Assembly (NCBI GenBank): GCA_002840435.1 | Contig: PHAT01000005.1 | Coordinates: 410,460-474,459, forward strand | DNA from: Deltaproteobacteria bacterium HGW-Deltaproteobacteria-6 | GTDB lineage: Bacteria > Desulfobacterota > Syntrophia > Syntrophales > Smithellaceae | Length of the DNA: 64,000 nt | Direction of reading: 5' to 3' | Shown: piece after piece, positions 1-64,000 of the stretch | How positions within the stretch are numbered: position 1 is the first letter of the stretch | Layout of the letters: every line of letters begins with the position of its first letter | Notes under the pieces: generated by a model | What the model was told of the DNA's origin: nothing | Database searches by the model: none | What the model saw: the letters and a program-made list of their open reading frames with translations, nothing else | Made by a program: the position numbers and the translations under genes

Positions 1-379
1 TTCTTTCCACACTCAACCCATGATACGTAACGGCTTTGATCTCCATTTTTATGGAATACTTTTCTTTATTGTATGGCGCGACGCGTAATTTGGCAACCAG
101 CCTTTGATTAGTGCATTCCTGAATGTGGCAGTCCTCCACGATCAACGCCTCTCCATTAAAAAGATACAAAATCTCCCGCAAAAAATTAATCAGCAAATCC
201 GCCGGATCGGAACCTGACACGGTGAGGGCTTTTTCTTTCCCGCCTACCGGCGTTCCTTTTCTTTCCACCACAATGTCCATCAGAGACAACGCGGCTTTCG
301 TAAACAGCTCCCGCTTCGTCTGCCCGGTAATTTCCATGCCCAGATCGGCGGTATGGTCGATCAGTTTGTATAACTTCAT
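1..379 (-). CDS. Archease, partial (3' end beyond the window)
   Basis: The minus strand reads open from an ATG at 379 to the left edge, about 126 codons. The N-terminus (MKLYKLIDHTADLGMEITG) carries the HTADLG signature of archease, and the rest (LRVAPYNKEKYSIKMEIKAVTYHGL) matches the metal-binding C-terminal half. Archease is the activator of the RNA ligase RtcB, so it helps 3'-phosphate RNA ligation in the cytosol; an rtcB gene may lie just beyond the left edge, but this cannot be seen. No Shine-Dalgarno sequence precedes the ATG. Instead a TATAAT hexamer ends 6 bases before it, suggesting a leaderless message. The missing C-terminus is only an effect of the window edge. Confidence 0.88.
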   Translation of the reverse strand, partial: MKLYKLIDHTADLGMEITGQTKRELFTKAALSLMDIVVERKGTPVGGKEKALTVSGSDPADLLINFLREILYLFNGEALIVEDCHIQECTNQRLVAKLRVAPYNKEKYSIKMEIKAVTYHGLSVER

Positions 380-385
380 GAGGCA

Positions 386-414
386 ATTATAACTGAATGT
401 TACGAGATGAACAA
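386..414 (-). promoter_or_regulatory. Candidate sigma-70 promoter for a leaderless archease transcript
   Basis: On the minus strand the -10 hexamer TATAAT covers 391-386 and a TTGTTC -35 hexamer covers 414-409, with a 17-base spacer. Only 6 bases separate the -10 from the ATG at 379, so transcription should begin at or next to the A of the start codon. The match to consensus is visible; use in the cell is inferred. Confidence 0.5.
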
Positions 415-416
415 GT

Positions 417-953
417 TCAGAACCAGGTTGTTTGACGATACTTCCGATATACGTCTCCGTAGCATTCAGACAATTTTTCTTCCTCCAACCGCCGCCAGAC
501 CAGGATATTGCCTATGCCCACAAGCCCTGTTACAAACGTCATCAATGCTCCGGAGTAGATCACCCAGCCAGTGATCCAGAATATGAATCCCAAATACATG
601 GGATGGCGAAGCTTGTAAAATATTCCCGTCGTGACCAGATGGTCGATGTTCTCCACGCCCCGCAATTGAATCAAGGCTCCCACAGCCAGACACAGTCCGA
701 TCATCCATGTACCAAAGCCAATTATATGAAGCATACCGGGTACAGCCAGACGAATCGGATCAGAAGAACACATGACCGGCCAGCTTGCCAGCATCATCCC
801 CATCGCCACAAACACCACTGAAAACACCAGGCGATTCTCCACGTTTACCCTGCCGGCTTTCTTGAGCAACTCGTAGCATGTACGAATGATCAATCCCGTT
901 AGACACATGCCAAGACCAACAAGATAAATTGCGCTCACGCCTGATTTAGTCAT
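417..953 (-). CDS. Isoprenylcysteine carboxyl methyltransferase-like membrane protein
   Basis: This 178-residue protein has about five hydrophobic segments and a C-terminal block with KLRHPMYLGFIFW followed by EEEKLSECYGDVYRKYRQ. That is the SAM-binding core shared by the ICMT, phospholipid methyltransferase and NnrU-like families (RHP.Y...E......Y..Y). It probably methylates a small membrane-associated substrate at the cytoplasmic membrane, but the substrate cannot be read from the sequence. The ATG at 953 follows AGGAT at a good distance. It is followed on the same strand by archease, whose promoter overlaps the end of this gene, so the two may be transcribed separately. Confidence 0.75.
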   Translation of the reverse strand: MTKSGVSAIYLVGLGMCLTGLIIRTCYELLKKAGRVNVENRLVFSVVFVAMGMMLASWPVMCSSDPIRLAVPGMLHIIGFGTWMIGLCLAVGALIQLRGVENIDHLVTTGIFYKLRHPMYLGFIFWITGWVIYSGALMTFVTGLVGIGNILVWRRLEEEKLSECYGDVYRKYRQTTWF

Positions 954-1171
954 TGAAAATCCTATCCTTCACCCCAACGCAAAGTGTTTTAAATAGAACC
1001 ATCCCCATTTACTCCAAGGGATCTTTCTACCCTTCCTCATCGTTTGTGAGGCATTCTCCGAGGTCGCTTTTTTATGCATCCTGCGTTGAATGCCGATTCC
1101 TGACTTATTCTACAGGCTCAACGAATAAATCACCCGGCGCGCAGCCGATCGGGTGTATTGACGGATTGAGT

Positions 1172-1684
1172 TTATTTGTTTTTATCTTCAATAATCTTTC
1201 TAAACATTTTTCCTAAATACGCGATAAAGTGTCTTTGATACATGCCAATTAAAAAGCAAAATATTACAAAAAACATTCTATGCTTTATTGACAATATTTC
1301 AATTTGGGCCTCAAAAAATATTAAGCCCGCAAATAACATTGAGGCTCCAATTACACCAAGAATACCGCTTGTAATTATCCTCTGTAAATATAGGAATACA
1401 TCTATGACGTCAGGGTACCTTAAAATCTTGGGGTCGGGATTGTGTTTTGCACGTTCAATTTCATTTATTTCTTTATCCTCTGACATGAATAGAGAACACG
1501 CAATAGTTGCACCAAGTGCAGACCAAAAGAATAATTGGATAATAAATGTCTTTTTTATGCCATATAACCCCTCAAGATATTGAGATGTGAAAGTGATATT
1601 AAGAATTAACAAGACGGAGATGTTCACAACAAAAGAAACCATTATTAGCGCTGTGATGTGTTTATAATATTTAATATCACCCAT
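1172..1684 (-). CDS. Membrane protein of unknown function
   Basis: This 170-residue protein has four likely membrane segments: near residues 10-30, 45-63, 100-122 and 132-150. A charged cytoplasmic loop (EDKEINEIERAKHNPDPKILRYPD) lies between the second and third. The C-terminus is basic. I do not recognise a family. Its base composition is clearly more AT-rich than the flanking gyrA and methyltransferase genes, which is compatible with recent acquisition or weak selection. No operon partner is obvious, since 218 bases separate it from the downstream methyltransferase gene. Confidence 0.6.
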   Translation of the reverse strand: MGDIKYYKHITALIMVSFVVNISVLLILNITFTSQYLEGLYGIKKTFIIQLFFWSALGATIACSLFMSEDKEINEIERAKHNPDPKILRYPDVIDVFLYLQRIITSGILGVIGASMLFAGLIFFEAQIEILSIKHRMFFVIFCFLIGMYQRHFIAYLGKMFRKIIEDKNK

Positions 1685-1948
1685 AGGATACCCCCACCCA
1701 TTAAATATAATCCATTCTCAGCCCAACAATTAATACACCGACCCCGTATTATCTGCTGCTACATAGACCAATACTGGAATTGTTTTGCCTGCTTAACTAA
1801 TTTTTTGAAAATCAATAGACTATAAAATGCGGATTCCGGAAAAGGTGTTTGCCAATACCGGTTCCGTTTTTTATGATTTTGAGGGTGCTTCTTTACTACC
1901 GGGCAGATGTATGGTCTTCGTCAGATCATCAGCCTTCGTATATGAAAC
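1685..1948. other. Intergenic region upstream of the 1172-1684 gene
   Basis: This AT-rich stretch lies between the membrane-protein gene and the gyrA terminator. I see no coding potential with a ribosome site and no clear repeat. It presumably holds the promoter of the membrane-protein gene, but no hexamer pair stands out. Confidence 0.4.
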
Positions 1949-1977
1949 AAGGGGGTTGATTTCTGATCAACCCCCTT
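1949..1977 (-). terminator. Intrinsic terminator downstream of gyrA
   Basis: A perfect 12-bp stem (1949-1960 with 1966-1977, core GGGGGTTGAT) closes a five-base loop, 11 bases after the gyrA stop codon. The tail on the minus strand is GTTTCAT, so the U-tract is weak. On the plus strand the tail is GCTTTT. Confidence 0.7.
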
Positions 1978-1987
1978 GCTTTTAACT

Positions 1988-4495
1988 CTATTCTTCCGGT
2001 GTGCCGGTTTCTTCTGTCGTCACATCCGTCTCGTCGTCGACGCTTGCGTCGTCGTCTTTGCCGTCCGAATCCTGCGTGGTGCGAGCGACGCCGACTAAGC
2101 TCTCTTCCGGCGCCAGATCGATCAGTTTGACGCCTTGGGTGACACGGTGGTTGATGGGAATTTCCTGTACCTTCATCCGGATGACATTGCCCGTACTGCT
2201 GATCAGCATGACGTTCTCGTCACCCTGAACCTGGAGGACGCCGGACACATTGCCGACTTTGGCCACGGTTTTCAGGTTGATGGTGCCTTTGCCGCCTCTG
2301 GACTGCACACGGTATTCGTCAATCGGCGTGCATTTGCCGAAGCCGTTTTCCGAAACGGTCAGCATAAAGGTGTTTTGCGCGGGAATATCCACGCCGATCA
2401 CATCGTCGCCTTCATCCAGATTAATGCCGCGCACGCCGCGCGCCGTCCGGCCCATATCGCGGACTTCATCTTCTTTGAAGCGAATCGCCATGCCGAGCCT
2501 GGTCGCGAGGAAGATGTCCTGATCGCCGTTGGTCAACTGCACATCAACCAGTTCATCCGTCTCGTCAATGGAAATCGCGATAATACCGCCCTGCCGCGGA
2601 TTGGAATATGCGGTCAGATCGGTCTTTTTGAGGATGCCCTTTTTGGTGACCAGCACGACAAATTTATCCGATACGAATTCTTTCACCGGCAGTGTCGCCC
2701 GGACCTTTTCACCCGGCGCCAGATTGATCAGGTTTACCATGGCCTTGCCCTTGGCGGCGCGGCCGGCCTGCGGAATCTGATAGACCTTCAGCCAGTAAAC
2801 CTTGCCCGCGTCGGTGAAGACCAGCAGGTAATGATGGGTGGACGCAATGAAGATTTTTTCCACAAAGTCTTCTTCCTTGGTGCCCATGCCGACTTTGCCG
2901 CGCCCGCCGCGATGCTGGCTCTTGTAAAGGCTGACTGCGTTGCGCTTGATGTAGCCCGCGTGCGAGATCGTCACGACCACGTCTTCTTCCACAATCATGT
3001 CTTCAATATTGATGTCTTCGGTGCTCGCCACAATTTCCGTCCGGCGCTCGTCGCCGTATTTATCCCGGATTTCGGTGAGTTCTTCGATAATGACCTGCAG
3101 AACCTTCTGGGGATCGGCTAAGATTCCGGAAAGTTTGGCGATCAATGCCGTCACTTCCTTATACTCCGCATCAATCTTGTCTCTTTCCAGCCCGGTCAGC
3201 CGTTGCAGCCTCATTTCCAGAATGGCCTTGGCCTGAATCTCGGATAAACTGAACTTCGCGCATAACGCCACGGATGCTTCGTTGGGCGTTTTGGCCGCCT
3301 TGATGACTTTGATGATTTCATCGATGTTGTTTAAGGCGATAATGTAGCCTTCCAGGATATGCGCCCGCTCTTTGGCGCGCGCCAGTTCAAACCGCGTGCG
3401 GCGAACCACCACTTCCTGACGGAAGGCAATGAATTTTTCGAGAACTTCCTTCAGGTTGAAAACCTGCGGACGGCCTTCGGAGATCGCCAGCATGATGATG
3501 CCGAAAGAAACTTCCATTTGCGTGAATTTATAAAGCTGATTGAGGATGATCGCGGAATTCTCATCACGCTTCAGGTCGATGACCACCCGGATGCCTTCGC
3601 GGTCCGATTCATCGCGTAAATCCGAGACGCCGGCAATTTTCTTGTCGCGCACCAGTTCGGCAATTTTTTCAATCAGGGTGGCTTTGTTGACCTGATAGGG
3701 CAGCTCCGTCACGACGATGCTTTCCCGGTCATTGCGGGCATTCTTTTCAATCAGCGCGCGCGCCCGGACACGGATGATCCCGCGCCCTGTTTTATAGGCG
3801 GAAAGAATCCCCTCGCGGCCGTTGATAAAACCGGCGGTTGGAAAATCCGGCCCGTGAACGTGCTTCATCAGCTCTTCAATAATCATTTTGGGATTGTTGA
3901 TCAGCGCGATGGTGCCGTTGATGATTTCCGTCAGATTATGGGGCGGAATATTGGTTGCCATGCCGACGGCGATGCCGGATGTGCCGTTTAACAGTAAAAG
4001 CGGCAGGCGCGTCGCCAGAATCGCGGGCTCCATCAGGGATTCATCATAGTTGGGGACGAAATCGATGGTATCTTTTTCCAGATCGGCCATCACCTCATCG
4101 GAAATGCGCGCCAGGCGGCTTTCCGTGTAACGCATGGCGGCGGGCGGGTCTCCGTCGATGGAACCGAAGTTTCCCTGTCCGTCAATCAGCATGTAGCGCA
4201 GCGAAAATTCCTGAGCCATCCGCACCAGCGTGTCGTAAATGGCCGCGTCGCCATGCGGATGATATTTACCCATGATATCACCGACGATGCGGGCGCATTT
4301 CTTGTAGGGTTTATTATGGCGGTAGCCCGTTTCATACATGGAATACAAAATCCGGCGGTGTACCGGTTTCAGACCGTCACGCACGTCGGGAAGAGCCCGG
4401 CCGATGATGACGCTCATGGAGTAATCCAGATACGATTTCTTCATTTCATCTTCTATATTCACCAGCGTTTGCTTGTGGTGGATATCTCGTTCCAT
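1988..4495 (-). CDS. gyrA: DNA gyrase subunit A
   Basis: This 835-residue protein has the complete GyrA layout. The N-terminal breakage-reunion domain carries the catalytic tyrosine at residue 123 (AAMRYTE), and the C-terminal DNA-wrapping domain contains the GyrA box QHRGGRG and several related blades. With GyrB it introduces negative supercoils using ATP. The quinolone-determining region reads [12 protein letters not shown], so the position matching E. coli Ser83 is Ala84, while the Asp87 equivalent is kept (Asp88). The acidic tail (about 25 residues rich in D and E) is like that of E. coli GyrA. The ATG follows GAGGAAG. The gene lies downstream of gyrB with a repeat between them. GyrA rather than ParC is indicated by the intact GyrA box and the pairing with gyrB. 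Confidence 0.98.
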
Positions 4496-4566
4496 TTTTA
4501 TCTTCCTCTCTTGTTACACAAACCGGCCAACATCCCCGGTTGAATCGTTATATGTCTGGTTGCTCA

Positions 4567-4656
4567 TGTCATATCGAATCCGGCCTGGCCGGATGAGATA
4601 TCTTTCAGAATCTCACTGTGCTCAGAAAAAGATTTTCCGCTTCACTCGAAATGACA
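4567..4656. repeat. Small palindromic repeat between gyrA and gyrB
   Basis: The element begins TGTCATATCGA and ends TCGAAATGACA, giving 11-base terminal inverted repeats with one mismatch. It is about 90 bp and non-coding. A second member with the same ends lies at 39167-39241. The ends resemble a REP/MITE-like family common in bacterial intergenic DNA. Confidence 0.6.
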
Positions 4657-4670
4657 CGGTACATGATTCT

Positions 4671-7088
<2,418 letters not shown>

Positions 7089-7137
7089 TTAACTCCTTAA
7101 ACCCATTCCTGTTTAAAATTTTCTTTATACAAATCTG

Positions 7138-8250
7138 TTAGATTTTTAACGGCATAACGATGCATAAATAATTATCGCCTTCCGCCGGTTTGATCAGGGT
7201 CGGTTTTAATCCGACACCTACTTCCATAATAATATTGTCGATTGAGATCACCGAAACGGCATCGATAACATAATTAACATTAAACCCGACATCCATATCT
7301 TCTCCGGTATAACTGATATCTATTTCCTCTGTTGCTTCACCCACATCCAGATTAGTGGAGTTCAGTGTCATTTTTCCGGATGTAAAAGATATAATCACAC
7401 CGCTGTAGCGTTCTGAAGAAACAACATTCATTCTTTTTAAAGCATGTAGAAATGATTCTTTATCCAAAGTAACCCCTACGCCTTTTTCCGTGGGAATGAC
7501 TCTTTTATAATCGGGATAATCAGCATCTACCAGATTGACCTTTAAAATCGTATTTTCCGTTTTCACCACAAACATATTTTTGTGGATGCCGATGCTGACA
7601 TTTTCATGAACATCCGTTATTTTTTTAACTTCCATTAGTCCTTTACGGGGAATGATAATTCCTTTCGCCATCTCCGGACAGGGCTCCGCCGTATCTACTT
7701 TAGCCACAGCCAATCGGTGTCCGTCCGTTGCCACCATCCTCCAGATATGATTGGTTCCATCGGTGGATGTTTCCAAAAGAACTCCGTTAAGATTCTTCCT
7801 GCTTTCATCAAAAGCCATCGCAAAAGATGTTTTATTAATTAAATCTTTAATAGCTGATCCCGGAATGTTAAAAAACTGCACATTCTGACTGTCCGCCACA
7901 CTGGGAAAATCATCCGCGGGAAGCCCGGGTATTTTATAAACAGCCCTTTGACAGGTCACCTTAACGATATTATTGGCGCTTTTTGTAAAATGAATAATTT
8001 CGCCTTGAATTTCTCTGACCATTTCATAGAGTTTTTTAGCGGAAAGGGTAATTTCGCCTTTTTCCGCAATGTCTGCGTCATAATCTGAAATAAGGCTGAT
8101 TTCCCTGTCCGTGGCAATAATTTTCAGTTTGTTGTGTTCCGTCTTTAACAGCACGTTATTTAAAATGGGTGTTGTTGTCTTTTTTTCAACAATTCCTAAG
8201 GTTTTTTGAATACCATCCAGAAAGGTATTTCTATTGATTTTAAATTCCAT
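7138..8250 (-). CDS. dnaN: DNA polymerase III beta sliding clamp
   Basis: This 370-residue protein has the three-fold repeated clamp fold. Characteristic stretches include the N-terminal MEFKINRNTFLDGIQKTLGI, the central VATDGHRLAVAKV and the C-terminal CIVMPLKI, where the conserved MP(M/L) residues help form the partner-binding pocket. It holds polymerase III on DNA. The start codon is preceded by GGGAGGAAGG. It lies between dnaA and gyrB, the usual order near a bacterial origin. Confidence 0.98.
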   Translation of the reverse strand: MEFKINRNTFLDGIQKTLGIVEKKTTTPILNNVLLKTEHNKLKIIATDREISLISDYDADIAEKGEITLSAKKLYEMVREIQGEIIHFTKSANNIVKVTCQRAVYKIPGLPADDFPSVADSQNVQFFNIPGSAIKDLINKTSFAMAFDESRKNLNGVLLETSTDGTNHIWRMVATDGHRLAVAKVDTAEPCPEMAKGIIIPRKGLMEVKKITDVHENVSIGIHKNMFVVKTENTILKVNLVDADYPDYKRVIPTEKGVGVTLDKESFLHALKRMNVVSSERYSGVIISFTSGKMTLNSTNLDVGEATEEIDISYTGEDMDVGFNVNYVIDAVSVISIDNIIMEVGVGLKPTLIKPAEGDNYLCIVMPLKI

Positions 8251-8406
8251 CCCTTCCTCCCATTGTATTATTTTTTTATTTTTTTTCTTTAATATATAAA
8301 ATCAGTATTAGTAATAAGTCCTGTGGATATGTTGATAACCTTAAATTCCACCATTATTTCAGGTTTGTATTAAATAACCCCTGTGGAAGAAACGTGCACA
8401 TCCCCT
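8251..8406. other. Candidate replication origin (dnaA-dnaN intergenic region)
   Basis: The dnaA-dnaN gap holds a very AT-rich tract (about 8264-8301, mostly T runs) next to two DnaA-box-like sequences. These are TGTGGATAT at 8322-8330 and TGTTGATAA at 8330-8338, both reading as TTATNCACA-type boxes on the minus strand with one mismatch or less. An unwinding tract beside DnaA boxes in the dnaA-dnaN gap is the classic position of oriC. The assignment is inferred from composition and context. Confidence 0.5.
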
Positions 8407-9762
8407 TTACGTTTTGTGAACAACACTATCTTCAATATCCTGAATCATCTTTTTCAAATTAGAGTCCGAGTCTATCGCATTTATGATTTTATTATTAGCA
8501 TAAATTACGGTTGAATGATCACGGCCGCCAATTTTTTCACCAATATCCGGGTATGAAAAATTTGTTAATTTCCTGGCAAGATACATCGATATCTGCCTGG
8601 CCAAAACAAGATTTTTGTTTTTATTATGGGCTTTGATATCCGCAATCTTAATATTCATTTTACCGGCAACCACTTTAATAATTTCTTCCACACTGACATC
8701 TTCTTTATTGTTATGCTTAATAAGTTTTTTCAGCACCTCTTTCACTAAATCCAAATCAATTTTTCTATTGGTAAGAGAGGAATAGGCGGATATGCGGACT
8801 AAAAAACCTTCCAGTTCTCTGACGTTGGATTCCACCTGCGACGCAATATAATGGGCAACCGTCTGAGATAACTCCATTTTACTTTCCTGCATCTTCTTTT
8901 CAATAATCGCGATTTTTGTTTCTATTTCCGGTGGTTGAATATCGGCAATCAAGCCCCACTCAAACCTTGATCGTAATCTCCCCTCTAAATTGGGGATGTC
9001 TTTCGGAAATTTATCAGAGGTAACGACAATCTGTTTACCGGAATCATGCAGGGTATTAAAAGTGTGAAAAAATTCTTCCTGCGTCCGGTCTTTTCCCGCG
9101 AGAAATTGAATATCATCAATCAGCAATAGTCCTATATTCCTATACTTTTCACGAAATTTCGGCATCCGGTCGTAGCGAATGGAATTAATCATTTCATTCA
9201 TGAATGCTTCCGCCGATACATACATAACATTTAAATCAGGATGGGAAACAGTTGTCATAAGACCGATGGCATTGAGTAAATGGGTTTTTCCCAATCCCGA
9301 TCCCCCGTAAATAAACAGAGGGTTATAGTTCTTTGCCGGCTGCTTCGCCACGGCAATCGATGCGGCGTGAGCAAACTGATTGGACGGACCGACCACAAAA
9401 CGGTCGAACGTGTAGTTGCCGTTTAAAAAGGAAATATTTTTAGTCCGGTTGGTCTGATGGGCGCCCTGATGAGTTTGATTTTGCTCAAAAGGCAGGATGG
9501 CCGCTTCCGGTTTTTTCTCTTTGTCTTTGCTCAATATAAAATTAATATCAACACTGATACCGACCACGGTATGCAGGGTATTCTTGATCATCGACAAATA
9601 GTTATCCATCAGCCAGTCCTTAAAAAATTTATTAGGGACGGCCAGATGGACACATTTGTCTTCCATCGCCACGATTTTGATGGGTTTTATCCAGGTGTCA
9701 AAATTTTGTTTTGAAACTTTTTCCTGAATGATTTTAGTGGCTTTATCCCAAACTGATTCCAT
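8407..9762 (-). CDS. dnaA: Chromosomal replication initiator protein DnaA
   Basis: The protein is 451 residues from the ATG at 9762, which follows AAGG; an in-frame TTG two codons upstream (9768) is less likely. Domain I (MESVWDKATKII) is followed by a Q/H-rich linker. The AAA+ domain has a Walker A motif GGSGLGKTH near residue 155, Walker B LLIDDIQFLAGK, and an arginine-finger region GRLRSRFEWGL. The C-terminal domain IV carries the DnaA signature GGRDHSTVIYANNKI. It binds DnaA boxes and opens the origin. Candidate boxes lie on both sides of the gene. Confidence 0.98.
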   Translation of the reverse strand: MESVWDKATKIIQEKVSKQNFDTWIKPIKIVAMEDKCVHLAVPNKFFKDWLMDNYLSMIKNTLHTVVGISVDINFILSKDKEKKPEAAILPFEQNQTHQGAHQTNRTKNISFLNGNYTFDRFVVGPSNQFAHAASIAVAKQPAKNYNPLFIYGGSGLGKTHLLNAIGLMTTVSHPDLNVMYVSAEAFMNEMINSIRYDRMPKFREKYRNIGLLLIDDIQFLAGKDRTQEEFFHTFNTLHDSGKQIVVTSDKFPKDIPNLEGRLRSRFEWGLIADIQPPEIETKIAIIEKKMQESKMELSQTVAHYIASQVESNVRELEGFLVRISAYSSLTNRKIDLDLVKEVLKKLIKHNNKEDVSVEEIIKVVAGKMNIKIADIKAHNKNKNLVLARQISMYLARKLTNFSYPDIGEKIGGRDHSTVIYANNKIINAIDSDSNLKKMIQDIEDSVVHKT

Positions 9763-9772
9763 TGCCAACCTT

Positions 9773-9806
9773 TTATAAACAACTTATTAACAACTGTTGA
9801 TAAGTT
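9773..9806. promoter_or_regulatory. DnaA-box-like cluster upstream of dnaA
   Basis: Three nine-base near-matches to the DnaA box lie within 31 bases: TTATAAACA (9773-9781), TTATTAACA (9784-9792) and TGTTGATAA (9795-9803, which reads TTATCAACA on the other strand). The last two form an inverted repeat with 12-base arms, 11 of 12 matching. The position just upstream of dnaA fits autoregulation. Confidence 0.45.
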
Positions 9807-9819
9807 GTAATGATTTCAA

Positions 9820-10680
9820 TTATAATTCATCCAGAAGGTAACGCGCCAAACGGTTTAATTCATCCATGGAGTTATAGGCAATTTCAATGACGCCCTTTTT
9901 TGCCGAGCCGTTAATTTGCACTTTGGCCATGCATTTTGTCGTCAGAGATTTTTCCAGATCGACCATATAACGATCTTTAACGGCTGCCTGCTTTTTTCCC
10001 TCGGGTTTTTCTTTTAACCTGGTGATCAGTTTTTCAGTTTCCCGGACATTAATCCCCTTTTTTAAAATGATTTCAAGGGCTGAAATTTGATCTTCCTGGG
10101 AGATCAGAGATAAAAGGCAACGCGCGTGACCGGATGTGATCTTTTTTTCTACCAGAGCCGTTTTTACTTTGGACGGCAACTTTAAAAGCCTGATGGTGTT
10201 CGCAATCGTTGAACGGTCTTTACCGACCTGGGCTGATATCGACTCCTGGGAGAGGTTAAATTTCTCCATCAAGGTAACGTAAGCATCCGCTTCTTCCAGA
10301 GGATTGAGTTCCTCCCGCTGGATATTTTCGATAAGCGACAATTCGGCGGCTTCCAGATCGGAAGCCTGGCGAATAACAATCGGCACATCTTTGAGGCCTG
10401 CCGCCTGAGCCGCGCGCCAGCGTCTTTCTCCGGCGATAATTTCATAACCCGAATCAGCCTTGCGGACAACAATCGGCTGAATAATACCGCTTTGCTTTAC
10501 CGACGCGATAAGTTTCTTCTGGTCTTCATCGTTAAAATTTTTCCGGGGCTGATACCGGTTCGGACGCAATTCCTCAATACCACAGCTGTTGACGGATGTT
10601 TTCTTGTTGGTGTCATTATCGAGCAAATCTGAAAAAATAGCGCCAAGTCCTTTACCCAGAGCATCTTTTTTTTGCGCCAT
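9820..10680 (-). CDS. parB: Chromosome partitioning protein ParB
   Basis: This 286-residue protein starts with a lysine-rich GLGKGLGAIF-type segment. The ParB/Srx domain follows, with LRPNRYQPRKNF and the CTP-binding GERRWRAAQ box, then the IENIQREELNPLEEA motif, the central helix-turn-helix (LSQESISAQVGKDRSTIAN) and a C-terminal dimer domain. ParB loads at parS sites near the origin and spreads as a CTP-dependent clamp. Its start codon directly abuts the parA stop (parA ends at 10681), so the two are cotranscribed and probably translationally coupled. I did not find a clear parS site (TGTTNCACGTGAAACA type) in the window. Confidence 0.97.
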   Translation of the reverse strand: MAQKKDALGKGLGAIFSDLLDNDTNKKTSVNSCGIEELRPNRYQPRKNFNDEDQKKLIASVKQSGIIQPIVVRKADSGYEIIAGERRWRAAQAAGLKDVPIVIRQASDLEAAELSLIENIQREELNPLEEADAYVTLMEKFNLSQESISAQVGKDRSTIANTIRLLKLPSKVKTALVEKKITSGHARCLLSLISQEDQISALEIILKKGINVRETEKLITRLKEKPEGKKQAAVKDRYMVDLEKSLTTKCMAKVQINGSAKKGVIEIAYNSMDELNRLARYLLDEL

Positions 10681-11448
10681 TTATATTTCCCCCTGAAGAA
10701 TTTCCTGTGCCAGCTCCATATAGGCAATTGCTCCGCGTGATTTGATATCATACAGAATAATCGGCAAACCATGGCTGGGGCTTTCCGAAAGCCGCACATT
10801 GCGCGGGATGATCGTTTTAAAAACTTTCTTTCCCAGATGCTTACGCACATCTTCCGTGACGCGATGCGCCAGTGAGTTGCGCGGATCGAACATGGTGAGC
10901 AATATGCCGCCTAATGCCAATGCCGGATTCAAATTTGCTTTTACTAATTTTACGGTGTTGAGTAAGTATCCCAGTCCTTCCATGGCATAATACTCACACT
11001 GTAAGGGAACAATCAAAGAGTCTGCCGCGACGAGAGCGTTGACCGTCATGAAGCCAAGCGACGGCGGACAGTCAATTACTATAAAGTCGTAGGCCCTGTC
11101 CAGCGATTTTAACATCTGACGCAGGCGGACTTCCCGATCTTCCAGATGAACAAATTCGATTTCCAGACCAATTAAATCCTGGTTGGACGGAATCATTTCC
11201 AAATTGGGCAATGCCGTCTGAACGATAACCGATGCCAGCGGCACCTGCCCGATCATAGCATGATAAAAATTCGACTTGTCGTAAAGCGTTCTATCAACGC
11301 CCAGACCGCTGGTAGAATTGCCCTGCGAGTCGGCGTCGATGAGCAACGTCTTCTTATTTGCCGCAGCCAGGGAGGCAGACAAATTAATAGCAGTCGTCGT
11401 TTTACCGACGCCGCCTTTTTGATTTGCGATACATATGATTTTATTCAT
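10681..11448 (-). CDS. parA: Chromosome partitioning ATPase ParA (Soj)
   Basis: This 255-residue protein has the deviant Walker A motif KGGVGKTTTAINLS near residue 10. Further typical stretches are LLIDADSQGNSTSGLG, the switch IVIDCPPSLGFMTVNAL, and VPLQCEYYAMEGL. It is the short chromosomal ParA type, with no N-terminal DNA-binding domain. It forms a nucleoid-bound ATPase gradient that moves ParB-bound origins. A 14-bp inverted repeat (11451-11464 with 11499-11512) lies immediately upstream of the ATG, and no strong ribosome site is evident except GGAAG about 18 bases upstream. Confidence 0.97.
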   Translation of the reverse strand: MNKIICIANQKGGVGKTTTAINLSASLAAANKKTLLIDADSQGNSTSGLGVDRTLYDKSNFYHAMIGQVPLASVIVQTALPNLEMIPSNQDLIGLEIEFVHLEDREVRLRQMLKSLDRAYDFIVIDCPPSLGFMTVNALVAADSLIVPLQCEYYAMEGLGYLLNTVKLVKANLNPALALGGILLTMFDPRNSLAHRVTEDVRKHLGKKVFKTIIPRNVRLSESPSHGLPIILYDIKSRGAIAYMELAQEILQGEI

Positions 11449-11450
11449 TA

Positions 11451-11512
11451 TTTTTGTGTTAGTCTTCCGAAAATTTCTTTTTGAAAAACTTGCGTAAGGA
11501 CTAACACAAAAA
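11451..11512. repeat. Perfect 14-bp inverted repeat upstream of parA
   Basis: TTTTTGTGTTAGTC at 11451-11464 is repeated as its exact reverse complement at 11499-11512, with a 34-base loop. It fills most of the rsmG-parA gap. In RNA the arms could pair to hide or expose the parA start. As DNA it could be a binding site. Confidence 0.55.
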
Positions 11513-11538
11513 AGGCTCTTTTAGAAGGCTTTTTTACG

Positions 11539-12201
11539 TTATTTCGCCTTTTGGACAATAATAATTTTACGCGGTGGACCCAAAAGGGGCATATTTATAT
11601 CATGCTGATATACTTGATATATTTTTGATGCATTTCCTCCTGCCAGGGCCGCATCCAGCTCGTCTGAAACCGACTGCCCCTTTAAAGTTATCAACAGCCC
11701 GTCCGGCACGAGAAAATAGTTTCCCACCGGCAGTAAATCGGGCAGTTTGAGAGAGGCCCGGGATATGACAATATCAAACTTTTCCCGCCATTCATTCGTC
11801 CGGAGAATGTTTTCCGTACGGTCATGAAGGGTAAAGGCGCCCTCGAGATTCAGAAGACGGATGATATGTTTCAAAAAAGATACCTTTTTGCGGTTGGTTT
11901 CCAGAAGGTAAAGTTGTATAGACGGCATGGCAATTTTCAGCGGAATGCCGGGGAATCCCGCGCCGCAGCCGATATCCACCATCCGGGCATTTGGAGATGG
12001 AATAAATCCGGCCGCAGACAGGGAGTCCAGAAAATGACGGGTCACAATTTCGCCTGCCGTTTTCTCGGATATCAGATTGGTTTTGGCATTCCACTTTAAG
12101 AGTTCGCTTTGATAAAGGTCAAATAAAGCGAGCTGTTGGCTGTTAAGTTCGACACCGAGAAGCCTTGCGCCTTCTTGAAGTAAAAGCATGTCCTGATTCA
12201 T
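11539..12201 (-). CDS. rsmG: 16S rRNA (guanine-N7) methyltransferase RsmG
   Basis: This protein of 220 residues (from the ATG at 12201; a TTG two codons upstream is possible) has the N-terminal helical segment LLGVELNSQQLALFDLYQ..LLKWNAKTNLIS. The SAM-binding loop VDIGCGAGFPGIPLKI and the VISRASLKLPDLL block are typical of RsmG/GidB. It methylates N7 of G527 in 16S rRNA. It heads the rsmG-parA-parB run, a common arrangement. Its frequent partner mnmG is in this window but 25 kb away. Confidence 0.96.
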   Translation of the reverse strand: MNQDMLLLQEGARLLGVELNSQQLALFDLYQSELLKWNAKTNLISEKTAGEIVTRHFLDSLSAAGFIPSPNARMVDIGCGAGFPGIPLKIAMPSIQLYLLETNRKKVSFLKHIIRLLNLEGAFTLHDRTENILRTNEWREKFDIVISRASLKLPDLLPVGNYFLVPDGLLITLKGQSVSDELDAALAGGNASKIYQVYQHDINMPLLGPPRKIIIVQKAK

Positions 12202-12249
12202 GCTCAAGGGAATAACAAATAATAAGCTTCATCGCAAATAATTAATTTA

Positions 12250-12927
12250 ATGATGCATAACGATTACAATATATTGCTGACGAAAGCAGTCCCGGAAATG
12301 CAGGGACTTTGGGACGATGATGTCTGGCGGCAGGCGCAGCCTCTGACCATTGATTGTTTCCGGTTTGAGGGCAGTGACCATTATCCGCAGACACGGTGTA
12401 AACTGCTTTATGATCAGCAGAATATTTATGGAATATTCAGGGTGGAAGATCAATATGTCCGCTGCAGCCATACGCAATTTCAGAGTGATGTCTGGAAAGA
12501 CAGCTGCGTGGAATTTTTTGTGCAGCCCACCGACTATGCCGGCTACTTTAATTTTGAGTTTAATTGCGGTGGTGTTCTTCTGGCGTCCTATGTCACGGAT
12601 TCGACACGCCTTGATGACGGCTCTCTCCGAGCATGCCTCCCTCTCACACCGGATGATGATCGACAAATCCGGCGGTTTGCCAGCCAGCCTTCAGTGATCG
12701 AACCGGAAATTACTGCACCGGTTGTCTGGACTCTGGAATTTTCAATTCCGTTTGCCGTCCTGGAAAAGTACATCGGGCCTTTGGGACATATTCAGGAGCA
12801 AACCTGGCGGGCCAATTTTTATAAATGCGGTAATGAGACTTCCCATCCCCATTGGGCTTCCTGGATGCCGCTTTCCGCCCGTAATTTTCACGATCCGGTA
12901 AGCTTCGGCCGGATTGCGTTTCGCTGA
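12250..12927 (+). CDS. CBM9-like carbohydrate-binding domain protein
   Basis: The 225 residues form a single family 9-like carbohydrate-binding beta-sandwich. The stretches LLYDQQNIYGIFRVEDQYV, VWKDSCVEFFVQP and FNFEFNCGGVLLASY are typical of the group. There is no signal peptide, so the protein is probably cytoplasmic. Many such stand-alone proteins are known in anaerobes, but the ligand is unknown. The ATG at 12250 has no convincing ribosome site. It is transcribed divergently from rsmG across a 48-base gap. Confidence 0.7.
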   Translation: MMHNDYNILLTKAVPEMQGLWDDDVWRQAQPLTIDCFRFEGSDHYPQTRCKLLYDQQNIYGIFRVEDQYVRCSHTQFQSDVWKDSCVEFFVQPTDYAGYFNFEFNCGGVLLASYVTDSTRLDDGSLRACLPLTPDDDRQIRRFASQPSVIEPEITAPVVWTLEFSIPFAVLEKYIGPLGHIQEQTWRANFYKCGNETSHPHWASWMPLSARNFHDPVSFGRIAFR

Positions 12928-12991
12928 AATCCGAAATTAAAGTTTTTCTTAAAACATCACGATAACAAAACATATTAAGGAGCGGGTATCC

Positions 12992-13186
12992 ATGAGCGAC
13001 GTTACGTCAATTGCATCATCCATCATGGCCATGAGCCAGTCCCAAACGCAGGATCAGATCAACCTGAGTCTCATCAAAATGAAAGCTCAGGCGGAAGCCG
13101 CCATGGCGGATATGATTATGCAGAACGCCCGCCAGATCCAGGCTTTGTCCAGTTCCTCCGGAAATCTTATCGATCTTTTCGTCTGA
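12992..13186 (+). CDS. YjfB-like small putative motility protein
   Basis: This 64-residue protein starts after an AAGGAGCGGG ribosome site. It has SIASSIMAMSQSQTQDQINLSLIKMKAQ, a Met/Gln-rich amphipathic helix region, and the ending SGNLIDLFV. This is the pattern of the YjfB family, small proteins often found near flagellar genes. No flagellar genes flank it here, so a link to motility rests only on the family. Confidence 0.65.
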   Translation: MSDVTSIASSIMAMSQSQTQDQINLSLIKMKAQAEAAMADMIMQNARQIQALSSSSGNLIDLFV

Positions 13187-13372
13187 TGATTATTCATCAT
13201 TTTTAATCCCGCTTTGCGGGACGAGCGTTAATTCGCCGCCGCTTGCTGCGAGGGGGTTGATTCAATTTACCATGAATCCCGCTTCGCTTTTGGTGTTTCA
13301 GTGTCATTATTTTCGTGCATTTCTGCGCGGGCAGTTTTATAACGCCTTCAGTCCTTTGGAGGTGTTGTTATC

Positions 13373-14116
13373 ATGTCGCTTAAAGCGAAAACAAAAAACA
13401 TCAGTATTGTTTTATACAGACCCAAATACGCGGGAAATGTCGGTTCGGTGGCCCGGGCCGCCAAGAATATGGGCATTCACAGCATGGTTGTTGTTGGAAC
13501 GGCGGATCTGGATCGCGAAGCGATGGAGCAGCGCTCGACGCATCTGGCGGCGGATGTGCTGGATCAGATCGTTTATGTTGATTCCATCGAGGAAGTGCTG
13601 GGCGGCTTTCATTACATCGTGGGTACCACCGCCCGTCTGGGAAAAGCCCGCGGACCGTTTGTGTCGCCCCGAACGGCAGCCGGACGGATAGCCGATCTTT
13701 CGCAGAAAAATAAAATAGCGCTTTTGTTCGGCCCGGAAGACACGGGGCTGGCTAATGATCAATTACGGCTGTGCCACAGCGTGGTCACCATTCCGACATC
13801 GCGCGAATTCACGTCGCTTAATCTTTCTCAGGCTGTGATGATTCTCTGTTATGAAATATTTATTGTGTCATCGACCGCGGCCGGTGCTTCAGAGGCGGCG
13901 CCCAAATGGGCTCTATCGTCTGAGACGGAAGGCATGTATCAACAAATTAAAGAACTGCTGGCTGAAATCGGTTTTTTAAATCCGGAAAACCCTGAATACT
14001 GGATGCTGGATATCCGCCGCTTCTTTGCCCGCTCCGGTCTTTTGTCGCGGGAGGTGAAAATCATCCGCGGCATCTGCCGCCAGATGGAATGGTATGCACG
14101 CCACAAAAATACTTGA
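13373..14116 (+). CDS. TrmJ/TrmH-type RNA 2'-O-methyltransferase
   Basis: This 247-residue SPOUT methyltransferase starts after GGAGGTG. The three SPOUT motifs are clear: GNVGSVARAAKNMG (motif 1), LLFGPEDTGLAND (motif 2) and IPTSREFTSLNLSQAVMIL (motif 3). The C-terminal helical extension with MLDIRRFFARSGL is typical of TrmJ, which methylates the ribose at position 32 of tRNAs. A close paralogue function, such as another tRNA or rRNA position, cannot be excluded. Confidence 0.85.
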   Translation: MSLKAKTKNISIVLYRPKYAGNVGSVARAAKNMGIHSMVVVGTADLDREAMEQRSTHLAADVLDQIVYVDSIEEVLGGFHYIVGTTARLGKARGPFVSPRTAAGRIADLSQKNKIALLFGPEDTGLANDQLRLCHSVVTIPTSREFTSLNLSQAVMILCYEIFIVSSTAAGASEAAPKWALSSETEGMYQQIKELLAEIGFLNPENPEYWMLDIRRFFARSGLLSREVKIIRGICRQMEWYARHKNT

Positions 14117-14203
14117 CTTTAGACCTGATTTGGCGTGAAAGGAAAACCTTGAAATTTACAGAGTAACCAAACCTTAAACCCATAACGATGGAGGTCGTTT
14201 ATT

Positions 14204-15361
14204 ATGAGAAAAATTTTTTCTTTTACCGGCGCTAAAAAAATTGTTTTCGGCAACGGATCAATTTTAATGCTGGCCAATCATGTTAAAGAGCATCACGCGC
14301 AAAATCCATTGATTGTTATTGATAAAAATCTGGCTAAAACGGAATTGCAGGAAAGAATTGCGAGCATTCTGGTATCCGGAGGCATCAAGTTCACCGTTTT
14401 TGACAAGGTGGAACCGGAACCCCGCATCGAGCTGGTGGATGAAGGCGCGGCGCTGGCCATCAAAAATAAATGTGACATCGTGATCGGCATCGGCGGCGGC
14501 TCCGCAATGGATGTGGCCAAGGCCATTGCCGTTGTTGCAACCAACAAGGGTGCTGCCGTTGATTATCTGGGCTTGAATAAAGTTCCCAAAGCCGGGCTTC
14601 CCAAAATCATGATTCCCACCACCGCCGGAACGGGCAGCGAAGTCACCTTCACGGCCGTGTTTATCCGCAAGAATCTTAAAAAGAAGGAAGGCATGAACAG
14701 TCCTTATCTTTATCCCGACCTGGCGTTGCTTGATCCGGAGCTTACACTGTCCTTACCGCCCGCGCCCACCGCACAGACCGGCATGGACGCCTTGTGTCAT
14801 GCCATTGAATCCTATACATCGGTTAATGCGTCGCCCATGAGTGAAATGTTTTCGCTGGAAGCCATCGCGCTTATTTCCGAAAATCTGCGTACCTGCGTCC
14901 ATGATGGTAAAAACATCGCCGCCCGCGAAAGAATGCTTCTGGGCAGCTTGTATGCGGGCATCGGCCTGGCCAATGCCGGCGTTACCGCCGTTCATTCTCT
15001 GTCTTACCCGCTGGGCGGAAAATATGGCGTCAGCCACGGTCTGGCCAACACCATCCTGCTCGCGCCCGTGATGGCGTTTAATCTGCCCGGCGCGCTGGAA
15101 AAATTTGCGGATATCGCCGAAGCGATGGGTGAATGTATTGACGGGCTTCCCGTGCGTGAAGCCGCTTATCTGGCCGTGGAGGCTGTGGAATGCCTGATTG
15201 AAGATTGCGGCATCGATTCCTCTATCCAGGATTTCGGTGTGAAGGAACAGGATTTCCCGGCGCTGGCCGATGTTGCCGTGACGGTGGCCCGGCCGCTGGA
15301 AAATAATCCCCGGAAGATGACCAAGGAAGACATGATCGCGATATACGCGGAAGCTTTTTAA
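14204..15361 (+). CDS. Iron-containing alcohol dehydrogenase
   Basis: This 385-residue protein has the group III alcohol dehydrogenase fold. The NAD-binding GIGGGSAMDVAKAIA loop lies near residue 95. The metal ligands sit in MDALCHAIESY (Asp and His) and in AVHSLSYPLGGKYGVSHGLANTILL (two His). It should reduce an aldehyde or oxidise an alcohol with NAD(P)H. The exact substrate is unknown. The ATG follows GGAGGTCG. It precedes an aminotransferase gene in the same direction, with a structured 149-base gap, so cotranscription is possible. Confidence 0.92.
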   Translation: MRKIFSFTGAKKIVFGNGSILMLANHVKEHHAQNPLIVIDKNLAKTELQERIASILVSGGIKFTVFDKVEPEPRIELVDEGAALAIKNKCDIVIGIGGGSAMDVAKAIAVVATNKGAAVDYLGLNKVPKAGLPKIMIPTTAGTGSEVTFTAVFIRKNLKKKEGMNSPYLYPDLALLDPELTLSLPPAPTAQTGMDALCHAIESYTSVNASPMSEMFSLEAIALISENLRTCVHDGKNIAARERMLLGSLYAGIGLANAGVTAVHSLSYPLGGKYGVSHGLANTILLAPVMAFNLPGALEKFADIAEAMGECIDGLPVREAAYLAVEAVECLIEDCGIDSSIQDFGVKEQDFPALADVAVTVARPLENNPRKMTKEDMIAIYAEAF

Positions 15362-15431
15362 AGTTGTTTCCGTTTCTTGATGAGAAATGATATTGAATGA
15401 GCAAGGCAGGGAAAGGTCTTGCGACCTCGTG

Positions 15432-15475
15432 TTACCTTCCGGTGATGAGGTAATTTTAACCACCCGGTCGGGTGG
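15432..15475 (+). promoter_or_regulatory. Two consecutive hairpins in the aminotransferase leader
   Basis: TTACCT (15432-15437) can pair with AGGTAA (15448-15453), and CCACCC (15460-15465) with GGGTGG (15470-15475). They sit 35 bases upstream of the start codon at 15511. No U-tract follows. A regulatory role is a guess. Confidence 0.25.
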
Positions 15476-15510
15476 CGACCATTCCCCGCAAAAACGTTAA
15501 GGAGGAATAC

Positions 15511-16716
15511 ATGGCAGGAGCTGAACTGATTGGTAAGGAAGAAATTAAGGAAGTCATGGATGTGCTCGAAACCGGCATTCTGATGCGTTATAATTTTGAT
15601 AAGGAAAGAAAATTCGTTTTCAAAGTCCGCCAGTTTGAAGAAGAGTTTGCTAAATACTGCGGCGCTAAATTCGCGCTGGGCGTGACCTCCGGCTCGTCGG
15701 CGCTTAAAGTGGCCCTGGAGGCGATGGATGTCGGTCCCGGCGACGACGTTCTGGTCCCGGCTTTTACGTTTCTGGCCACCTACGAAGCGGTGCTGGAAGT
15801 CGGCGCGATTCCCATCATGGTGGATATCGACGACACCCTCAACCTTGATCCTCATGAAATTGAAAAGAAGATGACCAGGTACACCAAGGCCGTCATTCCC
15901 GTCCACATGTGCGGTGTGGCAGCCAACATTGACAAGATCATCAAGATTGCCCGCAAGAACAAATTGATGGTGCTCGAAGACAATGCCCAGGGCTGCGGAG
16001 CGAGCTTCAAAGGCAAAAAGCTGGGCACCTTTGGTGACATGGGCACCTTCAGCTTTGATTATGTTAAAACATTAACAACCGGCGAAGGCGGGATGGTGAT
16101 AACCAACAAGAAGGATTTGTATCTGCGGTCGGAATGGTACCATGATCATGGCCACGATCATAATCCCAAAGTCGGCCGCGGGCTCGAAGGCCGGACCATT
16201 CTGGGGTTTAATTACCGGATGAACGAACTGCAGGGGGCGTTAGGTCTGGCGCAGTTGCGGAAACTGGATTACCTCATCGGCGAACAGAAGAAAAATAAAA
16301 AGACGATTATGGATATGCTGGCCGCCGCCATCCCGGACGTCGGATTCCGCGCCAAACGGGATCCGGAAGGCGATTCCGCAACATTCCTGGCATTCAACCT
16401 GCCGGAAGAAAAAGCGGCGCTCAAATTCCAGAAGCTTCTATCCGCCGAAGGCGTCGATACAACCTGCTACAAGTACAACAAGTGGCACTATGTTCCCAAC
16501 TGGGAACATTTCCTCGCGTTTTCTACGGCCAACTCCAAGAAATATCCGTTCAAGAGTAAGGAATACAAAGGCAAGGTCAAGTATGACCGCAAGAGCATAC
16601 CTTTTGCGGAAGACATTTTAGGCCGCACACTGGTCATGGGTATTTCGGTGAAGATGAGTCCCGAAAGACTGGACACGATCCGGAAGGCGATCGAAAACGC
16701 CGCAAAGAAGATGTAA
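15511..16716 (+). CDS. DegT/DnrJ/EryC1/StrS-type PLP aminotransferase
   Basis: The start is taken at 15511 because GGAGG lies just upstream; an in-frame start at 15472 would encode that ribosome site. The 401-residue protein has a fold-type I core. FALGVTSGSSALKVALEAM binds the phosphate, VLEDNAQGCGASF carries the Asp that contacts the pyridine nitrogen, and TFSFDYVKTLTTGEGGM carries the PLP-lysine (FDYVK). Enzymes of this class transaminate keto-sugars, usually for surface polysaccharides. No other sugar-pathway genes are adjacent, so the substrate is open. Confidence 0.88.
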   Translation: MAGAELIGKEEIKEVMDVLETGILMRYNFDKERKFVFKVRQFEEEFAKYCGAKFALGVTSGSSALKVALEAMDVGPGDDVLVPAFTFLATYEAVLEVGAIPIMVDIDDTLNLDPHEIEKKMTRYTKAVIPVHMCGVAANIDKIIKIARKNKLMVLEDNAQGCGASFKGKKLGTFGDMGTFSFDYVKTLTTGEGGMVITNKKDLYLRSEWYHDHGHDHNPKVGRGLEGRTILGFNYRMNELQGALGLAQLRKLDYLIGEQKKNKKTIMDMLAAAIPDVGFRAKRDPEGDSATFLAFNLPEEKAALKFQKLLSAEGVDTTCYKYNKWHYVPNWEHFLAFSTANSKKYPFKSKEYKGKVKYDRKSIPFAEDILGRTLVMGISVKMSPERLDTIRKAIENAAKKM

Positions 16717-16766
16717 AGAATAAAAACAGCCTCCCCTCCTTTTGAAAAGGGGGGTAGGGAGAATTT

Positions 16767-16800
16767 AAAAGCCGTGCTGAAATTTCAGCACGGCTTTTTT
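16767..16800. terminator. Bidirectional intrinsic terminator
   Basis: A 10-bp GC-rich stem (GCCGTGCTGA with TCAGCACGGC) closes an AATT loop and is flanked by A4 and T6. It lies between convergent genes ending at 16716 and 16839 and can serve both strands. Confidence 0.9.
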
Positions 16801-16838
16801 GTCTGGAACAAGGCGGGGAAATCGACGGATACATCTGT

Positions 16839-17555
16839 TCAGCGCCTCGTCAGGGTTGTTCCGGTATACGCGGCGTAATGCAGATCGGTATGGTTTTTGT
16901 ACCCGGTGAAATATCGCCTGGCGATAAAGTTTACAAGCGGATCGGTGATGCCGTTTAGAAAAGTATAGCTGATGTTATCCTCAAGGTGATGACGGGCGTG
17001 CCGGCGCTTCGACAGCAGTAGTCTGATGCGGGCGAGGAACATGGCCGGAGCCGACATGGAATTGTGGCACAGATAATGGGAGACTTCGGCAACCGAAGAC
17101 AGAATGCCGATGTAAGTCAGCGTATACAACAGAACCGGATTGATGCCGGACAGGTGAAACAAAACAGCCACGGCCGCAAGATAGAAAATCATCCACACCT
17201 TTGATCCGGTTTCGGTAAAATACACGACAAACAGATTATTGTCCTGGTACCTGGGCGTTTTGTGGTGCAGATGAAAATTGGCAATGAGCGGACCGGCCCA
17301 TGACTCATAATGGTCGTTGTGATCCATATATAAATGCACCAGCCCGTTGACGAAGTCCGTGATCAGATAAGCGGCGATGATGGAAACGATTTGCCACCCC
17401 AATCCGATCGACAGTCTCAGCGCATGAAATAACGTGTATATCTGCAGGGCGATATTGGCAATCGAAACGCAAACACCCAGCAATCGATAACGCTTTTTGT
17501 TTTCATACAAAATCATCGCCGCATTGAACTGTTTTTGCTTCAATTCCAGATTCAT
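16839..17555 (-). CDS. TMEM189/CarF-like lipid desaturase-domain membrane protein
   Basis: This 238-residue protein has several hydrophobic segments. Histidine clusters fit the Kua/TMEM189/CarF lipid-desaturase domain: DFVNGLVHLYMDH, FHLHHKTPRYQDNN, EVSHYLCHN and RRHARHHLEDN. Characterised relatives insert the vinyl-ether double bond of plasmalogens using oxygen and di-iron. The histidine pattern is visible. The reaction here is uncertain because the neighbourhood suggests an anaerobe. It lies 44 bases downstream of a DUF488 gene. Confidence 0.65.
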   Translation of the reverse strand: MNLELKQKQFNAAMILYENKKRYRLLGVCVSIANIALQIYTLFHALRLSIGLGWQIVSIIAAYLITDFVNGLVHLYMDHNDHYESWAGPLIANFHLHHKTPRYQDNNLFVVYFTETGSKVWMIFYLAAVAVLFHLSGINPVLLYTLTYIGILSSVAEVSHYLCHNSMSAPAMFLARIRLLLSKRRHARHHLEDNISYTFLNGITDPLVNFIARRYFTGYKNHTDLHYAAYTGTTLTRR

Positions 17556-17599
17556 GGGTTGGTAGTCGTTTTTCGCCTGTTAAAAAGGTTTCCTTTCCT

Positions 17600-17986
17600 T
17601 CATTCCACTTTTGCGCCTCGCTCCAAAAGCAGAGCACGCAATATTGACCGGTGACAATGCGCTTCGTCGGAGCAATAGCAGCCCATGGAGAAGTTTGTCT
17701 CATGGGACAGGGCCGCCAGAAGATCAAGTGTTCTGCCGTTTTCCGGCGCAGTCATCTCGGAGCGGTATTTGCGAAAGAAGATCTTCCATTCGTTTTCCGT
17801 ATTGGCCGCCTGTCCCAGTTTCATGGTCTCGGGACTTGGCGACAAATTGGGAAACCAGACATCATACCAATTCTGCGCGGAGTACTCGCTTTTCGGAACG
17901 CCGCGCGGCGGCCGCCGCACCGTCCCGATGCGAATTCCCTCGTTTGAAACTCTGTTTGTTCCCAGACGAAGAATGCGGATGGTCAT
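17600..17986 (-). CDS. DUF488 family protein
   Basis: The start at 17986 is chosen because GGAGG lies 6 bases upstream; an in-frame start further upstream (18073) would overlap the neighbouring gene's coding end. The 128-residue protein begins MTIRILRLGTNR and has YDVWFPNLSPSPE and the C-terminal LLAALSHETNFSMGCYCSDEAHCHRSILRALL. The CYC..E..CHR motif is the conserved metal- or thiol-binding element of DUF488. Its biochemical role is unknown. Confidence 0.8.
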   Translation of the reverse strand: MTIRILRLGTNRVSNEGIRIGTVRRPPRGVPKSEYSAQNWYDVWFPNLSPSPETMKLGQAANTENEWKIFFRKYRSEMTAPENGRTLDLLAALSHETNFSMGCYCSDEAHCHRSILRALLLERGAKVE

Positions 17987-18000
17987 AAACGCCTCCTGTT

Positions 18001-18537
18001 TTAGAAAAACAGCAAAAAGCCATTGGCAAAATAAGTCAACCCGACCGCGCCCGAGGCTGCGCCGGCCAGCCAAACGAGTTTCTTTTTCATCAAAGCCGCA
18101 ATGGATGAAAGCAGGATGGCTATTTGCAGAAAGATGACGGCGATGCCGAAAATGCCCGTGTGTTTTTGCGCGTCGTCTCTTTGCGCCTCCAGCCGTTTGG
18201 CTTCTTTGGAGATTTCCGCTTTTTCGGCGTCGTATCTCTTGATCTTTTGACTATAGAGATCGATTTTCTTTTCATAATCGGCAACAGCCACCTTGGACAT
18301 GGACGCTTTGCGGGCTTTCATCTCCAGCTCCAAAGACTCTTTCTGATTTTCATACAAATATCCTTTGATACTTTTGGACTGATAATACGCCCACTGGTTG
18401 GCGGCCTGTGTTTGGGAAAGCACCGATTTTGTCGAAAATCCCGCGCCTTTAAAAGTGGAAAGGGTTGCGCAAACCGCGAAAATAACCGTGGTCAGCGCAA
18501 GATAATTCAGCCATTTTTCCTTTGGTTCTTCTGCCAT
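18001..18537 (-). CDS. DUF4337 family membrane protein
   Basis: This 178-residue protein has one N-terminal membrane helix (about residues 12-30), a long alpha-helical coiled-coil-like middle (about 55-125, rich in E, K and A) and two C-terminal membrane helices. The TKSVLSQTQAANQWAYYQSKSIK stretch is the conserved core of DUF4337. The function is unknown. It lies 14 bases upstream of the DUF488 start, and 24 bases downstream of the Ppx-like lipoprotein gene. All three are on the minus strand and probably form an operon. Confidence 0.8.
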   Translation of the reverse strand: MAEEPKEKWLNYLALTTVIFAVCATLSTFKGAGFSTKSVLSQTQAANQWAYYQSKSIKGYLYENQKESLELEMKARKASMSKVAVADYEKKIDLYSQKIKRYDAEKAEISKEAKRLEAQRDDAQKHTGIFGIAVIFLQIAILLSSIAALMKKKLVWLAGAASGAVGLTYFANGFLLFF

Positions 18538-18561
18538 AAAATTTTCTCCTGTAATATATTT

Positions 18562-19608
18562 TTACCAGCAAGCCGGATCAATCAGAACGCCGTCCGTAAG
18601 ATTTACATCCATCAGATGAACTTCCTTTATGTCCAGCTTATTCATAAAACCCAAAACGATGATCAGATTGGAAACGTCCGTATCCGCGTAATGACCGCCT
18701 ATCTGCGTATCGGTTAAATCGAGTTTATCCCGCAGGGCCTTGAAGAGATCCTCACGGGCGTATGCCTTATTGTTTTCCACCTGTTTGCGGATGCTTTGGT
18801 TGTGCACACCGCCGATGCCGACAACAATTGTTCCCGCGTCACGGATGGAATTTTTTATCTCGTCCGGAACATCCGACGCCGCATTCATAGCCAGTTCAAG
18901 AGCCGCCGTCAGATTTTTCCCGCCGATGGGATTGGGCGAGGTATGTGTACCGGCTGGCCGGCGGTGAATTTTTTCGATGATTTGATTTTTAAAAGATATG
19001 GAGGCCAGATGTCCGCGATAGACCCGGTAATTCTGATGTCCATCCTTCATGATCATCTGCATGGAATTGCCTCCAATGTCCCAGACAATCATGTTTCCCG
19101 GCGGATTTTTGGAATGCGCGAGCGCTGCCTTATAACCTAAAACGGCTTCATCATCCTGAGAAATCAGCTTGATGTTTATCCCTGTTTTTTCTTTAAGTTC
19201 CGCCAGAAAATCCGGCGTATTGTCAGCCTGGCGAAATGCCGCTGTCGCCACACCGGCGAAATTTTGCGAGCCCTGCGCCAGCGCTTCTTTTTTCAGGGCA
19301 AGTAATTCACCAAAGCCTTTGTTTTGAATTTCACGGCTCAATATTTTATTTTGCGTGTTTTCAGCGAAGGGAACCTTGACTTCTTTTTTCTGAATAATAT
19401 CGACGATGACCGCCCGGCACTGATCAACTTTGGCGGTTTTCATTTTCATGGTGGCGGAACCGATATCAAAAGCCGTCCGCTGCTCCACGCAAATCCGCTC
19501 CGCTACGGACGCACAACCACTGAGCAGGACGCCGCATAAAATAAAAACGAAAAGATGAAATCGCGTTCGTGTCCAAGAAAACCTTTTGTCAATCCTTGTA
19601 AAATGCAT
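18562..19608 (-). CDS. Lipoprotein with a Ppx/GppA phosphatase-like domain
   Basis: The 348-residue protein has a basic N-terminus, a hydrophobic stretch and the lipobox LLSGC near residue 32, so it should be exported and lipid-anchored. The rest resembles the Ppx/GppA actin-like fold: FDIGSATMKMKTAKVD is the first phosphate loop, GVATAAFRQADN..FL follows, and VWDIGGNSMQMIM is the second loop. Cytoplasmic members cleave polyphosphate or pppGpp. An exported version would meet neither ppGpp nor normal ATP pools, so the substrate is unclear. It heads the DUF4337-DUF488 run. Confidence 0.75.
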   Translation of the reverse strand: MHFTRIDKRFSWTRTRFHLFVFILCGVLLSGCASVAERICVEQRTAFDIGSATMKMKTAKVDQCRAVIVDIIQKKEVKVPFAENTQNKILSREIQNKGFGELLALKKEALAQGSQNFAGVATAAFRQADNTPDFLAELKEKTGINIKLISQDDEAVLGYKAALAHSKNPPGNMIVWDIGGNSMQMIMKDGHQNYRVYRGHLASISFKNQIIEKIHRRPAGTHTSPNPIGGKNLTAALELAMNAASDVPDEIKNSIRDAGTIVVGIGGVHNQSIRKQVENNKAYAREDLFKALRDKLDLTDTQIGGHYADTDVSNLIIVLGFMNKLDIKEVHLMDVNLTDGVLIDPACW

Positions 19609-19752
19609 GAATCGCAGTCCTTGACGTTATGACCTGTTTCAGTCAGTATACTTCCCGAAAACGGTTTGATTCTTATATTTGCTTGCCTGCTGATTGTCAA
19701 TGGCTGCCGTTATGAGAAGATATTAAAAAGTAATGAGAGGAGATAAATCTTA

Positions 19753-20172
19753 ATGACTAAGAAATTTTTCAGCAAATCAGGTGTTTTGTTCATCATGTCT
19801 TTGTTTATGGTTTTTGCCCTTTTTGCCTGTGTCCAAAGGGATCATAAAGCAGGGGGTTTCGTCGGCGGTCCCTGCCAGTATAAAAGTTATCCCGGCCAGG
19901 CGACGATCCTTTCCATAACAGACAGTCAGGCCGGCGCTCCTGATCAGATCAAGAGATTCGATGTTAAATTTTCCTTTACGCCTCAGGAAAAGATTGAAGA
20001 AAGTTTTGGAAGAGCTGAAGGAAAAACCTTTAATCTTTACGGAAACAACTGGCAGTATCCCGACCAGGAATTTTTAAGGGTCCACAACATTCAGGTTGGC
20101 AAAGTATTGGATGGCAACCTGCGGGCCATACCGGTTTTATTTGATTTTCCGGCCTTAAAACAAAAACAGTAA
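19753..20172 (+). CDS. Small lipoprotein of unknown function
   Basis: This 139-residue protein starts after GAGGAGAT and has a signal sequence ending in FALFAC (lipobox, Cys near residue 26). The mature part contains GGPCQYKSYPGQATI and a beta-rich region with FDVKFSFTPQEK. I do not recognise a family. It precedes the CcdA/TlpA pair on the same strand but is separated from it by 239 bases with no clear feature. Confidence 0.65.
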   Translation: MTKKFFSKSGVLFIMSLFMVFALFACVQRDHKAGGFVGGPCQYKSYPGQATILSITDSQAGAPDQIKRFDVKFSFTPQEKIEESFGRAEGKTFNLYGNNWQYPDQEFLRVHNIQVGKVLDGNLRAIPVLFDFPALKQKQ

Positions 20173-20411
20173 ATCCATATGAAAAAACATTTGTTTTCGG
20201 CCCGGACGATAACGAATGTTTTGTCGATGGTTCCTGCTCCGGTTTGAACGATATTGCGCGATTCCCGGCTGTTGCTGAAAAGACAGGTCGGAGTTTGATA
20301 AACCTGCGCTTTCATCTTTAGAGGCAACAGGCAATCCTTGCCTGCCGACATTTCGCCTTGACGTTTTTCCTCCTTGTCTATACATTTTGATGAAAGGATC
20401 TTGGAACGCAG

Positions 20412-21125
20412 ATGATTGAAACTCTGATTAATAATTTATCCGCATACTTGCAGGGTTCGACCCTGCTGGCTTTTCTGGCGGCTTATCTGGGAGGGCTGGT
20501 GATCAGTTTTACGCCCTGCACGTACCCGCTGATTCCCGTGACGGTCGGATTCATCGGCGCCCAGGGAGCATCATCGAAGCTGCGCGGATTTCTGCTGTCC
20601 CTGTTCTATGTTCTGGGACTGGCGGTTACGTACGCCGTATTGGGGGCAATAGCCGCCTTAACCGGTAAGCTTTTCGGACAGATGCAGACAACCCCGCTGG
20701 TTTATTTTATCATGGCCAACATTTGTCTGCTGATGGGATTATCCATGCTCGATGTTTTCAAAATTTCGATCCCGATTCCGCAAAGAATAATGCAGTATTC
20801 CGGCGGGGGCAGGAAGGGATTTATCTCCAGTTTTCTGCTGGGCATGGTTTCCGGTTTTGTAATCGGCCCGTGCACCGCTCCCGTGCTGGGAGTGCTGCTT
20901 GGTTTTGTGGCCCTGAAAACTAATATTCTAATGGGCATCGGCCTTTTGTTCGTTTTTGCCTTCGGTATGGGGACGCTCCTGATTCTGGTCGGAACATTTG
21001 CCGGATTTATTTCTACCCTGCCGCGCTCAGGGGCCTGGATGATTATAATTACAAGGGTTTTCGGCGTTATTTTGATTGGCGCAGCGGAATATTTTCTGTA
21101 TACTGCAGGCACGCTGTCTTTTTAG
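20412..21125 (+). CDS. CcdA/DsbD-type membrane thiol-disulfide transporter
   Basis: This 237-residue polytopic protein has six predicted membrane helices. The paired redox cysteines lie in SFTPCTYPLIPVTVGF (helix 1) and VIGPCTAPVLG (helix 4). That is the CcdA/DsbD-beta core, which carries electrons from cytoplasmic thioredoxin across the membrane. No attached periplasmic domain is present; the thioredoxin-like gene 13 bases downstream would serve as the partner. Confidence 0.92.
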   Translation: MIETLINNLSAYLQGSTLLAFLAAYLGGLVISFTPCTYPLIPVTVGFIGAQGASSKLRGFLLSLFYVLGLAVTYAVLGAIAALTGKLFGQMQTTPLVYFIMANICLLMGLSMLDVFKISIPIPQRIMQYSGGGRKGFISSFLLGMVSGFVIGPCTAPVLGVLLGFVALKTNILMGIGLLFVFAFGMGTLLILVGTFAGFISTLPRSGAWMIIITRVFGVILIGAAEYFLYTAGTLSF

Positions 21126-21138
21126 CAGAAGGAGTATC

Positions 21139-21648
21139 ATGCGTAAAACCGTTACTGTTTTTATTTCTTTATTGATTGTGTTTATTTTTGTGCCGGTATC
21201 CGTCTTGTGGGGTCAGTATATCCCTAATGCGCCATTCAAACCGCAACACCCGGTTGCATCGGATTTCACGCTCAAGGATGTGCAGGGTAAAATATTCCGT
21301 CTGAGTGCTCAACGCGGCAAGCCGGTGCTGATTTTTTTCGGTACAACCTGGTGCCCCGGCTGCCGGGCAGAAATACCCAACTATAAGTTGATTCATGAAA
21401 AGTATTCTTCGCGCGGTTTGGAAGTGATTTATATCAACATCATGGAGCCGGCGAAAAAAGTGACGCGGTTTGTTCAGTCTTATTCCCTTCCGTACCGGAC
21501 ATTGCTGGATGAAGACGGTCGTGTGGCCAATGTATACCATGTGATCGGCGTCCCCATGATCATGCTGGTGGATAAAAACGGCTATATTGTTAAAACCGGC
21601 CACAGTTCCTCAGAGATGCCGCTCGACAAGGTTTTGCCGGCAAAATAA
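21139..21648 (+). CDS. TlpA-like periplasmic thioredoxin
   Basis: The start at 21139 follows AAGGAG; an upstream in-frame start would overlap ccdA. The 169-residue protein has a signal peptide, a thioredoxin fold with the active site TTWCPGCRAE, and the cis-proline loop VIGVPMIMLVDKNG. It is probably the periplasmic electron acceptor of the CcdA-like protein encoded just upstream and may serve cytochrome c maturation or disulfide reduction. Confidence 0.9.
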   Translation: MRKTVTVFISLLIVFIFVPVSVLWGQYIPNAPFKPQHPVASDFTLKDVQGKIFRLSAQRGKPVLIFFGTTWCPGCRAEIPNYKLIHEKYSSRGLEVIYINIMEPAKKVTRFVQSYSLPYRTLLDEDGRVANVYHVIGVPMIMLVDKNGYIVKTGHSSSEMPLDKVLPAK

Positions 21649-21739
21649 AGCCGCGCACAAAGGCAGGTCATGGATGGCAAGACATTGTTTGCCGCCCGGG
21701 TAAAATAATGATAAATATGCCTCCGAAAGGGAGGGATGA

Positions 21740-21946
21740 GTGGTGCAGGATAACTGGCTTGCCAACTTTACAAAGTCCGACACAGACCGCTGGATTGGCG
21801 GTGTCTGCGGCGGTTTGGGGGAACATACCCCTGTTCCATCCTGGGTATGGCGTTTATTTTTCACGCTGCTGGTTATTTGTTTCGGGACAGGGTTCTTCAT
21901 CTATATTCTGCTTTGGATTTTTGTTCCGCAAAAGACATCAGCCTGA
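21740..21946 (+). CDS. PspC-domain membrane protein
   Basis: This 68-residue protein consists of a PspC domain: DRWIGGVCGGLGEH, a VPSWVWRLFF turn and a membrane helix ending LLWIFVPQ. It probably starts at a GTG (21740 or 21743) downstream of AAAGGGAGGG. PspC proteins sense or respond to membrane stress. No pspA is nearby. Confidence 0.85.
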   Translation: MVQDNWLANFTKSDTDRWIGGVCGGLGEHTPVPSWVWRLFFTLLVICFGTGFFIYILLWIFVPQKTSA

Positions 21947-22004
21947 TCATCAGGACCAGAATAAAAATAAAGGTGAATTCCGTTAAAAAGGCGATAATTG
22001 TTTA

Positions 22005-22823
22005 TTGAGGATTAAAATTGAAAATCTGGCGCTGGATAAAATCCGGCCCGAAAAAATCCGCTATCCCTATCCTTTGCTCTTTATTCATGGCGCGGGCGGA
22101 ACAAGTCAATACTGGAAGAATTATCTTCCGTATTTTGCAGAGAAAGGTTGGGAAGTCTTTGCCATGAATCTGCGCGGCCATTTCCCGTCTGACCGGGAAG
22201 AAGCGCTGGTGCAGGTGACGCTGGAAGACTATCTGGATGATGTGGAAAAAGTCATCCGTCAGCTGGATATTAATCATTGCGCGTTGATCGGTCATAGTCT
22301 GGGCGGATTGATTGCCCAGAAAACAGCGGAAATGATCGACTCGATTAAAGCGCTTATCACCATAGCCAGCGCACCTCCGTTTGGTGTTGCTGCGCTGGAC
22401 GTGAATATGGAGGTGAATAGTGATTTGCCCTATTCCGGGGCGATCTTCAAAACCATGTGGGGAATGATGAACATGAAACCGGTCAAGCCGACTTTCATGA
22501 TGGCGGAAAAAACGGTTCTGAATAACATTGCGCCTGATGAACGGAAGACGGTTTTTGACATGTTTGTCGCCGAATCCCTGTATGTCGGTTACCAGGTAGC
22601 GCAGGGTTTTCCCGTCTACCCGTCACAAATTGTGTGCCCGAAACTGGTGATCGGGTGTGCTAAAGATGTGCTGGCTCCGGCATCCATGCAGAAGAGTTTG
22701 GCCGATTTTTTACAGGCGGATTATATCGAATATGAGCAATTTGCCCACCTGCCCATGCTGGAGACAGGCTGGGAAAAATCGGCCGGTGATCTGGCAGCGT
22801 GGCTGCATCAAAAGGTGGTGTAA
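22005..22823 (+). CDS. Alpha/beta hydrolase
   Basis: This 272-residue protein appears to start at a TTG (22005). It has the oxyanion-hole motif FIHGAGGTSQYW, the nucleophile elbow IGHSLGGLIAQ (Ser) and the C-terminal histidine in FAHLPMLE. The acid is probably the Asp in CAKDVLAPA. The substrate is unknown. It is followed by a metallo-beta-lactamase-fold gene. Confidence 0.85.
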   Translation: MRIKIENLALDKIRPEKIRYPYPLLFIHGAGGTSQYWKNYLPYFAEKGWEVFAMNLRGHFPSDREEALVQVTLEDYLDDVEKVIRQLDINHCALIGHSLGGLIAQKTAEMIDSIKALITIASAPPFGVAALDVNMEVNSDLPYSGAIFKTMWGMMNMKPVKPTFMMAEKTVLNNIAPDERKTVFDMFVAESLYVGYQVAQGFPVYPSQIVCPKLVIGCAKDVLAPASMQKSLADFLQADYIEYEQFAHLPMLETGWEKSAGDLAAWLHQKVV

Positions 22824-22932
22824 AGCGCGGAATCCGGCGGCTGACTGACCGACAGGCCACGGGCGCCGGATGAAAGGCTTAAAGGAAAAGAATGATCAGA
22901 GTAACCAGATTCAAAAGAAGAAAGGGTTCGAG

Positions 22933-23598
22933 ATGAAGTTTCAAGATGATATTTATATTTATGAATGGTCAAATTATTTTGACAACAACTGCAACAGCTA
23001 CTATATCGGCGGCGGTGTTCAGGCGCTTATTGATCCGGGTCTGACGCGCTATCTGCCCGATTTGCTCAATCAGATGGCAAATGACGGTATCAAGAAGAAA
23101 GATATCAAGTACGTAATCAACACGCACTCGCATCCCGATCACTTTCAGGGCTCCGAACTTTTTGATCAGGAAAAGGTAAAGATTGCCCTGCATCGCAAGG
23201 AAATGGATTTTCTCAAAGGCACCGGCGGCGAACTCTACGGTCTTTTCGGCATGACCGTGCCGCAAATGCAGATCAACATGCAGCTGGAAGATGGCAGGCT
23301 TGAACTGGGCGATCAGATATTCAAGGTCATTTCCATCCCCGGCCATACACCCGGCTCCATCGGCCTTTACTGGCCGGAAAAGAAGGTTCTCTTCGCCGGC
23401 GATGTGGTATTTCAGCAGAATGTCGGCCGCACGGATTTTCCCGGCGGCAACGGCACATTACTGAAAAAGAGCATCGTCACACTATCCGATCTGGACATTG
23501 AACTGCTGCTGCCCGGACACATGGGCATCATCGAAGGGCACGACAGGATTCAGGACAATTTTAATATTATCATTCAAAATATTTTCCCCTATATTTAG
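22933..23598 (+). CDS. Metallo-beta-lactamase-fold hydrolase
   Basis: The start at 22933 is preferred because the family begins near MKFQDDIYIYEW and AGAAAGGG-like sequence lies upstream; an in-frame ATG at 22870 has no ribosome site. The protein has the metal-binding motif NTHSHPDHFQG, then IPGHTPGSIGLY, FAGDVVFQQNVGRTDF and LLPGHMG. This is the glyoxalase-II-like layout, with two metal ions. The specific substrate is not evident. Confidence 0.85.
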   Translation: MKFQDDIYIYEWSNYFDNNCNSYYIGGGVQALIDPGLTRYLPDLLNQMANDGIKKKDIKYVINTHSHPDHFQGSELFDQEKVKIALHRKEMDFLKGTGGELYGLFGMTVPQMQINMQLEDGRLELGDQIFKVISIPGHTPGSIGLYWPEKKVLFAGDVVFQQNVGRTDFPGGNGTLLKKSIVTLSDLDIELLLPGHMGIIEGHDRIQDNFNIIIQNIFPYI

Positions 23599-23633
23599 GG
23601 GCGGGATAACAGTTCGGGAGGATCAATCATTTC

Positions 23634-25319
<1,686 letters not shown>

Positions 25320-25390
25320 GGGGAGCGGAGAACACACCGCGAAAGCGCAGGTCGTTCCGCCGACCCCGTCAACCCAATTCTGCTGATAGC

Positions 25391-25432
25391 ATTCATGCCG
25401 CCGACCCTTGACGGTGGCATGAATTTATTAAT
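25391..25432 (+). terminator. Terminator downstream of ettA
   Basis: ATTCATGCCGCC (25391-25402) pairs with GGTGGCATGAAT (25413-25424), 11 of 12 plus one G-U pair, followed by TTATTAATTTTTC. It lies 71 bases after the ettA stop. The rest of the 25320-25653 gap shows no gene. Confidence 0.7.
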
Positions 25433-25653
25433 TTTTCATTGACATACAGATTCGTTCTTCCTATACTCTACCCCGTCAAAAGGAATTTTCCTTCGATTGA
25501 GGGGAAGCACAGTGACACATCAAACCGATAAAAAGTTGAAATTTTGGAACAGTGCCTTCTGGCCGTGCGGAAAACAATGGGAGCAAGGCAGAACTTGCTG
25601 CGTCCGGGGATACCGGCTTTTTCAGTTCACATAAAACATCCTGAATTAAAAAT

Positions 25654-26115
25654 ATGAAAAGAACAAAAGGAACATCAACGATAATTTTTTTGATTGCCAT
25701 GAGTCTGGTTTTTCTTTCTTCCTGCGCCCTTTTTGACAAGCAGACGCAGAAAGATGCTCAGGGACCTTCCGGGACAACTCCCTCAGCATCGGAAGAAGTA
25801 AAGTCCCGTCAAAAAGCAGAGCCGCAGGATGCAAGGGAATATCCGAAAAAAGCCCCTGCCGTGCGCCAGAAGCACCCGGAACACAAGAAGGATCCGGAGC
25901 CGAAGACTTCTCCGGCCGATGAATCACTGGCCGGCCAGCAAAAGAAATACTACAATGACGGGCTCCGCTATTATACGCAGGCAAAATATCATGAAGCAAA
26001 AGCAGCCTGGCAGGAAGTGATTAAGAGGGGACCAAAAACTAAATTAGCCGCGAAAGCCCGGAATTATATAGCAAAGGCCGATCAAAAATTGAAATATCTG
26101 GAACAAATGAAATGA
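25654..26115 (+). CDS. Lipoprotein with a C-terminal TPR-like segment
   Basis: This 153-residue protein has a lipobox in FLSSC. A long Lys/Pro/Glu-rich linker leads to a short TPR-like segment (YYNDGLRYYTQAKYHEAKAAWQEVIKRGP). The linker may span the periplasm. It ends 7 bases before the cyclase gene start, suggesting they work together, for example as a sensor partner. Confidence 0.65.
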   Translation: MKRTKGTSTIIFLIAMSLVFLSSCALFDKQTQKDAQGPSGTTPSASEEVKSRQKAEPQDAREYPKKAPAVRQKHPEHKKDPEPKTSPADESLAGQQKKYYNDGLRYYTQAKYHEAKAAWQEVIKRGPKTKLAAKARNYIAKADQKLKYLEQMK

Positions 26116-26122
26116 GTGGCCG

Positions 26123-28009
26123 ATGAGCAAGGACAGCACCACGGAAAAAAGTGAAAAACCGGTCGACGTTATACCGCCTGAGCAAAGTTTGCCGGATAAC
26201 CTGAACGCGGCGGCGCCTTCCGTTACCAAGGCCCTTGCGACAAGAGAAAGCAAATCCCTGCCCGCCTTGCAGGCTTACACGAAATTTTCTTTTTTTGTTT
26301 CCTCCATGAGTATCCGGTATAAAATTGCCGGCGCTCTTATCCTGGTGCTGGTGCTGGCTATTGCCTCACTGGGCATGGTGACGTTTTCCCATCAGAAACG
26401 AATTCTGGAAGAAGAAATTAAAAAGCGCGCGGGGGTTTTTGCCCACCAGCTGGCCGGGGCCGGTAAAGAAGGCCTCATGACGGAAGATGACCTTTCCGTT
26501 TTCGCTACCATTAAAAATATTCAGAAAAATACCGGCGTCGTTTATGCCATGGTGGTGGATAAGAGCGGCGCTGTTTTCATGCATAATGTTTTAACGGAAA
26601 AAGGAAAAATACTGACCAGCCCTCTGGACCAGAAGGCGATGGAGGCCCAGCAGCTTTTCTTTCAGCAGACGAAATACAACAATGAGCCGATCATGGATGC
26701 GGCCGTGCCGATCTGGGTCATCAACCAGGACAAAAGTATCCGTGTCGGGACGGCCCGGATCGGGCTTTCCGAAAAAGAATTGCAGGATTCCATTGCCAAA
26801 CAGAAACTGAATTTTTTCTGGATATCCCTTGTTTTTGTGGCCATAGGTCTTTTAATTGCTTTCGCATTGGCGAAGGTGCTGACCGGACCGATCTACACGC
26901 TGGCCGTCGGCATGCAGATTGTTGCCGCCGGTGATTTGAATCAGCAGGTAAAGGTTGCCTATAAGGACGAGATCGGCAAGCTCACCGAGTCCTTCAATCA
27001 GATGGTTCTCGGTCTGCGGGAAAAGCTCTACATGGAAAAATACCTTTCTCACTCCACATTAAAGAGCATCCGTAAGGTTCGTGACAAATCCGACCTGAAA
27101 CTCGGCGGAGAAAGAAAATATGTCACGGCGCTTTTTTCCGATGTCCGGGGATTTACCTCCATGTCGGAAAAGATGAGCCCGGAAGAAGTCGTTGAAGTCC
27201 TGAACATCTATCTCAACATGCAGGCGATGATTGTTACGAACCGGGGCGGTGTGGTGGACAAGTATGTGGGCGATGAAATCATGGCGATCTTTGAAGGGAA
27301 AGGACAGGAGGTCAATGCCGTCCGGGCGGCAATAGAAATTCAGACTTTCTGCCGGACGCTCAACTGGGCAAGGGCCAAACTCGGCAAAAAACAGATGAAT
27401 GTCGGCATCGGACTCAACAGCGGCGATGTGGTTATGGGAAACATGGGTTCTCAGGAACAGATGAATTATACCGTCATCGGTGATAATATTAATTTAACGG
27501 CACGCTTGTGCAGTGCCGCCCAATCCGGTCAGGTTGTGATAAGCAAAGTGACCGCCGATGCATTAGGCAAGGAAGCAACGCTCAAAAAGCTGGAACCGAT
27601 CGCAGTCAAAGGCAAAGAGAAAATGATCGATATTTTTGAGGCGTCCGCTATTACGGGAGTCTCCAGAGAAGCCCTGCGCCGCAATATTTTTATGGAAGCA
27701 AAGTACCATCTGGAGGGGCTGGCTGATGAAGTCAAAACCGCTACGGTGAGAAATCTGGGGGCGGGCGGGTGCCTGATAGAATCTACTGTTCCGCTCGGAA
27801 CCGGTTCACAACTGGTGCTGCATATTAATGATAAAACGCTGAAGCATTTGAATGAAGTCAAAGCAACCGTCCGCCACGCGCGGAAAATAGACGACCGCTA
27901 TTATATCGGCGTGAACTTTGAAGGGTTGTCCGAAACTGCGCAGGCTTCCATTATTGACTGGGTCCACCACGTCAATTCCGAAATCCAGGCGACCGCGGCG
28001 GTAAATTGA
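26123..28009 (+). CDS. Membrane HAMP-adenylate/guanylate cyclase with PilZ domain
   Basis: This 628-residue protein has a Pro/Ser-rich cytoplasmic tail, a membrane helix (about 68-88), a periplasmic sensor region (about 90-225), a second helix (about 230-250) and HAMP (about 251-305). The class III cyclase domain (about 330-510) has VTALFSDVRGFTSMSE and VDKYVGDEIMAIFE with the metal Asp residues, and NYTVIGDNINLTARL. A PilZ-like domain (about 525-620) follows, with TVRNLGAGGCLIES, where the usual N.S..G motif reads N.G..G. The protein probably makes cAMP, and the C-terminal domain may read c-di-GMP. Confidence 0.88.
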   Translation: MSKDSTTEKSEKPVDVIPPEQSLPDNLNAAAPSVTKALATRESKSLPALQAYTKFSFFVSSMSIRYKIAGALILVLVLAIASLGMVTFSHQKRILEEEIKKRAGVFAHQLAGAGKEGLMTEDDLSVFATIKNIQKNTGVVYAMVVDKSGAVFMHNVLTEKGKILTSPLDQKAMEAQQLFFQQTKYNNEPIMDAAVPIWVINQDKSIRVGTARIGLSEKELQDSIAKQKLNFFWISLVFVAIGLLIAFALAKVLTGPIYTLAVGMQIVAAGDLNQQVKVAYKDEIGKLTESFNQMVLGLREKLYMEKYLSHSTLKSIRKVRDKSDLKLGGERKYVTALFSDVRGFTSMSEKMSPEEVVEVLNIYLNMQAMIVTNRGGVVDKYVGDEIMAIFEGKGQEVNAVRAAIEIQTFCRTLNWARAKLGKKQMNVGIGLNSGDVVMGNMGSQEQMNYTVIGDNINLTARLCSAAQSGQVVISKVTADALGKEATLKKLEPIAVKGKEKMIDIFEASAITGVSREALRRNIFMEAKYHLEGLADEVKTATVRNLGAGGCLIESTVPLGTGSQLVLHINDKTLKHLNEVKATVRHARKIDDRYYIGVNFEGLSETAQASIIDWVHHVNSEIQATAAVN

Positions 28010-28032
28010 TCCATAAATTTTAAATCATCCCG

Positions 28033-28056
28033 GATGAGGATCACTCATCTTTTTTA
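28033..28056 (+). terminator. Terminator after the cyclase gene, overlapping the porB end
   Basis: GATGAG (28033-28038) pairs with CTCATC (28044-28049) across a GATCA loop, followed by seven Ts. It lies 24 bases after the cyclase stop and extends into the last codons of the convergent porB gene. Confidence 0.7.
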
Positions 28057-28943
28057 TAATACCCGGCCCATTTTTCATCAATCTGTTTCTGAATGCCGTC
28101 GATTTGCGCATCAGACAGAATTCTGAAGCGGGACTGCGCGCGGAAATACTCGCGCACTGGCGTAAGCTTATGTTTTTCAAGCAGTTTTTCAGAGGCGGCC
28201 GTCAGTTTGAATTCACCGTTGACGATTTCATAGAGATCATAATAGCCGGTTTCCACGGCAAGCCTGCCGATCTTGATGCCGAGTCGCGGATCGTAACCCC
28301 ATCCGGGCGGGCAGGGGATGTGGATATGGAAGTATTTGGTGCCCGGCATATCCTTGCACTTGATAATTTTATCGTAAAGATCCAGCGGATAGGAAGCGGA
28401 ACAGGCGGCTACATAGCTTAAGTGATGCGCCGCCATGATGGCCGGGACGTCTTTCTTCTGCTGCAGCTTTCCCTTGAACGGCGTGTTGGCCGTGATGGCT
28501 CCAATCGGTGTGGTGCCCGAGCGCTGTACGCCGGTGTTCATGTAGCCTTCGTTATCGTAGCAGAAATAGATGAAATTATCTCCGCGTTCCGCGGCGCCCG
28601 AGAGGGCCTGCAAACCGATGTCGCTCGTTCCGCCGTCACCTGCCCAGGCGGCGACTGCGGTGTGGTCATTACCCTGCGCTTTGAGCGTGGCGAGAATTCC
28701 CGTGGCGGCGGCGGCCGTCGAGGCGAAGGTTACATTCAGACAGGGAAGCTTCGTCGAGGCAACGGGGAAAAGCCCCTGAAGCACGGTAAGGCAACTCGGC
28801 GGCACCACCAGGATGGTATCTTTGCCCAGGGCCTTAAGACCCACTCTGTAGGCGATCGCCAGGCCGCAGCCGGTGCATGCCCTTGTTCCGGGGTGAACAA
28901 ATTCTTCCGTCGGTAAACTTAAAATGGTTGTTTTAACCTGCAT
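28041..28943 (-). CDS. porB: 2-oxoacid:ferredoxin oxidoreductase, beta subunit
   Basis: This 300-residue protein has the TPP-binding motif GDGGTSDIGLQALSGAAERG..FIYFCYDNEGYMNTG. Cysteines near TRACTGCGLAIAY (residues about 21-28) ligate a cluster, and the length fits PorB. With PorA, C and D it converts pyruvate plus CoA to acetyl-CoA, CO2 and reduced ferredoxin, or runs in reverse. It is last in porC-porD-porA-porB on the minus strand and its stop is 9 bases from porA. Confidence 0.95.
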   Translation of the reverse strand: MQVKTTILSLPTEEFVHPGTRACTGCGLAIAYRVGLKALGKDTILVVPPSCLTVLQGLFPVASTKLPCLNVTFASTAAAATGILATLKAQGNDHTAVAAWAGDGGTSDIGLQALSGAAERGDNFIYFCYDNEGYMNTGVQRSGTTPIGAITANTPFKGKLQQKKDVPAIMAAHHLSYVAACSASYPLDLYDKIIKCKDMPGTKYFHIHIPCPPGWGYDPRLGIKIGRLAVETGYYDLYEIVNGEFKLTAASEKLLEKHKLTPVREYFRAQSRFRILSDAQIDGIQKQIDEKWAGYYKKDE

Positions 28944-28952
28944 GTGGTTCTC

Positions 28953-30152
28953 CTATAGCTTAAGCCCGATCCAGGTGGGCTCTTTGGAAACTCTGCCTTG
29001 TGTCGCAGCTTTGAGGTTTTGTGTCAATTCTTCGGTTCGAATATCCCGTCCGCCGATTCCCACGATAAAGTTCTGAACGGCGGGCAGTGTGCCTGTGGAG
29101 GCGAGATGCTCATAAAGCGCGGACTTTAGATCGGAAGCCAGCGCGCCTTCATACCCGTAGCTCAGCGCTTTTTCAAAAACGATGACGCCTTTTTTTCCTT
29201 TCAGGGCATTGGCGATGGCCTCATCGGGGAAAGGCCTGTAAAAACGGACACCCATTACGCCCACTTTGATGCCTTCTTTTCTTAACGCGTCAACCGAAAC
29301 CCGCAGCTGATAGGTTAGTGAGCCCAGGCCCACGGCAATATATTCCGCGTCATCGCATCGATAAGGTTCTAAATACGGGTCGCCGCCCCTGCCGAATATT
29401 TCCGTAAATCTTTTTTCCGCTTCTGCAGCGACGGCAAGCGCCGCCCGCAGCTCTTCGTGGAGCAGATAGCGGATTTCCATATATCCATGGGCCAGCTCAC
29501 CATGAACATCCATCCGCACATCCGGCAGGGTTACGGTATTGAGATTGGCGGGATCCTCAGGATTCAGGGCGTACTCCGGTTTGAACGGAGGAAGAAACGC
29601 GTCGACCTGTTTCTGATCCGGCACGTCAAACGGCATATAGGTATGAGAAAGAATGTACCCGTCGTAGCACACCATGATCGGGATGCTGACTTTTTCCGCC
29701 AGCCAGTAGGCTTTGATAACCGTGTCGATAATCTGCTGGTGGTCGGCGCAATACATCTGTATCCAGCCGGTATCACGTTGTGAAATGGAGTCCTGCTGGT
29801 CATTCCAGACATTCCAGGGAGCGGAAATCGCCCGGTTGACCACGCACATCACAATGGGCAGTCTGGCGCCGGCCGCCCACTGGACCTGTTCATGCATGTA
29901 GAGCAGGCCGTTGGAACTGGTTGCCGTGAAAGCTCTGGCGCCGGTCGACGATGCGGCAATGCAGACGGCGAGTGCGGAATGTTCACTCTCGACGGGGATG
30001 TATTCGGACTTCATTTCACCTGCTTCAACAAACTCGGAAAGCCTTTCCGTGAGGGGGGTCTGCGGTGTGATGGGATAGGCCGCGATAACATTGGCACGGC
30101 AAAGTTTGACGCCCAGAGCTGCTGCTACGTTTCCATTTTCTATAATATGCAT
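28953..30152 (-). CDS. porA: 2-oxoacid:ferredoxin oxidoreductase, alpha subunit
   Basis: This 399-residue protein begins MHIIENGNVAAALGVKLCRANVIAAYPITPQTPLTE, the typical PorA N-terminus that carries the catalytic surface. EYIPVESEHSALA and TATSSNGLLYMHEQV follow. The pyruvate-specific subgroup is likely from overall resemblance, but other 2-oxoacids cannot be excluded. It sits between porD (6 bases) and porB. Confidence 0.95.
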   Translation of the reverse strand: MHIIENGNVAAALGVKLCRANVIAAYPITPQTPLTERLSEFVEAGEMKSEYIPVESEHSALAVCIAASSTGARAFTATSSNGLLYMHEQVQWAAGARLPIVMCVVNRAISAPWNVWNDQQDSISQRDTGWIQMYCADHQQIIDTVIKAYWLAEKVSIPIMVCYDGYILSHTYMPFDVPDQKQVDAFLPPFKPEYALNPEDPANLNTVTLPDVRMDVHGELAHGYMEIRYLLHEELRAALAVAAEAEKRFTEIFGRGGDPYLEPYRCDDAEYIAVGLGSLTYQLRVSVDALRKEGIKVGVMGVRFYRPFPDEAIANALKGKKGVIVFEKALSYGYEGALASDLKSALYEHLASTGTLPAVQNFIVGIGGRDIRTEELTQNLKAATQGRVSKEPTWIGLKL

Positions 30153-30157
30153 GGCGC

Positions 30158-30478
30158 TTAATCCTTATCCTTGTCTTCTTCGGTGAATTGAGCCTCGTCG
30201 ACCATGGTAATGGCCTTGGTCGGGCATTCCTCGGCGCAGATGCCGCAGCCTTTGCAGTATTCCAGGTTAACCGTAGGCGGTATGGTTCGGGAGATAACGA
30301 TTTCCGGGCAGAACAGCCAGCAGATAAAGCAGGCTTCTTTATTTCTTTTGCAGGGGATGCAGAGGCTGCGGTCGAAGACCGGCCGCTCGACTCTCCAGGA
30401 ACCCGTTCTTCCGCCGTCTCCCGGACCGTTTTCACTGTGTGATGTTTTTCTTCGGTAATTTCTGGTTCCCATTTTCAA
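30158..30478 (-). CDS. porD: 2-oxoacid:ferredoxin oxidoreductase, delta subunit (ferredoxin-like)
   Basis: This 106-residue protein has one standard four-cysteine motif (CKGCGICAEECP) and one unusual motif, CIPCKRNKEACFICWLFCPE. In the unusual one the C-x2-C pair is separated from the following C-x2-C-x3-C by six residues. It carries electrons from the catalytic core to ferredoxin. Its start overlaps the porC stop by four bases (ATGA), so translation is probably coupled. Confidence 0.92.
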   Translation of the reverse strand: MKMGTRNYRRKTSHSENGPGDGGRTGSWRVERPVFDRSLCIPCKRNKEACFICWLFCPEIVISRTIPPTVNLEYCKGCGICAEECPTKAITMVDEAQFTEEDKDKD

Positions 30479-31035
30479 CCTCCCGTCACAGTTCGTTCAT
30501 AGGCAATTTTGGCAGCCAATGAATTCTTTTCGGGCTTTCTTGTATTGAATTCTTCCTCAATCCCTTTGATCAGGACATCGATTCCCAAAAGATTTGTTGC
30601 TTTTTCCAGCGATCCGATAATCCCGGTGTTGACCATACCGTGAGGAAGTCCCGCTTCAACGGAGATAGCCGTGATATCCGCCGTGGCCAGCTTAAAATTT
30701 TTAAAGTGATAGGACTCAAAAGCCATCGGCGTATTCAAAACAATAATGCCGCCGGGTTTGAGGCCGTGGGTCACATCAGCTTCCTTGAGCAGCAGATGGT
30801 CGAGGACAACGACGACATCGGGGGTTTCGATGGGCGATAAATCATAAATCTTTTCTCTGGATATCGTAAGAGAGGTCATAACCGGCGCCCCTCTGCGCTC
30901 CGTACCAAAGCTTGGCGCCATAACGACTCCCGCATAGCCGGAGACGAAGGCAGCCCCGGCAACAATCTTGGCTGCCGTGATGGCGCCCTGTCCGCCCCGT
31001 CCGTGCCAGCGGATTTCAATAAATTCCTTGTTCAT
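30475..31035 (-). CDS. porC: 2-oxoacid:ferredoxin oxidoreductase, gamma subunit
   Basis: This 186-residue protein starts with IEIRWHGRGGQGAITAAKIVAGA, the conserved PorC motif, and has SFGTERRGAPVMTSL. It is the first gene of the operon. The 114 bases upstream hold a short CCCC/GGGG-containing stem on the minus strand but no recognisable riboswitch. Confidence 0.95.
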   Translation of the reverse strand: MNKEFIEIRWHGRGGQGAITAAKIVAGAAFVSGYAGVVMAPSFGTERRGAPVMTSLTISREKIYDLSPIETPDVVVVLDHLLLKEADVTHGLKPGGIIVLNTPMAFESYHFKNFKLATADITAISVEAGLPHGMVNTGIIGSLEKATNLLGIDVLIKGIEEEFNTRKPEKNSLAAKIAYERTVTGG

Positions 31036-31149
31036 TTAAAAAACCTCGGGTGTTTAGGCTGTAGGTGATGGTCATAAGGAAAGACTGCTGTTACTTTGAA
31101 CCTCGTACCACGCATGCCCCTTGGGGGTATGATCCTTTAACCTTTATTT

Positions 31150-33096
31150 TTATCCTTTTTTCGAATGCTTTCTTGCTTTCATTATTACAAAAAACACAAC
31201 AAATAACAACATGACAATGCCAATCCCTGTTACAACCAGGGTTGGCGTCGTTGCTCCGGAAACAAGATTGCAGGGATTGAAACTCGGCGCCTCGACAATG
31301 CGTCCGAGTTTGTCTCGGTACTTTTCAGGAACGTCCGGAATGCCGTTGCCATTGGTATCCGGGAAAGACCGGACGTATTGCATAACCCCCTGCCATTGTT
31401 TGATCTCCTGAACGCCCGGCCGGGATTTGTTGCCGTCGATTATGGCGGCTGACAGCTTTTGTATGGGGGCGCCGTTTTTATCTTTCGGTACAATCTCCAG
31501 CAGAGAATAGGTAAACTTTCCCACGCTCTTTAAAAACGTGGCATTGTAAATATTGGCGGCCACGCGGTAGAGCTTCTTATTGGATGCGCTGTAGTCGAGC
31601 GGGGCATAACCTTCCTCTTCGCTGCCGATTTCCATGGCCGTTACCCGATCGAAAAGCATCCGGTGCGGATTGTAGGTGAAGCGCAAACCGGAGATTTGCA
31701 GATAGTAGTCGTCATTATTTTTCAGCGGTCTCACGCTGGTCGGAATTTCCAGAGCTCTTTTGATTTCATAGCCGTAAAGATAAAAACTGATCAACGGGTA
31801 ACCCATGGTATTGTCAGGCCCAATGCCCAATGGAATGGTCCGGAATAAATCGCCCACAGTGATTTTTCCGGTTTTACCCGCCACCAGGTTATCACGGATA
31901 ACGCCGTTGGATTCGACGGCCACCAATACACGCGTCGACGGATCATTCGGGTCCGAATCCGCCTGATTAACCGTCCAGCGGATGGCATCGGCCAGCAGAT
32001 TGCCCAGCGGCGATTCGCGGGCGGTCTTGGTCATATCCCATTTTGTTTCGGCAATCACTTTGTCGTAAGACAGATTCATCGCTGCAAGCAGCCGCGAATC
32101 GATCGTCTTTTTAAAGGAGTCAATCATCGATTGAATCTGCCGGTCACCCGCTATGGCACTGTCAATCGCAACAGGTGTGTAGTTCTTCACACGGACTTTG
32201 CCCTCGTTTACGATCAGATCGAGAATGCCTACCTGTTGTCCGTAGCACCAGGCCTGAACAATAATGGTGTCGTTCACCCGGATTGTTTTGTCCAGCTTTG
32301 TGTGCGTGTGCCCGCTGATAATAACATCAATACCAGGGACGTTTTTGGCGAGGAGGATGTCTTCCGATTTTTTGGGGTCGTCCCGCAGTCCGCCATGCGA
32401 AAGGCAAATAACGATATCCGCTTTTTCCCGATGACGCAAAATATCAACCATTTCACGCGCCGTTTCAGCAGGATCACGGAAGGTCAGTGGTTTGGCAAAA
32501 GGCGATACGTCTTCGGCATCCTTGCCAAGAAGGCCGAAAATGCCGATTTTCCGGCCACCCAGTTGTAAAATGGTATAGGGCGTAACCCCTGTATCGGAAA
32601 AAGTGTCTTGAAGCTCAGCCAGCACAGGCTGTTTGCGGTCGAAAATTGCATTGGCCAGAACGATTTTAGACATGCCGCCTTTAGCCTTGGCGGTTTTCAG
32701 AATAGCGGCCAGTCCCGCAGGCCGGAGATCAAATTCATGATTGCCCATGGTGATGACGTCGTAACCCATGGACTTAAGCAGCCGGAGTTCGAAGGCTTCT
32801 TCGCGGATCAGCATATGGAAGAGTGACCCCATTGTATAATCACCCGCATCAACCACCAGGACGGGATTAAGTCTTTCTTTTCTGGTATTTTTGATGACGG
32901 TTGCGACGCGGGCCCAGCCGCCCAGGGTTTTATCGGCATGGACGTTGAAGGGTTGATAGTCGATTTCCGGCGAAAACCCCTGAAAATGAGAATGCATATC
33001 ATTGGTATGCACGATCGTGAGCAACTGTTCCGCAGCGAGGCTGCCGGAGGCACATAAAAGCGCCGTTAAAATGATAAAAACACGAAGATATTTCAT
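31150..33096 (-). CDS. Surface-anchored 5'-nucleotidase/2',3'-cyclic phosphodiesterase family protein
   Basis: This 648-residue protein has a signal peptide ending in SLAAE. The metallophosphatase motifs are IVHTNDMHSH, VVDAGDYTMG, TMGNHEFDLR and ISGHTHTKLD. The C-terminal 5'-nucleotidase domain is followed by a Ca-binding-like DTNGNGIPD loop, a membrane helix and a basic tail (KARKHSKKG). So the enzyme should sit outside the cytoplasmic membrane with a C-terminal anchor. It would release phosphate and nucleosides from nucleotides. It is not in an obvious operon. Confidence 0.9.
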   Translation of the reverse strand: MKYLRVFIILTALLCASGSLAAEQLLTIVHTNDMHSHFQGFSPEIDYQPFNVHADKTLGGWARVATVIKNTRKERLNPVLVVDAGDYTMGSLFHMLIREEAFELRLLKSMGYDVITMGNHEFDLRPAGLAAILKTAKAKGGMSKIVLANAIFDRKQPVLAELQDTFSDTGVTPYTILQLGGRKIGIFGLLGKDAEDVSPFAKPLTFRDPAETAREMVDILRHREKADIVICLSHGGLRDDPKKSEDILLAKNVPGIDVIISGHTHTKLDKTIRVNDTIIVQAWCYGQQVGILDLIVNEGKVRVKNYTPVAIDSAIAGDRQIQSMIDSFKKTIDSRLLAAMNLSYDKVIAETKWDMTKTARESPLGNLLADAIRWTVNQADSDPNDPSTRVLVAVESNGVIRDNLVAGKTGKITVGDLFRTIPLGIGPDNTMGYPLISFYLYGYEIKRALEIPTSVRPLKNNDDYYLQISGLRFTYNPHRMLFDRVTAMEIGSEEEGYAPLDYSASNKKLYRVAANIYNATFLKSVGKFTYSLLEIVPKDKNGAPIQKLSAAIIDGNKSRPGVQEIKQWQGVMQYVRSFPDTNGNGIPDVPEKYRDKLGRIVEAPSFNPCNLVSGATTPTLVVTGIGIVMLLFVVFFVIMKARKHSKKG

Positions 33097-33144
33097 AAGC
33101 CGATACCATGATCAGGTTGTATTTTGTAGGTTACACCTGACGTC

Positions 33145-34806
33145 TTACGCCTCACTACCATAATTTCCGTGTCCTGAAAAGTTTGTATTAGGCAGTGCTT
33201 TTTCTATCTTTTCCAGGAGCACGGAAAGCGATGTTTTATCCAGGGCTGATACGGCCACGGCATCGAAACGACGGCTCAAGGTGGCCAGCATTTCCTTATC
33301 GGGAAAGCGATCCGCTTTGTTAAAAACACGAATGACTGGTTTGCCTGCGATTTCCAGGTCTTCCAGAATTTTTTCGACAGCCGCCATCTGTTCTTCAAAC
33401 TGGATATTGCTGACATCAATGATGTGCAACAGCAGATCAGCGTCCTGAAGCTCGTCGAGCGTCGCCCGAAAAGCGCTGAACAGCTCCGCGGGCAGGTTGC
33501 GGATAAAACCGACCGTGTCGGTGATAATGGCTTCCGTGTCGCGCGGAAAACGGAGCCTCGCGCTTTTGGTATCCAGCGTGGCAAAAAGCTTGTCTTCCGC
33601 CAGCACCGCGCTTTGGGTCAGAGTGTTGAGCAGTGTCGACTTGCCCGCATTGGTGTAGCCCACAATCGAAATTACCGGCAGGCCCGATCTTTCCCGCCGT
33701 CCCCGCCGCTGACCGCGCGATTTGGTGATCGTTTTAATGTCTTTTTCCAGACGATGGATGCGTTCGCGGATCCGGCGGCGGTCGATTTCCAGTTTGGTTT
33801 CGCCGGGGCCCACGCCGCCAATGCCGCCCGCCAGTCTGGAAAGCGACGTATCTTTGTGCATCAGCCTGGGCAGCAGATATTTAAGCTGGGCCAGTTCCAC
33901 CTGAATTTTTCCCTCGCGGCTGTGAGCGCGGCGGGCGAAGATATCCAGGATCACCTGGGTGCGGTCGATAATTTTCAGACCGGTGAAATCACTGATGGAG
34001 CGGACCTGGGCGGGCGTCAGTTCATGGTCGAAGATCAACAGATTCGCGCCGATTTGCGTGGCCCGCAAATCGATGGCCGCAAGTTTGCCCCGGCCGACCA
34101 GATATTTCGGATCGATCTGAGGACGGTATTGAATCTGCGTGTCGAATACCGCAACGCCGCAGGTTTCGGCCAGTTGCCGGAGCTCTTCGAGCGAGGCTTC
34201 GGCGCCCGCGAGGGGATTTTTTTCCACCCGCACCAGGATGGCTTTTTCCGCGGCGTCAATTTTGCGAGTTTTCTGCTGTTTGGCAAACTCATCTTCGAGT
34301 GCGGAGATGAAGGACAGAAAGTTGAGATCAATCCGGTGCGGCTCCTGTGGCTCGTGGATCAGCCAGTAATCGCCCTGCGGATTTTCGGGAATCAGATGCG
34401 CCCAGAACAGTTTGCCGGGCGTTCCGTCTTCATGCACCTGGAGCGCTCCGATCATGTCCAGACGCAGATGCGATAAATCGGTTAAGTCTTCCGGGGAAAG
34501 TTCTTCATCAGCGAGATGGGTATGAATAAGCCGCAGGCCTTTAAACCGGGTAGAGGCCGCGCGGTAGGCGTCAAGATTGGGAATCATGATGCCTTTATGA
34601 TCCCCGAGGATGATGATGACAATTTCACCCTTGCGGTTGATGAGAAGCCCGATTTGCCGATTGAGTTCACTGGCTAGAAAAGATATTTCCCGAGCCAGAT
34701 CATTGCTGATCAGGCTTTCCGGCGGGATGCCCCGGCGGTACAGACGTTCCAATGATTTGATTTGCTGCGCGCCCAGTCCTGATGTGTTGCCGAATATTTT
34801 ATTGAT
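33145..34806 (-). CDS. hflX: Ribosome-dissociating GTPase HflX (apparent ATC start)
   Basis: The protein has the delta-type N-terminal extension, the HflX nucleotide-binding region (VGRGKLAAIDLRAT, DHELTPAQVRSISD, IDRTQVILDIFARRA, QVELAQLKYLLPRL), GGIGGVGPGETKLEIDRRRI, and a G domain with GYTNAGKST, DTVGFIRNLP and NKAD. The first standard start codon is a TTG at 34752. The upstream frame, however, continues as INKIFGNTSGLGAQQIKS, which matches the conserved family N-terminus (GN..GL....Q...LERLYRR). It runs back to an ATC at 34806 preceded by AAGGAAGG with a 6-base spacer, and a TGA lies in frame five codons before that. No ATG, GTG or TTG lies between. I therefore place the start at 34806 (553 residues) as an ATC codon. 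A sequencing error is the alternative. Confidence 0.85.
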   Translation of the reverse strand: MNKIFGNTSGLGAQQIKSLERLYRRGIPPESLISNDLAREISFLASELNRQIGLLINRKGEIVIIILGDHKGIMIPNLDAYRAASTRFKGLRLIHTHLADEELSPEDLTDLSHLRLDMIGALQVHEDGTPGKLFWAHLIPENPQGDYWLIHEPQEPHRIDLNFLSFISALEDEFAKQQKTRKIDAAEKAILVRVEKNPLAGAEASLEELRQLAETCGVAVFDTQIQYRPQIDPKYLVGRGKLAAIDLRATQIGANLLIFDHELTPAQVRSISDFTGLKIIDRTQVILDIFARRAHSREGKIQVELAQLKYLLPRLMHKDTSLSRLAGGIGGVGPGETKLEIDRRRIRERIHRLEKDIKTITKSRGQRRGRRERSGLPVISIVGYTNAGKSTLLNTLTQSAVLAEDKLFATLDTKSARLRFPRDTEAIITDTVGFIRNLPAELFSAFRATLDELQDADLLLHIIDVSNIQFEEQMAAVEKILEDLEIAGKPVIRVFNKADRFPDKEMLATLSRRFDAVAVSALDKTSLSVLLEKIEKALPNTNFSGHGNYGSEA

Positions 34807-34930
34807 GTTACGCCTTCCTTGATATCATTAATTATCTATGAAGGAGAGGCTATCATACTTCGTCTGACTGTGTCAAAAGGCAAAACAGATGAGGAATTCG
34901 GGGAATATCCTTTTCGTTTTCTGAAAGGTG

Positions 34931-35228
34931 CGGCAGTTGAAGCGGCATGCCATCGCTCAGGATGCCCTCAACTGTGGCTCTAAGGCTCATGGAGCGTGAG
35001 CGGTAAACTCGCCTTCGGTTCAAACAGTTCATCCATTCTATTCCAATTTTAAATCAAGATGATATCGCGGCGGCCAGGAGGAGGCGACGAGGCGTATTAC
35101 ATATACGTTGAGGAAGCCGACGACGACGCCAACAAAGATAGCGCTTGATTTAGAATTGGAATGCTTCATTTTGCCATGAGCCACGACGTTTCGGGCAATT
35201 CACTCATGTCATCCCGCTTCAACTGTCG
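34931..35228. repeat. Palindromic element with 15-bp terminal inverted repeats (left copy)
   Basis: The element begins CGGCAGTTGAAGCGG (34931-34945) and ends CCGCTTCAACTGTCG (35214-35228), 14 of 15 bases complementary. It shares long stretches with the copy at 35966-36144, for example GTGGCTCTAAGGCTCAT and GAGCCACGACGTTTCGGGCA. It is longer because another element (35040-35162) is inserted inside it. It lies left of the BrnT/BrnA genes. No coding capacity is seen. Confidence 0.75.
35040..35162. repeat. Nested palindromic insertion with 19-bp terminal repeats
   Basis: ATTCCAATTTTAAATCAAG (35040-35058) is matched by CTTGATTTAGAATTGGAAT (35144-35162), 18 of 19 complementary. The right-hand copy at 35966-36144 lacks this block. 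The inner sequence, with GAGGCGTATTACATATACGTTGAGG, resembles the core of the element at 37073-37208. Confidence 0.65.
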
Positions 35229-35294
35229 TTCTTTTTGATGTCCAAGACATAACAAGCAAAAAAGGTATGAGGATTTTGGAGATCGGATTCCAGC

Positions 35295-35323
35295 TTGACA
35301 ATTGTATATGATAACAATATACT
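35295..35323 (+). promoter_or_regulatory. Promoter and likely operator of brnTA, leaderless
   Basis: TTGACA (35295-35300) and TATACT (35318-35323) are separated by 17 bases, and the ATG at 35330 lies 6 bases after the -10. GTATAT (35304-35309) and ATATAC (35317-35322) form a dyad in the spacer, a likely antitoxin operator. Confidence 0.65.
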
Positions 35324-35329
35324 TTAGCC

Positions 35330-35638
35330 ATGGATATCAAACAGCTGCTCAAGGCGACGGGTTTTGAGTGGGATAAAGGCAACATTGATAAGAACTGGAT
35401 TAAGCACGGTGTTTCGCCGTCGGAATGTGAACAGATGTTTTTCAATCAGCCGCTTGTCATTACCGACGATGATATTCATTCGGAGCAGGAAGCAAGATGG
35501 TATGCGTTGGGAAGAACCGATGCCAACCGTCTGCTGTTTGCAGTCTTCACCATGCGAAAAGATCGTATCCGCATCATTTCGGCAAGAGATATGAGTCCCC
35601 GGGAAAGGAAGGTGTATCAACAATATGAAAACCAATAA
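35330..35638 (+). CDS. brnT: BrnT family toxin
   Basis: This 102-residue protein has FEWDKGNIDKNWIKHGVSPSECEQMFF, then ARWYALGRTDANRLLFAVFTMRKDRIRIISARDMSPRERKVYQQYE. This is the full BrnT (RelE-like ribonuclease) pattern including the catalytic-site residues in HGVS and RIISARD. The toxin cleaves RNA when unopposed. It overlaps brnA by 14 bases. No ribosome site precedes the ATG, which sits at the predicted transcription start. Confidence 0.93.
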   Translation: MDIKQLLKATGFEWDKGNIDKNWIKHGVSPSECEQMFFNQPLVITDDDIHSEQEARWYALGRTDANRLLFAVFTMRKDRIRIISARDMSPRERKVYQQYENQ

Positions 35639-35903
35639 ACCGAAATTCAAAACTGAAGCCCAGGAAAGAGAGTTCTGGGGCAAGCACGATTCGGCGGATT
35701 ATATCGACTGGAAAAAAGCTAAGAAGGTTACACTTTCGAATCTCAAGCCTTCCTCAAAAACCATTTCCATTCGCTTGCCGGAAATAGTCCTTGAAGAACT
35801 CAAGATGCTCGCCAACAAACGAGATGTTCCCTATCAGTCGCTCCTTAAGATATTTCTGGCGGAAAGAATAGCTGAAGAGTTGCGCAATAAATCCGCTGCC
35901 TGA
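35625..35903 (+). CDS. brnA: BrnA family antitoxin (CopG-like)
   Basis: This 92-residue protein has the N-terminal EREFWGKHDSADYIDW segment and a ribbon-helix-helix domain (KTISIRLPEIVLEELKMLANKRDVPYQSLLKIFLAERI). It binds BrnT and represses their shared promoter. Its start overlaps the toxin gene, the standard brnT-brnA order. Confidence 0.92.
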   Translation: MKTNKPKFKTEAQEREFWGKHDSADYIDWKKAKKVTLSNLKPSSKTISIRLPEIVLEELKMLANKRDVPYQSLLKIFLAERIAEELRNKSAA

Positions 35904-35965
35904 AATTTTTGCCAGCACAACGCCGAATGATCAATTTTTTTGAAGATAAAAGTATCTGAAAGGTG

Positions 35966-36144
35966 CGGCAGTTGAAGCGGCATGCCATCGCTCAAAATGC
36001 CCTGCAACTGTGGCTCTAAGGCTCATTGCGCGACAGCCGAAAACTCGCCTTCGGCTCAGACAGTTCGGCTGTCTGATGCTTCATAACGCCTTGAGCCACG
36101 ACGTTTCGGGCATATTCGCTCACGGCATCCCGCTTCAACTGCCG
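35966..36144. repeat. Palindromic element with 15-bp terminal inverted repeats (right copy)
   Basis: CGGCAGTTGAAGCGG (35966-35980) and CCGCTTCAACTGCCG (36130-36144) are perfectly complementary. It is in the same orientation as the left copy and, together with it, brackets brnTA. The interior can also fold (AACTCGCCTTCGGCTCAG region). It accounts for most of the 35904-36261 gap. Confidence 0.75.
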
Positions 36145-36261
36145 GGTTTTATTTTTTGAAACCGACGACCTATTGTTGAAAGGCAATTGCGATCTCTTTA
36201 ATGCCTAACGCAGGGATCGGTCGGAACCAAGCATTGGCTAGATTACTCATTAGAAGTTTAT

Positions 36262-36936
36262 CTATTCTACTTTTCGTTCTCTTAAACCTTCCTCATATCT
36301 TTTCTTGATTTCTTCCGGTGATAAAGCTCTGTTGTAAAATTGACCACCCTTCACAACGGCATTTGGTTGTTTCACTTCTTGACCCGTTGCAATAGAAAAC
36401 CACTTTGAAATTGTTATTTGTTTACCGCCGTAATACCAGCTATAAGATACTTTATAACTGTCTGTACCAGCTATGAACATATTAGACGGTATGGGTTCAT
36501 AAAGTATTTTGTATTCAATTCTTGTTTTAGGCTTAATGTTTTCTATGTAAAACTCAATATTGTTCTGCGACGTTGAAGTGTTGCTACCAACTATCTTTTT
36601 TAGTGAAGTCCTGGCTTCAGTAACGGAATTATTGTCATGAATATTTATGATTTTGCCTAGAACGGGTAAATCCAATGAAAGTACTTCTAAAGGTTTCGAT
36701 GCTGCTATGCCGACCAGTAATTCATTTCTTTCTTTTTTAACAGTTACTTCCACTGATGGTGTCGATATTCTCTGATCTGTAAAATCTACAATAAGATTAA
36801 TAAACAAACCCCCAAGTGCGACAATAATTACAACGATAGGCTTTGAAGGATCAAAGCGTTTGGAAAGCATTGTTACTGGTAGCAATATGACAAAAATAAG
36901 TGCGACTTTAACTAGGAGTAATAGCCATACGTCCAT
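36262..36936 (-). CDS. Membrane protein of unknown function
   Basis: This 224-residue protein has two N-terminal membrane helices (about 3-25 and 33-52). The rest is a likely extracytoplasmic beta-rich domain with SVEVTVKKERNELLVGIAASK and SYKVSYSWYYGGKQITISKWF. The end is charged (EEIKKRYEEGLRERKVE). I recognise no family. It is AT-rich compared with mnmG and hflX and lies among mobile repeats, which fits acquired DNA. Confidence 0.6.
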   Translation of the reverse strand: MDVWLLLLVKVALIFVILLPVTMLSKRFDPSKPIVVIIVALGGLFINLIVDFTDQRISTPSVEVTVKKERNELLVGIAASKPLEVLSLDLPVLGKIINIHDNNSVTEARTSLKKIVGSNTSTSQNNIEFYIENIKPKTRIEYKILYEPIPSNMFIAGTDSYKVSYSWYYGGKQITISKWFSIATGQEVKQPNAVVKGGQFYNRALSPEEIKKRYEEGLRERKVE

Positions 36937-37072
36937 TTCTTAGACTCCTAATATACAAATTTCTTTTTTCCCGATTATTTATTATCAACTTAGCACATGT
37001 TATTTCTTTGAAAAAGAGGAATATGCCATGATTATAATTAACTATCTCTTTTCACGGATCCACATGTTTGGT

Positions 37073-37208
37073 GGCTGTTCAAAAATGATCAGATGCAAGG
37101 CGCAAAAAACGAACCGCGAGGTGTATATTGATATACATTGAGCGGGGAGGTTTGCAGCGCAACGCAGCAGACGAGCGTTCGTGTGCCCTTTAGGGTATTT
37201 CAACAGCC
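37073..37208. repeat. MITE-like palindromic element overlapping the mnmG 3' end
   Basis: GGCTGTTCAAA (37073-37083) and TTTCAACAGCC (37198-37208) form terminal inverted repeats, 10 of 11. Inside is the palindrome TGTATAT/ATATACA (37122-37137). The right end lies inside the mnmG reading frame and provides its stop codon. It is probably a MITE-like element. Confidence 0.65.
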
Positions 37209-39071
37209 CCCCAGTTCCTGCTTTTTCATCATGATCAGCACGGCGGAGATGGCGCCTTCGGTCATGCCGGGGATGCGCTCCATCTGGCCGATGGTGGCGG
37301 GAGCGACGCGGGTGAGTTTGGTGCGCAGTTCGTTGGAAAGGCCGGGAACAGCCGAGTAATCAAAGCCCGGCGGTATTTTCTTTTTTTCCTGATCCTTTAA
37401 TTTCTTCGTCGCTTCGAACTGCCGCTTGATATAGCCTTCATACTTGATTTCGATTTCAATCTGCTTTTTAATGAAGGGATCATCCTGCGGTTCCCAGCCG
37501 GGAACTCCGTTTAAATCGTCATAAGCGATTTCATATCTTTTCAAAAGGCCATGCAGGTTTGTGGCCTGGGTCAGCGGCGTCGATTGCCGCCGGGTCAACG
37601 TTGCATTGATTTCCGGCGATGGTTTAACGGATACGGATTTAAGATGGGTAATGCCCTCACCAATCCGCTTCATTTTATCCTGAAGATCCACATAGTGAGC
37701 GCGATCAATCAGGCCCAGCTCACAGCCCTTGCCCATCAGGCGGATGACGGCATTGTCTTCCCGCAGAATCAACCGGTATTCGGCGCGCGAGGTAAACATG
37801 CGGTAAGGTTCATCCACGCCGCGTGTGACGAGGTCATCGATCATGACCGCCATGTAGGCTTCGGAGCGATCCAGAATAAAAGGCGGCGCGCCTTGCAGGG
37901 AGCGGGCGGCGTTGATGCCGGCCCAGAGGCCCTGGGCCGCCGCTTCTTCATAACCGGATGTGCCGTTGATCTGACCGGCCAGATACAAGCCGGAAATTAA
38001 CTTGGTTTCCAGAGTAAGCTGAAGCTGGCTGGGTTGAATGAAATCATATTCGATGGCGTATGCGGGACGCATGATCTCGGCCTGCTCCAAGCCGCGTACG
38101 CTATGGACAATCTGATATTGCAATTCCAGGGGGAGCGAGTTGCCCAGGCCCTTGGCGTAAACTTCCTGCGTGTCGAGGCCTTCGTGTTCCAGAACAACCG
38201 GATGGCTCTGGCGATCGGCAAAGCGCATGACTTTGTCTTCCAGCGAGGGGCAATAGCGGGCGCCGATCCCTTTAATGGCCCCGGAATAAAGTGGAGAATG
38301 CTGAATATTGTCCCGAATCACCCGATGGGTTTCGGCGGAGGTGGCCGCAAAATAAGAAGGCAGGCGTTCGGGCCGCAAGGCCTTGGTGGTAAAGGAAAAA
38401 GGCTCAGGCGCGGGATCGCTGTCCTGACGCTCCAAGCAGGAAAAATCGATGGAGGAAGCGCGCAATCTGGGCGGCGTACCGGTTTTCATCCGACCGACTT
38501 CGAAGCCGAGCGCCTTCAGTTGATTGGCCAGACCGACGGAGGCCAGTTCACCTGCCCGTCCCGACGGTGTTTGCGATGTGCCGATATGCACCAGGCCGTT
38601 GAGAAATGTTCCGGTGGTGATGATGACTTTTTTGGCGCCATAGAAAAAGCCGCTCGAATCCAGTGCACCGGTTACCCTGCCGTCTTCAATGACCAGAGAC
38701 TCCACCATGGCCTGACGGATATGCAGATTCTGCTGATTTTCGACTACCGCTTTCATCGTCAAACGATAGAGCTGTTTGTCGCACTGCATGCGGGAGGATT
38801 GAACAGCAGGGCCTTTGGAGGCGTTGAGCAGACGGAAATGGACGGCGGTTTTGTCGGTAACCTTGCCCATTTCGCCGCCGAGGGCGTCAATTTCTTTGAC
38901 GAGCTGGCCTTTGGCCAGTCCCCCGATCGCCGGATTACAGGACATCAGGGCGATGGAATCCAGGTTAATATTAAACAGCAGGGTTCGTAAGCCCATGCGT
39001 GCCGCGGCCAGCGCCGCTTCACAGCCGGCATGCCCGCCGCCAATTACCAGGATGTCGTATTGATCTGCCAA
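37200..39071 (-). CDS. mnmG: tRNA uridine-5-carboxymethylaminomethyl modification enzyme MnmG
   Basis: The protein (about 623 residues) has the FAD-binding [41 protein letters not shown] and [10 protein letters not shown] motifs. Further landmarks are [25 protein letters not shown] and the C-terminal tRNA-binding region ending in [21 protein letters not shown]. With MnmE it makes the (c)mnm5 modification at wobble U34. A TTG at 39071 is the better start because GAGGAG lies 8 bases upstream; the GTG at 39080 would overlap that site. The last residues (LGGC) and the TGA stop are encoded by the end of a mobile repeat. It is not beside rsmG as in many genomes. Confidence 0.95.
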
Positions 39072-39166
39072 GTTACCCACTCCTCAAACCAGCTGCTTGC
39101 GATTGTCATGAATCGATGTTAATCCTTAAAAGGCATTATGCAATGATTATGATATTGTATACAGTA

Positions 39167-39241
39167 TGTCATTTCGAAGCGCAGCGAGAAATCTTAATGA
39201 TCGTGATCAATATAAGATATCTCCCGTTGGTCGATATGACA
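39167..39241. repeat. Small palindromic repeat (second member of the 4567 family)
   Basis: The ends TGTCATTTCGA and TCGATATGACA match those of the 4567-4656 element. The interior has AAATCTT and AAGATAT arms. It is 75 bp, non-coding, between mnmG and the radical SAM gene. Confidence 0.6.
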
Positions 39242-39403
39242 ACACTTTACTGAAAACGTAATACCAGGTTCTTTAACCCATTTCACTTGCTCAAAGCCAA
39301 TTCAACTAAAGCTTTTTTCTGAAGCTTTTCCTTGAAAAGGCCAAGTCTTAGTGATTTTATTAGTATTACGGCACGAAAAACACAACATAAAAAAGAGGCG
39401 GCT

Positions 39404-40345
39404 TTGGCCAAACCGGATTTCTGGAAAAACGATAAGCGGTATTACGACCTGAAGAGTTACTGGCGCAACTTGTTCGGGTGTAATGTCCACAAGCTGGCGA
39501 TTGACGCGGGCTTTACCTGCCCCAATCGCGACGGCCACGTGGCCACGGGCGGCTGCATTTACTGCGACGGCAGAGGATCGAAGTTGCGTAAGCTCGGTGC
39601 ATTGCCATCCGTTGCGGAACAGATTGCATCCGGAAAACAATACTACAAGCCGTCCGCGTCCAAATTTATCGGTTATTTCCAGACCTTTACCAACACTTAC
39701 GCGCCGGTGCAAAAATTACAGGCCCTGTATGATGAAGCACTGGCCGAGGAGGATGTGATCGGTCTTTCCATCGGCACAAGGCCGGATTGTCTCGGGCCGG
39801 ATGTCATTGAACTGTTGGGCGGATACGCTAAAAAACATCATATCTGGGTGGAACTGGGTTTACAGTCGGTTCATGATAAAACTCTGCAAGTCATCAACCG
39901 GGGGCACGATTATCAGCAATTTCTGGATGCGGTGAATGCCCTTTCCGGGCAAGGCCTGAACATTTGTGTCCATATTATTATCGGTCTGCCGGGTGAAAGT
40001 GACGAAGATGTGCGGATGACAGCCAGGACGCTGGCTGCCCTGCCGATCAACGGCATTAAAATTCATTCGCTTCTGGCGCTTGGAGGCACCCGCCTGGGCG
40101 AACTATACAAACAAGGCTCGATCCCCATGATCACAAAGGACAAATATGTATCTTTGACCGCTGATGTGCTGGAAGTTTTGCCACCCGAAATGGTCATTCA
40201 GCGCCTGACTGCCGACGGTTATCGAGATATCTTCCTGGCGCCTGCCTGGGCGGGCAACAAATTGGATGTGCTGAATTCTATTAACAAAGAACTGGAACGA
40301 CGGGATTCTTATCAGGGGAAGTGCCATCTCATCCATAAAGGATGA
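39404..40345 (+). CDS. Radical SAM protein, TIGR01212/YhcC family
   Basis: The 313-residue protein (TTG start at 39404 after GAGG; an in-frame TTG at 39332 gives a longer form) has the radical SAM motif with widened spacing GFTCPNRDGHVATGGCIYCDG (C-x11-C-x2-C). LSIGTRPDCLG and VELGLQSVHDKTL follow, then HIIIGLPGESDEDV. This is the YhcC-like group, whose reaction is not established. It needs an anaerobic 4Fe-4S cluster and S-adenosylmethionine. Confidence 0.88.
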   Translation: MAKPDFWKNDKRYYDLKSYWRNLFGCNVHKLAIDAGFTCPNRDGHVATGGCIYCDGRGSKLRKLGALPSVAEQIASGKQYYKPSASKFIGYFQTFTNTYAPVQKLQALYDEALAEEDVIGLSIGTRPDCLGPDVIELLGGYAKKHHIWVELGLQSVHDKTLQVINRGHDYQQFLDAVNALSGQGLNICVHIIIGLPGESDEDVRMTARTLAALPINGIKIHSLLALGGTRLGELYKQGSIPMITKDKYVSLTADVLEVLPPEMVIQRLTADGYRDIFLAPAWAGNKLDVLNSINKELERRDSYQGKCHLIHKG

Positions 40346-40402
40346 AATAAGTATTGGAAGTTGAGCATAAAAATTGCTAGAAGACCTGTGGAAATGAATA
40401 CT

Positions 40403-41029
40403 ATGATTGCAATTATTAATTATAACGCCGGAAACATTACAAGCGTTGCCCGGGCATTGCACAGCATCGGGCAGGATTTTGTCATCACGGATGATACCCG
40501 GAAGCTCGAAGCGGCATCGCATGTCATTTTTCCGGGTGTGGGCGCGGCAGGCGAAGCAATGGCTTACCTGCGGCAAAAGGGGCTGGACGAGTGGCTGAAA
40601 ATCTGTTTTCAGTCCGGAAAGCCGATCATGGGCATTTGTCTTGGCACACAGATTATCCTGAATCAGTCAGAAGAAAACGACACCGACTGTATTGGTCTGG
40701 TCGCCGGCGTGACGAAGCGCTTTCCTGAAAATCTGCAGGCGGCCGGCCGGGCCTTGAAGATTCCGCACATGGGCTGGAACAGTGTTGCACTGAAAAGCAA
40801 TCACCCGGTGTTTGAGGGTATCGATCCTTTGGCGGAATATTACTTTGTCCATTCCTACTACCCTGCTCCGTCTGATGAAGCAGCGGTTTTGGGCACGACC
40901 GATTACGGTATGAACTTTTGTTCGGTCCTGGCGGTAAAAAATCTGGTTGCCATGCAGTTTCATCCGGAAAAAAGCGGCAGGCCTGGGCTGCAGATCCTGA
41001 GAAACTTCTGTGCGTGGAGGCCGCGATGA
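40403..41029 (+). CDS. hisH: Imidazole glycerol phosphate synthase glutaminase subunit HisH
   Basis: The start [15 protein letters not shown] at 40403 fits the family; an ATG four codons upstream (40391-40394 region) is possible. The class I glutaminase has its nucleophile in MGICLGTQ and the catalytic His-Glu in MQFHPEKS. It makes ammonia for HisF. Its stop overlaps the hisF start in ATGA, so translation is coupled. Confidence 0.93.
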
Positions 41030-41805
41030 TTTCTAAAAGAATAATTCCCTGTCTGGATGTGCGGGACGGCAAGCTGACCAAAGGGATTAAATTTAAAGGA
41101 AACGTGGATATCGGTGATCCCGTGGAAGTGGCCCGTGAATATTACGAGCAGGGTGCGGATGAAATTGTCTTCTATGATATTACCGCATCGTCCGATAAAC
41201 GCAACATTATGATTGACGTGGTCCGGCGTGTGGCCGAAACGATTTTCATTCCCTTTTCCGTGGGTGGCGGCATCCGCAACCTCGACGACATGCGCAAAGT
41301 CATCGGGGCCGGTGCGGAAAAAATAAGCGTCAACTCCGCGGCGGTGCTTGAACCGGATATTATTACGCAAGGCGCCCGGGCGTTTGGCAGTCAGTGCGTT
41401 GTGCTGGGTATGGATGTTCTGAAAGTAGCCGTAAGCGGGCAAACACCATCGGGTTATGAAATTGTCATTGAAGGCGGCAGGAAGCATACCGGCATTGATG
41501 CCCTTTGGTGGGCCAAAGAGGGAGAGCGCCTGGGCGCGGGAGAAATTTGCCTCAATTCCATTGATGCCGACGGCATGCAGAACGGCTATGAAATTAATTT
41601 AACAGCGCTTATTTCCGACAATGTTCGTATTCCCGTGATCGCCTCCGGCGGTGCGGGCAAGCCGGAACATCTGGCGGACGTCCTGACCACGGGGAGAGCC
41701 GACGCGGCGCTGATTGCTTCCATGGTGCATTACCGGACTTATACGATCTCGCAGATTAAAACTTATCTTCACGATCAAAAGATTCAAACCCGAATGCTCT
41801 GGTAG
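41026..41805 (+). CDS. hisF: Imidazole glycerol phosphate synthase cyclase subunit HisF
   Basis: The start is set at 41026 ([15 protein letters not shown]), which overlaps the hisH stop; an upstream in-frame ATG would lie inside hisH. The 259-residue TIM barrel has the first catalytic Asp in [38 protein letters not shown], the second Asp in VLGMDVLKV and [11 protein letters not shown]. It forms imidazole glycerol phosphate and AICAR. No other his genes are in the window. A variant SIDADGM replaces the usual S.D.DGT. Confidence 0.93.
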
Positions 41806-41821
41806 AAAACAATTATTATAC

Positions 41822-41850
41822 TTGACGAAATATGATTTGTATTCTTAGAA
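41822..41850 (+). promoter_or_regulatory. Candidate sigma-70 promoter for pdxST
   Basis: TTGACG (41822-41827) and TTAGAA (41845-41850) with a 17-base spacer lie 77 bases upstream of the pdxS GTG. The -35 is good and the -10 is weak. Confidence 0.35.
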
Positions 41851-41927
41851 TCAACGGATTAAAATAGTTTATATTCCCGCAAAACATGAGAAGGTATATT
41901 TAAAAAAAGTCAGGAGGCGTATAGAAA

Positions 41928-42809
41928 GTGGATGCAAAAAGATATGAATTAAATGTCCAGTTGGCGCAAATGCTGAAAGGCGGCGTCATTATGGATGTCA
42001 CCAATGTAGAACAGGCCAAAATAGCGGAAGAAGCAGGAGCCGTAGCGGTTATGGCGCTGGAACGCGTGCCGTCGGATATCCGCAAGGACGGCGGAGTGGC
42101 CCGTATGTCCGACCCGGCCATGATTGCTGAAATAAAAAAAGCGGTCTCGATTCCGGTCATGGCCAAGGCGCGTATCGGTCATTTTGTCGAAGCACAGCTG
42201 CTGGAAGCCCTGCGGATTGACTACATTGATGAAAGCGAAGTCCTGACGCCGGCTGATGAAGAATGCCATATTGATAAGACGAAATTCTCTATTCCGTTTG
42301 TCTGCGGCGCGCGCAACTTAGGCGAAGCGCTGAGAAGAATTGCTGAAGGCGCGGCGATGATCCGCACCAAAGGCGAAGCGGGAACAGGCAATGTCGTGGA
42401 AGCGGTGCGTCATATGAGAACCATGAACCGTGAAATCCGCCAGGTTGCTCAAATGCCGGTGGAAGAAGTGACCGGATTTGCCAAAGCAAACGGTCTGCCC
42501 TATGAACTGGCGCTGAAAGTAAAAGAACTGGGACGCCTGCCGGTCGTCAATTTTGCCGCAGGGGGGCTCGCGACACCGGCCGATGCGGCATTGATGATGC
42601 AGCTGGGCTGTGACGGCGTTTTTGTGGGTTCCGGTATTTTCAAATCCGCCGATCCGGCCAAACGCGCGCGCGCCATCGTTAAGGCGACCGCTTATTTCAA
42701 CGATCCGCAAAAGGTTCTGGAAGCGTCCATCGGTTTGGGCGAGGCTATGCCGGGCCTGGAAATCGGGCAGATTCCGCCGGAACAGATTCTGGCAAAGCGC
42801 GGCTGGTAA
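41928..42809 (+). CDS. pdxS: Pyridoxal 5'-phosphate synthase lyase subunit PdxS
   Basis: This 293-residue protein starts with GTG after AGGAGG. It has [34 protein letters not shown], with the catalytic Lys in [11 protein letters not shown], and the second in [12 protein letters not shown]. It builds PLP directly from ribose 5-phosphate, glyceraldehyde 3-phosphate and ammonia supplied by PdxT, encoded 8 bases downstream. Confidence 0.97.
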
Positions 42810-42817
42810 TTATTGTT

Positions 42818-43495
42818 ATGTCAGTGCATTTGGTTAAACATCAACTGGGAGTTATCGGCGTTCTGGATTTGCAGGGCGGTGTTCACGAGCATCTGGAACA
42901 TCTGGAAAGGCTGGGACTTCCTTACAAGCGTGTCAAACAGGCGGCTGATTTTGCCGGTCTGATAGGCTTGATCATTCCCGGCGGCGAAAGCACCTGCCTG
43001 GCGCGGCTTCTGACCATTTTTGATCTGAAAGATGTTATTCTTCAACATTACAATCGGGGCATGAAGATCTGGGGCACCTGTGCCGGGGCCATATTGCTGG
43101 CCGATAAAGTAGTCGGCGATCCATCCTGTCTGGGCCTCATCGATATGGCCATCGAACGCAACAGTTTCGGCAGCCAGCTGGACAGCTTTAAAGCGGAAGC
43201 CCGGATTCCGGCTGTTTCCAACGAAACCATACCGCTGATCTTCATCCGCGCGCCGAAAATTCTGAGCGCCGGTAAAGATGTTAAGATTCTGCTCCGGATG
43301 GATGATTATATTGCTGCTGCGGAAACGGATGGTATTTTAGTCACAGTTTTTCATCCCGAATTAACCGGTTGTCTGGCATTTCACCGGTATTTCGCTTTGA
43401 AATGCGGCCTGAATTGTGATGCGGAAAACGCCTCAACCGTCAATCAGGACTGGAAGAATGTCAGTTGGATGAAGCTGGCGCGCATTGCATCGTAA
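42818..43495 (+). CDS. pdxT: Pyridoxal 5'-phosphate synthase glutaminase subunit PdxT
   Basis: This 225-residue class I glutaminase has GVLDLQGGVHEHLEHL, the oxyanion loop IIPGGEST, the nucleophile in IWGTCAGAILL and the catalytic His-Glu in TVFHPEL. It feeds ammonia to PdxS. The C-terminus is slightly long for the family (extra VNQDWKNVSWMKLARIAS). Confidence 0.95.
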   Translation: MSVHLVKHQLGVIGVLDLQGGVHEHLEHLERLGLPYKRVKQAADFAGLIGLIIPGGESTCLARLLTIFDLKDVILQHYNRGMKIWGTCAGAILLADKVVGDPSCLGLIDMAIERNSFGSQLDSFKAEARIPAVSNETIPLIFIRAPKILSAGKDVKILLRMDDYIAAAETDGILVTVFHPELTGCLAFHRYFALKCGLNCDAENASTVNQDWKNVSWMKLARIAS

Positions 43496-43561
43496 CCACG
43501 GTATTTTAAATTTAAACTAAAGTGATTGCGAAATTTTCACTGCTAAGATATGTAAAAACGC

Positions 43562-44515
43562 ATGGACGTTAAATTTATCAATCCTTTTATATATGGTACG
43601 ATGGAAGTCATGGAAAAAATGGCTTTTATCAAGCCGGTTGCAGGAAGGCCCTTTGCCAAAACAAATGAAGCCGCCTGTGGGGACGTTTCGGGCATCATCG
43701 GCATGACGGGCGACGCGACAGGATCGCTGGCCATGAGTTTCAGCGAGTCCTGTATTATCAATATTGTTTCCAAGATGCTGGGAGAAAAAACCACTGAAAT
43801 AAACAGAGAAGTCCTCGACGCAGTGGGCGAGCTCACCAATATGATTTCCGGCTCGTCGCGCAAGCTCATGGAAAAAGATGATTTAAAAGTTTTTGCAGCC
43901 ATTCCAACGATTGTTTTCGGCAAAGCCCACACCATTTATCACATTATCAAAGGCCCCAGCATTGTAATCCCCTTTGAAACTGAAGCGGGTCAATTCGTTA
44001 TTGACGTTTGTCTGAAATCCAATATCAAAGCAAAACAGGAAGAAGTGGAACCCGAACAGAAGGCCGCGTTTAATCCCACCATCTTCGGCAAACCCTCCAC
44101 GGGATTGTCACCCAATGCCGCATTTGATCCGAAAGCTCATAACCCGGCTGTTTTCGGTAAACCGTCCATGCCCAAAGCGGCGCCGGACATCCTGCAGGAA
44201 AAAATTGACAAAGATTTGACCAGGGCCATTCCCGTTGAACATAAGAACGCAGCGGAGCGCCTGGAATATTTGCGAAAAGTCCTGGTGGAAACCAATGCCA
44301 CCCGCGACGTAATTATGAAGCAAATGAAGGAACAGCCCTTCATGGAATTCACGCAGAGACAGCGTTACAAAAAAGCGCTGCCCGCCTATGATGCAAAAAT
44401 CAAGAGACTGAAGCTGGATATTTCGGCGGCGGAAACTATTTTAAAGATGTCCAAGGATGATCTGGAAAATCCAACCATTAAACCGCATTTTCAGCACTAC
44501 CCCAACAAAAGCTGA
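43562..44515 (+). CDS. CheX-like chemotaxis phosphatase-domain protein
   Basis: The N-terminal 150 residues match the CheX fold: NPFIYGTMEVMEKMAF, GMTGDATGSLAMSFSE and the active-site-type motif LDAVGELTNMISGSSRK with Glu and Asn in E..N spacing. A repeated linker follows (NPTIFGKPS and NPAVFGKPS, residues about 170-205) and then a helical C-terminal domain. CheX dephosphorylates CheY-P. No che operon is nearby, so the partner is unknown. The gene lies between pdxT and a GNAT gene. Confidence 0.8.
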   Translation: MDVKFINPFIYGTMEVMEKMAFIKPVAGRPFAKTNEAACGDVSGIIGMTGDATGSLAMSFSESCIINIVSKMLGEKTTEINREVLDAVGELTNMISGSSRKLMEKDDLKVFAAIPTIVFGKAHTIYHIIKGPSIVIPFETEAGQFVIDVCLKSNIKAKQEEVEPEQKAAFNPTIFGKPSTGLSPNAAFDPKAHNPAVFGKPSMPKAAPDILQEKIDKDLTRAIPVEHKNAAERLEYLRKVLVETNATRDVIMKQMKEQPFMEFTQRQRYKKALPAYDAKIKRLKLDISAAETILKMSKDDLENPTIKPHFQHYPNKS

Positions 44516-44530
44516 TTTTGATATCCTCTC

Positions 44531-45313
44531 ATGTCTGTAATCAACTTAATTGAAGACACTTTTTTTGCCAATGCCCGCTACTGGGGCGGACTCCATCGTT
44601 TTCTTTATCACAGCGGCTCGATCTGGACGATGAAGACGGGTATCGCATCCGCCGATCTTAACATGGCCTGGAATGAAACCCCCCTGACGGCAGACGATTC
44701 CCGGACGATTCTGAGTATCAAAGAGGATTTCCGGAAAGCAGCGTTGCCTTTCTGGTGGTGGGTATTTCCCAATGCAAAATCGCCGGCGACCATCGATATG
44801 CTGGCGGCCGAAGGTTTTTCGCTTGTCGCCAGCATTCCGTCCATGCTGGCGGATTTGAGTCTGCTGCCGGATGGGGAATCCCGCGATACGGCTGTTACCG
44901 TCAGCCAGGTCGTAAATAAGGAAGATCTGGAGTTGTGGAAAGAGGTATCCTTTGCCGGATTTGATTTCCCCGTTGAAACGCGCGATCAGTATGACCGCTT
45001 CACCCGGGCATTTAATCTCGGCCCCGATGCTCCGCAAAAAATATTTCTGGCTTTTTTTAATGGCAGGCCGGCAGCTACCTCTATGTTGTTTCTGGCCGAA
45101 AAAGCAGCGGGTATTTATTTTGTCACGACGCTTGCCGAACACCGGAAAAAGGGAATCGGCCTGGAATTGACGCAAGCGACCATGCGCTTTGCCAAGAAGG
45201 CCTGCGCCCGCTTTGCCACACTTCAGTCCTCACCGGACGGACTCAGGGTCTACGAACAGGCGGGGTTCCGGGAACACTGCCGGGTGGACGTTTACAGCCC
45301 GGACGCTGCCTGA
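44531..45313 (+). CDS. GNAT-family N-acetyltransferase
   Basis: This 260-residue protein has a divergent N-terminal half and a C-terminal GNAT fold with FFNGRPAATSMLFLAEKAAGIYFVTT, the acetyl-CoA motif EHRKKGIGLELTQA and the conserved LQSSPDGLRVYEQAGF. The acceptor is unknown. It ends 25 bases from the convergent PEP-binding gene. Confidence 0.82.
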   Translation: MSVINLIEDTFFANARYWGGLHRFLYHSGSIWTMKTGIASADLNMAWNETPLTADDSRTILSIKEDFRKAALPFWWWVFPNAKSPATIDMLAAEGFSLVASIPSMLADLSLLPDGESRDTAVTVSQVVNKEDLELWKEVSFAGFDFPVETRDQYDRFTRAFNLGPDAPQKIFLAFFNGRPAATSMLFLAEKAAGIYFVTTLAEHRKKGIGLELTQATMRFAKKACARFATLQSSPDGLRVYEQAGFREHCRVDVYSPDAA

Positions 45314-45338
45314 TTTTCAAATACTTTTCGGCCCCACC

Positions 45339-47930
45339 CTATTTCCCAAAAAAACAAATCATCTTCTGTGTTACGATATCCGACAGCAGCCGCAGATCCT
45401 TATTTCTCACATCATATACTTTTACCACGCCGGCGAAGCGCGCATCGTCCGGCATCAGATCCGTCAGAATGTTGGGTTGCTTTTTCATCCATGCGCTGTT
45501 GAAAATAACGCCGTTTTGCTCGGGGTAGATCGCCATGTAAAAAATATCCATCTCCACCATGTCCTGAAAGAAATGCGTTCCAAAAGACAAGTCGGGAATC
45601 AAAGATCCGTCCTGATAGGCTATTTCGCCAATGGCGGTAATGTTGTTAATTTCCGAAAAAGTTACCGGAACACCCATTGCCGGGGTTGTGGTTCCCCATC
45701 GTCCCGGTCCCAGAAGAATTGACGGCATGACGTCGCGCCGTCCGATCTGCCGGTTGATTTTACCCACCAGCCGGGCCACTTCGTATTTTTCAGAAACAGA
45801 CAGTTTTGTGTAACCTTCCGGATCAATATAAATAATGCGGGAGATGGCCTGATAGATGCTGCCGCCCATGAAATTTGCTTCCTGTCGGATCAGGATCTTG
45901 GATCGGGACATCTTGTCCGGCAGCTGGACGCGGCTGTAATGGCCCTTGGTCTGGAAGGGACGGCACTGGAGCAGGTTGATCTGCAATTTACCCTTCGCGT
46001 TGATGTTGACCGTGAATTCAATATCCACAGGGTAGCGATAAACCTGCTCCAGCGTTCTCAGCAGCCGGGACATGTTTTTCGCAAAAGATGTGGAGGCCAG
46101 CAGTTGATCAAACGTGATCATCAGAGCGTCGCGGGTGTCTTTGCCTACCGAGCGCAGATAATCGGCGGCCTTGGTATCTTCTTCGACGATCAGATCCAGA
46201 CGCGGCACCAGGTCAAGCCTGAGCAGTTCCGTGGATTTGATGGTTTGAAATTCGTTGTCGCGCAGATTGAGCACATCCGTTTCATGCTGGGAGAACCGCT
46301 TGATGTCCTCCTGCTTGGCGTAAGGTTTGGTCAGCGGCGCATCCAGGGCGACAATGCGCGGATAGTCATTTTCCACGCGGTTCACGGCGCGCGTGCCCAG
46401 ACCGAAAACAATCCTGAGCATGCCGGCTTTCGGGTCCATGCCTTTCTGCCAGACAAAGGTATTATAGGACAGACCGACGCCCGCCACGCCGGGGAAGAAA
46501 TAAATGTCGCGGTGTGATCCGGACACGCGCTGCACCAGGAGTGCCATCTGCTCGTCTTGATGGGCCATGCCGCGTTGCAGGCGGTAGGTGAGGGCGTCCT
46601 CGTTCATGGTGGAGGCGAAAATTTTGCGGACGGCTTCTTCAAAAGCCCGGTAGCGTTCTTCGGGAGTTTCCTGGTTGACCAGGAAGTAACTTTCATATTT
46701 TCCGGCAAAGGCGTTGCCGAACGCGTCTTCCAGCAGAGAACTGGAACGGACGATAATCGGGGCCTGACCATAATATTCCAGCATGAGTTGGAACTGCTCC
46801 TTGATTTCGTCTGGAAAAACGCCATACAGCATTTTGCTTTTGAGTTCACGGGCGACTTCAAAGTAACCCTCGTCGGTCTTTTGCGACATGAGCAGTTTCC
46901 ACCAGCCGTTTTGCACCATGTAGGAATAGAAAATATCCGAACCGATATAAAAAGAATCATGTATTTCCAGTTCGGCATCCCAGTCAAAAGTCGGGTCTTT
47001 ACGCAGGATGTTGCGCGCCAGCAGCATGCCCACGGATTTGCCGCCGATAAACCCCGTCCCAATGAGGCGTTTTTTAATTTCCACCAGGTCTTCCAGAGAG
47101 AAGTATTCCTTCACCAGAGACAACATTCTTTTCTCGCGTCCGATCAACACATGCGAGAGGGTTTCCACCATATTCTGCTTTTCCTGCGTGGCTTCCGGGT
47201 CTTCCAGGATCGTGGTCGCTTTGAGGAAGATGCGGTCCCAGTAATCGAGATTACGGACGCTGCTGCTGGCGTTCTTGTTCGTCAGGTAAGATAAAGTGCT
47301 TGCGGCGTCTGCACTGTTTAAAATCGGGACAAATTTATCGTCTTCCATGACATGCGGCAAATACATGGTCGGTGTATAGCGTTTCCAGGCTTTGAGCGGA
47401 TGGACGCAGATTTTACCGTTGTTGTTATACACATCCAGCAGGACCTGCGTGGTTTCGCGAATCCGTGCCACAGTTTTGAAAGAGTGACGGCTTCTCAGAA
47501 TCGAGAAATATGCGACCGTGTTGAGCTCGAAAAGATAAGGGCAGGTTATAACGAAAAAATTGCCGATCATCAGATCCGTGGCCCAGGCCATCAGTAAATC
47601 GGACAGGCAGTCGAAGACATAAAAAACATCCCTTCCTTCATCCCGGACAATATTATGGACCTGCGTGGAAAATGATTCAAACCCTTTGTTGGCGTTGAGT
47701 TTATAAACTTTTATTTTTTTGTTTGATTCCAAAAGCGGCGGATGGTTGGCAAACCGCATATAGACAAGGCGTTGATTACGGGCCAGAGCTGTTTTCACAT
47801 AAGGATCAACGAATTTTTTGTAGTCTTCAATATCATCAACCTGAAGAACGACGTTGTCGCCCATTTGCAGATAGCTGAGTATTTCATCCAAGCCTTTTAT
47901 TCCTGTACTGACGCGGGTGTAAGGTGTCAT
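45339..47930 (-). CDS. PEP/pyruvate-binding (PPDK N-terminal-like) protein with a degenerate RecA-like N-terminus
   Basis: The start is set at 47930 (MTPYTRVSTGIKGLDEIL) after GAGGATAAAA; starts at 47948 and 48074 are in frame. The first 230 residues recall a KaiC/RadA-like domain (STGIKGLDEIL..L..GD) but lack a Walker A motif. The rest has GFIGGKSVGMLLARNIL, IIVRSSSLLEDAFGNAFAGKY and a PEP-synthase-like C-terminal block (ILLGPGRWGTTTPAMGVPVTF). The phospho-histidine domain and PEP barrel of PPDK are missing. The substrate is uncertain. It is divergent from amt, and the shared gap carries ACA-N4-TGT sites. Confidence 0.7.
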   Translation of the reverse strand: MTPYTRVSTGIKGLDEILSYLQMGDNVVLQVDDIEDYKKFVDPYVKTALARNQRLVYMRFANHPPLLESNKKIKVYKLNANKGFESFSTQVHNIVRDEGRDVFYVFDCLSDLLMAWATDLMIGNFFVITCPYLFELNTVAYFSILRSRHSFKTVARIRETTQVLLDVYNNNGKICVHPLKAWKRYTPTMYLPHVMEDDKFVPILNSADAASTLSYLTNKNASSSVRNLDYWDRIFLKATTILEDPEATQEKQNMVETLSHVLIGREKRMLSLVKEYFSLEDLVEIKKRLIGTGFIGGKSVGMLLARNILRKDPTFDWDAELEIHDSFYIGSDIFYSYMVQNGWWKLLMSQKTDEGYFEVARELKSKMLYGVFPDEIKEQFQLMLEYYGQAPIIVRSSSLLEDAFGNAFAGKYESYFLVNQETPEERYRAFEEAVRKIFASTMNEDALTYRLQRGMAHQDEQMALLVQRVSGSHRDIYFFPGVAGVGLSYNTFVWQKGMDPKAGMLRIVFGLGTRAVNRVENDYPRIVALDAPLTKPYAKQEDIKRFSQHETDVLNLRDNEFQTIKSTELLRLDLVPRLDLIVEEDTKAADYLRSVGKDTRDALMITFDQLLASTSFAKNMSRLLRTLEQVYRYPVDIEFTVNINAKGKLQINLLQCRPFQTKGHYSRVQLPDKMSRSKILIRQEANFMGGSIYQAISRIIYIDPEGYTKLSVSEKYEVARLVGKINRQIGRRDVMPSILLGPGRWGTTTPAMGVPVTFSEINNITAIGEIAYQDGSLIPDLSFGTHFFQDMVEMDIFYMAIYPEQNGVIFNSAWMKKQPNILTDLMPDDARFAGVVKVYDVRNKDLRLLSDIVTQKMICFFGK

Positions 47931-47963
47931 AATTTTTTTTATCCTCATCCAATAATTTGTGTA

Positions 47964-47973
47964 ACAAATTTGT
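47964..47973. promoter_or_regulatory. ACA-N4-TGT site 1 (upstream of the PEP-binding gene)
   Basis: The site reads TAACA-AATT-TGTAC, 34 bases upstream of the start codon at 47930. It is one of the repeated dyads of the nitrogen region. Confidence 0.45.
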
Positions 47974-48241
47974 ACGCTGTAAATTGGTTCATATGGTTCT
48001 GAAAGATCATGGCGCAAAAAGAGGTTATTCTTAAAATAATAGTGATTATTACTATTTATAAAATTAATTTTCAACCGATAACGGCTATCTCTATTTTATT
48101 GAAAAGCATTGAAAGCTTCTTTTCCGATTATTGTATCAATTTTTATGCCAGAAACATTTTTGTGTTTCAACTTTGTCCAAAATCATTTTTTTGCAAAAAT
48201 TGAGGTATCTGACCGGCGGATTTTGATGATTCCACTCACAA

Positions 48242-48251
48242 CCAATATTGT
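48242..48251. promoter_or_regulatory. Near-match ACA-N4-TGT site 2 (upstream of amt1)
   Basis: The site reads CCA-ATAT-TGT, with one mismatch in the first ACA. It has the same CAATATTG core as the 56552 site. Confidence 0.3.
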
Positions 48252-48327
48252 ATGATTTTGCCATGCCGTCTTCGGGTGTCCTGTTTAATATTTTCTGACA
48301 TATTAGTTTTTCCATCTGCGATTTGGT

Positions 48328-48337
48328 ACATATTTGT
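48328..48337. promoter_or_regulatory. ACA-N4-TGT site 3 (upstream of amt1)
   Basis: The site reads GTACA-TATT-TGTAC, a perfect dyad in the outer arms. Its centre lies about 100 bases upstream of the predicted start from the sigma-54 promoter at 48408, a normal activator distance. Confidence 0.55.
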
Positions 48338-48407
48338 ACGTTTTTAATCTGTGAAATAATGGCTTAATGTTCATTGTATTCAGCTATTTGTGAGCATTGC
48401 CGTCTTC

Positions 48408-48422
48408 TGGCATCATCCTTGC
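48408..48422 (+). promoter_or_regulatory. Sigma-54 promoter of amt1
   Basis: TGGCATCATCCTTGC has GG at -24 and GC at -12 with exactly 10 bases between, and TTGC at the -12 side. It lies 44 bases upstream of the amt1 start codon. Confidence 0.75.
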
Positions 48423-48466
48423 GCTAAGAAAAGGCGCGAAACAAAAACTTTTCGAAGGAGGTATTG

Positions 48467-49702
48467 ATGATGAATTCGGGAGATACAGCATGGGTTTTGA
48501 TGGCCAGCGCTCTGGTCCTGCTTATGACGATTCCGGGGCTGGCATTTTTTTACGGAGGCCTGGTCAGGCGCAAGAACGTTCTGTCTATTTTGATGCAGTG
48601 CTTTATTATCGTTTGCGTTATCAGCCTGCAGTGGGTGCTGTTCGGCTATTCTCTGGCATTCGGGCCGGATTTCCACGGCATCATCGGCAATCTGGATTGG
48701 GCGGGACTCAATGGCGTGGGCGCTATCCCCAACAAGGATTACGCGGCAACCATTCCTCATTCAGTTTTTATGATCTTTCAGGCCATGTTTGCCATCATTA
48801 CACCGGCCCTGATCATCGGCGCTTATGCGGAAAGAGTGAAGTTTCCCGCTTTCCTGCTTTTTACGCTGCTCTGGGCGACGTTTGTCTACGATCCTCTGGC
48901 CCACTGGGTCTGGGGAACGGGCGGCTGGCTGAAGGCCATGGGCGGACTGGATTTTGCCGGCGGCATCGTCGTGCATGTGAGTTCCGGCATATCGGCTCTG
49001 GTCCTGGCGTTATTACTCGGCAAACGGGTTGGTTATAACCACAAACCCATTCGCCCGCATAACCTGCCTTTCACCGTTCTGGGCGCGGCTCTTTTATGGT
49101 TCGGCTGGTTCGGATTCAATGCCGGCAGCGCACTGGCAGCGGACGGTCTTGCCGCCAATGCCTTTGTGACCACCAATACGGCAACAGCGGCTGCCGGTTT
49201 GGCCTGGGCACTGATTGAATGGTGGCACAATGGGACACCGACCATTCTGGGGACGGCTACCGGCGCTGTCGCGGGCCTTGTGGCCATCACACCCGCCTGC
49301 GGTTTTGTAAACCCGATGAATGCCATGTTCATGGGCATCATCGTCGCCCTGGTCTGCTATACGGCCGTCGCCGTGATTAAAGGCAAGCTCGGCTACGATG
49401 ACTCTCTCGATGCATTCGGCGTGCATGGCGTCGGCGGAACTGTCGGCACGATCCTCACAGGGGTCTTCGCGCAGAAAGCAATGAATGCAGCGGGCGCGGA
49501 CGGGCTGCTCTTCGGCAATGTTCATCAATTCCTGGTGCAATGCCTGATGCTGGTCGTGACGATCGCCTTTGCCGCGATCATGACCTTTATCATCTTCAAG
49601 ATTGTGGATGCGACAATCGGCATGAGGGTTGAAGAGAAGCATGAAATCGTCGGTCTGGATCTGACCCAACAAAGTGAAGCGGCTTACACCGTGATTGAAT
49701 AG
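48467..49702 (+). CDS. amt: Ammonium transporter Amt (first copy)
   Basis: The ATG at 48467 follows GGAGG. The 411-residue protein has the Amt motif set: PGLAFFYGGLVRRKNVLSILMQ, AMFAIITPALIIGAYAERVKFPAFLLF, the pore histidine in HVSSGISAL and another in FGVHGVGGTVGTIL. It moves ammonium across the cytoplasmic membrane and is gated by PII. It is followed by glnB 12 bases downstream and begins a run amt-glnB-HTH-porin. Confidence 0.95.
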   Translation: MMNSGDTAWVLMASALVLLMTIPGLAFFYGGLVRRKNVLSILMQCFIIVCVISLQWVLFGYSLAFGPDFHGIIGNLDWAGLNGVGAIPNKDYAATIPHSVFMIFQAMFAIITPALIIGAYAERVKFPAFLLFTLLWATFVYDPLAHWVWGTGGWLKAMGGLDFAGGIVVHVSSGISALVLALLLGKRVGYNHKPIRPHNLPFTVLGAALLWFGWFGFNAGSALAADGLAANAFVTTNTATAAAGLAWALIEWWHNGTPTILGTATGAVAGLVAITPACGFVNPMNAMFMGIIVALVCYTAVAVIKGKLGYDDSLDAFGVHGVGGTVGTILTGVFAQKAMNAAGADGLLFGNVHQFLVQCLMLVVTIAFAAIMTFIIFKIVDATIGMRVEEKHEIVGLDLTQQSEAAYTVIE

Positions 49703-49714
49703 GAGGAATAAATC

Positions 49715-50056
49715 ATGAAATTAGTCATCGCCATCATTCAGCCCCACAAACTGGAGGCCGTCAAGAAAGAGTTGGAAGCCGTCGAAGTGAACTTAATGAC
49801 CGTTGCCAACGTCCTGGGGCAGGGACGGCAAAAGGGCGTCACCGAAATTTACCGCGGCGCCAAGGAAGCAGGCGGCCTGCTCAATAAAGTAAGACTGGAT
49901 ATTGCCGTCAATGAAGACTTTGTCCAGCCCACGATTGACGCCATTGTCAAGGGCGCCCACACGGGGTCGGTGGGTGACGGCAAGATCTTTATCGTAGAAC
50001 TGGCCGAGTGCATCCGGATCAGCTCCGGCGAACGGGGCGGCTGCGCCATTGGTTGA
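49715..50056 (+). CDS. glnB: PII nitrogen regulator (GlnB/GlnK type), no Tyr51
   Basis: This 113-residue protein has the PII fold (IIQPHKLEAVKKEL..VEVNLMTV) and the C-terminal ATP site GDGKIFIVELAECIRISSGERGG with Arg101/103 equivalents. In the T-loop the uridylylation tyrosine (51) is Glu, while Tyr46 is kept. So it should not be uridylylated like the E. coli proteins. It lies directly downstream of amt and probably controls the transporter by binding. Confidence 0.95.
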   Translation: MKLVIAIIQPHKLEAVKKELEAVEVNLMTVANVLGQGRQKGVTEIYRGAKEAGGLLNKVRLDIAVNEDFVQPTIDAIVKGAHTGSVGDGKIFIVELAECIRISSGERGGCAIG

Positions 50057-50066
50057 GGTCCGCGTG

Positions 50067-50264
50067 ATGGACAGCGACAAAACATCTGTAAAAGAAAATG
50101 CGTTGGAGCGATGCGTTTCCGACTGTGAAAGAGCCGTCATCATTCATGCGCTGAGAAGAACAAACGGCGACAAGTCGAATGCCGCACGAATTCTGGGAAC
50201 AACAAAGCGCGTTTTGGCGGGTAAGATCCATAAATATGAGATCGATTGTACGCAATTCGAATAA
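50067..50264 (+). CDS. Free-standing Fis-type helix-turn-helix protein
   Basis: The ATG at 50067 follows GAGG at 8 bases; an upstream TTG (50049) would overlap glnB. The 65-residue protein has CERAVIIHALRRTNGDKSNAARILGTTKRVLAGKIHKYEID. This is a Fis/NifA-type DNA-binding helix-turn-helix and has no AAA+ or other domain. Its GDKSNAARILGTTKR stretch closely parallels the C-terminus of the NifA-type regulator at 57506 ([15 protein letters not shown]). It may bind the same sites. Its function is unknown. Confidence 0.8.
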   Translation: MDSDKTSVKENALERCVSDCERAVIIHALRRTNGDKSNAARILGTTKRVLAGKIHKYEIDCTQFE

Positions 50265-50292
50265 GAATAAATCATAAGGAGAAATAAAAACA

Positions 50293-51168
50293 ATGAAAAG
50301 AAACCTCAAAGCAATAACAGCAACGGTTTTGCTGGCAATGTTCCTGGTATCATCTCCGCTGACGGCCCGGGCGGCGGAAGAACCCAAACCGGCAGAGAAA
50401 AAACAGGAAGAAGCAAAGGTGACAGGCGAGGTCGCAGCCAGTGTCTTAAGCGCCTATATCTGGAGAGGTCAGGAAATGACGCGCCACAGTGCGGTGATTC
50501 AACCTGCTCTAACGGCAAGCTATAAGGATTTTACCGCTAATATCTGGGGTAACCTGGATACCAGTCCCTACGGCGCAGCGGGTCAAAACTATTCGTCTCA
50601 GCATACGGAAACGGATATTACCCTTTCCTATTCGCGAAAGTTCGGCATAGTGCAGGCAGGCGCCGGATACATTTACTATGCCCTGGCCGCTCCTTATTCG
50701 GGGGCCACGGACCCGCTTGATTCTCAGGAAATATTTGTCTCTCTGGGTCTGGATACGATTCTGGCGCCCACACTGACGGTTTACAAGGAAATCGATCATT
50801 ATCATCAGTGGTATGTGCTGCTTGGAGTTTCCCACACGTTTGCCCTGCATGAGAAGATCGGGTTGAAACTGGCGGCAACCGCAAGCTATCTGAAAAGCGA
50901 AGATGCGGCAACGTACGCGAAATATGATGGTGATTCATTGGCAACGGCGGAAAAGTTCAACAACTTTCATGACGCGACGGTCTCGGTTTCTCTGCCGGTT
51001 GCGGTGGCTAAGCATATCACGATCACGCCGCTTGTGACTTACGTTTTTCCGCTGTCCAACGATGCAAAATATGAGATGAAAGCCCGCGGACTGCAGGGTG
51101 TGTCCGCCCCGTCCGACAGGGGTAGTTCATTCCTGTACGGCGGAATAACATTAAGTTTCGCATTTTAA
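50293..51168 (+). CDS. Outer-membrane beta-barrel (porin-like) protein
   Basis: This 291-residue protein has a signal peptide cut near TARAAEE, a short Lys/Glu linker, and alternating beta strands. It ends in aromatic FLYGGITLSFAF, typical of an outer-membrane barrel. AYIWRGQEM near the start and the length suggest a TorF-like porin family. It lies 28 bases after the HTH gene in the amt-glnB run, so it may admit ammonium or small nitrogen compounds. Confidence 0.75.
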   Translation: MKRNLKAITATVLLAMFLVSSPLTARAAEEPKPAEKKQEEAKVTGEVAASVLSAYIWRGQEMTRHSAVIQPALTASYKDFTANIWGNLDTSPYGAAGQNYSSQHTETDITLSYSRKFGIVQAGAGYIYYALAAPYSGATDPLDSQEIFVSLGLDTILAPTLTVYKEIDHYHQWYVLLGVSHTFALHEKIGLKLAATASYLKSEDAATYAKYDGDSLATAEKFNNFHDATVSVSLPVAVAKHITITPLVTYVFPLSNDAKYEMKARGLQGVSAPSDRGSSFLYGGITLSFAF

Positions 51169-51183
51169 GAGTTGATGTTCCGG

Positions 51184-51223
51184 AGCCGCTGCAGTTTATC
51201 AGGAAGAAATTGCAGCGGCTTTT
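51184..51223 (+). terminator. Terminator after the porin gene
   Basis: A 14-bp stem (51184-51197 with 51207-51220, one G-U pair, core AGCCGCTGCA) is followed by TTTTC, 16 bases after the porin stop. The following stretch to 51449 shows no gene. Confidence 0.85.
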
Positions 51224-51449
51224 CTCGCTTTGATTAAAATACAGTCCCTGACCCGGGGAAGAAAGCGTTGGCTTGTATAAAACAAAAATTGACGAATGGC
51301 GTCCGGCTGCTGAAGTCATCGGAATTGCGGTTTATCGGCCAAGTCATGCGGATGATCGGCAATTTTGTCCGGCAGAAGCAGGAATGATTTGATCGTTGCT
51401 TTTGCCGTTTTGTGAATTTGCCGGATTCTTATGTTTTGAGGAGATTCAA

Positions 51450-52700
51450 TTGACAAATGATCATTTCAACCTCTCACTTTCGATGCTGAAAGATATTATT
51501 TCAGAAGAAAAAATCTTTGTCGAATTCCAATCAATTTTGTCAGCGCGCAATCATTTGATCGTCGGGACCGAGGGTTTAATTCGGGGTAAAACAGAAGAGG
51601 GGATGATGATTCCGCCAATGGTCCTGTTTGATGCCGCCCGGGATTATGGTTTGACTCTGGAGCTGGACCGCCTCTGCCGGGAGAAAGTTTTAGCCGGTTT
51701 CAGCGGCGTTCATTGCGTCCAGCATAACCGTCTGCTGTTTCTTAATCTCGAAACGTCTTTTATATCCTCCAGGATCGTAGGATCGGGATACCTCCTTGAT
51801 CAGGTTGCGAGACATGGCATTCCTCCTGCCAATATTGTCATAGAAATCGTGGAATCGAAGACGGAAGATGACAAATCTCTGCTGCAATTTGTCAATGCCT
51901 ACCGTGCCTGCGGCTTCAATATTGCTCTTGATGATGTGGGAACGGGCCACTCCAATTTTGACCGGATATCCCGACTCAGGCCAAATATCATCAAGGTTGA
52001 CCGGTCCATCATCAGTGGAATGGCGACAAACTATTTTAAGCAGGAAATATTTAAATCCCTGTCCAACTTATCCAAAAACATCGGCTGCCTTACTCTGTCG
52101 GAAGGTGTGGAAACGCAGGAAGAAGTCCTCTGCAGTATTGAATACGGCGCCGATCTGTTGCAGGGATATTTTTTCTCCCGGCCAAAGCACATCAATCGTG
52201 ATGAGTCGAAGGAGGAAGAGCGAAAACTTGAGGATCTTCTGATGATGTTCAAGATGAAGCAGATTGATTTCGTGAGGACGAGACGAATTCAAAATCAACA
52301 GTACCACAAGACGGTCCGGAGGCTCATCAGAAAAATACAGGGAAAATCGCTTGAGGAGGTGAATGCCCTGCTCCGGAGTTTCATAAATGAGTCAGACACC
52401 ATTGATGCGCTTTATATTACCGACTATGAAGGCATCCAGATAACGGATACCGTCATGAAAACAAATGATCGTAAAATCATCAATCCGGTTTTTCGGGCAA
52501 CAAACAAAAATGAGAACCTGTCGCACAAGGACTACGTGTATCAATTGATCAATACGGATATCAGCCATTATACGACGGACCGCTATATATCATTTGCCAC
52601 GGGCAATCATTGCGTGACCTTGAGTCGTTCATTCAAAGGCGATCAAAACCGCCCTTGCATATTATGTACGGATTTTCTGGTTCGTGACACGAATAAGTAA
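51450..52700 (+). CDS. EAL-domain c-di-GMP phosphodiesterase with C-terminal sensor-like domain
   Basis: The TTG at 51450 follows GGAGAT. The 416-residue protein has an EAL domain with EGLIRG in place of EALxR, NLETSF, VIEIVES, DDVGTGHSNFDRI, KVDRS and EGVETQEE, so the metal and general-base residues appear kept. A C-terminal PAS/Cache-like domain (DALYITDYEGIQITDTV ... YISFATGNHCVTLSRSFKG) follows, as in the YkuI-type EAL proteins. There is no membrane segment. The next gene carries a similar C-terminal domain. Confidence 0.85.
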   Translation: MTNDHFNLSLSMLKDIISEEKIFVEFQSILSARNHLIVGTEGLIRGKTEEGMMIPPMVLFDAARDYGLTLELDRLCREKVLAGFSGVHCVQHNRLLFLNLETSFISSRIVGSGYLLDQVARHGIPPANIVIEIVESKTEDDKSLLQFVNAYRACGFNIALDDVGTGHSNFDRISRLRPNIIKVDRSIISGMATNYFKQEIFKSLSNLSKNIGCLTLSEGVETQEEVLCSIEYGADLLQGYFFSRPKHINRDESKEEERKLEDLLMMFKMKQIDFVRTRRIQNQQYHKTVRRLIRKIQGKSLEEVNALLRSFINESDTIDALYITDYEGIQITDTVMKTNDRKIINPVFRATNKNENLSHKDYVYQLINTDISHYTTDRYISFATGNHCVTLSRSFKGDQNRPCILCTDFLVRDTNK

Positions 52701-52772
52701 TGAATATTTCTTGCTGCTTACAACCGGCAGAATCGCTTTTTCCATAAAGAACTTGCAAAGGAGGGAAAATTT

Positions 52773-53909
52773 ATGAAGCGATGGAATGAACTATTTGTTA
52801 AGGTAATTCCAGAGGGGAAAATAAATACAATGATGCCCGGTCCTGAAACTTCAACACAAAGGATGAGCATGCCTTGCGGACGGAGGAAATCGTTGCAGCG
52901 CTTGGACAATATTGCCGTGGCAGGATTGCAGTTGGCGTCTTTAGGGCCGCAATTGGCGGGTTTGGCTGCTGAAATGGAAAAACATGCGCGATGTCAGGCA
53001 GAACAAGCTGCCGTTATATCCGGAGTTATGGGGAGATTTACCAACGATCTCAATGATGCCGTGTTGCAATTGCGCGCTTCGTCGGGGGATGTGGCCAATG
53101 CGCTGGGCACGGTTTCACGCATCGCACAACATACCCGGATTATTTCCATCAATGCCAGTATTGAAGCCGCAAGAGCCGGCGAACATGGCCGTGCCTTCGG
53201 TGTCGTTGTGGATGAGGTGCAACGTCTTGCAAACAGGACCGGCAATACGACGGATGCTATTACGGATTGTATTCACGGCATGCAACAGAGCATCATGCAG
53301 GTTGCTGTTGTCGCAGGCAGCGATATAGCGGCGGGCGAGATAAAGAAGAATACAGTTGATGCCGTTAACTGTCAGATACAGGGTATGGTGCATTCTGTGA
53401 ATGAGCAACTGGGCAGTGCCGAATGTCTTCAGCTTCTCGGCGATCAAATTAATGGACATACCGAACGCCTTATTCTCGATTTAGGAACCTTTCGTTTCGC
53501 CGCTCACGAGCGGGCGGAAAACGAAGTAGCCCGAATGCTTCCCTTTCTTGATGCACATATCGGAGAGCGGCAGTATTGCGAAAAACTTTTCGAGAGGTGG
53601 TTGGGCGAATGCCCTTCATTTGAATTGTTATATATCACCGATGGCCGAGGCCGCCAGTATGTTGATAACATAACCTCACGAGACGGCAAGGTAATGCACG
53701 ATCCGGCAGGCTATGACCGGGATTGGTCCAGGCGGCCCTGGTATCTGGATGCCATTCACAATAATGAAATTCACTCCACCGACATTTACCGTTCGACAGC
53801 AACAGGAGACTTTTGTTTTACGGTTGCCTATGCATTTCGTGATGCCCGGAAAAACGTTCGTGGAGTGGTCGGAGCAGATGTTAATTTTAAGAGGCTGATT
53901 GAGCATTAG
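52773..53909 (+). CDS. Cytoplasmic methyl-accepting chemotaxis-type protein with C-terminal sensor-like domain
   Basis: This 378-residue protein starts after AAAGGAGGG. The signalling tip (residues about 110-170) reads RIAQHTRIISINASIEAARAGEHGRAFGVVVDEVQRLA, a divergent form of the usual QTNLLALNAAIEAARAGE. The C-terminal 110 residues are a Cache-like fold (LLYITDGRGRQYVDNI ... YDRDWSRRPWYLDAI ... GVVGADVNFKRL). There is no membrane helix. It resembles the preceding EAL gene in having an intracellular sensor-like end. Confidence 0.85.
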   Translation: MKRWNELFVKVIPEGKINTMMPGPETSTQRMSMPCGRRKSLQRLDNIAVAGLQLASLGPQLAGLAAEMEKHARCQAEQAAVISGVMGRFTNDLNDAVLQLRASSGDVANALGTVSRIAQHTRIISINASIEAARAGEHGRAFGVVVDEVQRLANRTGNTTDAITDCIHGMQQSIMQVAVVAGSDIAAGEIKKNTVDAVNCQIQGMVHSVNEQLGSAECLQLLGDQINGHTERLILDLGTFRFAAHERAENEVARMLPFLDAHIGERQYCEKLFERWLGECPSFELLYITDGRGRQYVDNITSRDGKVMHDPAGYDRDWSRRPWYLDAIHNNEIHSTDIYRSTATGDFCFTVAYAFRDARKNVRGVVGADVNFKRLIEH

Positions 53910-53965
53910 CTGATAATTTGGTTAATATTAAAACATAAAATATGAATTTGAAGGGGAAAGGGCAT

Positions 53966-54655
53966 ATGCGCGCACACTATTTACAGCACGTTCCGTTTGA
54001 AGGTCTTGGCAGCATCGAACCCTGGCTGAAAGCGGCCGGGTGCGAAATAACCCGTACCAGGTTTTTTGAATCAACCAGACTCCCTGATCTGGAAAAGATA
54101 GACCTGCTTGTGGTGATGGGCGGTCCAATGAGTGTCAATGATGAAGTCGCATTTCCCTGGCTCGTTTCCGAAAAACGATTCATTCGCGAAGCCATCGGCT
54201 CGGGAAAGGCGGTTCTGGGCATTTGTCTTGGCGCGCAGTTGATCGCCAGCGCGGCAGGAGCCCGCGTATACAGAAATAACGTGAAAGAAATCGGATGGTT
54301 TCCAATTTACGGGATGCTATCAGATGACGCGTCTTTTTTTAGTTTTCCGCAGTCCATAAACGTTTTCCATTGGCATGGGGACACATTTGATTTGCCTTCG
54401 GGAGCGACGCGGCTGGCGAAAAGCGACGGATGCACCAACCAGGCATTTCAACTCGGCAGATCGGTTATCGGGTTGCAGTTTCATCTGGAAACCACACCCA
54501 AAGCGTTACAGGAAATAGTTTTTAACGGTCGAGATGAATTGATACCTGCGCAGTATATACAGACGAAAGAGGAAATCCTGTCAGCCAAACCCGATGAATA
54601 TACATCAATAAATCACCTGATGGACAATGTCCTCACTTTTCTGAGCAGAACGTGA
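53966..54655 (+). CDS. Class I glutamine amidotransferase-like protein
   Basis: The ATG at 53966 follows AAGGGG; an upstream ATG (53942) has no ribosome site. This 229-residue protein has VVMGGPMSVND, the nucleophile in VLGICLGAQLIAS and the catalytic His-Glu in GLQFHLETT. It resembles GMP-synthase-like stand-alone GATases. Its synthase partner is unknown. Confidence 0.85.
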   Translation: MRAHYLQHVPFEGLGSIEPWLKAAGCEITRTRFFESTRLPDLEKIDLLVVMGGPMSVNDEVAFPWLVSEKRFIREAIGSGKAVLGICLGAQLIASAAGARVYRNNVKEIGWFPIYGMLSDDASFFSFPQSINVFHWHGDTFDLPSGATRLAKSDGCTNQAFQLGRSVIGLQFHLETTPKALQEIVFNGRDELIPAQYIQTKEEILSAKPDEYTSINHLMDNVLTFLSRT

Positions 54656-54658
54656 TGA

Positions 54659-55036
54659 TTACTCTTTCCTCTTTTCATCAATATCACCGGGATACATCAT
54701 GGCTGACGGACCCTGCTCGCGCGTGCGGACGCGGATGACATCCTCAACAGGCGTAACAAAGATAATACCGTCGCCCGTTTCGCCCGTATAAGCCGATTTG
54801 AGAATTGCCTCCAGCGCTGCATCCAGGTTGCGTTTGTTCAAAACGATGTTCATCTGGATTTTGGGAAGCATGTTGACCTGATAGGTTCCGGCGCGTCCGA
54901 CCAGTTGAACGCCTCCCTGGCGGCCATGGCCCCGCACTTCAAACGTGTTCATGCCCACAATTCCTATTTCCCTGAGGGCGTCGATAACATCGTTTACTTT
55001 ATCTTCGCGAATGATCGCTTCGATCTTTTTCAGCAT
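54659..55036 (-). CDS. glnB: PII nitrogen regulator (second copy), with Tyr51 equivalent
   Basis: This 125-residue protein has the PII fold, with GHGRQGGVQLVGRAGTYQV in the T-loop. The Tyr in TYQV aligns with Tyr51 of E. coli PII, unlike the other two copies in this window. The C-terminal site GDGIIFVTPVEDVIRVRTRE is complete. It follows amt2 on the minus strand with a 56-base gap. The extra C-terminal tail (MMYPGDIDEKRKE) is unusual. Confidence 0.93.
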   Translation of the reverse strand: MLKKIEAIIREDKVNDVIDALREIGIVGMNTFEVRGHGRQGGVQLVGRAGTYQVNMLPKIQMNIVLNKRNLDAALEAILKSAYTGETGDGIIFVTPVEDVIRVRTREQGPSAMMYPGDIDEKRKE

Positions 55037-55092
55037 GGTAAAATCTCCAATTAAAATTCAATACAGACCAGGCCGCGCATAGAATCCGCAGC

Positions 55093-56319
55093 CTATGAAT
55101 ATGATCTTTCTCCGTGTGAACTGATATCCAGCCCCACTTCTTCTTCAATCGGGGTGACCCGCAATCCGATGCTCACATGAAGCACCTTGGCAAGCACATA
55201 GGTCACCGAGAAGGAAAAAACGATGGTGACAATCACGGCGATGAGCTGAATGCCGAGCTGGGCGGGGTTGCCGAAAAACAAACCATTGGCTCCGTCGGCG
55301 TTGACGGCCACGGTGGCGAATAATCCCGTGGCAATGGTGCCCCAGGTGCTGGCCATGCCGTGGCACGCCCAGACATCCAGGGATTCATCCAGCTTGCGTT
55401 GATCCCGGAAACGCATCGCATAATAGGAAAGGGGCGCGGCTACCGCTCCGATCAGCATGGCAGTCAAAGGCGTGATGTAACCGCAGGCGGGCGTCACCGC
55501 TGCCAGACCGACCACCATGCCTGTCGCAATTCCCAGGGTGCTTGGTCTGCCGTCCAACCAGGAAAGCAGCATCCAGACCAGGCCGGCGGTGGCCGCGGAG
55601 GTATTGGTCGTCACCAGAGCGTTTACCGCCACACCGTTTGCGCCAAGGGCGCTGCCTGCATTAAAGCCGAACCAGCCGACCCACAGCAATCCGGTTCCCA
55701 GGACCGTCAGCGGAATATTGTTCGGCTCCATCGAAACATTGCCATGGCCTTTGCGCGGACCGATGACCAGGGCAAACGCCAAAGCCGAAAAACCCGCGGC
55801 GATATGCACAACCGTCCCGCCGGCAAAATCGAGGACGCCCATTTCCTTGAGCCACCCTCCCTGCCCCCAGACCCAGTGGCAGAGAGGATCATAGACCAGC
55901 GTTGCCCAGAGCAGGCTGAACAGCAGGAAGCTCTTGAATTTTACTCGCTCCACAAAGGCGCCCGTAATTAACGCAGGCGTAATGACGGCAAACATCATCT
56001 GAAAGGAGGCAAAAAGTTCATGAGGGATGGTCTTGGCGTAAGCCGCATTCGGCTGGGCTCCGACCCCCTGAAAGCCCAGGAAATCCAGCCCTCCGATCAA
56101 TCCGCCGATGGTCGGGCCGAAGGACAGAGAATAGCCGTAAAGCACCCACTGAACGCCGATCAGAGACATGAAAACATAGCTCAAAGTTAAAGTCGAAAGA
56201 ACATTTTTTCTTCTGACCATACCGCCATAAAAAAACGCCAGAGCCGGCGTCATCAAAAGAACAAGAGAACAACACACTAAAATCCAGGCTGTGTCACCCG
56301 CGCTGATTTGAACACCCAT
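55093..56319 (-). CDS. amt: Ammonium transporter Amt (second copy)
   Basis: The start is set at 56319 (MGVQISAGDTAW), preceded by GGGAGG at about 11 bases. An in-frame codon at 56367 would lie inside the sigma-54 promoter at 56364-56378. The 408-residue protein has TPALAFFYGGMVRRKNVLS, AVITPALITGAFVERVKFKSFLLF, the pore histidine in HIAAGFSAL and another in CHGMASTWGTIATG. It is cotranscribed with glnB2. PII proteins probably gate it. Confidence 0.94.
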   Translation of the reverse strand: MGVQISAGDTAWILVCCSLVLLMTPALAFFYGGMVRRKNVLSTLTLSYVFMSLIGVQWVLYGYSLSFGPTIGGLIGGLDFLGFQGVGAQPNAAYAKTIPHELFASFQMMFAVITPALITGAFVERVKFKSFLLFSLLWATLVYDPLCHWVWGQGGWLKEMGVLDFAGGTVVHIAAGFSALAFALVIGPRKGHGNVSMEPNNIPLTVLGTGLLWVGWFGFNAGSALGANGVAVNALVTTNTSAATAGLVWMLLSWLDGRPSTLGIATGMVVGLAAVTPACGYITPLTAMLIGAVAAPLSYYAMRFRDQRKLDESLDVWACHGMASTWGTIATGLFATVAVNADGANGLFFGNPAQLGIQLIAVIVTIVFSFSVTYVLAKVLHVSIGLRVTPIEEEVGLDISSHGERSYS

Positions 56320-56363
56320 TATATTTATATTCCTCCCATTTAGAGATAAGATCCTACACAAGA

Positions 56364-56378
56364 GCAATTACCCTGCCA
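56364..56378 (-). promoter_or_regulatory. Sigma-54 promoter of amt2
   Basis: On the minus strand the sequence is TGGCAGGGTAATTGC, with GG and GC separated by 10 bases. It lies 45 bases upstream of the amt2 start at 56319. Confidence 0.75.
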
Positions 56379-56465
56379 TAATATAATAGCTATTAAATAC
56401 AAATTGTTACGTGAGTTATCGGCAAACGGAAGATTGCATATTTGTGCAGCTTGATGAATTGTGGA

Positions 56466-56475
56466 ACATAATTGT
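56466..56475. promoter_or_regulatory. ACA-N4-TGT site 4 (between amt2 and glnB3)
   Basis: The site reads GAACA-TAAT-TGTAG. Its centre is about 120 bases upstream of the amt2 start of transcription (minus strand). A related sequence, TGCATATTTGTGCA, lies at 56435-56448. Confidence 0.5.
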
Positions 56476-56551
56476 AGCTATTTATGAAGTCCTGACATTA
56501 GAAACAAGAGCATGATTTGCCACATTTTAGTTTGTTATTTCAGCAAATAAT

Positions 56552-56561
56552 ACAATATTGT
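56552..56561. promoter_or_regulatory. ACA-N4-TGT site 5 (upstream of the third PII gene)
   Basis: The site reads TACA-ATAT-TGTCC. Its centre lies about 100 bases upstream of the start predicted from the 56632 promoter, the same distance as site 3 from the amt1 promoter. Confidence 0.55.
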
Positions 56562-56631
56562 CCAAAGCCGCTTCCCCATTTATTCTTGAATACATCTGTA
56601 ATTACAGCAACTAATCAAAAATTCGCAGGGT

Positions 56632-56647
56632 CGGCACTATCCTTGCA
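56632..56647 (+). promoter_or_regulatory. Sigma-54 promoter of the third PII gene
   Basis: CGGCACTATCCTTGCA matches the sigma-54 consensus in GGCAC and TTGCA with the correct 10-base gap between GG and GC. It lies 117 bases before the start codon at 56764. Confidence 0.75.
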
Positions 56648-56763
56648 AAAAAACAGACGAGGTATGAGAGTATGTTTGAGAAATGCAGCCTCAGTTTTGA
56701 CCGCGATGGCGTTGGTCATTTGATGAGAAGATCGAGATTGTGATGGAGCGGACGGACTAAACT

Positions 56764-57048
56764 ATGAAATTTATCACCGCTATTATCCAACCGCACAGGC
56801 TGGACGCTGTTAAAAAGGAACTGGAGACCGTGGAAGTGAATCTGATGACGGTTACCAGCATCGCGAGGTCCGGACGGCAAAAAAACGTTATGGAGATCTG
56901 CCGTGGCGCAGGCAGATCAAGCGGTTTGCTGAACAAAATCCGGCTCGACATAACCATAAACGAAGGCTCTGTCGAGCCGGCGATTGAAGCCATTGTCAAA
57001 GGCGCCCATATCGATGCCACAGGTGAAGACAGGATATTTGTCGTCTAG
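56764..57048 (+). CDS. Truncated PII-like protein (third copy)
   Basis: The protein begins MKFITAIIQPHRLDAVKKELETVEVNLMTVTSI and is clearly PII over residues 1-94. It ends at VV after GEDRIF, about 18 residues short of the family. The C-terminal region that carries Arg101 and Arg103 for ATP binding is missing, Lys90 is Arg, Tyr46 is Cys and Tyr51 is Arg. The next bases after the stop do not resemble the lost end. Base pattern and the intact sigma-54 promoter argue that it is expressed. Confidence 0.8.
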   Translation: MKFITAIIQPHRLDAVKKELETVEVNLMTVTSIARSGRQKNVMEICRGAGRSSGLLNKIRLDITINEGSVEPAIEAIVKGAHIDATGEDRIFVV

Positions 57049-57165
57049 CTCATTATGATTGCGAAAAGGTGGATTAAAAAGCAATGAAAAACTAATCGGC
57101 ACCATCCTCTGATGATAACATCTCTATTATAGAGTCATCAATCCATCCGTGTTTAGTTTCTGTAC

Positions 57166-57239
57166 TGAGGGGTCGTCTAAAGGTAGGACAACAGGTTCTG
57201 GCCCTGTGAATTGAGGTTCGAGTCCTTGCCCCTCAGCCA
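57166..57239 (+). tRNA. tRNA-Gln (anticodon CUG)
   Basis: The 74-base cloverleaf includes the encoded CCA. The acceptor stem is TGAGGGG with CCCCTCA (7 bp), the D stem is GTCT with GGAC, the anticodon stem is ACAGG with CCTGT enclosing TTCTGGC (anticodon CTG), and the T stem is TGAGG with CCTTG around TTCGAGT. The last stem uses two G-U pairs. It sits between the third PII gene and the NifA-type regulator. It reads the codon CAG. Confidence 0.92.
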
Positions 57240-57357
57240 TATATCCCGTATAACCGGCTTCATTATCAATAATACTTTATTGCTTTCCCTCATACCGTGA
57301 GATGCCAATTCTGCGGACAGTGTTTCTGTCCGGTGAAGAAAAGCTGTGCATTTTTTT

Positions 57358-57367
57358 ACAATGTTGT
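57358..57367. promoter_or_regulatory. ACA-N4-TGT site 6 (upstream of the NifA-type regulator)
   Basis: The site reads TTACA-ATGT-TGTTCC, 8 bases before a possible sigma-54 -24 element. Such a position suggests autoregulation. Confidence 0.45.
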
Positions 57368-57374
57368 TCCAAAC

Positions 57375-57389
57375 TGGTTTGATATTTGC
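57375..57389 (+). promoter_or_regulatory. Possible sigma-54 promoter of the NifA-type regulator
   Basis: TGGTTTGATATTTGC has GG and GC spaced by 10 bases and a TTGC end, but the CAC part of the consensus is missing. It lies 117 bases upstream of the start. Confidence 0.4.
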
Positions 57390-57430
57390 GTATGTATGGC
57401 CAGAAGAACAAAATAATGATTGTCATTAGA

Positions 57431-57440
57431 ACAATTTTGT
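57431..57440. promoter_or_regulatory. ACA-N4-TGT site 7 (NifA-type regulator leader)
   Basis: The site reads GAACA-ATTT-TGTTCC, the most symmetric copy (GAACAATTTTGTTC). It lies 66 bases before the start codon, downstream of the possible promoter. Confidence 0.5.
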
Positions 57441-57505
57441 TCCATAATGACGGTAAAGATAGTCAGGCATAAAGATTAACCAACTCCATCCGAGGAAACG
57501 ACAAC

Positions 57506-59038
57506 GTGAGTATTCACAGTTACGAAGAATTAGCGACCCTGCACGCTATTGCGAAAATTCTGGCACAGCCGGGAGATTTACGGGATCAGCTTGAGCAGGT
57601 TCTCAACGAAATGAGCTCCCGTCTGGGAATGCAGCGCGGTATGATTTCGCTTCTGGATCGCGATAAAAAAGAAGCATGGCTGGATATTGCCCACGACGTA
57701 AACATCGATGGTCTCGAAGTCACCTATAAACCGGGGGAGGGCATAACGGGTAAAGTGGCGGAAACCGGCCGTCCGATGGCTGTGGCCAATCTCGGGCAGG
57801 AAACGCACTTTCTGGATCGCACGGGCGCCCGCCGTCATCTGAACCGCGCCGAACTGTCTTTTTTATGTGTTCCGATTATGTATGACGCGCGTGTTGTCGG
57901 CGTTTTGTCCGCAGATAAGATTGCCCAGCAGGTGGAAAATCTGGACAAGGAACTGGCGATGCTTTCCGCGGTGGCTGAACTGATGGCCAAAGCCGTGCAT
58001 ATCCGCGCGCTGGAGGAAGAAAACAAACGCCTGCGTAAGATTGTCGGCTCCGAGCGCGCGCCGTCAATGGAGATTATCGGCCATTCCAAAGCCATTCAGG
58101 AAGTCTTCGGTCTGGTGGCGCAAGTGGCCGATTCCAATACCACGGTGCTGATTACGGGAGAGACCGGCACGGGGAAGGAACTGATCGCCCGGGCCATTCA
58201 TAAAAATTCTCCGCGTCATGGCGGACCGCTGGTGCAGGTCAACTGCGCGGCCATCCCTGATACGCTTATTGAAAGTGAATTGTTCGGCCATGAAAAAGGG
58301 GCATTCACCGGTGCGCTGCAGACAAGGCGGGGACGTTTTGAAGAAGCCAACGGCGGCACGATCTTTCTGGATGAAGTGGGAGAGCTCTCCGCCGCCGCTC
58401 AGGTCAAACTCTTGCGCGTGTTGCAGGAAAAGAGATTTCAACCGCTGGGGTCTTCAAGGGTTATCAACGTTAATGTGAGAATTATTGCGGCAACGAACAG
58501 AAATCTGGAGCAGGATATTTTATCCGACCGTTTTCGCGCGGATCTGTTCTACCGTCTGAACGTTTTCCCCATTTATTTGCCGCCCTTGCGCGAGCGGGGC
58601 AGTGACGTGATTCTCCTGGCCGACCATTTTCTGCTGAAGTACAATAAAGAAATGGGCAAAAACGTTAAAAGGATATCCACCGCGGCCATTGAAGTTTTCT
58701 TATCCCACAAATGGCCGGGGAATGTCCGCGAGCTGGAAAACTGCATGGAACGGGCGGTGTTGCTGACCAAGACGGATCTTGTGGACTGCATCCACTTGCC
58801 GCCGTCTCTGCAAATCAAGGAAAAGATAACGGACCGCAAGGATCGGAGCAAGCTCTCTTCGGTCGTCGAAGCGCAGGAGCGGTCGCTGATCATCAATGCG
58901 CTGGAGGAAGCGGGCGGCAATCAGACCAAGGCGGCTAAAATGCTGGGCACGACCAAGCGCATTATCCAGTACAAAATATCGAAAATGGGCATTGACCCGA
59001 AGCATTTCCGCAAAATAGATAAAGATTCCGGTCAATGA
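57506..59038 (+). CDS. NifA-type sigma-54-dependent transcriptional activator
   Basis: This 510-residue protein starts with GTG after GAGGAAA. It has a GAF domain (about 20-165), then an AAA+ domain with Walker [12 protein letters not shown], the sigma-54 loop GAFTGA in [11 protein letters not shown], Walker [11 protein letters not shown] and [12 protein letters not shown]. The C-terminal HTH ([25 protein letters not shown]) is of NifA/Fis type. The interdomain cysteine pair of oxygen-sensing NifA proteins is missing. No nif genes are in the window, while five sigma-54 type promoters are near ammonium and glutamate synthase genes. So its targets may be nitrogen assimilation rather than nitrogenase. 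Name nifA is plausible but not proved. Confidence 0.9.
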
Positions 59039-59106
59039 TCAACGTTTTTGTCCGATTTGTATTCAACGCTGTGACGTTCGCGGGAGGAGTGGTGGACGGA
59101 ATTAGT

Positions 59107-59116
59107 ACAAAAATGT
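59107..59116. promoter_or_regulatory. ACA-N4-TGT site 8 (upstream of gltB1)
   Basis: The site reads GTACA-AAAA-TGTTTC. It lies about 280 bases upstream of the 59389 promoter. Confidence 0.45.
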
Positions 59117-59135
59117 TTCACATTTAATGAAAATA

Positions 59136-59145
59136 ACAAAAATGT
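59136..59145. promoter_or_regulatory. ACA-N4-TGT site 9 (upstream of gltB1)
   Basis: The site reads TAACA-AAAA-TGTTCT, 29 bases from site 8, close to three helical turns. Confidence 0.45.
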
Positions 59146-59388
59146 TCTTTTTTATTAACTGATGCCGGATGCTTTCAATAACCAGAGTAGCTGTTACCTG
59201 ATTTTTTCAGGCCAGATGCGTTCAGAACCGGGCGGGTAACGGGTGACAAGGGGCTTAAGTAACTAGCCGACAATACGGCGGATGTTTGCCATGGTTATTG
59301 CTTGGCGGGGATGGCAGGGTAAAGAGGCAGAACCCGGGTAAGATAAAAATGTATGGTAAGGGATGCAATATTGTTTGCCGGCCGGCTA

Positions 59389-59404
59389 TGGCATGACTCT
59401 GGCA
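59389..59404 (+). promoter_or_regulatory. Candidate sigma-54 promoter of the glutamate synthase genes
   Basis: TGGCATGACTCTGGCA has GG and GC with 10 bases between; TTGC is replaced by TGGC. It lies 59 bases upstream of gltB1. The remainder of the 59039-59462 gap, apart from sites 8 and 9, shows no gene. Confidence 0.5.
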
Positions 59405-59462
59405 ATTACGATTCCGCCGCCTGATAATCAGGCAGGCAACGTCTCAGGAAGGAAAAATTTTT

Positions 59463-60593
59463 ATGTGTCGTTTGTTTGCAGTAACCAGCAACAATCCGTT
59501 GTCGCCGATGATGGCGATCAATGCTCTTAATGTGATGAAAGAAGGGCATGACGGTTCCGGCGTGGGATTGTTTCTGACGGATTTGGGCGGCGAATTCGAA
59601 AAATTCAAAAACGAGCCCATTCTTTCCGGTATCTTTTCCAATGAAGGCATTAAGGCTTTGGATCGTTTTATGATCGATCTGGATTTCATGGTGAAATACA
59701 AGCTGTCGTTTCGTCCTTCAAAACAGACTCCTCCGGGAACGCCGAAGAGAGATAATTATGTGATCCGTGTTTATGAATATCCTGCCGAATGGGAAGGCCT
59801 GAGCCAGGAGGAACTTCAGTTCCGTCTGATGATGGTGCAGTTGCAGCTTCGGGAAATGGGGCAGAAAGACAAATCAATGCTGATTTTCAGCTTCTGGCCG
59901 GATGTCATCATGATCAAGGAAGTGGGCGATCCCTTAACCGTGGCCGAGTATCTGGGTTTGGACCGCAAGGATCTCTCGGCGCGCACCATTCTGAGCCAGG
60001 GACGACAGAACACGAACTACTCGATTGATATCTACGCCTGCCATCCGTTCTTTATTCAAGGCATGTCGACGATGACCAACGGCGAGAATACCGCGTTTGT
60101 GCCGATCCGCGAATTTCTGATGTCCCGCAATTTCCCCGGTTATGCCGGTTATCAGTCCGACTCGGAGGTGTTCACGCACATCCTGCATTACACGCAAAAC
60201 AAGCTCGGTCTGGGCATGGAAATGTATAAACATATTATTACGCCGCTCAAGGATGATGAATTGACCAGACATCCCGACGGTAAACTGCTTCGCAATTTAA
60301 AACAGAGCTGTCGTCCTTTAATTATTGACGGTCCGAACTGCGTGATCGGCTGTCTGCCGGACAAGACCATGTTCATGGTCCAGGATTCCAAAAAGCTGCG
60401 CCCCGGTGTTGTGGGTGGCCGTCCCGGCATCTTCGCGTTTTCATCGGAAATGTGCGGACTGGACGCGGCTATTCCGGAGCGCGACATCAATCTGGATGAC
60501 CAGCCGATGAGATATGAAACTGTTATAGTCCGCCGAGAGCGGCAGGAGATAGAAAAATGGAATCAATGGGACGCATTACCCCATCTTCACTAA
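59463..60593 (+). CDS. Split glutamate synthase, glutaminase domain (GltB1)
   Basis: This 376-residue protein starts MCRLFAVTSNNPLSPMM, so the catalytic Cys is residue 2, as in Ntn glutaminases. GHDGSGVGLFL and YSIDIYACHPFF fit the archaeal-type GltB1 subunit. It hydrolyses glutamine and passes ammonia to GltB2. Its end overlaps gltB2 by 37 bases, so translation is coupled. The ribosome site is AGGAAGGA. Confidence 0.9.
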   Translation: MCRLFAVTSNNPLSPMMAINALNVMKEGHDGSGVGLFLTDLGGEFEKFKNEPILSGIFSNEGIKALDRFMIDLDFMVKYKLSFRPSKQTPPGTPKRDNYVIRVYEYPAEWEGLSQEELQFRLMMVQLQLREMGQKDKSMLIFSFWPDVIMIKEVGDPLTVAEYLGLDRKDLSARTILSQGRQNTNYSIDIYACHPFFIQGMSTMTNGENTAFVPIREFLMSRNFPGYAGYQSDSEVFTHILHYTQNKLGLGMEMYKHIITPLKDDELTRHPDGKLLRNLKQSCRPLIIDGPNCVIGCLPDKTMFMVQDSKKLRPGVVGGRPGIFAFSSEMCGLDAAIPERDINLDDQPMRYETVIVRRERQEIEKWNQWDALPHLH

Positions 60594-62191
60594 GCACCAA
60601 AGACCTGCCCTGGCAGATCTGCTGGAGCAAGGAAAAGTGCACGCTTTGCGGCAGCTGCACAACGGTGTGCCCGGTCCGGGCCATTGAACTGGGCGTGCAT
60701 CGCAAACGCACGTTGCAGGTACCCGTCGGCCTGGAAACCAAGCCCGGGAATCTTTTTTCAATTTATCACGGCATTGACCAGCGCACGGATCCCGCCCATG
60801 CCTGCGTCGGCTGCGGAATGTGCACGATGGTCTGTCCTAACGGCGCGATTGCGCCTGCGCATGCTGATGAAATCGACAAGCTGCGTTTTCATGTCAATCA
60901 GGGCGGCGAGCCCCGCAGGCGCGGCGGCCGCAGAAACAATCCCGACAGCGTGCTGGATAAAATCAAGTTTGTCCGCATTTCGATGTTAACCGACCCGGCC
61001 CTCGACGCGGGACGCCATGAATTTGAACTGCGCACCCTGCTGGGCAGGGTATTGCCGCCGGAAGAAATGCTGAAAGTCAGCCGGGAAAACGGCTGGATGC
61101 CGCCGGTGCGTGAAATTTATCCGCTCGTTATCGGCAGCATGTCTTTTGGCGCGCTGTCCCCCAACATGTGGGAAGGCCTGCAAATGGGCGTCGCTTATCT
61201 GAATGAAGAGCTGGGCATGCCGGTTCGTGTGTGCACCGGCGAAGGCGGCTGCCCGCCGCGGCTTTTGAAATCGCGTTTCCTTAAATATGTTATTTTACAG
61301 ATCGCCAGCGGTTATTTCGGCTGGGATGAAATTATCCATAATCTGCCGCTCATGAAGGAAGACCCGTGTGCGATTGAAATTAAATACGGCCAGGGCGCGA
61401 AACCCGGCGACGGCGGATTGCTGATGTGGTACAAGGTCAACAAGCTGATCGCCGCAATCCGCGGCGTACCGCAGGGCATCAGTCTGCCCAGCCCGCCGAC
61501 CCATCAGACCAAGTATTCGATTGAAGAAGCGGTGGCCAAGATGATCCAGTCCATGTCCATGGCCTGGGGCTTCCGTGTGCCGGTATATCCGAAAATATCC
61601 GCGACCAGCACGGCGATGGCCGTCCTCAACAACTTAACAAGAAATCCGTACGCCGCCGGTTTAGCCATCGATGGTGAAGATGGCGGTACGGGCGCGGCTT
61701 ACAACGTGTCGATGGATCATATGGGACATCCCATCGCCAGCAATCTGCGCGATGCGTATTTAACACTGGTTAAACTGGGCAAGCAAAATGAGATTCCCCT
61801 TTTCGCCGGCGGCGGCATCGGTAAAAACGGCAATCTGGCCGCTAATGCCGCCGCCTTGATTATGCTGGGCGCAAGCGGTGTGCAGACCGGGAAATATATC
61901 ATGCAGGCGGCTGCCGGCTGCCTGGGGTCGGAATCCGACCGCTGCAATATCTGCAACATTGGGGTGTGCCCCAAAGGCATTACCTCGCAGGACCCGCGTC
62001 TGGATCGAAGGCTTGATCCGGAGAAAGTTGCGCAGAGGGTGGTTGATCTGTATGTAAGTTTTGACACGGAATTAAAGAAAATTGTTGCTCCGCTGGGCCG
62101 TTCGACGTCGCTGCCGATCGGCATGTCGGATGCGCTGGGCATTAATGATGCAGATGCGGCTTCGCGCCTCAATATAAAATATGTTTTGTAA
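60557..62191 (+). CDS. Split glutamate synthase, FMN domain with ferredoxin module (GltB2)
   Basis: This 544-residue protein has two 4Fe-4S clusters near the N-terminus (CTLCGSCTTVCP and CVGCGMCTMVCP). The FMN-binding glutamate synthase domain follows, with SMSFGALSPN, TGEGGCPP, KYGQGAKPGDGG, DGEDGGTGAA and FAGGGIGKNG. It reduces 2-oxoglutarate and glutamine-derived ammonia to glutamate, with electrons from ferredoxin or GltD. It is 21 bases from the next gene. Confidence 0.92.
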   Translation: MESMGRITPSSLSTKDLPWQICWSKEKCTLCGSCTTVCPVRAIELGVHRKRTLQVPVGLETKPGNLFSIYHGIDQRTDPAHACVGCGMCTMVCPNGAIAPAHADEIDKLRFHVNQGGEPRRRGGRRNNPDSVLDKIKFVRISMLTDPALDAGRHEFELRTLLGRVLPPEEMLKVSRENGWMPPVREIYPLVIGSMSFGALSPNMWEGLQMGVAYLNEELGMPVRVCTGEGGCPPRLLKSRFLKYVILQIASGYFGWDEIIHNLPLMKEDPCAIEIKYGQGAKPGDGGLLMWYKVNKLIAAIRGVPQGISLPSPPTHQTKYSIEEAVAKMIQSMSMAWGFRVPVYPKISATSTAMAVLNNLTRNPYAAGLAIDGEDGGTGAAYNVSMDHMGHPIASNLRDAYLTLVKLGKQNEIPLFAGGGIGKNGNLAANAAALIMLGASGVQTGKYIMQAAAGCLGSESDRCNICNIGVCPKGITSQDPRLDRRLDPEKVAQRVVDLYVSFDTELKKIVAPLGRSTSLPIGMSDALGINDADAASRLNIKYVL

Positions 62192-62212
62192 TTAGAAAAA
62201 CGGGAAAGAGTC

Positions 62213-64000
62213 ATGACGAAAAAAGATTCAATTAAAATTGCCGGTGAAGAAAACAATATCCGCGTCGAATCACGGATTCTGGAAGAGCGCATTCAAAAGG
62301 CGGCGGTTGACGGGTATCGGCAAATCGAAGTGACCGCTTACGGTCAACACGGCATCGGCGGACGTCTCTGGCGCGCCGGCGATCAGCCGATCAAGGTGGC
62401 TGTATTGGGCACCGCAGGTCAGCGCCTGGGTTCCATGGGTTTTGCCAATACGGTGATTGAGGTGTTCGGTCCGGCCTCCGACGATGTCGGCTGGCTGAAC
62501 GCGGGAGCGGAAATTATTGTTCACGGCAACGCGACCAACGGCGTGGCCAACGCCATGGCGCAGGGAAAGGTTTATATCGACGGCGACATCGGCGCGCGCG
62601 GCATGACCATGACCAAGCACAACCCCCGTTTCGAACCGCCCGAGCTCTGGGTATTTGGAAAAGTTGGGGATTCTTTTGCCGAATTCATGGCGGGAGGCAT
62701 TGCCGTCGTTTGCGGCGTAGGCGCTGAGGATGATGCCGATGTGCTGGGCTATCGCCCCTGCGTCGGCATGGTGGGCGGTAAAATCTTTTTCCGCGGCCGT
62801 CAGGACATCTACAGCAAGGCCGATGCAAAATTGCTTGCCGATCTTCCCGAAGACGAATGGCAATGGCTGCAAACGAATATGAAGCGGTTTTTGCAGGCCA
62901 CTGGAAAACAATATCTGTTTGAACAGTTAACGTCGAAGCGTGACGAATGGCAGTTGCTGGTGGCGCGCAAGCCTTCCGAGAAACTGGCGCGCGCGGTCAG
63001 GCCCATGGCCGGATACCGCGCGGAGGTCTGGGAAAACGAATTGGGCAAAGGCGGCGTCATTGGCGATCTGTCCAGTCTTGACCGCTCTCCGATCGGGCTT
63101 GTCGAGACAGGCGATCTGCGTCGCTTTGTTCCGGTGTGGGCCAACGAAAAATATCTGCCCCCTTGTCAGGCGGCCTGTCCGACCGGAATTCCCGTGCAGA
63201 AAAGATGGGAACTCATCCGCAACGGCAAAATTGAAGAAGCGGTTGACCTGGCGCTGCAATACACGCCGTTTCCCGCGACCGTTTGCGGTTATTTGTGCCC
63301 CAACCTCTGCATGCAGAACTGCACGCGCCATCTGGTAAGTCTTCAGGCAGTCGATGTCACGCTGCTGGGCAAGGCATCCCTTTCGGCTAAAACGCCCGCG
63401 CGTCTTCCGGAAACGGGTAAAAAAGTTGCCGTTATCGGCGGCGGAGCTTCGGGACTTTCCGTCGCCTGGCAGCTGTGGTTGAAAGGCCATGAAGCGGTCA
63501 TCATCGAGAGCAAAAAACAGCTCGGCGGTAAGATCACCGATTCGATTCCCAAAAGCCGCATTCCCGGCGATGTCGTGGAGCATGAAATCGAGAGACTTGC
63601 CAAAAACGTCCGGAAAATCCATATGGGAAAGTCCCTGACGAAAGACCGGTTTCTGAAGCTGAAAAATGAAAATGATTATATTGTTATTGCGGCAGGGGCG
63701 GTGCAACCTCGTAAATTGAATATCCCCGGCATGGAGAAAACTCTGACCGCTTTGGAGTTTCTTCAGCAAAGCAAACTTGACTGCGCCAAAGTCGGGAAGA
63801 GAGTCATTGTTATCGGAGCCGGCAATGTGGGCTGTGACGCGGCGACGGAGGCTTTCCGTATGGGCGCGAAAAGCGTGACGCTGATTGACGTGCAGGAACC
63901 GGCATCCTTTGGTGTGGAAAGAAAGCATGCCGAAGCGGCCGGCGCAAAGTTTCTCTGGCCGCGCTTCACGAAGGCGGTGACGGACAAAGGCGTGGAACTG
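62213..64000 (+). CDS. Fused GltB3 (GXGXG) and GltD-like NAD(P)-binding subunit, partial
   Basis: The ATG at 62213 lies 21 bases after gltB2. The open frame reaches the right edge (596 codons visible). The first 245 residues hold the GXGXG domain of glutamate synthase (YGQHGIGGRLW, TAGQRLGSMGFANTVIEVFG, YIDGDIGARGMTMTKHNP). A ferredoxin-type/GltD region (PPCQAACPTGIPVQKRWELI and CGYLCPNLCMQNCTR) follows, then an FAD motif (VAVIGGGASGLSVAWQLW) and a second nucleotide motif (VIVIGAGNVGCDAATEAF). So this single protein combines the C-terminal GltB domain and the NAD(P)H-oxidising subunit. The end is outside the window. Confidence 0.9.
   Translation, partial: MTKKDSIKIAGEENNIRVESRILEERIQKAAVDGYRQIEVTAYGQHGIGGRLWRAGDQPIKVAVLGTAGQRLGSMGFANTVIEVFGPASDDVGWLNAGAEIIVHGNATNGVANAMAQGKVYIDGDIGARGMTMTKHNPRFEPPELWVFGKVGDSFAEFMAGGIAVVCGVGAEDDADVLGYRPCVGMVGGKIFFRGRQDIYSKADAKLLADLPEDEWQWLQTNMKRFLQATGKQYLFEQLTSKRDEWQLLVARKPSEKLARAVRPMAGYRAEVWENELGKGGVIGDLSSLDRSPIGLVETGDLRRFVPVWANEKYLPPCQAACPTGIPVQKRWELIRNGKIEEAVDLALQYTPFPATVCGYLCPNLCMQNCTRHLVSLQAVDVTLLGKASLSAKTPARLPETGKKVAVIGGGASGLSVAWQLWLKGHEAVIIESKKQLGGKITDSIPKSRIPGDVVEHEIERLAKNVRKIHMGKSLTKDRFLKLKNENDYIVIAAGAVQPRKLNIPGMEKTLTALEFLQQSKLDCAKVGKRVIVIGAGNVGCDAATEAFRMGAKSVTLIDVQEPASFGVERKHAEAAGAKFLWPRFTKAVTDKGVEL

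Follow-up and report, generated by a model that had tools for sequence, protein, structure and literature searches.

A free-standing NifA-type DNA-binding domain encoded behind amt and glnB, a possible feedback modulator of a NifA-like regulon

Results

A solo NifA-type domain in the amt1-glnB row

Analysis of a 64-kb stretch of the genome of Deltaproteobacteria bacterium HGW-Deltaproteobacteria-6 (the window, meaning the whole 64,000 nucleotides analysed) revealed a gene, here called solo, whose 65-residue product is a NifA-type DNA-binding domain standing alone, and which directly follows amt1 and glnB. Our leading, though tentative, reading is that this protein acts as a feedback modulator of a NifA-like regulon, at NifA-type enhancers. 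The gene row and its promoter element comprise the following features:

48408 to 48422, forward strand: sigma-54 -24/-12 element TGGCATCATCCTTGC of the amt1 operon, an exact pattern match
48464 to 49702, forward strand: amt1, ammonium transporter, first gene in the row (PF00909, TIGR00836)
49715 to 50056, forward strand: glnB1/glnK, P-II protein, ending 10 bp 5' of solo (PF00543)
50067 to 50264, forward strand: solo, NifA-type Fis/HTH_8 domain protein of 65 amino acids, ATG start (ORF listing, Pfam, AlphaFold2)
50293 to 51168, forward strand: porin-like protein, the label 'porin' being given from its sequence

The only Pfam match above its curated cut-off in the solo protein was HTH_8 (PF02954, Fis family; residues 19-57, 37.2 bits against a cut-off of 22), and the search of all 65 residues detected neither the AAA+ sigma-54 interaction domain (PF00158) nor a sensor domain, in agreement with the initial annotation of the product as a Fis-type helix-turn-helix (HTH) alone. 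Sigma-54 activators, or bacterial enhancer-binding proteins (EBPs), consist of sensor, ATPase and DNA-binding parts; solo falls outside their definition, for which an AAA+ domain is required. Against the NCBIfam NifA equivalog model (TIGR01817) it scored 18.8 bits, below the cut-off of 528.85. The AlphaFold2 model (mean pLDDT 88.5, six sequences) contains helices at residues 2-31, 36-43, 47-56 and 61-64, namely a long first helix with a low-confidence start, the pair that forms the HTH and a short one at the end. Foldseek matched this model to Fis, the domain 2m8g, NtrC1 (4l5e) and NtrC4 bound to DNA (4fth); the E-values are weak, 0.07 at best, as usually happens with such short chains. Cysteines C16 and C20 in the long helix and C61 after the HTH are kept in most solos of family-level groups f1 and f5; they are not conserved in other solos or NifA-like domains.

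Among 12 orthologues, many pairs of which are saturated, the solo of the window gave dN/dS values of 0.15, 0.15 and 0.17 against those of genomes G014, G016 and G017, respectively; all close pairs (these three, G014-G017 and G016-G017) fell within 0.13-0.17, and three pairs were higher, at 0.41-0.57 (G024-G030, G024-G032 and G030-G032). Since dN/dS is near 0.15 in close orthologues and the neighbours are conserved, solo is more than a chance ORF, and these substitution rates indicate a real gene under purifying selection.

The genes amt1, glnB, solo and the porin-like gene lie on the same strand with gaps of 12, 10 and 28 bp, and therefore likely form a single transcript. The listed start of amt1 is TTG, with ATG codons at 48467 and 48470 preceded by AAGGAGG. 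The porin-like product had no Pfam or NCBIfam match up to an E-value of 0.01. As for the promoter, the sigma-54 pattern with at most one mismatch occurs 16 times in the window against 11.8 expected, and the TGGCA and TTGC blocks of the amt1 element are invariant in all eight aligned amt1 upstream regions. The placement of solo directly after glnB and downstream of this element, already pointed out in the initial annotation, was confirmed by the 10-bp gap and the position of the element.

The NifA-like regulator and its surroundings

At a distance of 7.2 kb from solo lies a complete activator, close to further amt and glnB-type genes:

57506 to 59038, forward strand: NifA-like sigma-54 activator (GAF, AAA+, HTH_8), of the family to which solo is kin (Pfam, NCBIfam, tree)
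56632 to 56646, forward strand: sigma-54-like element CGGCACTATCCTTGC before the glnB-type ORF 56764-57048, one mismatch to the pattern

The regulator scored 510.2 bits against the NCBIfam NifA model, under the cut-off of 528.85, and no nifH match above its own cut-off was found in the whole genome; for these two reasons it is called NifA-like here and not NifA proper, and by the same signs it probably serves nitrogen assimilation rather than nitrogen fixation. The earlier mention of a full NifA-type regulator 7 kb away thus holds for the GAF-AAA+-HTH architecture but not for the NifA cut-off, which is missed. An amt2-glnB2 pair runs divergently, and a further pair carries the labels glxB-gltB, assigned in this analysis. 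The glnB-type ORF 56764-57048 (forward strand) encodes 94 amino acids, against 113 in related copies (L051, L127), and stops after RIFVV, so that the usual end is missing. A tRNA-Gln (CTG) gene (57166-57239, forward strand) stands between this short ORF and the nifA-like gene.

Kinship with NifA-like domains and the recognition helix

A tree of 89 domains over 51 columns, in which few forks are well supported, united solos and NifA-like C-termini in one group apart from other EBP domains (SH-aLRT 92). The own genome contributed 17 of its 28 further HTH_8 domains, the short fragment G120 was left out, and these 17 domains, Fis, Nlh2 and ZraR all fell outside the group. The f1 and f5 solos formed one group and the f10, f14 and f20 solos another (support 83 each), while the solos adjacent to nifA-like genes formed a group of their own (94) inside the NifA-like part of the tree; a single clade of all solos was not rejected (p-AU 0.41) against several independent origins. 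A recent duplication of the nearby nifA-like gene was rejected as its origin, solo being closer to the solos of other genera (66% to those of G024 and G020) than to the NifA-like domain of its own genome (43%). The comparison with EBP C-termini therefore makes solo kin to the NifA-type DNA-binding domain, and the initial description of a truncated copy of an activator is right in kind, although the tree and these percentages reveal a separately evolving family and not a recent copy. Nor does solo belong to the Fis nucleoid proteins, Fis lying outside the group and solo having a single long helix before the HTH. The own genome encodes a second free-standing HTH_8 protein of 101 amino acids (G000:C6:71266-71424; L067:9129-9434), possibly a Fis-like protein of a lineage other than that of solo.

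The recognition region of solo, AARILGTTKR, parallels the corresponding stretch of the regulator, as had been noted initially, with TKR identical at helix positions 3-5, and LGTTKR occurs only in these two proteins among the 30 HTH_8 places of the own genome. The tail I-D-x-x-x-F and the motif LGT[TS] are common to most solos and NifA-like domains. Comparison of 25 NifA-like domains with 44 solos showed R at position 5 in 25/25 and 40/44, K at position 4 in 22/25 (K or R in 34/44 solos) and Y at position 9 in 23/25 and 34/44, respectively. Position 8, by contrast, is Q in 22 of the 25 NifA-like domains and in 0 of the 44 solos, and position 12 is H or R in 38 of the 44 solos. From position 6, the solo of the window reads V, L, A, G where the regulator reads I, I, Q, Y; having Gly rather than Tyr at position 9 is a trait of its subgroup. 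Divergence of DNA-contacting residues, named at the outset as a sign against shared sites, is accordingly found in part, positions 3-5 agreeing and positions 8 (Q to A) and 9 (Y to G) differing. In the solos of G075-G077 the helix is altogether changed, and the promoter palindrome described below is retained. In LuxO, residues taken to match positions 8 and 9 matter, according to the available text of the report (PMC11407668), and the available part of another regulon study describes similar DNA-binding domains as going with similar sites (PMC6615313).

Distribution and gene neighbours

A solo gene was found in at least 37 of the 155 genomes of the order (Syntrophales), a lower bound assembled by hand from matches and neighbourhoods, and these genomes span seven family-level groups (f1, f5, f6, f10, f14, f16 and f20). 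The amt-glnB-HTH order, which was to be sought in other genomes, recurs there: a glnB-type gene immediately precedes solo in 33 of the 37 listed solo genomes, some of these glnB genes being truncated where a contig stops. The four exceptions are G006, where solo stands in another context near neither amt nor glnB, and G095, G096 and G098. In five of the 37, all of one group (G057, G096, G097, G098 and G099), a solo comes directly after the nifA-like gene and ahead of the glxB-gltB pair; in G095 it precedes the glxB-gltB pair, with the nifA-like gene on another contig. A close NifA-like gene is present in 35 of the 37 listed solo genomes versus 59 of the 118 without a detected solo, a comparison among related and hence not independent genomes. 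A porin-like gene follows solo in 17 of the 20 listed f1 solo genomes and in G154, G150, G151, G134 and G126; none was found behind solo in the f1 genomes G006, G010 and G072, and the f6 solos had no porin-like match nearby. Within its own genus solo is patchy (at least seven of the 20 members searched), and G013, of the same genus, has amt1-glnB-porin without solo and with a 49-bp junction.

In G073 and G072 (L098:4028-5404, L101:83-2681) a response-regulator-type EBP is followed by a further solo, which in G073 precedes a porin-like gene; the idea of a split activator, in which an EBP without HTH would precede solo, was rejected, the upstream EBP having its own HTH-like end in both genomes. 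In G030 (L057:5412-9877) a second, diverged NifA-like protein with the helix LGLTERIMSLRV heads a gene row of glnB, another Amt type, glnB, a solo with TTNR in place of TTKR, and a porin-like gene. Outside the order, a search of 394 genomes of the phylum (377 of them non-order) listed three matches in frames shorter than 250 amino acids, down to an E-value of about 5e-18, so that weaker solos may be missed: that of G504 proved to be a broken nifA-like gene and was rejected as a solo, and the other two are G442:C6 and G265:C180.

Candidate activator sites

A palindrome with the core ACA-N4-TGT marks candidate activator sites, none assigned to a strand, at several places in the window:

48326 to 48339: palindrome GTACATATTTGTAC, starting 82 bp before the amt1 sigma-54 element
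56464 to 56477: candidate activator site upstream of the divergent amt2-glnB2 pair
56550 to 56563: candidate activator site, starting 82 bp before the sigma-54-like element 56632-56646
57356 to 57369: candidate activator site upstream of the nifA-like gene
57429 to 57442: candidate activator site GAACAATTTTGTTC upstream of the nifA-like gene
59105 to 59147: two candidate sites, 29 bp apart (59105 and 59134), upstream of the glxB-gltB pair

The sites before the nifA-like gene make autoregulation possible. Under one filter the whole window holds 17 palindrome sites, nine of them within 47962-59134; two of those nine fall within listed ORFs, 51125 in that of the porin-like gene and 47962 in the 5' part of ORF 45339-48074. 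The longer form GTACA-N4-TGTAC with up to two mismatches occurs 20 times in the window against 9.49 expected, a count reached by one of 100 shuffles. The classical NifA site TGT-N10-ACA was discarded as a candidate, being not enriched in the window (13 against 9.07 expected). Over the whole own genome the bare palindrome is hardly enriched (19 places versus 13 for the control).

Spacing to the sigma-54 element was counted for the 20 amt promoters, out of 30, in which the pattern matched no farther than 130 bp from the start. The palindrome starts 81, 82, 91 or 92 bp before the element, two distances one helical turn apart, in 15 of these 20 amt1 promoters, against a background of 0.64% of positions; the palindrome had been defined partly on promoters later counted, and the four offsets were picked after inspection of the data. 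The five promoters without a site at these offsets are those of G032, G134, G126, G099 and G097. Ten promoters were left out of the count (G072, G154, G128, G150, G151, G146, G067, G068, G024 and G030). A 500-bp scan of seven of them located a sigma-54 element in G072, G128 and G067, with sites at 82, 94 and 93 bp, respectively; in G154, G150, G151 and G146 the pattern detected no sigma-54 element over 500 bp, and palindromes are present. The solo operons of G024, G030 and G068 showed no sigma-54 element within 1.5 kb and no phased palindrome. Palindrome-like pairs 29 bp apart were also seen upstream of amt1 in G150:C25, G146:C11, G154:C64 and G151:C134, one site of the pair being weak in G154 and G151.

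A genome-wide search for the palindrome and a sigma-54 element at 55-85 bp, counted by pattern alone and including some poor spacers, returned 113 matches in 46 of the 59 relatives, and its reversed control 19 matches in 16 of the 59. The palindrome is present in G013, which lacks solo, and in G075-G077. Because G013 retains it, the palindrome does not need solo; its persistence there and where the solo helix has changed suggests that it is the site of the NifA-like activator, and speaks to that activator rather than to binding by solo. Inspection of the amt1 upstream regions by eye brought out no element that tracks the presence of solo. A scan for IHF-like sites, run without a control, gave scores of 7 to 9 out of 9.

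Discussion

In the mechanism proposed, the NifA-like activator would probably switch on the amt1-glnB-solo-porin operon through the palindrome 48326-48339, and solo would accumulate once the operon is fully on. Dimerising on DNA, it would then bind the ACA-N4-TGT enhancers that the activator would use, or close relatives of them, at amt1, amt2/glnB, the nifA-like gene and glxB-gltB, and, having no AAA+ domain, would lower the occupancy by the activator. We infer the single transcript, the role of the palindrome as activator site, the binding of solo there and the negative net effect. The competition with the NifA-like activator at the palindrome, raised in the initial annotation, is plausible. 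Available text on an isolated NifA domain that lacks helix A describes it as a monomer with weak site binding at 20 uM, and says that such domains, when they have no separate helix A, do not dimerise in the absence of DNA (PMC10590331); by analogy, solo probably binds DNA weakly and dimerises only on it. Since the isolated NifA domain is a weak binder, solo would have to be abundant to compete, and its position behind amt and glnB could supply it plentifully.

Points that speak for the feedback modulator are the kinship with NifA-like domains, the shared LGTTKR, the co-occurrence in 35 of the 37 genomes, the adjacency to glnB or nifA-like genes and the phased palindromes. Against it stand the change at position 8, the changed helix in G075-G077, the independence of the palindrome from solo in G013, the seven solo operons without a sigma-54 element by pattern (G024, G030, G068, G154, G150, G151 and G146), the G006 solo away from amt and glnB, the slight genome-wide enrichment of the bare palindrome and the weakness of the isolated NifA domain.

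The main rival, less likely yet of real weight, is that solo has a related but different DNA target of its own and is a local regulator of the porin-like gene, the amt operon or others, its specificity having shifted through the changes at helix positions 8 and 12. The differences from NifA are indeed consistent (no solo has Q at position 8, and 38/44 have H or R at position 12), G072 and G073 carry several solos each, the helix is changed in G075-G077, and solo and the porin-like gene stay joined beside another Amt type in G024, G030 and G068. A local target is harder to reconcile with positions 5 (R, 40/44) and 9 (Y, 34/44), which are mostly as in NifA, with the lack by eye of an amt1 upstream element tracking solo, and with the same palindrome in the solo-less G013. 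Rather improbable is an action on the NifA-like protein itself, with which solo would pair, in solution or at the palindrome, to give mixed dimers. Dimers are the working form of Fis-type domains, solo is related to the activator domain, and TrlR, a TraR-like protein, blocks TraR via inactive mixed dimers according to the available text (PMC3907764); the solo model, however, has no separate helix A, the part said to dimerise such domains without DNA (available text of PMC10590331), and the N-terminal helix sequences differ between solos and NifA. A positive role as an architectural protein, bending promoter DNA in the manner of Fis and aiding sigma-54 activation, would fit the resemblance of the fold to Fis and NtrC-type domains, an NtrC ancestry being ascribed to Fis (Morett and Bork, 1998, in the part available), but is improbable, given that solos are not grouped with Fis, that the solo-less G013 has the same promoter layout and that the own genome has a separate Fis-like protein of 101 amino acids. 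Finally, a decaying gene remnant or chance ORF, to which the patchy occurrence in the genus and the clean absence from G013 could point, is scarcely credible beside a dN/dS near 0.15 in close pairs, an order conserved over seven family-level groups and a confident fold.

The fold and the parent domain of solo are already well known, and the free-standing kind of protein has precedents in Fis and NinH, as the truncated inhibitor has in TrlR. Like solo, the C-terminal domain of Gluconacetobacter diazotrophicus NifA is a Fis-type HTH without a separate helix A, but in the available account it belongs to a complete activator, from which it was excised in the laboratory (PMC10590331), whereas solo has its own gene downstream of amt and glnB and differs at position 8. 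Fis of Escherichia coli and NinH of phage lambda are described in the available text as small free-standing DNA-binding proteins and have the same HTH (PMC7166090); Fis has 98 residues in solved chains, against 65 in solo, and a longer N-terminal part, and solo, unlike Fis, groups with NifA-like domains and sits among nitrogen genes. TrlR, a truncated homologue blocking the full regulator TraR, lacks the DNA-binding domain, as far as the available text goes (PMC3907764), while solo is that domain alone and its inhibitory effect is putative. In Herbaspirillum, nlmA-glnK-amtB likewise brings together genes for a membrane-associated protein, P-II and Amt, induced under nitrogen limitation, in a different order and with no HTH gene mentioned in the available part of the report (PMC3023670). 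No description of a solo NifA-type domain in amt-glnB operons was found in the openly licensed literature (titles and abstract openings).

More doubtful than the modulator role itself is the wider view that the bacteria of this order built a brake from their own activator, the NifA-like DNA-binding end being freed as a separate gene, placed after glnB and in one family after the nifA-like gene too, and the output of a P-II operon fed back onto the enhancers that drive it. Solo might then be a bacterial counterpart of microProteins and, after Fis, a further case of a sigma-54 activator domain gone independent. The mapped palindrome and its spacing make the competition idea directly testable. 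If true, a DNA-binding part alone beside a P-II sensor or an activator would be a simple limiter of a strong switch and would illustrate a route to Fis-like proteins.
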